DNA of 30,788 nt, from positions 1 to 30,788 of the forward strand of contig JAILIM010000013.1 in the NCBI GenBank assembly GCA_024695285.1. The letters are read 5' to 3'. Both the position numbers and the translations under genes were made by a program. This DNA is from Bacteroidales bacterium. Its GTDB lineage: Bacteria > Bacteroidota > Bacteroidia > Bacteroidales > UBA932. Below the pieces are notes generated by a model. That model made no database searches and was not told where the DNA came from. It saw nothing but the letters and a program-made list of their open reading frames with translations. Shown in pieces: positions 1-30,788 of this stretch (the first letter of the stretch is position 1; each line of letters starts with the position of its first letter).

Positions 1-94
1 TCCTGGCGGAGCTGCGGCCGATACCGAAGATATAGGTCAGACCTATTTCTCCTTGTTTGTTGTTAGGTAAATCAACACCGGCTATACGTGCCAT
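1..94 (-). CDS. rpsM: 30S ribosomal protein S13 (uS13), N-terminal part
   Basis: S13 sits in the head of the small subunit and contacts the P-site tRNA and the large subunit. The visible N-terminus begins [13 protein letters not shown] and continues through [13 protein letters not shown], the family's opening strand and first helix-two-turn-helix. The gene runs off the left edge, so only about 31 of roughly 125 residues are seen. It follows rpmJ by 31 bases in the usual rpmJ-rpsM order of the alpha operon, so rpsK, rpsD, rpoA and rplQ are expected beyond the edge. Confidence 0.95.
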
Positions 95-125
95 AATTAT
101 ACTTTACTTAATTAGTTACTGATTA

Positions 126-242
126 TTATCCCTGACGCATCTTGAACTTGGGGTTCTTCTTGCAGATCACGTACAGACGGCCCTTGCGGCGGACTATCTT
201 GCAATCCTCGCTGCGCTTTTTGATGGATGTTTTGACTTTCAT
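126..242 (-). CDS. rpmJ: 50S ribosomal protein L36 (bL36), zinc site incomplete
   Basis: This is a 38-residue protein, the standard length for L36, with the family's [10 protein letters not shown] start and KMRQG end. It is a small rRNA-binding protein of the large subunit. The zinc-binding form has three Cys and one His. Here Cys14 and Cys27 remain, but the first Cys position is Ser11 and the His position is Phe33, so tetrahedral zinc binding is unlikely. Loss of zinc ligands is known in L36 of other Bacteroidota. It lies between infA and rpsM, the normal place. Confidence 0.95.
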
Positions 243-254
243 ATCGTGAATTTT

Positions 255-473
255 TTATTTGTATCTGAAAGATATTCTGCCTTTGGTCAAATCATAAGGT
301 GAAATTTCAACTCGTACCCTGTCGCCGAGAAGAATGTGGATAAAGTTCATGCGCATCTTGCCCGAAATGTTGCAGAGCAGGACGTGACCGTTCTCAAGTT
401 CGACTTTGAACATCGCGTTGGGAAGGGTCTCGATGACCTTTCCATCTTGTTCTATAGCTACCTGTTTCGACAT
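255..473 (-). CDS. infA: translation initiation factor IF-1
   Basis: The 72-residue protein has the usual IF-1 length and is a single OB fold. Recognisable stretches are the IEQDG and [14 protein letters not shown] strands near the start and the family motif [15 protein letters not shown] at about residues 29-43, followed by [22 protein letters not shown]-1 binds the A site of the 30S subunit during initiation. It sits 12 bases after map, and the order secY-map-infA-rpmJ-rpsM is the common bacterial one, so co-transcription with the ribosomal operon is expected. Confidence 0.97.
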
Positions 474-485
474 TAAAAAAACACT

Positions 486-1283
486 TTAAAAATTGATCGT
501 GGGATCTTTCTCGATAAAATCGAAGGTCGACAGCTGCTCGGCACGGCCTTTACGGACAACAACCGTGAGCTCGTAGTGAGCCGATTTTTTATGGTCGGAA
601 GTATGCACCGCCCAGCCGTTGCGGTCGAGGTACACACTTTTCCCGCCCGCATTTATCATGGGTTCGATGCAGATAACCATTCCGTCCACGAGGTGCGTTC
701 CCTTGCCCCTGCGCCCGTAATTGGGCACGCCGGGCTGCTCGTGCATTTCGCGCCCGAGCCCGTGGCCTTCCAGTTCGCGAACGACTGAAAAACCAAGCGC
801 CTCCACGTACGATTGTACCGCGTATCCGATATCGCCGGTCCGGTTGCCCGCCACAGCGGCCTCAATTCCCTTGTACAAGGATGCCTTTGTCGCGTCCAGG
901 AGCCTGCGGGTCTCAGCATCCACTTCCCCGACCGGGAAAGTGTATGCCGAATCACCCTGGTAGCCCTTGTAGAGCGTGCCGCAATCCACGGACACCACGT
1001 CGCCCTCCTTGAGGGGAGTGTCGGACGGGAAACCGTGGACGACAACGTCGTTGACGGACATGCAAAGCGCTGCGGGGAAGCCCTCATAGCCGAGGAAGCT
1101 GGGGATAGCGCCGTGGTCGCGGATGAACTCGTCGGCTATTTTGTTGAGCTCCTTGGTGGTCACACCAGGGGCAACATGCTTGCCGACCTCCGCCAGCGTC
1201 TTGGAGACGATAATGGCGTTCTCGCGCAACAGGGCTATCTCTTCCTCGGTCTTGGGCTTAACCATCTTGCTTCGTTCTTTCAA
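486..1283 (-). CDS. map: methionine aminopeptidase, type I
   Basis: This enzyme removes the initiator methionine from nascent proteins in the cytoplasm. The five metal ligands of the pita-bread fold are visible: Asp100 (VSVDCG), Asp111 (QGDSAYTF), His174 (EGHGLG), Glu207 (IEPM) and Glu238 (HYELT). His83 (VVHGFP) and His181 match the substrate-binding histidines. The long form of 265 residues starts 4 bases after the secY stop. An in-frame ATG at 1265 (MVKPKTEEEI) fits the start of family members better and may be the real one. There is no N-terminal zinc-finger extension, so this is the type Ia form. Confidence 0.96.
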   Translation of the reverse strand: MKERSKMVKPKTEEEIALLRENAIIVSKTLAEVGKHVAPGVTTKELNKIADEFIRDHGAIPSFLGYEGFPAALCMSVNDVVVHGFPSDTPLKEGDVVSVDCGTLYKGYQGDSAYTFPVGEVDAETRRLLDATKASLYKGIEAAVAGNRTGDIGYAVQSYVEALGFSVVRELEGHGLGREMHEQPGVPNYGRRGKGTHLVDGMVICIEPMINAGGKSVYLDRNGWAVHTSDHKKSAHYELTVVVRKGRAEQLSTFDFIEKDPTINF

Positions 1284-1287
1284 AGAT

Positions 1288-2625
1288 CTACATACCTGAA
1301 CGCCCGCTCAGACGACCGGTCTTCATGAGGCCGTCGTAGTGGCGCATCAGCAAATAACTTTCAACCTGCTGGAGCGTATCGAGCACAACACCGACGAGAA
1401 TCAACAGCGAGGTACCACCGAAGAAGCTTCCGAAGGAGTTGTTGACGCCCAGAATAATCGCGAGGGCAGGAAGAATAGAAATGATGCCGAGGAAAATGGA
1501 TCCCGGGAGGGTCACTCTCGACATCACCGTATCCAGATACTCCATCGTTTTCTTGCCGGGTTTCACACCGGGGATGAATCCGCCGTTGCGCTTCATATCC
1601 TCCGACATCATCTGCGGGTTCACAGTGACGGCGGTGTAGAAATAGGTGAAGACCACAACGAGGAGGAAGAAAATGAAGTTATACCAGAATCCGGTATAGT
1701 TTCCGAGCGTAGCGGCAAGACCTCTGGTAGCATCCCAGCGGGAGAAAATCAGAGGGAAGAGCATGAGAGCCTGTGCGAAGATGATAGGCATAACGCCGGC
1801 AGCATTGATCTTCAGAGGGATGTACTGGCGGACGCCGCCGTACTGACGGTTACCGACTACCCTCTTGGCATACTGCACGGGGACCCTGCGCACGGCCTGC
1901 ACGAGTGCGATTGCCGCAATGATGACGAAGAACCAGATCACGAACTCGACGATGAGAAGGAGCATACCTCCGTTGGTGGTGCTGAGCTTGGCACCGACTT
2001 CGGCGACGACTGCATAAGGCAGGCGGGCCACGATACCGATCATAATGATCAGGGAGATACCGTTGCCGATACCGCGGTCGGTGATGCGCTCACCAAGCCA
2101 CATGACGAACATGGAGCCGGCCATCAGGATGATGGTGGACACGAGGTTGAACATGAAGTTGCTCCAGCCGAGCTGCTGGACTGCCACGAAGGCCTGTCCG
2201 GGAATCTGGCCGTGGAGAGCTGCCATATAGGCGGGACCCTGGATGCAGATGATCACGATGGTGAGCCAGCGGGTCATCTGGTTCATCTTCTTGCGTCCGC
2301 TTTCGCCTTCCATCTGGAGTTTGCGGAAGTAGGGCACGAAGACACCCAGGAGCTGGATGACGATGGATGCCGATATGTACGGCATCACACCCAGTGCAAA
2401 GATCGAAGCGTTGCCGAATGCGCCGCCGGAGAACATGTTCAGGAGGCCGACGAGGCCTTCGGAAGTGGTCTGCTGGAAGCGGGCAAGCATCGAAGGATCG
2501 ATTCCGGGAAGAACCACGAAACACCCGAACCTGTAGATAAGCACAAGTATGCAGGTGTAGACGATCCTCTTGCGAAGCTCCTCGATCTTGAAGATGTTTT
2601 TGATGGTCTCAATAAACTTCTTCAT
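1288..2625 (-). CDS. secY: protein translocase subunit SecY
   Basis: SecY is the pore subunit of the SecYEG channel in the inner membrane. The 445-residue protein has the normal length, an N-terminal amphipathic stretch (FIETIKNIFKIEELRKRI) before the first membrane span, and ten expected hydrophobic spans. Family signatures include GIDPSMLARF, the plug-side FSGGAFGNASIFALGVMPYI, SIVIQLL, and the cytoplasmic loop RRVPVQYAKRVVG whose conserved Arg contacts SecA or the ribosome. It lies 5 bases after rplO and 4 bases before map, a standard spc-operon position. Confidence 0.98.
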   Translation of the reverse strand: MKKFIETIKNIFKIEELRKRIVYTCILVLIYRFGCFVVLPGIDPSMLARFQQTTSEGLVGLLNMFSGGAFGNASIFALGVMPYISASIVIQLLGVFVPYFRKLQMEGESGRKKMNQMTRWLTIVIICIQGPAYMAALHGQIPGQAFVAVQQLGWSNFMFNLVSTIILMAGSMFVMWLGERITDRGIGNGISLIIMIGIVARLPYAVVAEVGAKLSTTNGGMLLLIVEFVIWFFVIIAAIALVQAVRRVPVQYAKRVVGNRQYGGVRQYIPLKINAAGVMPIIFAQALMLFPLIFSRWDATRGLAATLGNYTGFWYNFIFFLLVVVFTYFYTAVTVNPQMMSEDMKRNGGFIPGVKPGKKTMEYLDTVMSRVTLPGSIFLGIISILPALAIILGVNNSFGSFFGGTSLLILVGVVLDTLQQVESYLLMRHYDGLMKTGRLSGRSGM

Positions 2626-2630
2626 CGCTC

Positions 2631-3080
2631 TTATTCGCTAACGACTGCCTTACCACCGGCAGCCTCGAGTTTTGAAACAGCGGATTTGGAGAAAGCGTCG
2701 GCGGTGACGGTGACGGCGGCGGTGATTTCACCGTTGCCGAGAACCTTCACGAGGTCGTTCTTACCGGCGAGGCCGGCAGCCTTGAAATCCTCGACGCCAA
2801 GCTCCTTCACACCGAGACGGGCGGCAAGAGCCTCGACGTCAGCGACGTTGACGGCCTTGTACTCAACACGGGTGGGGTTCTTGAATCCGAACTTGGGGAG
2901 ACGGCGCTGGATAGGCATCTGACCGCCTTCGAAGCCGATCTTGTGCTCGTAGCCGGCGCGGGCCTGTGCGCCCTTGGTACCGCGGGTGGCAGTGCCGCCC
3001 TTACCGGAACCCTGACCGCGACCCAGTCTTTTGCTTGTTTTGGTTGCACCTGCTGCAGGTGCGAGATTCTCAAGTTTCAT
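2631..3080 (-). CDS. rplO: 50S ribosomal protein L15 (uL15)
   Basis: The 149-residue protein begins MKLENLAPAAGA and carries the glycine- and arginine-rich N-terminal extension RLGRGQGSGKGGTATRGTKG that threads into the large subunit, followed by GFEGGQMPIQRRLPKFGF, the L15 signature. I chose the ATG at 3080 rather than a GTG six bases upstream. A strong Shine-Dalgarno sequence (AAGGAGGA) ends eight bases before this ATG and overlaps the stop of rpmD, which supports the choice. Confidence 0.97.
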   Translation of the reverse strand: MKLENLAPAAGATKTSKRLGRGQGSGKGGTATRGTKGAQARAGYEHKIGFEGGQMPIQRRLPKFGFKNPTRVEYKAVNVADVEALAARLGVKELGVEDFKAAGLAGKNDLVKVLGNGEITAAVTVTADAFSKSAVSKLEAAGGKAVVSE

Positions 3081-3088
3081 AATCACGG

Positions 3089-3096
3089 TCCTCCTT
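3089..3096 (-). promoter_or_regulatory. strong Shine-Dalgarno sequence of rplO
   Basis: On the minus strand the sequence reads TAAGGAGGACCGTGATT directly before the rplO ATG. AAGGAGGA is a near-perfect match to the anti-Shine-Dalgarno complement, and it overlaps the TAA stop of rpmD. Such sequences are rare in Bacteroidota, whose ribosomes mostly do not use them. Confidence 0.75.
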
Positions 3097-3277
3097 AGTC
3101 AATAACTTCATACTTGACGAGGTGGGCGATCTTGGAAAGCATACCCATGGTCACGGGATTCTGCTCCACCTCGACGGTCTGATGCATGCGGCGGATGCCG
3201 AGGCAGCGAAGGTTGTCCTTCTGGCGCCTGGTCTCACCGTTGCTGCTGATAATCTGTGTAATTCTGAGCTTTGCCAT
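3095..3277 (-). CDS. rpmD: 50S ribosomal protein L30 (uL30)
   Basis: The 60-residue protein has the usual bacterial L30 length. It opens MAKLRITQIISSNG, the first strand of the ferredoxin-like fold, and contains DNLRCLGIRRMHQTVEVEQN, the conserved L30 signature, then NPVTMGMLSKIAHLV. It is a peripheral protein of the large subunit. It lies between rpsE and rplO, as in most bacteria. An AGGAGGA sequence precedes its start and overlaps the rpsE stop. Confidence 0.97.
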   Translation of the reverse strand: MAKLRITQIISSNGETRRQKDNLRCLGIRRMHQTVEVEQNPVTMGMLSKIAHLVKYEVID

Positions 3278-3284
3278 AATCGTG

Positions 3285-3291
3285 TCCTCCT
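3285..3291 (-). promoter_or_regulatory. strong Shine-Dalgarno sequence of rpmD
   Basis: The minus strand reads CTAGGAGGACACGATT and then the rpmD ATG. The AGGAGGA lies at a good distance (7 bases) and overlaps the TAG stop of rpsE, so reinitiation or coupled translation from rpsE to rpmD is possible. Confidence 0.75.
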
Positions 3292-3808
3292 AGCCGTTAA
3301 ATACTTTGTTCATAGGAATGCCACGGAGTCCGGCCACGGTGTAGGCGTCCCTCATCTGGGTCAGGGCGCTCACGGTTGCCTTCACGAGATTGTGAGGGTT
3401 GGATGAGCCCTTTGACTTAGCGAGAACGTTCTGGATACCTGCGGACTCGAAGACGGCGCGCATAGCACCACCGGCCTTGACACCGGTACCGGGCGCTGCG
3501 GGCTTCATGAAAACGCGGGAACCGCCGAATTTGGCCTCCTGCTCGTGGGGGATGGTGGTGTTGATGACGGGAATCTTCACGAGATTCTTCTTTGCATCTT
3601 CCACACCCTTCGCGATAGCGGCAGTGACTTCATTTGCCTTTCCGAGACCGTAGCCAACGACTCCGTTCTCATCGCCAACGACGACGATAGCGGCGAAGCG
3701 GAAGTGGCGTCCACCCTTGGTCACCTTGGTAACCCTCTGGATGGCGACCAGTCTGTCCTTAAGTTCAAGGTCAGATGTCTTTACTCTTTTAACGTTTGTA
3801 TTTGCCAT
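3290..3808 (-). CDS. rpsE: 30S ribosomal protein S5 (uS5)
   Basis: S5 stabilises the small subunit near the mRNA entry and affects decoding accuracy. In the 172-residue protein the N-terminal double-stranded-RNA-binding domain includes [19 protein letters not shown] and [21 protein letters not shown], which is the S5 signature. The C-terminal domain runs through [22 protein letters not shown] to the end. It sits 11 bases after rplR and 12 bases before rpmD. No Shine-Dalgarno sequence is seen before its start, unlike the two neighbours. Confidence 0.98.
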
Positions 3809-3819
3809 AGTCTTACAGA

Positions 3820-4182
3820 TTAGAAAATGAGACCGCCTTCACGGGCTGCGTCTGCCAAACTTTTAACCCTGCCGTGGAAAAGATATCCGCCACGGTCGAA
3901 AGAGATGGTGGTGATACCCTTGGCGAGGGCGCGCGCTGCGATGGCCTTGCCGACCACTGCCGCGGCCTCGATGCCGGACATTCCCTTGGTCTTCGCTGCA
4001 AGCTCCTTGTCGTTGGAAGCGGCAGCCACGAGGGTCTTTCCCTGGAGATCGTCCACGACCTGCACGTAGATCTGCTTGTTGCTGCGGAAAACGACCATAC
4101 GGGGACGCTCTGCAGTGCCGTTGACGTGCTTGCGGATGCGGTAGTGGATCCTTCTTCTTCTTTCAATTCTATTGAGTGCCAT
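3820..4182 (-). CDS. rplR: 50S ribosomal protein L18 (uL18)
   Basis: L18 binds 5S rRNA in the central protuberance. The 120-residue protein has the basic N-terminus [41 protein letters not shown] and the C-terminal [26 protein letters not shown], both typical of the family. The start at 4182 follows a strong AAAGGAGG sequence by 8 bases. It lies 15 bases after rplF in the usual rplF-rplR-rpsE order. Confidence 0.98.
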
Positions 4183-4190
4183 AAATCAAT

Positions 4191-4198
4191 CCTCCTTT
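4191..4198 (-). promoter_or_regulatory. strong Shine-Dalgarno sequence of rplR
   Basis: The minus strand reads TAAAAGGAGGATTGATTT before the rplR ATG. The AAAGGAGG is well placed and touches the TAA stop of rplF. Together with those before rpmD and rplO it makes three strong sites within 1.1 kb. Confidence 0.75.
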
Positions 4199-4758
4199 TA
4201 TTTTGCGGATGCAGTCTTGCCGGCCTTGCGACGGAGCTGCTCTCCAACGAACTTGATACCCTTGCCCTTGTACGGCTCCGGACGGCGGAATGAACGCACT
4301 TTGGCTGCTACCTGGCCGACCAGCTGCTTGTCGCAGCTCTTCAGGACCAGACGAGGATTCTCTCCCTTCCTGACATCGGGAATCTCAGCCTTGACCTCAT
4401 TGGGAAGCATGAGATGGATTTCGTGGGAATAACCGAGGGAGAAGATAAGAAGCTGTCCCTGGACGGAGACGCGGTAGCCGACGCCGACCAGTTCCTGCTG
4501 GGTGGTGAAACCTTCGGACACACCGACGACCATGTTGTGCACCAGGGCGCGGTAGAGACCGTGCATTGAGCGGTGACGGGGCTGGTCGGTGGGGCGCTCG
4601 AACTTGATCTGATTGTCCTCAACGGTGACCTTGATGTCCGGATCTACTTTCTGGCTCATCTCACCGAGAGGTCCTTTAACCTTCAACACGTTGCCGTCTT
4701 CAAGCTTGACGCTGACACCGGACGGAAGGCTTACAGGCAATTTACCAATTCTTGACAT
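4198..4758 (-). CDS. rplF: 50S ribosomal protein L6 (uL6)
   Basis: L6 lies near the sarcin-ricin loop and the factor-binding site. The 186-residue protein consists of two repeated L6 folds: the first opens MSRIGKLPVSLPSGV and the second contains GYSHEIHLMLP and ends with the signature RRPEPYKGKGIKFVGEQLRRKAGKTA. The length is slightly above the typical 178 because of a short C-terminal tail. It lies 21 bases after rpsH. Confidence 0.98.
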   Translation of the reverse strand: MSRIGKLPVSLPSGVSVKLEDGNVLKVKGPLGEMSQKVDPDIKVTVEDNQIKFERPTDQPRHRSMHGLYRALVHNMVVGVSEGFTTQQELVGVGYRVSVQGQLLIFSLGYSHEIHLMLPNEVKAEIPDVRKGENPRLVLKSCDKQLVGQVAAKVRSFRRPEPYKGKGIKFVGEQLRRKAGKTASAK

Positions 4759-4779
4759 TACTGTACTGTTTTGTTTTAA

Positions 4780-5175
4780 TTAATATACGTAGCAAATGAC
4801 TTCACCGCCGACGCCGAGCTCCTTGGCTTCCTTGTCGGTGATGATGCCCTTGGACGTGGAAAGGATGGCGATGCCGAGGCCGTTGAGGACGCGGGGCATG
4901 TTCTCCACATCGGTGTACTGACGCAGACCGGGGCTGGAAACGCGCTCAATCTTCTTGATAGCGGCGGCCTTGGTCTGGGGATGGTACTTGAGGGCTATTT
5001 TGATTGTATTGAAAGGGGTACCTTCAACTACCTTGTAGCTGAGGATGTAGCCCTTCTCACAGAGTATCTGGGTGATGGCGACCTTCATCTTGGACGAAGG
5101 AATCTCCACGACCTTGTTGCCGGCCAGATAGGCGTTGCGTACCCTGGTGAGGTAATCTGCAATAGGATCTGTCAT
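4780..5175 (-). CDS. rpsH: 30S ribosomal protein S8 (uS8)
   Basis: S8 binds the central domain of 16S rRNA early in assembly. The 131-residue protein opens MTDPIADYLTRVRNAYLAG and contains the C-terminal signature GLGIAILSTSKGIITDKEAKELGVGGEVICYVY, which forms the RNA-binding surface. In enteric bacteria S8 is the translational repressor of the spc operon. Whether that holds here cannot be judged from the sequence. It lies 19 bases after rpsN. Confidence 0.98.
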   Translation of the reverse strand: MTDPIADYLTRVRNAYLAGNKVVEIPSSKMKVAITQILCEKGYILSYKVVEGTPFNTIKIALKYHPQTKAAAIKKIERVSSPGLRQYTDVENMPRVLNGLGIAILSTSKGIITDKEAKELGVGGEVICYVY

Positions 5176-5194
5176 ATCGTTGAATTTTTAATTT

Positions 5195-5464
5195 TTACCA
5201 ACTTGCCTTCTTGACGCCCGGGATAAGGCCGTTGCTGGCCATCTCACGGAACTGAATACGGCTGAGGCCGAATGCCCTCATGTAGCCCTTCGGACGGCCG
5301 GTGAGGGAGCAACGGTTGTGGAGACGGACGGGGGAAGCGTTCTTGGGGAGCTTGTCGAGAGCAGCCCAGTCACCGGCCTCCTTGAGTGCCTTTCTCTTTT
5401 CTGCGTACTTAGCAACCAGTTTCGCGCGCTTGACTTCGCGGGCTTTCATTGATTCTTTTGCCAT
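5195..5464 (-). CDS. rpsN: 30S ribosomal protein S14 (uS14), long zinc-free form
   Basis: This is the 89-residue form of S14, without the two CxxC pairs of the short zinc-binding paralogue; only one Cys (Cys52) is present. The conserved C-terminal block [39 protein letters not shown] is intact. S14 sits in the head of the 30S subunit. It lies 6 bases after rplE and 19 bases before rpsH, the standard order. Confidence 0.98.
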
Positions 5465-5470
5465 AGTATC

Positions 5471-6067
5471 TTATTTGTTATGTTTCTTGAAAGGCAGACC
5501 GAACGCGGCGAGAAGAGCGTGGCACTCCTCATCGGTGCGGGCCGTCGTCACGAAAGTAATCTCGAGGCCGTGGATACGGGGGTTCTTGTCGATGTCGATC
5601 TCAGGGAAGATGATCTGCTCCTTGAGTCCGAGGGTGTAGTTGCCCTGGCCGTCCATCTTCTCGGCGATGCCGTTGAAGTCGCGGATACGGGGGAGAGCCA
5701 CACGGATGAGCTTCTCGAGGAATTCATACATTTTGACGTTGCGCAGGGTAACTTTGGTTCCGATGGGCATGCCCTTACGGAGCTTGAAGTTGGAAACGTC
5801 TTTGCGGGAAGAGGTGATTAGAGCCTTCTGGCCGGTAATGAGCGAGAGCTCCTCGGCGGCTTCCTCCACGACCTTGCGGTCCTGGGTGCCCTGGCCGACA
5901 CCTTCGTTGATGGTGATCTTGACAAGCTTGGGGACCTGCATGACGGTCGTGTAGCTGAACTGCTTCATCAGCTTGTCGATGATCTCCTCCTTGTAAACTT
6001 TCTTGAGGGTAGGAACATATCCTGCAGGCAGGGCCTGTGCCTCAACTTCTTTTGCTTTCTTTGCCAT
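5471..6067 (-). CDS. rplE: 50S ribosomal protein L5 (uL5)
   Basis: L5 binds 5S rRNA and forms a bridge to the small subunit head. The family core starts at [21 protein letters not shown] (from about residue 17) and includes [45 protein letters not shown] and the C-terminal [22 protein letters not shown]. At 198 residues it is longer than the usual 179. The extra length is mainly an N-terminal Lys/Ala/Glu-rich tail. It starts 2 bases after the rplX stop. Confidence 0.98.
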
Positions 6068-6069
6068 AA

Positions 6070-6381
6070 TTACTTGATCTCCTCACCGGATTTTTTAGCG
6101 AAACGGACTTTCTTGTCGCCCTCTACCTTGAAACCAACGCGAGTGGGCTTGCCGCTCTTGGGATCAATGAGGTTGAGATTGGATATGTGAATGGGGGCTT
6201 CCTTCTTGATGATGCCACCCTGAGGCTGCTTGGCGTTCGGCTTGGTGTGCTTGCTGACCATATTGACGCCTTCCACGATAGCGCGATCCTTTGCGGGATC
6301 GACGGAGAGGACCTTACCGGTCTTACCTTTGTCGTTACCGGCTATGACATACACGGTGTCACCTTTCTTGATTCTGTTCAT
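6070..6381 (-). CDS. rplX: 50S ribosomal protein L24 (uL24)
   Basis: L24 is an early assembly protein of the large subunit near the peptide exit. The 103-residue protein carries a KOW motif at the start ([24 protein letters not shown]), then [34 protein letters not shown], the family signature. It lies 12 bases after rplN and 2 bases before rplE. Confidence 0.98.
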
Positions 6382-6393
6382 AATGCTTAAGTA

Positions 6394-6759
6394 TTAAAGG
6401 ACCTCCGGTGCCAGTGAAACGATTTTCATATAGTTCTCGCGAAGCTCCCTGGCCACGGGGCCGAAAATACGGGTGCCGCGAAGTTCGCCTGCGTTGTTGA
6501 GAAGAACGCATGCATTGTCGTCGAAGCGGATGTAGGAACCGTCGGCGCGACGGATTTCCTTCTTGGTGCGCACGACGACAGCCCTCGACACGGTGCCTTT
6601 CTTGGCGTCCGAACCGGGGATGGCGCTCTTGATGGTGACGACGATCTTGTCGCCGACCGTGGCATAACGGTGGTTGGTACCGCCAAGCACGCGGATGCAA
6701 AGGACTTCCTTAGCTCCGGAGTTGTCGGCCACCTGTAAACGTGTTTCCTGCTGTATCAT
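6394..6759 (-). CDS. rplN: 50S ribosomal protein L14 (uL14)
   Basis: L14 contacts the small subunit at a bridge and is the docking site of silencing factor RsfS. The 121-residue protein opens [27 protein letters not shown] and ends with [27 protein letters not shown], both diagnostic. Length and sequence are standard. It lies 2 bases after rpsQ. Confidence 0.98.
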
Positions 6760-6761
6760 AA

Positions 6762-7016
6762 CTACTTAGCTTTTTCTACGATTTCAACTAATCTCCAGTT
6801 CTTGGTCTTGCTCAGCGGGCGGGTTTCCATAATGCGGACGGTATCACCTTCACCGCACTCGTTCTTGTCGTCCTGTGCCACGAACTTGGTGGTCTTCTTG
6901 ACAAACTTGCCATAGAGGGGATGCTTCTCCTTGCGCTCGACGGCCACGACAATGGTCTTGTCCATCTTGCTGCTGACCACTACTCCTATTCTTTCCTTAC
7001 GAAGATTTCTTTCCAT
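6762..7016 (-). CDS. rpsQ: 30S ribosomal protein S17 (uS17)
   Basis: S17 is a primary 16S rRNA-binding protein with an OB fold. The 84-residue protein shows [37 protein letters not shown] and the signature [28 protein letters not shown]. The length is typical. It lies 11 bases after rpmC and 2 bases before rplN. Confidence 0.98.
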
Positions 7017-7027
7017 AAAGCTCTGAT

Positions 7028-7222
7028 TTAGTTTTGTTTTTCTTTTTCAGCGAGGATAGTGATCATAAGAGCGATATCCTTTCTGGTCTTCTTGAATTTG
7101 GATGTGTCTTCCAACGGAGAAATAGCGTGATTGATCTTCATTGTGTCGAGATTGCTTTTCTCGATTGCGATTCGGTCGCGCAGGTCTGCTACAGACATTT
7201 CGCGTGCTTCTGCTGCTTTCAT
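7028..7222 (-). CDS. rpmC: 50S ribosomal protein L29 (uL29)
   Basis: L29 lies at the peptide exit and forms part of the docking site for SRP and trigger factor. The 64-residue protein is a two-helix hairpin with [49 protein letters not shown]; the family normally has 60-70 residues. It lies 18 bases after rplP. Confidence 0.96.
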
Positions 7223-7240
7223 TTTCTTTTCTCCATTTAA

Positions 7241-7660
7241 TTATTCGACATAATCCCTGCGAACGACGAACTTGGTCGCGATGGGGAGCTTGTTGGCACC
7301 GAGGCGCATTGCCTCTTTTGCAGTCTCCAGGGACACGCCCTCGGCCTCGAAGATGATGCGGCCGGGAGTGATGGGAGCCACGAATGCATAGGGATCACCC
7401 TTACCTTTACCCATACGGGTATCGAGAGGCTTCTTGGTGATAGGCTTCACAGGGAAGACCCTGATCCAGATCTGACCTTCACGGTTCATCCTACGGGAGA
7501 TAGCCTGACGGGCGGCCTCGATCTGCTGTGCAGTGAGCCAACAATTTTCAAGGGTCTTGATACCGAAGGAACCGAAAGCGAGCTGGTTGCCCCTCTGGGC
7601 GTTGCCCTTCATGCGGTTCTTCTGTTCCCTTCTAAATTTTGTTCTCTTAGGTTGTAACAT
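7241..7660 (-). CDS. rplP: 50S ribosomal protein L16 (uL16), first gene of the operon here
   Basis: L16 helps form the A-site tRNA-binding region and is a late assembly protein. The 139-residue protein opens [25 protein letters not shown] and contains [55 protein letters not shown] and the C-terminal [13 protein letters not shown]. In most bacteria it follows rpsC directly. Here there is no gene for more than 550 bases upstream, and a promoter lies about 90-120 bases before its start, so rplP heads the transcription unit. Confidence 0.97.
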
Positions 7661-8217
7661 TGTTGTATTACTTTAAAAAATAATTATCACAAAACCCTAA
7701 ATCCTTGACCTTCAATGAGATAGCCCACAAAGGCCTAAAATTTTGGACTGCAAAGTTAGTAAAAAATTTGCAAATAGCAAGTGCTTCCTGAAAATTTTTC
7801 AAACATTTTCGACACGGAATTTTTCAGCTAACTATGCCATTTTCAGCGCACTTACATCACCAGCCCCAAATTTCCTCCCAACATTTTCGACATGACCAGC
7901 GCAAATTTCTCCGTTGTACATTTTTTGGTAGTCCTCAGCGCCGTGAGACACAACTGGCTGACAGTCAGCAATAACAAAATAACCGATTGCTCCATCTGGC
8001 GCAATCTGGTTTTTATAAGTGGCTAACAGCCAATTATTTACGCCTCACGGATCCGGCGCCGCAGGAGCGGTCAGGGGGTTTCGGGGGGAACGCCCTATGG
8101 GGAGCTCGAGGGGCCTCCCTCGTTATAAGTAGCGGGGCGTAGCCCCCTGGGGGTGCAGGGGGATAGTAGGTTCGTTCTGCGAAATACGAAGTATTGCAGC
8201 GCTAACCTTCTCGCTGG
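7661..8217. other. gene-free, hairpin- and repeat-rich region upstream of rplP
   Basis: I see no credible gene here. The first 100 bases are AT-rich and hold the rplP promoter. Between 7802 and 7921 short direct repeats occur (a 13-base copy at 7802-7814 and again at 7880-7892). A 13-base palindrome lies at 7957-7969, followed by inverted repeats at 7985-7990/8001-8006 and 8021-8033. From 8050 to 8160 the DNA turns strongly G-rich on the plus strand, with short hairpins such as that around 8106-8122. The base composition is unlike both flanking operons. It could be an accumulation of dispersed intergenic repeats or the scar of a rearrangement. Confidence 0.5.
7751..7781 (-). promoter_or_regulatory. 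Bacteroidota-type promoter for the rplP operon
   Basis: On the minus strand a perfect TAnnTTTG -7 element (TAACTTTG, 7751-7758) is preceded, 19 bases upstream, by CTTG (7778-7781), a one-base variant of the TTTG -33 element. Transcription would start near 7746 and give a leader of about 85 bases before rplP. The region is AT-rich and lies directly upstream of the first gene. Confidence 0.6.
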
Positions 8218-8242
8218 CTATTTAGCGAGCGAGAAGGTTAGC
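8201..8242 (-). terminator. 15-bp perfect hairpin overlapping the end of the DUF4270 gene
   Basis: The arms 8201-8215 and 8228-8242 are perfectly complementary over 15 bases with a 12-base loop. The TAG stop codon of the DUF4270 gene (8218-8220) lies in the loop, and the upstream arm encodes part of the protein's last residues. No T-run follows on the minus strand, so this is not a classical rho-independent terminator. It may stabilise the mRNA end, act with Rho, or be a repeat element that replaced the gene's end. Confidence 0.45.
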
Positions 8243-9930
8243 TCTAGGCGGGGCCTTAAAGAAGGGTCGGAGGCGGTGGGGCCGTGGAGGGAGGCGCAGT
8301 AGTAGCGGTCCTTGTCGAGCATCTCCTGGGTGGACTTGGAGGTGCTGGAAGATGAGGCCTGGGCGTACTGGGACATGAGGGCGTAGGTGTAGTAGTTGGA
8401 GTAGTAGTCACCGTAGCCGCCGTAGCCGCCGTAACCGTAACCGCCGTAGCCATAGCCGCCGTAGCCGCCATAACCGCCGTAATACATACTATTATAATAG
8501 TTCTGATATGCGAGCATCTGGTAGTATGCGTCCAGGTCGGAGGAACTGCTGGAGCTTTCGACCACCTCCATAGCGTTGATTATGAGCCAGATGTCGTATT
8601 CACCGCCGAAGAGTTTCTTGCGCTTGAACGTCTCGTTGGACGGCTCCCCCGCTTCCGGAGTCTCACGGATCTTCAGGAGCTCCTGGAGATGGTAGGTGAT
8701 GTCGGGGGAATAACAGAGAAGGCTGCGGTTGATATTGCCGTGGTTCTCATTCTCGGAGCTGGAATCGGTCAGGCCGGCGAAGACGACGGTAGTGTCGGTC
8801 TGGCGTATGCGACAGGTCGGACTCAGCACCGCAGGATACTTGAACATCTCCCTGTAGTCGTCCGGGAACGGGAAAGGCAGCACGATGGTGGCCTTATTGA
8901 TGACGGCCTCCTCGGGCACGCCCCCTTTGGAGCGAATCATATCCTCCGCCATGTGCTTGAGAGACAGCGCAGAAATGACTGGCTTGAGGCCGCCGCCGCC
9001 CTCGATGAGCACCTTGTCGGCAGCGGGGCCGGCGAGCGCCGCGGTCTCCTGGGTGGTCAGGTTGAGGCAGTACTCCGGGTAGTTGCCGCGGGACGTGACG
9101 GTGAACAGCGAATCCAGCGTGGAGAAGGCGTTGAGGCCGTAGGCAAAGAAGAACGCCGTATCCTTCTCTGCCACGCCGTCGTAGTCGTAGTCACACTTGA
9201 GCGACAGCTGGGCGTAGTTGCCGACCACGTATTTCACTTTGCTGTCGTAACCCACCTGCAGTTCGAACATGTTGATGCGGCCGCCCTGGCCCATCGGCAG
9301 GTCGGTGCTGATGTAGATGCCCGGGATCTTCTTCTGGTATTTGCCGAAGTCGGAAAGGTCGTCCTGGGTGATGGACAGGAACCTGCGGGCGTACTCTTCA
9401 GTGAAGTCGAATGTCAGCGAATCGGTGCCGGAGACCACAGGGTTGCCGTCCACTATGGATTTAGAATAGTCCACCTGCACGGTCTTGCCGTTGATGTCGA
9501 AGTCCCTGCCGGGCGACATGGGGGCGGCGAGAGAGTGGACCCTGACGTTCTGGATGATGTGCTGCTGGTCGGAGCGGGAGAAGGACAGGGTGTCGAACGC
9601 CGCAGCAAAATGGAAGCGTTCCACCTTCACGGCCTTGAGGTTGCCGAAATCGAGGGTGTCGAGCACGGGCACGAGCGTCATGGCGCTGCTGCGGGTCGTC
9701 AGGCCGTAGACATCGTCACGGATGGCTCCGATGGTTATACGCGTCTGGGAAAAGCCGGACAGGGAATCCGCCTGAAGCATCATCACGGAGCCGGCGGGCA
9801 GGGGCGCCTCGACGGGATAAATCAAATATGTCTGGTCGGCCGGAATGAGGTTACCCCCAAGTTCCGGATCCACATTCACACAAGACAGGCAGCATAACAG
9901 GAGTGCTACCCCGGTCAACTTGAACTTCAT
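8218..9930 (-). CDS. DUF4270 family lipoprotein
   Basis: This 570-residue protein matches the DUF4270 family of Bacteroidota lipoproteins, whose function is unknown. It begins MKFKLTGVALLLCCLSCVNVDPELGGNLIP, with a lipoprotein-type signal (Cys17) and the acidic mature start typical of the family. Most of it looks like beta-rich secreted protein. Near the C-terminus there is a Ser-rich stretch, then a run of Gly-Gly-Tyr repeats (plus-strand DNA 8411-8482) and another Ser-rich stretch, which appear to be a low-complexity insertion. I chose the ATG at 9930, 4 bases after the upstream GT5 gene, over longer forms lacking a signal at the start. The pairing of this family with the short glycogen-synthase-like gene is common in Bacteroidales. 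Confidence 0.8.
   Translation of the reverse strand: MKFKLTGVALLLCCLSCVNVDPELGGNLIPADQTYLIYPVEAPLPAGSVMMLQADSLSGFSQTRITIGAIRDDVYGLTTRSSAMTLVPVLDTLDFGNLKAVKVERFHFAAAFDTLSFSRSDQQHIIQNVRVHSLAAPMSPGRDFDINGKTVQVDYSKSIVDGNPVVSGTDSLTFDFTEEYARRFLSITQDDLSDFGKYQKKIPGIYISTDLPMGQGGRINMFELQVGYDSKVKYVVGNYAQLSLKCDYDYDGVAEKDTAFFFAYGLNAFSTLDSLFTVTSRGNYPEYCLNLTTQETAALAGPAADKVLIEGGGGLKPVISALSLKHMAEDMIRSKGGVPEEAVINKATIVLPFPFPDDYREMFKYPAVLSPTCRIRQTDTTVVFAGLTDSSSENENHGNINRSLLCYSPDITYHLQELLKIRETPEAGEPSNETFKRKKLFGGEYDIWLIINAMEVVESSSSSSDLDAYYQMLAYQNYYNSMYYGGYGGYGGYGYGGYGYGGYGGYGDYYSNYYTYALMSQYAQASSSSTSKSTQEMLDKDRYYCASLHGPTASDPSLRPRLELTFSLAK
8411..8482 (-). repeat. 9-bp tandem repeat encoding Gly-Gly-Tyr units
   Basis: The DNA consists of imperfect copies of a 9-base unit (plus strand gtagccgcc and variants with taaccg or catagc), encoding consecutive GGY and GYG triplets. 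It lies inside the DUF4270 gene. Such a repeat can change length by slippage in steps of three residues without loss of frame. Confidence 0.85.
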
Positions 9931-9934
9931 TGCG

Positions 9935-10753
9935 TCAGATCGTGTCGTAAAAAGCGTTGTACGCATCGATATAGCTCCCTGTCTGCATGGCTGCCTCATC
10001 GTACTGGAGGGTCGGAAGCTTGAGCGACCTGCAATACCTCAGCAGCTTGGGATCGACGTCAGGGGAGCCGACAATAATGCCGTCGGCGTACTGGATGGCG
10101 GTTTTAGCAAGATTTATGCCATCCGGCTTCTTCAGGAAGGCGAGATCCGCCGCCGCGAGGCCGCCGAAGGCCGCCTTGTCGGCAAAGCCGGTGCGGAACC
10201 CGGAGGCGGGCGTGTCGCCGTAAAGGGAAAGGACTATTTTACTGGAAGAAAATATGGGATCGTCCTTATATGCTTTCTTGAGATAGGCGGGCAGCAGGTG
10301 GGAAATCCAGCCCTGGCAATGGATCACGTCAGGGGCCCAGCGGAGCTTCTTCACGGTCTCGAGCACTCCGCGCGCGAAGAAAATAGTGCGCTCGTCGTTG
10401 TCGGGGAAAAAGATGCCGTTGTCATCGGCGTACAGCTGCTTGCGGCGGAAATAATCCTCATTGTCGATGAAATACACCTGGATATGCGCGGAAGAAATAG
10501 AAGCCACCTTTATAATCAGCGGGTGGTCGACGTCGGAGATGATGATGTTCATCCCGGAAAGCCGTATCACTTCGTGCAACTGGTTCTTACGCTCGTTTAT
10601 AAACCCATAACGGGGCATGAACGAACGGATTTCCCTCTTCCTCTCCTGAACACCCTGCGGAAGGGCCCTGGCTATCGTAGCGATTTGAGACTCCGGGAGA
10701 TAGGGGCACATCTCGGAGTTCACAAACAGGACTTTATTTACTTTTTCTGCCAT
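9935..10753 (-). CDS. short GT5-type glycogen/starch synthase-like protein
   Basis: The 272-residue protein matches the N-terminal starch-synthase catalytic domain of the GT5 family (KVLFVNSEMCPYLPES, GVQERKREIRSFMPRYGFINERKNQLHEVIRL, ARGVLETVKKLRWAPDVIHCQGW). Full GlgA enzymes have about 480 residues, with a second Rossmann domain that binds ADP-glucose. That domain is absent, and so is the KxGGL motif near the start. The protein is therefore unlikely to be a standard glycogen synthase despite how relatives are named; a regulatory or altered role is possible. The ATG at 10753 is preferred over a GTG six bases upstream. It is followed 4 bases later by the DUF4270 gene. Confidence 0.8.
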   Translation of the reverse strand: MAEKVNKVLFVNSEMCPYLPESQIATIARALPQGVQERKREIRSFMPRYGFINERKNQLHEVIRLSGMNIIISDVDHPLIIKVASISSAHIQVYFIDNEDYFRRKQLYADDNGIFFPDNDERTIFFARGVLETVKKLRWAPDVIHCQGWISHLLPAYLKKAYKDDPIFSSSKIVLSLYGDTPASGFRTGFADKAAFGGLAAADLAFLKKPDGINLAKTAIQYADGIIVGSPDVDPKLLRYCRSLKLPTLQYDEAAMQTGSYIDAYNAFYDTI

Positions 10754-10758
10754 TCGCA

Positions 10759-10766
10759 CAAAGATA
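10759..10766 (-). promoter_or_regulatory. -7 element of the GT5-like/DUF4270 operon
   Basis: The minus strand has a perfect TATCTTTG (TAnnTTTG) that ends 5 bases before the ATG at 10753. No good TTTG lies at the expected distance upstream. If used, the transcript would have almost no leader. Confidence 0.45.
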
Positions 10767-10775
10767 AGAATTTTT

Positions 10776-10804
10776 TTTGAAATATCGATAATTCACTATA
10801 TTTG
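10776..10804 (+). promoter_or_regulatory. Bacteroidota-type promoter for ftsX
   Basis: TTTG (10776-10779), a 17-base spacer, then TATATTTG (10797-10804) match the TTTG / TAnnTTTG consensus perfectly. The ftsX ATG at 10823 is 18 bases downstream. This promoter diverges from the one serving the GT5-like gene. Confidence 0.75.
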
Positions 10805-10822
10805 AAGTCTATTTGGGAGATT

Positions 10823-11704
10823 ATGGCAAAAAAAGAAGAGAACAAGATAATCCGCCGGCGGCTGCGCAACGCCTATGCTTCCAGCATCATCAGCATCAGC
10901 CTGGTGCTCCTGCTCATCGGCGTGGCGGCCCTGCTCATAGTCAACGCCCGCTCCGTATCCGATTATTTCAAGGAGAACATGCAGCTCTCCGTGATCCTGA
11001 AACAGGACACCACGGACGAGCAGGCCGCCTCCTACCGTAAATCCATCGAGACTCTTCCCTTCATCAAGGGCACGCACCTGGTGTCCCGGGAAGAAGGTGC
11101 GGCGGAGCTTGCGGAGATGCTCGGAAGCGACTTCCTCGAAATCTTCGAGACCGCCCCGGTGCCGGTGTCACTGGAAATCACGCTCCACGGCGACTACGTG
11201 ACGCCGGACAGCGTAGCCTTCGTGCGCCGGGCCCTCGCCGCCTCACCCGTTGTGGAGGAGGTCGAGTACCAGCAGTCACTGGTGGAGACGCTCAACAACA
11301 ACCTGACGAAGATTTCCATGGTGCTGGGCGTGTTCATACTCCTGATGCTGTTCATCTCCTTCGTGCTCATAAACAACACGGTGCGCCTGGGGGTCTTCTC
11401 CCGCCGCTTCACCGTGCACACCATGCAGCTGGTGGGCGCCACCCGCAGATTCATCCGCAGGCCGTTCATGAAAGGCGCTCTCGCCCAGGGACTTATCTCG
11501 TCCGTACTGGCCCTTGCGGCGCTTTCCGGCGCGCTCGCCCTTCTGAACCGTTCGTTCCCACAGATGTTCGCAGTGATAGAGCTCAAGTCGCTGCTTATCG
11601 TGGCAGGCGTAGTGATGGTGTGCGGCGTGACGATTTGCCTGCTGAGCACGTACCTGGTGGTTAATAAACTCGTGTCCCTGGACAAGGACCGCTTATATTA
11701 TTAA
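10823..11704 (+). CDS. ftsX: cell division protein FtsX
   Basis: FtsX is the membrane subunit of the FtsEX complex, an ABC-type system that controls peptidoglycan hydrolases at the septum. The 293-residue protein has the FtsX plan: basic cytoplasmic N-terminus (KIIRRRLRNAY), one membrane span at about residues 15-38, a periplasmic domain to about residue 165, and three further spans (around ISMVLGVFILLMLF, GALAQGLISSVLALAAL and LLIVAGVVMVCGV). The conserved VRLGVFSRRFTVHTMQLVGATRRFIRRPF lies between spans 2 and 3. FtsE is not next to it, which is usual in Bacteroidota. The ATG at 10823 is chosen because it lies just downstream of a perfect promoter. Confidence 0.93.
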   Translation: MAKKEENKIIRRRLRNAYASSIISISLVLLLIGVAALLIVNARSVSDYFKENMQLSVILKQDTTDEQAASYRKSIETLPFIKGTHLVSREEGAAELAEMLGSDFLEIFETAPVPVSLEITLHGDYVTPDSVAFVRRALAASPVVEEVEYQQSLVETLNNNLTKISMVLGVFILLMLFISFVLINNTVRLGVFSRRFTVHTMQLVGATRRFIRRPFMKGALAQGLISSVLALAALSGALALLNRSFPQMFAVIELKSLLIVAGVVMVCGVTICLLSTYLVVNKLVSLDKDRLYY

Positions 11705-11710
11705 GATTCT

Positions 11711-11941
11711 ATGGAAAAGATGGCAATGTCCCGGAAGGGCATCAAGTTCATGCTCGCCGGACTGCTGGTGATGGTGGCCGGTTACATCCTGATGATGGGT
11801 GGAGTGAGCCCGGATCCCAATGTGTTCAATTACGCCATGTTCGACGCCCGCCGGCTGGTGGCTGCGCCGCTCGTGATCATAGCCGGCATCGTGCTGGTGG
11901 TGGTGTCCATCATGGGACGTTTCGACAGCAAGGAGGAGTAG
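11711..11941 (+). CDS. DUF3098 small membrane protein
   Basis: The 76-residue protein has two hydrophobic spans (about 13-31 and 50-68) separated by the segment GGVSPDPNVFNYAMFDARR, the hallmark of DUF3098. Its function is unknown. The family is almost always found between ftsX and uppP in Bacteroidota, as here (6 bases after ftsX, 3 bases before uppP), which suggests a role in envelope synthesis or division. An internal ATG three codons in is an alternative start. Confidence 0.88.
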   Translation: MEKMAMSRKGIKFMLAGLLVMVAGYILMMGGVSPDPNVFNYAMFDARRLVAAPLVIIAGIVLVVVSIMGRFDSKEE

Positions 11942-11944
11942 GCT

Positions 11945-12745
11945 ATGGACTGGTTTCAGGCATTGATTCTCGGGCTCGTTCAGGGCCTTACGGAGTTCCT
12001 CCCCGTCAGCAGCAGCGGGCACCTGGCTATCGGAAAGGCGCTTCTCGGCATCGAGCCGGCGGAAGACCTGGTGTTCGAAGTGACGGTCCACGCCGCCACC
12101 GTACTGGCCACCATAGTGGTGTTCCGCAAGCAGATATGGGAGCTCCTGTGCGGGCTCTTCAAGTTAAAGTACAACTACGAGACCGACTACATCGCAAAGC
12201 TCTGTGTGTCAATGATTCCCGTATTCATCGTGGGCATGTTTTTCAAAGACGCCGTCGAGTCGGCCTTCGGGTCGATGCTGATCGTCGGTCTGGCGCTGAT
12301 CGTGACCGCCTCCCTGCTGACTTTTTCCGACTGGATGGCAAAAAGGCAGAAGGAAGTGAAGGAGCACCGTAACGGGATTTCTTTCTGGCAGGCGCTCGTG
12401 GTCGGTATCGGTCAGGCGATGGCGGTGATTCCGGGCCTTTCGCGCTCCGGAACGACCATCAGTACCGGTCTAATCTGCGGCGTGAAGCGGGAGAAGATGG
12501 CGCAGTTCTCGTTCCTGATGGTGCTGGTGCCGATCCTCGGTGAGGCCTTCCTGGATATCGTCGGAGGCGACATGGCGGCTTCCGGAGTGGGCTTCCTGCC
12601 GCTCGCCGTAGGCTTTGTGGCGGCCTTCGTTTCCGGGCTATTCGCCTGCAAGGTGATGATAGCCCTGGTGCGCAAGGCCCAGCTCAAGTGGTTCGGGCTC
12701 TACTGCGCGCTCGTGGGTCTGGCCGTGCTCATATTCCTTGTCTGA
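11945..12745 (+). CDS. uppP: undecaprenyl-diphosphate phosphatase UppP (BacA)
   Basis: This inner-membrane enzyme removes a phosphate from undecaprenyl diphosphate, recycling the lipid carrier for peptidoglycan and other surface polymers; high levels confer bacitracin resistance. The 266-residue protein shows both active-site motifs: GLTEFLPVSSSGHL (residues 14-27, Glu17 and the Ser run) and PGLSRSGTT (163-171, Arg167). About eight hydrophobic spans are expected. The end of the DUF3098 gene supplies AAGGAGGAG about 6 bases before the start, which may act as a ribosome binding site. It overlaps the next gene by one base. Confidence 0.96.
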   Translation: MDWFQALILGLVQGLTEFLPVSSSGHLAIGKALLGIEPAEDLVFEVTVHAATVLATIVVFRKQIWELLCGLFKLKYNYETDYIAKLCVSMIPVFIVGMFFKDAVESAFGSMLIVGLALIVTASLLTFSDWMAKRQKEVKEHRNGISFWQALVVGIGQAMAVIPGLSRSGTTISTGLICGVKREKMAQFSFLMVLVPILGEAFLDIVGGDMAASGVGFLPLAVGFVAAFVSGLFACKVMIALVRKAQLKWFGLYCALVGLAVLIFLV

Positions 12746-13485
12746 TGCGGACGAAAGTCTACTTTGTCGCCGACGTCCACCTGGGGCTGCGGAGTGCGGA
12801 CCCGGAGGAGCGGGAACGGCGTTTCCTGGCGTTCCTGGACGGCATTCCGGAGGAGGACACGCTGGCGCTGTACCTGCTGGGCGACATATGGGATTTCTGG
12901 TATGAATACAGGGACGTAGTGCCCAGGGAAGGCGCCCGCGTGGTGGCTAAGTTCGTCGCCCTGATGGACGCCGGAGTGCAGGTCTGTTTCTTTCCCGGCA
13001 ACCACGACATCTGGTGCTATTCCTTCTTTGAGAGCATCGGGATGCGCCGCTGCGAGCAGCCCCAGCTGACGGAAATCGGCGGCAAGGCCTTCTGCCTCGG
13101 CCACGGCGACCTGCTCGGCGGCGGCAGGAAGGGCTACAAGCTGATGAACAGCATCTTCAAATGCCGCTTCGTTCAGGCCCTGTTCAGCACCCTGCACCCC
13201 TGGATAGCCTTCCGCCTCGGCCTTGGCTGGTCCGGCGGCAACCGCAAGCACCACAAGCCCTACCATTTCGGCAAGGACGGATTGGAACACGAACCGCTCT
13301 ACCGCTTTGCGACGGAGCAGTCGGAAGCCGTCCACGTGGACTTCTTTATCTTCGGTCACTTCCACGACGCCGTGGACATGGCCCTGCCCACCGGCGCCCG
13401 CCTCATCGTCCTGAAAGACTGGATCTCCGGCGGCACTCCCCACGCCCTCTTCGACATCTCAGACGGCTACTTGCTGGCGGAATAG
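12745..13485 (+). CDS. lpxH: UDP-2,3-diacylglucosamine diphosphatase-like metallophosphoesterase
   Basis: LpxH removes UMP from UDP-2,3-diacylglucosamine in lipid A synthesis at the inner membrane. The 246-residue protein has the full calcineurin-like metal-binding set: Asp10 and His12 (ADVHLG), Asp47 (GDIWDFW), Asn86-His87 (GNHD), His120 (GHGD) and His205/His207 (GHFH). The segment LHPWIAFRLGLGWSGGNRK fits the Bacteroidota LpxH group. The TGATG overlap with uppP suggests translational coupling. In many Bacteroidales truB follows uppP, so this is a local variation. LpxH is the best call, but substrate assignment rests on family similarity. Confidence 0.83.
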   Translation: MRTKVYFVADVHLGLRSADPEERERRFLAFLDGIPEEDTLALYLLGDIWDFWYEYRDVVPREGARVVAKFVALMDAGVQVCFFPGNHDIWCYSFFESIGMRRCEQPQLTEIGGKAFCLGHGDLLGGGRKGYKLMNSIFKCRFVQALFSTLHPWIAFRLGLGWSGGNRKHHKPYHFGKDGLEHEPLYRFATEQSEAVHVDFFIFGHFHDAVDMALPTGARLIVLKDWISGGTPHALFDISDGYLLAE

Positions 13486-13501
13486 CGCTTAGCGCTTTTT
13501 C
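13484..13501 (+). terminator. short hairpin with T-run after the lpxH-like gene
   Basis: AGCGC (13484-13488), a 3-base loop and GCGCT (13492-13496) are followed by T residues to 13500. The stem overlaps the stop codons of the two converging genes. It is short, so termination may be weak. Confidence 0.4.
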
Positions 13502-14184
13502 TTGACTTCGCTCTTGAGGCGGTCTGTCTTGATGACTGTCTTGCGGGGGGCTTCCCAGAAGACGGAATAGTAGAACTGGTCCCACTGGCCGGAATCCCAG
13601 ATCTGGACCAGTTCCTCGATCCGGGCGTCACGGCCGTTGGGCTCGTAGCGGGCTTTGAGGTCCTGGGCGAAGATTTTCGCGATGACCTGCCAGAAATTGG
13701 CCGCGAATCCGCTCTCGTACTCCTTGATGATATCGAAGGCACTGACTCCGCACTCGCGGTCGACCAGGCGCATCAGCAGCACGCCCTGGGAGGTCGTCAT
13801 CTGTTTGATATCCTTGGTGAACATTCCCAGAAGCTCCTTTTCGACCTGCTTGATGTACTGGGTGCGCTGGGAGCGCTTGGTCACGTCGGCCGCGATAGTG
13901 CTGTCGACCTGCGCCATCAACTTGCGCCCGACCAGGGCATAGGGGTAAATCTTGTTGAAGTTGTAGACCAGGCGGTACTCCTTGCGCCAGTCGCCGCTCT
14001 TCATCTTGCGGCCGCGGGGAAACACCCAGATAGGGTCGATGGTGTCGAAGAAGGTCGTGTCGCCGTCGTGGGCCTCATAATACATCGGGTAGCCCGCGGG
14101 CTTCTTGAAGTCCAGGGACTGGGCGCCGAGCGAAACCGCACCGAGGGCGGCCAGGAGCACGATTATGACCTTTTTCAGATTCAC
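13489..14184 (-). CDS. DUF4294 family exported protein
   Basis: The 231-residue protein fits DUF4294, a Bacteroidota family of unknown function. It has an N-terminal signal sequence (KKVIIVLLAALGAVSLGAQ), the family's IDPIWVFPRGRKMKSGDWRKEYRLVYNFNKIYPYA, KQVEKELLGMFTKDIKQMTTSQGVLLMRLVDREC and a C-terminal amphipathic part (SGFAANFWQVIAKIFAQDLKARYEPNGRD). The likely start is a GTG at 14184, because no ATG lies at the beginning of the signal sequence. It is a single-gene unit, convergent with the lpxH-like gene (3 bases between the stops) and divergent from the MFS gene. Periplasmic location is inferred from the signal. Confidence 0.8.
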   Translation of the reverse strand: MNLKKVIIVLLAALGAVSLGAQSLDFKKPAGYPMYYEAHDGDTTFFDTIDPIWVFPRGRKMKSGDWRKEYRLVYNFNKIYPYALVGRKLMAQVDSTIAADVTKRSQRTQYIKQVEKELLGMFTKDIKQMTTSQGVLLMRLVDRECGVSAFDIIKEYESGFAANFWQVIAKIFAQDLKARYEPNGRDARIEELVQIWDSGQWDQFYYSVFWEAPRKTVIKTDRLKSEVKKKR

Positions 14185-14188
14185 GCTG

Positions 14189-14196
14189 CAAATATA
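14189..14196 (-). promoter_or_regulatory. -7 element of the DUF4294 gene
   Basis: The minus strand has TATATTTG (14189-14196), a perfect TAnnTTTG, only 4 bases before the presumed GTG start. No clear TTTG is seen 17-23 bases upstream. It is the exact reverse complement of the -7 element of the divergent MFS gene. Confidence 0.4.
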
Positions 14197-14247
14197 CACA
14201 AATATTGAGCCATAACCATTACTATTATAATATCAAAAAAAAATAAT

Positions 14248-14255
14248 TATATTTG
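14248..14255 (+). promoter_or_regulatory. -7 element of the starch operon (MFS gene)
   Basis: TATATTTG (14248-14255) matches TAnnTTTG and lies 27 bases before the MFS start codon. The upstream DNA is very AT-rich with no TTTG at the proper distance. A weak -33 would fit a promoter that needs an activator, as sus promoters do, but no operator is recognisable. Confidence 0.5.
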
Positions 14256-14282
14256 TGGGCTTAACACACATTGCACTGACTG

Positions 14283-15608
14283 ATGGCCAACATCAAGAAA
14301 CTGACATTCGCCCAAATGTTCAATTTGAGCTTCGGATTCTTCGGAGTACAGATTGCATATGCGCTTCAGAGCGCCAATATTAGCCGTATCTTCGCAACCC
14401 TAGGCGCAGACCCCCACCAGCTGAGTTTCTTCTGGATACTGCCCCCTCTGATGGGCATGATAGTCCAGCCCCTCATCGGCAAGTGGTCCGACCGCACCTG
14501 GACCAGGATGGGCCGCCGCAAGCCCTACCTGCTCGTCGGTGCCGTCATCGCCGTGCTGGTGATGCTGTTCCTCCCAAAGGCCGGCTCGCTCAACCTTTCG
14601 ACCGCCTACGTGTTCCTGGGACTGAACGCCGCCATGTGGTTCGGCCTGTTCTCGCTGATTTTCCTTGACACCTCCATCAACGTGGCCATGCAGCCGTTCA
14701 AGATGATGGTGGGCGACATGGTCGGCGAGGAGCAGAAAGCCGAAGCCTACAGCATCCAGAGCTTCCTGTGCAACGCAGGCTCGCTGGTGGGCTACCTCTT
14801 CCCCATCTTCTTCACCTGGATAGGCATAGCGAACACCGCCCCCGAGGGTGTGGTCCCCGACAGCGTGATCTACAGCTTCTGGTGCGGCGCCGCCATCCTC
14901 ATCGCCTGCGTGCTCTACACCTTCCTGAAAGTGAAGGAAATGCCCCCGAAGGAGTATGCCGAGTTCCACGGCATCGACCAGGCCAAGGCCGAAGAAAAGA
15001 AAGAAGGCCTCTTCAAGCTCCTGCTGAAGGCCCCGAAGACCTTCTGGACCGTGGGCCTGGTGCAGTTCTTCTGCTGGGCTGCGTTCCTCTATATGTGGAC
15101 CTACACCAACGGTGCCATCGCCCGCAACTGCTGGGACACCACCGACGTCGCCTCCGCCGCCTACCAGGCCGCCGGCAACTGGGTGGGCGTGCTCTTCGCC
15201 GTGCAGGCCGTCGGCTCCATACTCTGGGCCCTGGTGATCCCCCGCTTCAAGAACCTCAAGCTCGCCTACGTGGTCAGCCTGCTCGCCGGCGCCGCGGGAT
15301 TCGCCTCAGTGATGTTCATCCACAACCAGTACCTGCTCTTCGGCAGCTACTTCCTGATCGGCTTCGCCTGGGCCGCCATGCTCGCCCTGCCCTTCACCTT
15401 CCTGACCAACGCCCTCGAAGGCAACCCCTACATGGGCAGCTACCTGGGCCTCTTCAACTGCACCATCTGCCTGCCGCAGATCGTGGCGGCAGCGACCGGC
15501 GGCGCCGTGATGAGCCTGGTGGGCGGCAGCCAGGGCACGATGCTCCTGCTCGCCGGAATCTTCCTGGTGCTCGGAGCCTGCAGCGTCAGCCTCGTCAAGA
15601 CCAAATAA
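14283..15608 (+). CDS. MFS sugar transporter, SLC45/GPH-like (maltose/maltodextrin type)
   Basis: The 441-residue protein has about twelve membrane spans and belongs to the major facilitator superfamily. Loop 2-3 reads GKWSDRTWTRMGRRKP (residues 66-81), the D-R-x-G-R-R-x-P signature of the SLC45/GPH-type sugar:cation symporters. Similar proteins adjacent to sus-type loci carry maltose or maltooligosaccharides across the inner membrane. Its position directly before susC, with 46 bases between and no terminator, supports a role in the last import step for starch fragments. The substrate is inferred from context. In the classical B. thetaiotaomicron sus locus no such transporter is part of the operon. 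Confidence 0.85.
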   Translation: MANIKKLTFAQMFNLSFGFFGVQIAYALQSANISRIFATLGADPHQLSFFWILPPLMGMIVQPLIGKWSDRTWTRMGRRKPYLLVGAVIAVLVMLFLPKAGSLNLSTAYVFLGLNAAMWFGLFSLIFLDTSINVAMQPFKMMVGDMVGEEQKAEAYSIQSFLCNAGSLVGYLFPIFFTWIGIANTAPEGVVPDSVIYSFWCGAAILIACVLYTFLKVKEMPPKEYAEFHGIDQAKAEEKKEGLFKLLLKAPKTFWTVGLVQFFCWAAFLYMWTYTNGAIARNCWDTTDVASAAYQAAGNWVGVLFAVQAVGSILWALVIPRFKNLKLAYVVSLLAGAAGFASVMFIHNQYLLFGSYFLIGFAWAAMLALPFTFLTNALEGNPYMGSYLGLFNCTICLPQIVAAATGGAVMSLVGGSQGTMLLLAGIFLVLGACSVSLVKTK

Positions 15609-15654
15609 TTCCATTCTATATACACCAACCAAAAAATATCTAACTACACTCTAA

Positions 15655-18600
15655 ATGAAAAGGTTTATCACAGCAGTATCTATCTTGGTTTTCAGCCTGA
15701 TAGCTACTTCCGTATCCGCCCAGAACGGATACCGGATCAAAGGAGTCGTAGTCGATTCACAGGGGCCGGTGATCGGTGCCACCGTCATGGAAAAAGGCAC
15801 TACCACCGGAGCCCCGACGGGACTCGACGGCGATTTCGAATTGACCGTTTCCAGTGCAGATGCAGTAGTGGAAGTCAGCTGCATCGGTTATGCAACACAG
15901 ACTTTCACTGCAAGCCAGCTGCCTGCAAACATCCTTCTCGTGGAGGACACCGAGTTCCTTGACGACGTCGTGGTCATCGGCTACGGTACCGTCAAGAAGA
16001 GCGACCTCACCGGTTCCGTCTCCACGGTCAAGGCAGACGAGGTTAACAAGGGTGTCATCAGCTCCCCTGTGGACCTGCTCCGCGGCAAGACCGCAGGTGT
16101 CGTGGTCACAGCAGGTGACGGTATGCCCGGCTCTGCAGCGACCGTGCGTATCCGTGGCGGCGCTTCCCTGAGCGCAAGCACCACCCCGCTCTACGTCATC
16201 GACGGCCTGCCCGTGTCCAACGACGGCCTCGGCTCCATGGCCGACCCTATGGCCTCCATCAACCCTGAGGACATCGAGAGCTTCTCCGTGCTCAAGGACG
16301 CATCCGCAACCGCAATCTACGGTTCCCGTGCATCCAACGGCGTTATCGTGATCACGACCAAGAAGGGCTCCAAGACCGCACAGGCCATCCCTCAGGTCGC
16401 CGTCGACTTCACCAGCTCCCTCAACACCCTGGCCAAGTACAACCCGGTCATGGATGCCAAGGGGCTCCGCAGCCTGATCACCGCCGCCCTCGGCCCCGGC
16501 TCCTCCGCTGAAGCAGCCCTCGGCAACGCCGACACCAACTGGCAGAAGGAAATCTTCACCATGGCTCCCAGCTACGACGCCAACGTGTCCGTGAACGGCA
16601 AGATCGGCAGCTTCCTCCCCTACCGTGTTTCCGGCGGCTTCACCGAGCAGAACGGTACCCTCAAGGGCTCCAAGATGGACCGCGGTACCCTCTCCCTTAA
16701 CCTCTCCCCGAGCTTCTTCGACAAGCACCTCACCGTCAACCTGAACGGCAAGGGCGTGTATGCCAAGAACCAGTACGCCAACCAGGACGCCATCTGGGCC
16801 GCCAACCAGTTCGACCCCACGAAGCCCGTCAAGACCGACGGCCACCTCAACGGCTACACCACCTGGTATGACGCTGCAGGCAACATCAACACCATGGCCA
16901 CCCCCAACCCCGTGGCCCTTCTCGAAGGCAAGATCGACTACGGCAACACCTACCGTTTCCTCGGCAATACCCAGTTCGACTACAAAGTCCACGGCTTCGA
17001 AGACCTGAGGCTCAACCTCAACCTCGGCCTTGACTGGGCAAAGTCCAACAGCATAGTCGAATTCGTGCCCAACACCATCGCCTCCGTGCGCAGGACCACC
17101 GAGTCCGGCGGCGGTTCCCACAAGGACTACGACATTACCCGCAGGGACACCACCCTCGAGTTCTACGCCGACTACAACAAGACCTTCGCACAGAAGCACA
17201 ACGTCGACTTCATGGCCGGTTATTCATGGCAGCACTTCTGGAACAATTCCCACACCAAGGAGTACCGTATCTCCGACAAGCAGGAGTTCCAGAACACCGA
17301 AGGCCTCGGTGAGCTTTACCTCATCTCCTTCTTCGGCAGGGCCAACTACGGCTTCGACGACCGCTACCTGATCACTGCAACGGTTCGCGCCGACGGTACT
17401 TCCCGCTTCCAGAACAACAAGTGGGGTATCTTCCCGTCCGTGGCCCTCGGCTGGAACGTCAAGAACGAGAGCTTCCTGAAGAACGTCGAGCCCGTTTCCA
17501 CCGCAAAGGTGCGCCTCTCCTGGGGCGAGACTGGCCAGCAGGAAATCGGCGGCTACTACGACACCTTCGCCCAGTTCCTCCAGATCAACACCCCCGGTTC
17601 CTACTATTTCGTGAGCGGCAACGACTATGTTGCTCCTATTGCAGCGACTGCATATTCCGCCAACCTTAAGTGGGAGACCACCACGACCTACAACGCAGGT
17701 ATCGACTTCGGTCTCTGGAACGACAGGCTGACCACCAGCATCGATGTGTACAAGCGCGACACCCGCGACATTCTCAACACCATCCCGGTGCCGGCACTGA
17801 GCAACTTCACCAACCTGCTCCCCACCAACATCGGTTCCATGACCAACTACGGTTTCGAGATCAACCTCAACGCAGTTCTCATCGAGAAGCGTGACATGAG
17901 CTGGACCGCAGGCTTCAACATGGCCTACAACCACAATGAAGTGACCAAACTCACCGCCTCCGACGAGAATGCTGCAGGTATCGAAACCGGCGGCATCGGC
18001 AGCGGCACCGGCAACAACGTGCAGCTGATCCAGGTCGGTTACCCCCTGCATTCCTTCAACCTCTACCAGCAGGTCTACGACCCCAACGGCATGCCTATCT
18101 ACGGTGTGTATGTCGACCAGCCCACCGTGTCCTGGTACAGGGATGCAGCCGGCAACGAGACCACTGAGGCAGTCGATGCATCAGGCAAGAAGAACACCTT
18201 CATCGAGAAGCGTCCCGACGGCGTGATCAACGCCGACGACAGGCGCATGACCCACAGCGCCGACCCGACAATGACCTTCGGCTTCAACACCATGTTCACC
18301 TGGAAGAACTGGACGGCAGCCCTCTCCGGACACGCCGCCACCGGCAACTGGGTCTACTACGACGTCGCTTCCGGCCAGGAGCCTCTCATGGACCTCTGGA
18401 CCAACAGCTTCGTGAGCAACCGCCTGCAGAGCGCTACCAACTCCATGTTCCCGCAGGCCCAGTACTTCTCCGACTATTTCCTGCACGACGGTTCCTACAT
18501 CAAGCTCGACAACATCACTGTCGGCTACACCTTCCCGAAGCTCTTCAGCATCGTCCAGGACCGTCCCGCATCCCTCAATATCTTCGGCACCGTGCAGAAC

Positions 18601-18714
18601 GTCTGCACCATTTCGAAGTATCCCGGAATTGACCCTGAGGTTTACGGCGGCATCGACGGCAACGTCTATCCCCGTCCGCGCACCTTCATCCTCGGTCTCA
18701 AGTTCAACTTCTAA
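15655..18714 (+). CDS. susC: SusC-like TonB-dependent outer membrane transporter
   Basis: SusC imports oligosaccharides through the outer membrane using TonB energy and is lidded by SusD. The 1019-residue protein has a signal peptide (cleavage near SVSA-QNG, residue 22), a carboxypeptidase-regulatory-like domain (28-105, with GPVIGATVMEKGTTTGAPTGLDGDFEL), the Bacteroidota motif DDVVVIGYG (103-111), a plug domain to about residue 236 (VRIRGGASL, PLYVIDGLPV, SVLKDASATAIYGSRASNGVIVITT) and a 22-strand barrel ending in LGLKFNF with terminal Phe. It is followed by susD after 15 bases. Specificity for starch is inferred from SusD, SusE/F and SusG next to it. Confidence 0.96.
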   Translation: MKRFITAVSILVFSLIATSVSAQNGYRIKGVVVDSQGPVIGATVMEKGTTTGAPTGLDGDFELTVSSADAVVEVSCIGYATQTFTASQLPANILLVEDTEFLDDVVVIGYGTVKKSDLTGSVSTVKADEVNKGVISSPVDLLRGKTAGVVVTAGDGMPGSAATVRIRGGASLSASTTPLYVIDGLPVSNDGLGSMADPMASINPEDIESFSVLKDASATAIYGSRASNGVIVITTKKGSKTAQAIPQVAVDFTSSLNTLAKYNPVMDAKGLRSLITAALGPGSSAEAALGNADTNWQKEIFTMAPSYDANVSVNGKIGSFLPYRVSGGFTEQNGTLKGSKMDRGTLSLNLSPSFFDKHLTVNLNGKGVYAKNQYANQDAIWAANQFDPTKPVKTDGHLNGYTTWYDAAGNINTMATPNPVALLEGKIDYGNTYRFLGNTQFDYKVHGFEDLRLNLNLGLDWAKSNSIVEFVPNTIASVRRTTESGGGSHKDYDITRRDTTLEFYADYNKTFAQKHNVDFMAGYSWQHFWNNSHTKEYRISDKQEFQNTEGLGELYLISFFGRANYGFDDRYLITATVRADGTSRFQNNKWGIFPSVALGWNVKNESFLKNVEPVSTAKVRLSWGETGQQEIGGYYDTFAQFLQINTPGSYYFVSGNDYVAPIAATAYSANLKWETTTTYNAGIDFGLWNDRLTTSIDVYKRDTRDILNTIPVPALSNFTNLLPTNIGSMTNYGFEINLNAVLIEKRDMSWTAGFNMAYNHNEVTKLTASDENAAGIETGGIGSGTGNNVQLIQVGYPLHSFNLYQQVYDPNGMPIYGVYVDQPTVSWYRDAAGNETTEAVDASGKKNTFIEKRPDGVINADDRRMTHSADPTMTFGFNTMFTWKNWTAALSGHAATGNWVYYDVASGQEPLMDLWTNSFVSNRLQSATNSMFPQAQYFSDYFLHDGSYIKLDNITVGYTFPKLFSIVQDRPASLNIFGTVQNVCTISKYPGIDPEVYGGIDGNVYPRPRTFILGLKFNF

Positions 18715-18729
18715 TCCCACATCGCGAAT

Positions 18730-20442
18730 ATGAAAACATTGAAATATATTCTCGGAGTCATCGCTGCCTGCGCAGCATTCAGCTCCTGCGTGGGTGACCT
18801 CAACGTAACCCCTATCGACCCTAACGCCAACACCGTTGACAAGGTGCTGACCAGCCAGGCCGCGATGGATTCCTACATCTCCGGTGTCTATCTGGGCTTC
18901 GCCACCTCCGGTTACTATGGCAAGGACGGCGGCGCCAACATTTCCAACGTGGACGGCGGCGCCTCCCAGTATATCCGCGGTCTCTACCACCACTCCGAAC
19001 TCACCACCGACGAGAGCGTGTGCGGCTGGAACGACCAGACCATCAAGGATTTCCACTGGATGAACTGGGCCACCAACGACACCTTTATCTATGCTTTCTG
19101 GTCCCGTATCTTCATGCAGGTGGCATCCGCGAATGAATTCATCCGCCAGATGCGTCTCCTCAACGGAGTCGACGAGAACCTCAAGGCCCGCTATGTCGAC
19201 GAAGCCCGCGTGCTGCGCGCAATCGCCTACTACCACGCCATCGACAACTTCGGCAACGTGCCTTTCTCAACCGACGAGGACGTGATGGGTTCCATTCCCC
19301 AGCAGACCAAGAGGGCCGACCTCTACAACTGGCTTGAGAAAGAGCTCAAGTCCATCATCGACAACGGCAAGCTGCCCGAGGGACCTTCCGTCACCTACGG
19401 CCATGCCGGCATGGGTGCAGCGAAGTTCCTCCTCGCCAAGCTCTACCTCAACGCTGAAGTATTCTCCGGCACCGCCCAATGGCAGAAGTGCGCCGACGTG
19501 CTGAAGGACCTCATGGACGACGGCTACAGCCTCCACACCACCTCCGCCGGCAAGTACAGCGCCTATCAGGAGCTCTTCCTCGCCGACAACGACCGCTGCA
19601 CGGAAGAAATCATCTTCCCCGTCGAGCAGGATGGTCTGTACATCACCAGCTACGGTGTGACCAACTATCTCATCTTCGCTTCCACCGGCGGCCACATGAA
19701 TGTCAAGACCATCGGTATCTCCTCCGGTTGGGGCGGTCTCCGTACAACTCCGCAGTTCGTGGACAAGTTCACAGCCACCGACGCCCGCAACCTGTTCTAC
19801 GACACCGACAAATCCATGGCTGACATCAATGCCATGCCCGAGAAGCCCGAGGATGACCCCGATTCCTACGACGAGGCCAAGATCAAGGACCTGAAGGACA
19901 ACGGCAAGTATGACGAAGAGTGCAAGAAGCTCAGGGAAGCCAAGGAGAAGGCCCAGAAGGAAGAGTACCAGAAAAAGGATATCGACGATATCGGTTCCTT
20001 CTACAACGGCTTCGGCTTCATGAAGTTCCTCAATATGAAGAGCGACGGAACAGCTGCCAAGGAACCTGGCTCCGTCGATACCGACTTCCCGATGATGCGT
20101 TATGCAGACGTGCTCCTTATGGCTGCTGAGTGCCAGCTCCGCGGAGCGACCATCGACGGTCTTGCGGCCTACAACCAGGTCCGCCAGCGCGCCGGTGTGC
20201 CCACTGCAACTTCCATCTCCCTCCAGGATGTCCTCGACGAGCGCGGACGCGAACTCTATCAGGAGTGCTGGCGCCGCAACGACCTCGTCCGCTTCGGCCA
20301 GTTCACCACCAGCCAGTATGTCTGGCAGTGGAAGGGCAACGTGCGTGACGGCAGGGCTGTCGAAGACTTCAGGAACCTCTTCCCTATTCCCGACAGCGAC
20401 CGTCAGGCCAACTCCAACCTCGAGCAGAACCCTGGCTATTAA
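18730..20442 (+). CDS. susD: SusD-like starch-binding surface lipoprotein
   Basis: SusD binds glycan at the cell surface and closes over SusC. The 570-residue protein has a lipoprotein signal (AAFSSC, Cys20), TPR-like helices (DEARVLRAIAYYHAIDNFGNVPFSTDE) and the C-terminal family block (DTDFPMMRYADVLLMAAECQLRG, DERGRELYQECWRRNDLVRFGQF, FPIPDSDRQANSNLEQNPGY). The stretch YVWQWKGNVRDGRAVEDFRNLFPIP resembles B. thetaiotaomicron SusD closely, supporting starch as ligand. Residues about 362-418 form a highly charged Lys/Glu/Asp helix not needed for the fold. It lies between susC and the SusE/F-like gene with a gap of 12 bases on the latter side. Confidence 0.95.
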   Translation: MKTLKYILGVIAACAAFSSCVGDLNVTPIDPNANTVDKVLTSQAAMDSYISGVYLGFATSGYYGKDGGANISNVDGGASQYIRGLYHHSELTTDESVCGWNDQTIKDFHWMNWATNDTFIYAFWSRIFMQVASANEFIRQMRLLNGVDENLKARYVDEARVLRAIAYYHAIDNFGNVPFSTDEDVMGSIPQQTKRADLYNWLEKELKSIIDNGKLPEGPSVTYGHAGMGAAKFLLAKLYLNAEVFSGTAQWQKCADVLKDLMDDGYSLHTTSAGKYSAYQELFLADNDRCTEEIIFPVEQDGLYITSYGVTNYLIFASTGGHMNVKTIGISSGWGGLRTTPQFVDKFTATDARNLFYDTDKSMADINAMPEKPEDDPDSYDEAKIKDLKDNGKYDEECKKLREAKEKAQKEEYQKKDIDDIGSFYNGFGFMKFLNMKSDGTAAKEPGSVDTDFPMMRYADVLLMAAECQLRGATIDGLAAYNQVRQRAGVPTATSISLQDVLDERGRELYQECWRRNDLVRFGQFTTSQYVWQWKGNVRDGRAVEDFRNLFPIPDSDRQANSNLEQNPGY

Positions 20443-20454
20443 TAGATTATCGTT

Positions 20455-23400
20455 ATGAGAAAATTATTTAGCTACATACTTGCAGGCATCACTCTCCTGA
20501 GCGCCTCCGCCTGCGTCCACGAGCAGCCCGCCGTATTCGATCCGACCAAGGGCACTGCCCCCGTGCTCCTCAGCTACAATGTCAGCGAGGACGGCGTGAC
20601 CGCCGAATTCACTCCGGGTTCCATCGACATGGGCTTCAATAAGAATGTCCCCCCGTATCACTCTTTCGCCATCGTTGAACTCGACGGAGCGAAGGCCAAC
20701 AAGGTCATCCCTTCCAACGTTTCCGACGGTAAGATCAGCATCACCAAGACCACTCTTTCCAAGACCCTCATGTCCATGGGGAAAGCCGAAGGCAGTACTG
20801 CAGCCCTTAAAATGACCGTGCGCCTGTCCCTCCAGGATCCCACCAAGGACAGCGGCATCAACGGCTTCATCGACAGTAAGGACGTACTCACCATCGACTC
20901 CTGGGTCGTCGAGGTCCCCGTGCCTCAGGGCAACCCTTGGAAGGACTACACAGAGAAGAGTACCTGGAGCGTCATCGGCTCCATCGCCAGCACCGGCAAC
21001 TCATGGGGTAATGATGAACCCATGTTCACCGACGGCAGCAAGCACGTTGCCAAGGGCCTCAAGCTCGCGACCAGCGACCAGTTCAAGATCCGCAACAACG
21101 GCAGCTGGGACGACAACCGCGGTGCAACCGGCGACACCGAGCCGTTCATAGTAAGCCTCGGAGAGCCGTTGACGGCAAATCCCGGCGGAAAGAACCTCGC
21201 AGTTCCTGCAGACGGTGTCTATGACCTCCTCTACGATCCCGCAGCCGAGACCATCACCGTCACTGAAGCCTTCATGACCTATCCCGGCTTCGACAGCGTC
21301 TCCGAATGGAGCGTCATCGGCGCCATCGCCAGCTTCGACATGTCCTGGAACAAGGACATCGAGATGTCCACCGACGGCACCTGGCACGTAGCCGAGGGCG
21401 TTGAGCTCAAGGCTTCAGACCAGTTCAAGTTCCGCAAGAACCAGGATTGGGGCGACAACTTCGGCGCAACCGGTGACACCGAGCCGTTCATCGTCGCTCT
21501 CGACACCGAATATGAGGCCAACCCCGGCGGAAAGAACCTCGCAGTTCCCGAAGACGGTGTCTATGACCTCCTCGTGAATCCTGAAGCCAAGCTCTACAAG
21601 GTCGTGGCTACCCTCGGCGGTTCCTGCCACCTCGTAGGCGAAGGCGGTCCCGACACCCCTGAGCCCCCTGCATTCGAAGGCTGGGGCGTTACCGGATCCA
21701 TTGCCGGAGCCGGCATCAACTGGGACGGCGACATCGACATGACCGCATCCGGTTCGTTCTGGGTGGCACGCGACGTGAAACTCGCACCCAGCGACCAGTT
21801 CAAGTTCCGCAAGGCCCACGACTGGGGCGAGAACATCGGCGCAACCGGTGACGTCGAACCCTTCGTCGTCGAACTTGGTGCCAAGACCGCAGGCGCTGCT
21901 GGCGGCAAGAACCTCGCAGTTCCCGCTGAAGGCACCTACGACCTCTATCTCAATCCCGAAGAACTCAGCTTCTACGTCATGACAGCCGGCGAAGTGCCCG
22001 CTGAACTCGCAAGCTGGGGCGTGGTAGGCACCATCAACAGCTGGGGCGGCAGCGCCGACCTCGCAATGGTGGAAGAAAACGGCATGCTGGTACGCAAGAA
22101 CGTGGCCCTGAACACTGGTGACCAGTTCAAGATCCGCTACATGAGCAGCTGGGACGTCAACCGTGGCGCTCCCGGTGACGTGGAGCCCTTCATCATGGGC
22201 ACCGATCCCATCCAGGCAGTTCCCAACGGCAAGAACCTTGGCGTGGCAGCAGACGGCAACTACGATGTCTGGTATGACGCACTCAACGAAATCCTCTTCG
22301 TCGTGCCCGCCGGCACCGCACTCAGCTACTGGGGCGTGGTCGGCAACATCACCGGATGGGGCGGCGACCGCGCTGACTACATCATGTACAAGAGCGGCGA
22401 CTTCTATGCCGTCAAGGGCATCGAGCTGAATGAAGAAAGCCAGTTCAAGATCCGCTACAACAGCGACTGGGCCGTCAACCGCGGCGCTCCAGGCGACGTG
22501 GAGCCCTTCAAGGTTGACGCCGGTTCCGTGGTCGAAGCCACCCAGAACGGCAAGAACCTCGGAGTCAACGTTGCAGGCAAGTACGACATCTACTACAACG
22601 CTGCCGAAGAGAAGCTCTACGTGATGGGCGAAGGCAACGATCCTTCCGGAGCCGTGACTCCCGAGCCTCCCACCCCTGAGAAGCCTACCGCATGGTCCAT
22701 CGTCGGAACCATCGAAAGCTCCAGCTGGGGCAAGGACTTCGACCTCACCAACACCGAAGGCGACATCTGGAAGTATGAAGGCCTGACCGTGACCGACACC
22801 GATGAATTCAAGATCCGTGCGAACCACGACTGGGGCACCAGCGTCGGCGGCGCCGAAGAGAATGAAGACAGCGGCATCGATCCCGTGGGCAATCCCTACA
22901 AGGTGTTCAGGCCGACCATCGGCACTGCATTCGCAGCCGGCGGACTCAATATCCGCATCGCCGTGGCAGGAACCTACAACGTCACTTTCGACTATGCAGC
23001 CAAGACCATCCTCATCGAGGCCGGCGCTCCCGCAGCAGGTGCAAAGGTCATCAACACCGCTGACGAACTGATTGCATATCTTGAGAATCCCACTGAGGAT
23101 GCCGAACTCGGCGCCGACATCAACATCAGCGGCAAGCAGATGCTTCCCGCTCCCGAGATGACCGGCAACTTCGACGGCAAGGACCACAAGATCACCGTCT
23201 CCCTCGGATTCCCGCTCTTCCCGCTTGTCCGCGGCGACATCAAGAATCTCACCATCGACGGCAGCTTCAACGCAACCTGCGGAGCTGACAAGACCGTTCT
23301 TGCCCCTATCGGCAAGAGCTACGGCACAATCCAGAACGTGATCAACAGGGCCACCGTGACTCTGTCCGGTCCTGCCGGACAGGGCGGTGCCGAGACCAAG

Positions 23401-24633
23401 AACGGTGCTATCGCCGCCGGCGTTGTCGGTGAGGGATACGGACCAGTCAAGTACTGCAAGAATTTCGGTGAGATATCCGCTCTTGCTTCCGGAAAGGACA
23501 CCTGGGCCATTTTTGTCGGCGGTATCGCCGGCGTAGTTGGTGATGTTGTCGAAGGCTGCGCCAACCACGGCGAAGTCAAACTCGTGGCCGGTTCTCCTCT
23601 CGGGCGCACCAAAGGCCTGACCGAGGTCTCAATGAAGTATGATCCCGTTGCATCCGTTGCCGGTATCGTGGTTTACGCTGTAAGCGATGCGACCCACGCG
23701 GTTACCGTGATGGACTGCGAGAACAACGCCAACGTCAGCTTCACCTACGACAACCTCCACGACAAGAGCGCGGCCGTGAGCCGTTCTCCGGTAGCAGGTA
23801 TCGTTGCCAACAGCGGCGGTGACATCACCAACTGCCACAACAGCGGCAACATCCTCGCCAAGATGGTGGCCTCCGACCGCAGCAAGGCATATGCCGACAT
23901 CAACATCATCCTGCACGCTGCAGGTGTCCAGGGCTCCGACTACTTCGTGAAGAAGATAAAGTCCACCGTCGACCAGAACGAGACAACCCTCTACAACTGT
24001 TCGAACACAGGTGATATCATTGCCGATTCCGACATGACGAAGTCCAACAACACCATCGGCGGCGTGTCCGCATGGCCTTGTGCAGAATCCGCTTCCGTGA
24101 CCGAAATCAAGGGTTGCACCAACAGCGGTAATCTCTATGTCTCCGGCCTTCTCAAGATCCGCGCTGGCGGTATCGCAGGCGGCACCAACAACATCGACGG
24201 CTGCAAGAACACCGGCAGCATCTATGTTGAAAGCGCCGACAAGAGCTCCGTCTTCGGCCTCATCAACGGTTTCCACACCCAGACCCACAGCCTGAAGAAC
24301 TGCGAAGCTAACGGCACCATTGAGGCCAAGAAGGAAGTCAGCGGCCTCGGAGGCATCTGCGGCGGCGTCGGCAATGCTGAGAACACTATCTGCGAAGGCT
24401 GCAAGGTGTTTGCCCACCTCTACGGTGGCGGCACCGTCCAGTGCGGCCTCATCGTCGGACACCTCAACGGCAACACCAAGAACATCACCATCGGCACCCC
24501 CGATAGCCCCGTGACTGTGAACGGTTCCGTGGATGGTGTCACTGCAAACGCCGACAACTACATGTCCCTGATCCAGAAAGCCACCAACTACACCGAAGGT
24601 GTCCACACCTTCAACGCAGTCTTCGGCAACTAG
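20455..24633 (+). CDS. giant SusE/SusF-like lipoprotein: six starch-binding-type modules plus C-terminal beta-helix
   Basis: This 1392-residue surface lipoprotein (lipobox SASAC, Cys20) occupies the susE/F position after susD. An N-terminal SusE-like domain (about 25-160) is followed by six repeats at about 169-272, 283-386, 408-512, 519-620, 624-726 and 745-856. Each has a W-x-[VI]-x-G opening, [DE]xFK[IF]R and a following Trp; the first five also have G-[AT]-[TP]-G-D-x-EPF and GKNL-x-V. This pattern fits the SusE/SusF starch-binding modules. The sixth is divergent and has an insertion. Residues 862-1392 hold at least nine rungs of C-x-N-x-G-x-[IVL] type (Cys at 1001, 1035, 1088, 1127, 1182, 1221, 1250, 1283, 1316), as in GLUG-type beta-helix proteins. 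SusE has two modules and SusF three, so this is a large expansion. Starch binding is inferred; the role of the helix is unknown. Confidence 0.88.
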   Translation: MRKLFSYILAGITLLSASACVHEQPAVFDPTKGTAPVLLSYNVSEDGVTAEFTPGSIDMGFNKNVPPYHSFAIVELDGAKANKVIPSNVSDGKISITKTTLSKTLMSMGKAEGSTAALKMTVRLSLQDPTKDSGINGFIDSKDVLTIDSWVVEVPVPQGNPWKDYTEKSTWSVIGSIASTGNSWGNDEPMFTDGSKHVAKGLKLATSDQFKIRNNGSWDDNRGATGDTEPFIVSLGEPLTANPGGKNLAVPADGVYDLLYDPAAETITVTEAFMTYPGFDSVSEWSVIGAIASFDMSWNKDIEMSTDGTWHVAEGVELKASDQFKFRKNQDWGDNFGATGDTEPFIVALDTEYEANPGGKNLAVPEDGVYDLLVNPEAKLYKVVATLGGSCHLVGEGGPDTPEPPAFEGWGVTGSIAGAGINWDGDIDMTASGSFWVARDVKLAPSDQFKFRKAHDWGENIGATGDVEPFVVELGAKTAGAAGGKNLAVPAEGTYDLYLNPEELSFYVMTAGEVPAELASWGVVGTINSWGGSADLAMVEENGMLVRKNVALNTGDQFKIRYMSSWDVNRGAPGDVEPFIMGTDPIQAVPNGKNLGVAADGNYDVWYDALNEILFVVPAGTALSYWGVVGNITGWGGDRADYIMYKSGDFYAVKGIELNEESQFKIRYNSDWAVNRGAPGDVEPFKVDAGSVVEATQNGKNLGVNVAGKYDIYYNAAEEKLYVMGEGNDPSGAVTPEPPTPEKPTAWSIVGTIESSSWGKDFDLTNTEGDIWKYEGLTVTDTDEFKIRANHDWGTSVGGAEENEDSGIDPVGNPYKVFRPTIGTAFAAGGLNIRIAVAGTYNVTFDYAAKTILIEAGAPAAGAKVINTADELIAYLENPTEDAELGADINISGKQMLPAPEMTGNFDGKDHKITVSLGFPLFPLVRGDIKNLTIDGSFNATCGADKTVLAPIGKSYGTIQNVINRATVTLSGPAGQGGAETKNGAIAAGVVGEGYGPVKYCKNFGEISALASGKDTWAIFVGGIAGVVGDVVEGCANHGEVKLVAGSPLGRTKGLTEVSMKYDPVASVAGIVVYAVSDATHAVTVMDCENNANVSFTYDNLHDKSAAVSRSPVAGIVANSGGDITNCHNSGNILAKMVASDRSKAYADINIILHAAGVQGSDYFVKKIKSTVDQNETTLYNCSNTGDIIADSDMTKSNNTIGGVSAWPCAESASVTEIKGCTNSGNLYVSGLLKIRAGGIAGGTNNIDGCKNTGSIYVESADKSSVFGLINGFHTQTHSLKNCEANGTIEAKKEVSGLGGICGGVGNAENTICEGCKVFAHLYGGGTVQCGLIVGHLNGNTKNITIGTPDSPVTVNGSVDGVTANADNYMSLIQKATNYTEGVHTFNAVFGN
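20959..23022 (+). repeat. six tandem module-sized repeats within the SusE/F-like gene
   Basis: Repeats lie at 20959-21270, 21301-21612, 21676-21990, 22009-22314, 22324-22632 and 22687-23022. Copies 1 and 2 share a stretch of about 48 bases with few mismatches (from 21181 and 21523, offset 342). Copies 4 and 5 are also close (offset 321). Copies 1-3 and 4-5 form two sub-groups, which suggests stepwise duplication. Confidence 0.85.
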
Positions 24634-24649
24634 ACCAGACTCATCCCTG

Positions 24650-24684
24650 AAAAAGGCCGGCGCATCTGCGTCGGTCTTTTTTTT
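24650..24684 (+). terminator. rho-independent terminator after the SusE/F-like gene
   Basis: GGCCGGCGCA (24655-24664) pairs with TGCGTCGGTC (24667-24676), allowing two G-U pairs, around a two-base loop, and is followed by eight T residues. It separates the MFS-susC-susD-susE/F unit from susG, at least in part. Confidence 0.85.
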
Positions 24685-24713
24685 GGTTTTCAGCGGAGTA
24701 TTTATTATTATTG
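24682..24713 (+). promoter_or_regulatory. probable promoter of susG
   Basis: TTTG (24682-24685), a 20-base spacer and TATTATTG (24706-24713, one mismatch to TAnnTTTG) lie just after the terminator and 21 bases before the susG ATG. The TTTG shares bases with the terminator's T-run. Confidence 0.5.
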
Positions 24714-24734
24714 TGGGTTGTAGAACACTGCATT

Positions 24735-26720
24735 ATGAAACGGATTTTTTTACTTATAGCAATGCTGGCGGTCGCGCTGGGATGCAATCCGGTGAATCCG
24801 GACAACGGCGGCGGCAATGGCAACGGTAATGGTGAAGGGCAGGGCGAAGGCCAGGGCGGCGATACACAGCCCGAGACCGGCGAGAAACTGGCCGATATAA
24901 CCTACCAGCTGAATGTTTACAGCTTCGCCGACTCCGACGGCGACGGCTGGGGCGACATCAAGGGCATTACCCAGCACCTGGATTATCTCGAGAGCCTTGG
25001 CGCCTCAGCTCTCTGGCTCTCCCCCATCCAGACCTCCGCATCCTACCACGGCTACGACGTCCTGGACTATAACGCCATCAATCCCAAGCTCGGCTCCGAA
25101 GCCGACTTCCAGGATCTCATCGACAAGGCCAGGGCGAAGGGCATCGACATTTATATGGACTATGTCCTCAACCACTCCGGCCGCGGGGAATGGTTCAACG
25201 CAGCTATATCTGATGCGAACAGCCCCTACCGCAGCTACTATGTGCTGTCAGACAATCCCACGGCAGACGTTGCAGCCGGCAAGGTGGACAATTACGGCGG
25301 CGCCAAGAACCCCGGCATGGGCACCTGGCACACCGCCGCCGGCGGCGATCTCGGCTACAAGGGCCGTCTCCATTTCAAGCTCGATTGGGGCAAGAAGACC
25401 ATCACCGTGACCGAAACCACGGCGGCAGCCCAGTCATCCAACCCTTCCGCCAACAAGTGGCTCTGGATAGGCAGCGCCGGCCTCGTGGGCCTATACCCAT
25501 CCGGCACTGACATCCACGAAATCACCATCGACGTCGACACCGACTGGGGCTTCCTCGTGCGCTCCTCCAGCACATCCTGGGACAACGGCACCAAGTGGGG
25601 CGGCAACGGCACCAGCCTGACCTTCGGCCAGCCCTACTCCATCAACAGCAGCACCGCCGCAGACATCACCTTCGGCGGCACGAGCATCTGGTACTTCGCC
25701 AGCTTTGACCAGTCCATGCCCGACCTCAACTACGGCCCCTACGCCCAAGCAGACGTATCCGAAGCCTTCAAGAGTCTCGCGGTGAGCGCCGACAAATGGA
25801 TAGACATGGGCGTGAACGGCCTGAGGCTCGACGCCGTGATCTGGATCTACCAGAACCAGACGGCCCCCAACGTGAGCTTCCTCAAGAAATGGTACGACCG
25901 CTGCAACACTAAATACAAATCCCGCGGCGGCAAGGGCGACATCTACATGGTCGGCGAGGCCTGGTGCGACAATGCCGAGAAGATGGCGCCATACTACGAA
26001 GGCCTGCCATCCAACTTCAATTTCTATTACTGGTACACGCTCAAAGACCGCATAAACAACGCCAAGGGTGACGATTTCGCGCAGACCGTACTCTACTTCC
26101 AGAGCCTGTTCAAGAAGTACCGTGCCGACTTCATCGACGCCATCAAGCTCACCAACCACGATGAGGACCGCGCAGCCCAGGACCTCGGCAGGAACGTTGC
26201 AAAGGAGAAGCTGGCGGCCGCAGTGCTCCTGACCTCCCCCGGCAAGCCCTTCATCTACCAGGGCGAGGAACTTGGCTACTGGGGCTCGAAGAGCAAAGGA
26301 GACGAATACATACGCACTCCTATTAAATGGACGCGCAGCGGCTCCGTAGCCTCTGCAGCCCTTGGCGGCAAGGTCGACAACGCAATGCTCAGCGCCGACA
26401 TATCCGTCGAAGCCCAGACAGACAACGACAGCTCCATACTGAAAGTTTACCGCTCCTTCGCCAAGGCGCGCAACAGTTATAAAGCCCTTGCCAAGGGTAA
26501 AATGACTGCTGTCTCCACCAGCAGCTCCGCCATTGCCGCATGGACGATGTCCTGTGACGGGCAGACCGTCCTTGTGGTACATAACTTCTCCGCAGCCACC
26601 GCGAACGTACAAATGTCCGGCATGAAGCTCACCGACTGCATCGTGTCCAACGGCAACTGCTCCGCCAGCGGCACCGCATTGACCATCGGGTCCTACGCTT
26701 CCGCAGTCTTCCTGCAGTAG
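24735..26720 (+). CDS. susG: SusG-like GH13 surface alpha-amylase with inserted CBM58-type domain
   Basis: SusG cuts starch at the cell surface. The 661-residue lipoprotein (ALGC, Cys17) has a Gly/Asn/Glu/Gln linker (25-42), then the GH13 barrel. Conserved regions are visible: I DYVLNH (142-147), II GLRLDAV with nucleophile Asp366, III VGEAW with acid/base Glu408, and IV TNHDED with Asp476. Residues about 213-325 (from HFKLDW through GFLVRSSSTSWDNGTKWG to WYFASF) interrupt the catalytic domain exactly where B. thetaiotaomicron SusG carries CBM58, and resemble it. A C-terminal beta domain follows. I chose the ATG at 24735 because it starts the signal peptide. The uvrC ATG follows its TAG stop with no gap. 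Confidence 0.95.
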   Translation: MKRIFLLIAMLAVALGCNPVNPDNGGGNGNGNGEGQGEGQGGDTQPETGEKLADITYQLNVYSFADSDGDGWGDIKGITQHLDYLESLGASALWLSPIQTSASYHGYDVLDYNAINPKLGSEADFQDLIDKARAKGIDIYMDYVLNHSGRGEWFNAAISDANSPYRSYYVLSDNPTADVAAGKVDNYGGAKNPGMGTWHTAAGGDLGYKGRLHFKLDWGKKTITVTETTAAAQSSNPSANKWLWIGSAGLVGLYPSGTDIHEITIDVDTDWGFLVRSSSTSWDNGTKWGGNGTSLTFGQPYSINSSTAADITFGGTSIWYFASFDQSMPDLNYGPYAQADVSEAFKSLAVSADKWIDMGVNGLRLDAVIWIYQNQTAPNVSFLKKWYDRCNTKYKSRGGKGDIYMVGEAWCDNAEKMAPYYEGLPSNFNFYYWYTLKDRINNAKGDDFAQTVLYFQSLFKKYRADFIDAIKLTNHDEDRAAQDLGRNVAKEKLAAAVLLTSPGKPFIYQGEELGYWGSKSKGDEYIRTPIKWTRSGSVASAALGGKVDNAMLSADISVEAQTDNDSSILKVYRSFAKARNSYKALAKGKMTAVSTSSSAIAAWTMSCDGQTVLVVHNFSAATANVQMSGMKLTDCIVSNGNCSASGTALTIGSYASAVFLQ

Positions 26721-28523
26721 ATGGACGTACGCGAAAAGATCGAGCTGCTGCCCCACAGTCCCGGAGTGTATCGTTACTACGACGACAAGGGGACGGTGAT
26801 CTACGTGGGCAAGGCGAAAGACCTTTTCAAGCGCGTGCACCAGTACTTCGTGGACCCGGACCGCCTGACCGTGAAGACACGGCTCCTGGTGGCCCGTATC
26901 GCTGACGTGCAGTATTCCGTGGTGGACACGGAGGCGGACGCGCTGCTGCTGGAGAACAACCTGATCAAGCAGTACAAGCCCCGCTACAACATACTGCTGA
27001 AGGACAGCAAGACGTATCCGTGGATATGTGTGACTTCGGAACCCTTTCCGAGGGTATTCCTGACGCGGCGGGTGGAAAAGAACGGCTCCCGTTACTTCGG
27101 GCCATACAGCTCCGCGCTGCACGCCCGGGGGCTGCTGGAGTTCTTCGGCCGCAACTGGCCCCTGCGCAGCTGCCGGCTGAAAATCGACTCCGACGCCATT
27201 CTCCGGGGCAAGTACCGCCCGTGCCTGGACTACCACATCGGCCGCTGCCGGGGCTGCTGCGTGGGGAAGGTCTCGGAGCAGGAATACGACTCGTGGATAG
27301 ATGAAATCGTCCATCTGCTCAAAGGCGGCGTGAGTGAGGTCATAGGCAAGTACAAGGCCGCCATGCAGCAGGCCTCCGACGCCCTCGATTTCGAGACGGC
27401 GCAGTTCTGCAAGCAGCGCGTGGAGGCCCTGCAGAAGCACTACGCCAAATCCATAATCACGGCCGCGGGCGAGCGGGACCTGGACGTGTTCTCGCTGGTC
27501 TTCGACGGCCCTGACGCCTTCGGCAACTTCCTGCGTGTGCGCGGCGGTGCCATCATCCAGAGCCTCAACCTCGGCTTCAAGATGCAGATCGAAGAGGAGC
27601 AGGCGTCGGTGCTGAGCAGCTTCATAGCAGAAATCGAGAGCAAGTTCGGGGAGCTGGCGCATGAGATCGTGGTGCCGTTCCTGCCTGACGTGGAACTGGA
27701 CGGCGTCACGTTCACCATCCCGGCCCGCGGCGACAAGCTCTCGCTGCTGGAACTCAGCGCGAAGAACGCCAAGGAGTTCCATTTCAACACGCTGAAGCAG
27801 CGGGAGCACACCGACCCGGACGCCTTCCGCGAAGGGGTGATGGAGGAGCTGCGCAAAGCCCTGGGGATGAAGGAGTTGCCGCGCCACATCGAATGCTTCG
27901 ACAACTCCAACACCCAGGGCACCAATCCGGTGGCCTCGTGCGTCGTGTTCCGTAACGCGGAGCCGTCGAAGAAGGACTACCGGCGCTTCAAGGTGAAGAC
28001 TGTCATAGGCGCCAACGACTACGCATCCATGAAGGAAATAGTGAACCGCAGGTATTCACGCATGCTGGAGGAGGCGCCGGACGACCTGCCGCAGCTGGTG
28101 GTGATTGACGGCGGGAAGGGGCAGCTGGGCTTCGCCTGGCAGGCAATATGCGAGCTGGGGCTGCAGGACAAGTTCATGGTCGTGGGCCTGGCTAAGCGGC
28201 TGGAAGAAGTGATACGTGTGGGTGACCCTTATCCTTTGTTTTTAGACCGTAATTCGCAGGCGCTGAAGTTGCTGCAGCAGGCGCGTGACGAGGCGCACCG
28301 CTTCGGCATAACCTTCCACCGGCAGCTGCGGCGCAAGGCTGAAGTCCACAGCACGCTGAGGGATATTCCTGGTGTGGGGCCGCGCACGGAAGAGCGTCTG
28401 TTACTGCACTTTGGCTCGCTCGCCCGCATCCTGGCAGCGCCTGAAGCGGACGTGGCGGCGCTGGTGGGACCGAAGCTTGCAAAGCTGATTAAGGAAAAGG
28501 GCGGAGGTTGCAAATCTCAATAA
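26721..28523 (+). CDS. uvrC: excinuclease ABC subunit C
   Basis: UvrC makes both incisions in nucleotide excision repair. The 600-residue protein has the N-terminal GIY-YIG nuclease ([31 protein letters not shown], residues 13-43), a Cys-rich block ([15 protein letters not shown]), a UVR motif that binds UvrB (about 205-240), the RNase H-like second nuclease ([22 protein letters not shown] and [10 protein letters not shown]) and a C-terminal helix-hairpin-helix pair ([36 protein letters not shown]). Its start codon directly abuts the susG stop, so some of its transcription probably comes from the susG promoter or from inside susG. Confidence 0.97.
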
Positions 28524-28544
28524 TATTACATACCTTTGCAACCT
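28505..28544 (+). promoter_or_regulatory. acpP promoter framed by a perfect 10-bp inverted repeat
   Basis: GTTG (28507-28510), a 20-base spacer and TACCTTTG (28531-28538) form a Bacteroidota-type promoter upstream of acpP. The arms AGGTTGCAAA (28505-28514) and TTTGCAACCT (28535-28544) are exact reverse complements, 30 bases centre to centre (about three helical turns), and cover both promoter elements. This would suit a dimeric repressor or a looped complex. The left arm lies in the last codons of uvrC. Confidence 0.6.
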
Positions 28545-28590
28545 AATTTGGAAAGTTGTATTAAAATTTATAAACCAATATTTATTTATT

Positions 28591-28836
28591 ATGACGTACG
28601 AAGAAATCGTAAGTAAGGTAAAGGGCATTATCGTCGACAAGCTCGGCGTAGAGCCTTCCGAAGTGACGGAAACCGCCAACTTCACCAACGACCTCGGTGC
28701 AGATTCTCTCGACACTGTCGAGCTCCTCATGGAGTTTGAGAAAGTGTTCGGCATCAAGATCCCCGATGAGGAGACCAGCGCCATCGCAACCGTCAAGGAC
28801 GCTATCGACAAGGTCGCCGAAAAGCTCGCCGCATAA
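28591..28836 (+). CDS. acpP: acyl carrier protein
   Basis: The acyl carrier protein holds growing fatty acids on a 4'-phosphopantetheine arm. The 81-residue acidic four-helix protein has the attachment motif GADSLD with Ser39 and the family helix [23 protein letters not shown]. An AT-rich stretch precedes the ATG, as usual in the phylum. In many Bacteroidota fabF and rnc follow acpP. Here a terminator follows immediately, so the gene appears to be a single-gene unit. Confidence 0.97.
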
Positions 28837-28859
28837 GCAAGCCCCAAAATTGAATTCAC

Positions 28860-28891
28860 AGAGGACGCGCCGCGTGGCACGTCCTCTTTTT
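28860..28891 (+). terminator. rho-independent terminator of acpP
   Basis: AGAGGACG (28860-28867) and CGTCCTCT (28880-28887) form a perfect 8-bp stem with a 12-base loop, followed by a T-run that ends at 28891. It lies 24 bases after the acpP stop. Confidence 0.88.
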
Positions 28892-29132
28892 GTGCCCCGC
28901 CGCCCCCCGTTCAAGTGGCCACGGGCGGCCACTGGTTTGAGGTTGCAACCTCTCCTCCGGCCGCTACCCTGTCATTCTGACTTCCTCCTTTTCATTCTGA
29001 GCGCCCCCTGTCATTCTTTGATAATCTCCTTGATACGGCAAACAAGTAATTCAGGAAGAGAAATCCATTCTCTTCGGGAGCGGAGGGCGAAATATGTGGA
29101 GAATACAATTATTTTCACTATAATTGTATGCT
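28892..29132. other. intergenic region between acpP and the GH53 gene with short repeats
   Basis: I see no gene here. It holds a 6-bp-stem hairpin (28915-28920/28927-28932), a perfect 14-base palindrome GAGGTTGCAACCTC (28939-28952), three copies of TCATTCT at 28972, 28992 and 29011 (spacing 20 and 19 bases), and a perfect 9-bp inverted repeat just before the GH53 start. The palindrome shares GGTTGCAA with the inverted repeat at the acpP promoter. Confidence 0.6.
29103..29129 (+). promoter_or_regulatory. perfect 9-bp inverted repeat upstream of the GH53 gene
   Basis: ATACAATTA (29103-29111) and TAATTGTAT (29121-29129) are exact reverse complements with a 9-base gap (18 bases centre to centre). 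The second arm ends 3 bases before the ATG at 29133 and includes TATAATTG, a one-mismatch -7 element. It could be an operator or a hairpin that covers the start of translation. Confidence 0.45.
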
Positions 29133-30260
29133 ATGCTTAGAGTAACCACATTGATTGCGGCGGCGCTGGTCCTGGCGGCGTGCGGCAAGGCCGGAGGAGA
29201 GGCTGGGGGCAAGCCCGGCGGAGAATCCGGAAATAACACTGAAAACCCCTCCCAGGAGCAGCCGGCGGCAGTCCAGACGCCCGGTTTCGCCAAGGGCGCG
29301 GACATCAGCTGGACCTCCGAGATGGAAAAGTCCGGCAAGACCTTCAAGAAAGCCGACGGCACGCCAGCCGATATCTTCGAAGTCCTCAAGGACTGCGGCA
29401 TCAACTCCATCCGCCTCCGCGTGTGGGTGAACCCCACGGGCGGCTGGAGCGGCAAGGACGACGTGGCCGCGCTGGCCCTTCGCGCCGCCAAGGCCGGAAT
29501 GGCCCTGATGATAGACTTCCACTACAGCGACTTCTTCGCCGACCCTTCGCGGCAGACCTTCCCTAAGGACTGGGAGGCAGACAAGGCCGATGCCGCCAAA
29601 ACTGCGGCCCGCATCAAAGCCCACACCAACGAAGTTCTCAACACCCTGAAAGACAAGGGCGTCAGCCCCGCGTGGATACAGATAGGCAACGAGACCCGCA
29701 ACGGCTTCCTCTGGCCCCTCGGGCAGCTCTGGGACAACTCCGGCGACATCTCCGGCGGCTGGGCCCGCTTCGTCCAGCTCTACAACGCCGGCTACGACGC
29801 CGCCAAGGCAGTGTTCCCGCAGGCCGCCGTGATGCCCCACCTCAACAACGCCTGGGAAGACAACGACTGGTGGTTCAAGAAGTTCAAGGCCCAGGGCGCC
29901 AGGTTCGACGCCGTCGCCCTGTCGCACTACCCCCAGACCGAGAGCGGCAAGACCGCCGAACAGGTGAACTCCAGCGCCCTCGCCAGGATCTCCGCCCTCG
30001 CCTCAGCGTACGGCGTGCCGGTCTACGTGGCCGAAGTGGGGGTGAAGCCCGCCACCGAAAGCGCCTCCGCCGCAGTGCTGAAGGCCTTCATGGACGGGGT
30101 GCGCAAAATATCCGCCTGCAAGGGTGTATTTTATTGGGAACCTGAAGTTTACGGTGGGTGGAAGCCGGCCGTGTACAGCACCCTCGGCTGGGGTTCCTAC
30201 GACATGGGCGCATTCCTCTCCGATGGCCGCCCCTCCAGCATCATGAACGTATTCAAGTAA
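29133..30260 (+). CDS. GH53 endo-beta-1,4-galactanase lipoprotein
   Basis: GH53 enzymes cut beta-1,4-galactan, the side chain of pectic rhamnogalacturonan I and arabinogalactan. The 375-residue protein is a lipoprotein (VLAAC, Cys17) with a Gly/Glu-rich linker (20-45) and a single catalytic barrel. Family motifs are GADISW at the start, GINSIRLRVWVNP, MIDFHYSDFFADP, WIQIGNET with acid/base Glu187, and VYVAEVG with nucleophile Glu301; the end reads GGWKPAVYST-LGWGSYDMGAFL. The ATG at 29133 gives a proper signal peptide. It precedes a GH13 lipoprotein by 3 bases and is probably co-transcribed with it. Lipid anchoring suggests action at the cell surface or periplasmic face. Confidence 0.93.
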   Translation: MLRVTTLIAAALVLAACGKAGGEAGGKPGGESGNNTENPSQEQPAAVQTPGFAKGADISWTSEMEKSGKTFKKADGTPADIFEVLKDCGINSIRLRVWVNPTGGWSGKDDVAALALRAAKAGMALMIDFHYSDFFADPSRQTFPKDWEADKADAAKTAARIKAHTNEVLNTLKDKGVSPAWIQIGNETRNGFLWPLGQLWDNSGDISGGWARFVQLYNAGYDAAKAVFPQAAVMPHLNNAWEDNDWWFKKFKAQGARFDAVALSHYPQTESGKTAEQVNSSALARISALASAYGVPVYVAEVGVKPATESASAAVLKAFMDGVRKISACKGVFYWEPEVYGGWKPAVYSTLGWGSYDMGAFLSDGRPSSIMNVFK

Positions 30261-30263
30261 CAT

Positions 30264-30788
30264 ATGAAAAAGATATTCTTTGCAGCCGCAGCACTGCTCA
30301 CCCTCGTCTGCTGCACCCCAAAATCTGCACATCCGGAATGGACCTACGACAGCGTCGTCTATGAGGTCAACATCCGCCAGTTCAGCCCCGAAGGCACATT
30401 CAAGGGCGTGGAGGCCCAGCTCCCCCGCCTCAAGGAACTCGGAGTCGACGTGCTCTGGCTGATGCCCATGTACAAGATCGGCGAAGTGGAGCGCAAGGGC
30501 TCCCTGGGCTCCTACTACGCCATCTCCGACTACTGCGCAGTGAACCCCGAATTCGGCACGATGGAGGACTTCGAGGCCCTGCTGGGCGCCGCCCACGCAC
30601 AGGGATTCAAGGTCATCCTCGACTGGGTGGCCAACCAGACCTCCCCGGACAACGTGTGGATGACCACCAAGCCCGCCGACTTCTACGAGCGCGACTCCCT
30701 GGGCAACGCCATCTGGGAGTACGACTGGACCGACACCCGCAGCCTAAACTACGAGAACAAAGAGGTCTGGAAGGCTCAGGACGAAGCC
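30264..30788 (+). CDS. GH13 alpha-amylase family lipoprotein, N-terminal part
   Basis: The 175 visible residues start with a lipoprotein signal (LTLVCC, Cys16 or Cys17) and enter a GH13 barrel: WTYDSVVYEVNIRQFSPEGTFKGVEAQLPRLKELGVDVLWLMPM, SYYAISDYCAVNPEFGTMEDFEALL and region I DWVANQ (residues 120-125). Region I normally ends in His (NH); here residue 125 is Gln, encoded by CAG. The nucleophile and acid/base regions lie beyond the right edge. It follows the GH53 gene by 3 bases. It is likely an alpha-glucan hydrolase, but the missing His leaves activity open. Confidence 0.9.
   Translation, partial: MKKIFFAAAALLTLVCCTPKSAHPEWTYDSVVYEVNIRQFSPEGTFKGVEAQLPRLKELGVDVLWLMPMYKIGEVERKGSLGSYYAISDYCAVNPEFGTMEDFEALLGAAHAQGFKVILDWVANQTSPDNVWMTTKPADFYERDSLGNAIWEYDWTDTRSLNYENKEVWKAQDEA

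Follow-up and report, generated by a model that had tools for sequence, protein, structure and literature searches.

The window analysed here is a stretch of 30,788 nucleotides, and a single gene within it (protein P0001), lying directly after susC and susD in a starch locus with susG, encodes a lipoprotein in which six tandem X25 modules precede a predicted C-terminal β-helix. This protein probably tethers starch multivalently, carries an interaction cap that is exchangeable and independent of cargo, and is the sole surface glycan-binding protein of its starch locus. The features of the region and of the protein, all on the + strand, are as follows.

14283..15608, +, MFS sugar transporter, a 5' neighbour within the syntenic starch cluster (Pfam MFS_1; syntenic in loci L001, L002 and L005)
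15655..18714, +, SusC (TIGR04056, E 5.5e-225)
18730..20442, +, SusD (Pfam SusD_RagB, above cut-off)
20455..20514, +, lipoprotein signal peptide of P0001, ending SASAC, with lipid-bearing Cys20 (from the sequence; lipobox read by eye)
20536..20913, +, predicted β-sandwich, possibly FN3/Ig-like, as N-terminal spacer (residues 28-153)
20965..21261, +, X25 module 1 (residues 171-269)
21307..21603, +, X25 module 2 (residues 285-383), inside the 7rpy match (model residues 284-513)
21682..21978, +, X25 module 3 (residues 410-508)
22015..22302, +, X25 module 4 (residues 521-616), modelled in residues 515-1392
22330..22623, +, X25 module 5 (residues 626-723), modelled in residues 515-1392
22693..23016, +, X25 module 6 (residues 747-854), the furthest from module 1
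23050..24627, +, predicted C-terminal β-helix of GLUG type (residues 866-1391)
24735..26720, +, SusG-type GH13 amylase lipoprotein with CBM58 (Pfam Alpha-amylase, SusG_CBM58, SusG_C)
26721..28523, +, UvrC (TIGR00194, E 5e-154), which also adjoins susG in L002
29124..30260, +, GH53 family gene (Pfam Glyco_hydro_53)
30264..30788, +, 5' part of another GH13 gene, truncated at the window edge (Pfam Alpha-amylase)

The reading frame at 20455-24633 (+) translates to 1392 residues and sits between susD and susG of the starch-uptake operon, so that both the length and the susE/F position given by an earlier sequence-only reading hold. There are 12 bases between the SusD gene and the start of this gene, and 77 between its end and the listed GH13 ORF, whose product has SusG_CBM58 and SusG_C domains. 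(This ORF is listed from 24711; the ATG at 24735, read by eye, is its likely start.) The SusD gene matches the SusD model NF033071 at E 2.3e-110, yet falls under that model's own cut-off. The source bacterium is a relative of rumen Bacteroidales, and the P0001 gene has no match in a plasmid collection.

SusE and SusF are textbook starch tethers. Those of B. thetaiotaomicron (4fch/4fem and 4fe9) share with P0001 the slot after susD, a lipoprotein signal, tandem X25 modules, and a starch operon; however, they have two and three modules and are encoded by two genes, whereas P0001 has six modules in one gene together with a β-helix cap. The proposal that the modules are of the SusE/SusF type is borne out by AlphaFold2 models: their best structure matches are SusF, SusE, and Sca5 X25-2, in keeping with tandem X25 β-sandwiches. 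In particular, Foldseek with the C-half model (residues 515-1392) gives SusF 4fe9 as the top match (1e-8), followed by Sca5 X25-2 7rpy (1.4e-6) and SusE 4fch (7.4e-4), and with the N-half model it gives 7rpy (1.7e-5). The pTM values of the two models are 0.63 and 0.43, at which the arrangement of the modules is not readable, and module 6 is modelled at lower confidence (ten-residue pLDDT means of 43-80). The modules are 39-62% identical to module 1 and, in structure alignments, 11-21% identical to SusE. The FKxR pattern claimed for all of them is present as FK[IF]R in 6/6, while the claimed GKNL pattern is found in five and reads GLNI in the sixth.

P0001 has no family match in Pfam or NCBIfam at E 0.1. 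Unlike SusE and SusF, it does not match Pfam SusF_SusE (PF16411) or SusE (PF14292) at this threshold, and because there is no profile match of P0001 itself, it is not filed in these families; among its relatives, P0003 matches PF14292 and the L005 gene matches PF16411 (E 3e-18). Sequence searches of the PDB with P0001, A4, and A5 gave no match at E 1. With the six-module profile A1 there were three at E 10, namely 7rpy (0.046) and two unrelated chains (0.32 and 0.38); neither SusE nor SusF came up in these searches. Consequently, the identity of the modules rests on structure, on this weak 7rpy profile match, and on the named relatives.

The 7rpy protein, R. bromii Sca5 X25-2/Sas20 domain 2, has the same module fold as P0001, although it is part of a Gram-positive amylosome in which a module pair shares one site. 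A profile alignment places a Lys, a Trp, and an Asn of the P0001 modules on Sca5 K654, W661, and N687 (numbering assigned in this analysis), whose roles in the X25-maltotriose site are set out in PMC9112005. The equivalents of Lys654, Trp661 (the second Trp), and Asn687 are kept in 6/6 modules, and among 812 modules of 121 proteins the Lys and the Trp are present in 812 and the Asn in 722. The aromatic platform of the putative starch site is therefore retained as to its second Trp; the first Trp (the W620 position) is in register in only four of the six modules, being shifted in modules 4 and 5. In addition, the N684 position is Asn in two modules and Gly in four, and module 6 has Ser in place of the Asn of WxxN. 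Intact site residues do not prove binding, because isolated Sca5 X25 lobes failed to bind maltooligosaccharides, as PMC9112005 reports.

From these features we infer starch binding, avidity, and surface exposure, as well as any function of the cap, in the following way. A lipid on Cys20 would anchor P0001 in the outer membrane, from which the β-sandwich spacer would project it outward. Each of the six X25 modules would weakly grip short α-1,4-glucan through Trp stacking and Lys/Asn hydrogen bonds, and through avidity the six would jointly retain starch for SusG and SusCD, such that P0001 alone would do the job of SusE plus SusF in B. thetaiotaomicron. The β-helix at the far end of the chain would form a cap that is portable and exchangeable. 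Its conserved loops would most likely recognise not starch but a partner or surface shared by several lipoproteins of nutrient capture.

Among the 120 listed of 256 matches, the architecture recurs in relatives. Six X25 modules and a close helix are present in P0002, P0003, P0005, and P0006 (85%, 65%, 61%, and 59% identity, respectively), and the same layout stands at the same place in two separate MAGs (L001 and L002), which have the order MFS-SusC-SusD-gene in common, with SusG next in L002. (The L001 gene is almost identical to P0002, at 1375/1391 residues, and the L002 gene to P0005, at 1350/1351, so that these do not count as separate evidence.) Since the layout occurs in both MAGs, with partly different middle modules and with no long near-identical repeat in the gene, an assembly fusion of two genes is unlikely and was rejected. 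Collapse of internal repeats is likewise unlikely, because the longest intragenic repeat family (131 nt, 5 copies) is only 64-77% identical to its reference copy. Judged by sequence matches, undescribed relatives are common in metagenomes. The statement that no protein with this layout has been described agrees with our search of the open-access literature, among the matches listed: openly licensed papers yielded nothing joining SusE with β-helix, lipoprotein, and Bacteroidetes, and nothing on GLUG with β-helix in Bacteroid- taxa, the one GLUG-motif match concerning an archaeon.

Sequence comparison indicates reassortment of blocks (N-terminal, modules, helix) among alleles that are nearly identical. 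The modules that P0001 shares with P0003 are 85-97% identical. Between the window and L002, the N block, modules 1-2, and the helix are 70-88% identical; modules 3-6 are 25-34% identical when aligned collinearly and 37-55% by best local match. It is unlikely that this mosaic arose artificially, through misassembly of short metagenome reads across modules that the genes share. Modules as similar as those of P0001 and P0003 could mislead an assembler, and the swapped P0003, P0004, P0006, P0009, and P0010 were compared as proteins alone, P0009 being called partial by a source. However, the window, L001, and L002 have operon flanks in common, yet their blocks differ, and the third-codon identity at conserved residues between the window and L001 differs among modules 4-6 (302/332), the helix (311/409; Fisher p 5e-8 versus modules 4-6), and SusC (786/950; p 2e-4).

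The predicted β-helix at the C-terminus is present in the AlphaFold2 model of residues 515-1392, where the C-terminal part forms a parallel β-helix. The count of "nine or more" C-x-N-x-G-x-[IVL] rungs was overstated: the C-terminal 532 residues contain six exact rungs, or eight including two degenerate ones, compared with a mean of 0.034 and a maximum of 2 in 10,000 shuffles of these residues. The suggested kinship with GLUG is upheld through relatives, P0122 and P0010, which pass Pfam GLUG (PF07581); P0001 itself does not match it at E 0.1. P0122, a close helix relative, barely passes (20.9 versus 20.5 bits), and P0010 passes at E 8.3e-8, its end being 36% identical to P0001 over 544 aa, modules partly included. 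The nearest solved folds are the β-helices of Gram-positive IgA1 proteases (7uvk, 6xja) and B. ovatus BACOVA_03286 (3n6z). In the S. pneumoniae IgA1 protease, according to PMC7695701, a helix of ~290 residues gates the protease active site; the P0001 helix is C-terminal and spans ~526 residues, and P0001 has neither a peptidase family match nor an HExxH sequence that would place it with the M26 IgA1 proteases. A foreign origin of the helix was considered from base composition and rejected, as its G+C of 0.582 is inside the range of its neighbours; its GC3 of 0.749 is the lowest of seven segments, a small difference from the others (0.764-0.830).

Helices of this kind were sorted into 22 close and 55 distant members (78 proteins minus the partial P0008). 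The close set, 57-92% identical to the helix of P0033, has seven fixed motifs, all present in P0001 (LAPIG, SPLGR, MKYxP, YAVSD, NIILH, DQxET, and WPxxE). These occur in 22/22 close helices, from which they were themselves picked and of which four (P0124-P0127) look nearly alike; among the 55 distant helices, six of the seven occur in none and WPxxE in 29. The conservation may thus be partly due to common ancestry. A further candidate, SNN, was dropped, being absent from P0123, P0128, and P0129 and present in several distant helices.

The close subfamily is not confined to starch proteins. Its 22 members among the matches listed have at least five kinds of front end, including X25x6, X25x2, BACON, BACON-LRR, and others, and in the set of 21 (additionally without P0128, which is under the 700-bit line) the helix is the chain end in 21/21. 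(Helix matches per genome number 6-21, which are places, several of which may share one gene; at most four candidates per genome were scored in one scan and at most six in another.) In the lipoproteins P0033, P0122, and P0030, a helix of the same subfamily as that of P0001 follows not X25 modules but a BACON or BACON-LRR front end; the P0033 and P0030 helices are 61-63% identical to that of P0001, and the P0122 helix is 92% identical to that of P0033. On the sequence evidence, then, the helix is a rare and exchangeable part, occurring also on surface proteins that lack starch modules.

The sequence-only reading had offered the helix as a second glycan-binding surface, a scaffold for SusG, or a stalk, and each of these is less likely than a cargo-independent interaction cap. 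It seems rather unlikely that the helix works alongside the six modules as another surface for binding starch or glycans. In its favour, and counting against a cargo-independent cap, 11/21 close helices are on X25 proteins, so a starch-related role is possible. However, the other 10/21 are on proteins without X25, and P0033, which has BACON and a close helix, is encoded in locus L006 beside an OB-fold protein and two nuclease-type genes; the presence of the subfamily on BACON, BACON-LRR, and nuclease-cluster proteins makes a starch surface or a SusG scaffold less likely. In addition, 20/20 fetched loci with long arrays (below) lack the helix, and a shared β-helix fold shows no function. Parallel β-helices are common in long surface proteins, and an end cap could protect a free end, which would suit a passive, ligand-free rigid stalk or end cap with merely structural loops. 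This, too, is rather improbable: it is weakened because coil positions are invariant as often as strand positions in 21 close helices (74/272 and 62/241), the seven motifs are unchanged throughout the close set, and the expected place for a stalk is between anchor and modules, not at the terminus.

The long array, as judged from sequence, is common among relatives, and the helix is the unusual part. In 20/20 loci of the same genus fetched by similarity to P0001 (L099-L118; same-strand frames >=180 aa), a single helix-less gene with 5-9 X25 modules fills the slot after susC-susD, showing that the long array is independent of the helix; a susG-like gene is next in 19/20, and an N-terminal block like that of P0001 (32-50% identity) is present in 18/20. 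This choice of loci favours the one-gene form. The genus also has a two-gene form: the G005 locus comprises MFS (87%), SusC (46%), SusD (34%), a 378-aa PF16411 gene, a 680-aa two-module gene, and SusG (58%). In G002, PF16411 finds a fragment at a contig start, followed by a susG-like gene, and so second starch loci exist in both genomes. Short PF16411 frames (379-389 aa) are present in 5/101 genus genomes (G005, G310, G322, G340, and G374); in the six helix genomes searched, none of the matches listed covered P0003 residues 1-385. A merger of SusE and SusF into a single gene in this lineage is quite unlikely. One gene does occupy the slot of both in B. thetaiotaomicron, and the two-gene form and the short PF16411 frames in the genus raise the odds a little, but the fetched loci have one-gene arrays throughout (with the bias just stated), and the module identities given above fit the spread of one module as well as they fit a merger.

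Returning to the preferred reading of a starch tether with an interaction cap, a tentative and on balance doubtful extension is that the close helix is a portable docking head, dockerin- or adhesin-like, on the free end of nutrient lipoproteins of uncultured Bacteroidales, exchanged by recombination. If true, lipoproteins that handle starch, nucleic acid, or other nutrients would bear it, otherwise unrelated uptake systems would be linked through a single common partner or surface, and alleles would swap it by recombination at module borders. For the lineage, many loci replace SusE/SusF with one array of 5-9 modules, which provides a natural series for avidity tests, and the two-gene form survives beside them. 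A portable, predicted β-helix part with strictly conserved loops is common to Bacteroidales lipoproteins of different cargo, and the putative partner of this cap, once found, would tell whether there is a physical link at the cell surface between the uptake systems for starch, nucleic acids, and other nutrients.

The reading frame at 20455-24633 (+) is open over 1392 residues, with the coordinates and length that the sequence-only reading had given, and its product (P0001) carries six X25 modules (SusE/SusF-type) and a predicted C-terminal GLUG-type beta-helix. Its neighbourhood is as follows.

14283-15608, MFS transporter, upstream of the gene
15655-18714, SusC, upstream
18730-20442, SusD, upstream
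ORF 24711-26720 (likely ATG 24735), SusG-type GH13 with CBM58, downstream
Past the SusG-type GH13, UvrC, downstream
29124-30260, GH53 (galactanase family) gene, between UvrC and a GH13 gene
Downstream of the GH53 gene, second GH13 gene, its start only in the window

The same MFS-SusC-SusD-six-module order occupies L001:11594-21584, and a susG-like gene was not found after the six-module gene within the fetched DNA of this locus. In locus L003 a GH13 gene directly follows susG, whereas in the window UvrC and GH53 precede the second GH13 gene.

In Sca5 X25-2, a solved module of Ruminococcus bromii, PMC9112005 lists K654, W661, W620, N684, and N687 as maltotriose contacts. When these residues are placed on the modules via profile alignment (numbered according to the distance between the two Trp), the Lys of FKxR, the next Trp, and the Asn of GKN align with K654, W661, and N687, respectively. 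All three are present in 6/6 P0001 modules; among 812 modules in 121 proteins (the best 120 of 256 hits plus the helix piece P0121), Lys and Trp are found in all 812 and Asn in 722, with Asp in 90. Trp occupies the W620 position in 4/6 P0001 modules and lies a few residues off in modules 4 and 5; these two have Asn at the N684 position, and the remaining four have Gly. Since that source reports no binding by single Sca5 lobes, the kept site residues do not constitute proof of binding.

The C-terminal helix had been credited with nine or more C-x-N-x-G-x-[IVL] rungs; the count falls to 6 exact and 8 loose, against a mean of 0.034 in shuffled sequence. A search seeded with the helix of P0033, a BACON lipoprotein, yielded 78 proteins, of which 22 are close (at least 57% identity to P0033) and 55 are distant, while one, P0008, is partial. 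The 21 close helices with a bit score >700 have front ends with six X25 modules (5), two (5), one (P0007, a count that reflects a listed sequence beginning inside the array), or none (10, including BACON proteins, a BACON-LRR protein, P0028, and P0123). Other loci bearing close or distant helices include:

L006:4748-19011, in a row, TonB-receptor-type gene, three BACON lipoproteins, BACON Endonuclease_NS, Exo_endo_phos
L028:3621-7523, L032:7190-11413, and L034:4503-8321, distant GLUG-type helices on proteins of 1272-1407 aa

The three L006 lipoproteins are P0033 with its close helix, one with GLUG, and one with OB-fold hits, and the stretch resembles a locus for scavenging nucleic acids outside the cell. 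More distant helices in the same genomes lie on calcineurin-like phosphoesterases, FN3, LRR, and BACON proteins; those of L028, L032, and L034 precede the phosphoesterase domains (MetallophosN/C). In L005 the helix is on a two-X25 gene whose adjoining SusC and SusD share only 32% and 25% identity with those of the window; therefore, the cap (the helix) was either attached to starch proteins in two separate lineages or passed from one lineage to the other.

Blocks are also reassorted among relatives. P0002 and P0004 have N-terminal (N) blocks that are 99% identical and helices that differ, while the helices of P0002 and P0003 agree at 97% and their N blocks show no detectable match; the N blocks of P0006 and P0010 (95%) and of P0003 and P0009 (99%) are followed by differing helices and C-terminal parts, respectively, P0009 being labelled partial by a source. 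Beyond starch, residues 1-215 of P0122 are 99% identical to the gene adjoining P0033, and its helix is 92% identical to P0033's and 30% to that of P0033's L006 neighbour. Some of these metagenome proteins could be chimeras, but the three operon contigs (window, L001, and L002) argue that this does not hold for every one. Between the window and L001, DNA identity is 98% in module 6, 79-82% in the helix, and 91% in SusC; third-codon identity at conserved residues is 302/332 in modules 4-6, 311/409 in the helix (Fisher p = 5e-8 against modules 4-6), and 786/950 in SusC (2e-4). Against L002, a similar operon, modules 3-6 are 25-34% identical (collinear alignment) and other blocks 70-88%.

In the 21 close helices, 62/241 strand and 74/272 coil positions are invariant. 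LAPIG, SPLGR, MKYxP, YAVSD, NIILH, DQxET, and WPxxE each occur in 22/22 close helix proteins and NGFHTQ in 20/22; among the 55 distant ones WPxxE occurs in 29 and the rest of the eight in none, a contrast partly built in because the motifs were chosen from the close set. Their constancy across front ends, over a range of 57-92% overall identity to P0033, does not stem from that choice. These sequences suggest that close helices have a common ligand or partner. That the helix is a passive stalk seems unlikely, and a starch surface similarly improbable; most likely, the putative role of the cap is to bind something common to several lipoproteins.

X25 arrays are widespread in this lineage. Of 101 genomes sampled from the genus to which G001 belongs, 65 have a match to P0001, in its modules or its helix. 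The 121 proteins carry seven (53), eight (30), six (21), nine (6), ten (1), two (5), one (1), or no (4) X25 modules. In 20/20 loci fetched by module and N-terminal match, a choice biased toward the one-gene form, susD is immediately followed by a gene with 5-9 X25 modules and no helix; a susG-like gene comes next in 19/20, and the remaining locus ends at a contig edge. The susG-like GH13 genes of L107, L110, L111, L112, L116, L117, L118, and L005 themselves encode one or two X25-type modules. A two-gene form also exists:

L119:3660-18679 (G005), classic two-gene starch locus: MFS, SusC, SusD, a gene of 378 aa, a two-module gene of 680 aa, and SusG; beyond SusG, GH13, then another SusG-like gene

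The close helix of G005 is carried by a BACON protein. Short PF16411 frames of 379-389 aa occur in 5/101 genus genomes. Merger of susE and susF into one gene is rather doubtful, even with its odds raised because this locus was found in the same genus.

Taken singly, X25 arrays, GLUG-type helices, and BACON-helix lipoproteins either belong to known kinds or, though undescribed, already occur in databases; among the matches listed, no description of the X25-array-plus-helix layout was found in open-access literature. SusE and SusF of B. thetaiotaomicron are two proteins, whereas here a single product may fill both roles, as a putative multivalent starch tether anchored in the outer membrane and serving SusG and SusCD. 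PMC7618045 reports the B. thetaiotaomicron SGBPs to be immobile starch centres round which transporter and amylase assemble; by analogy, the 20455-24633 product would have the same starch-centre role.
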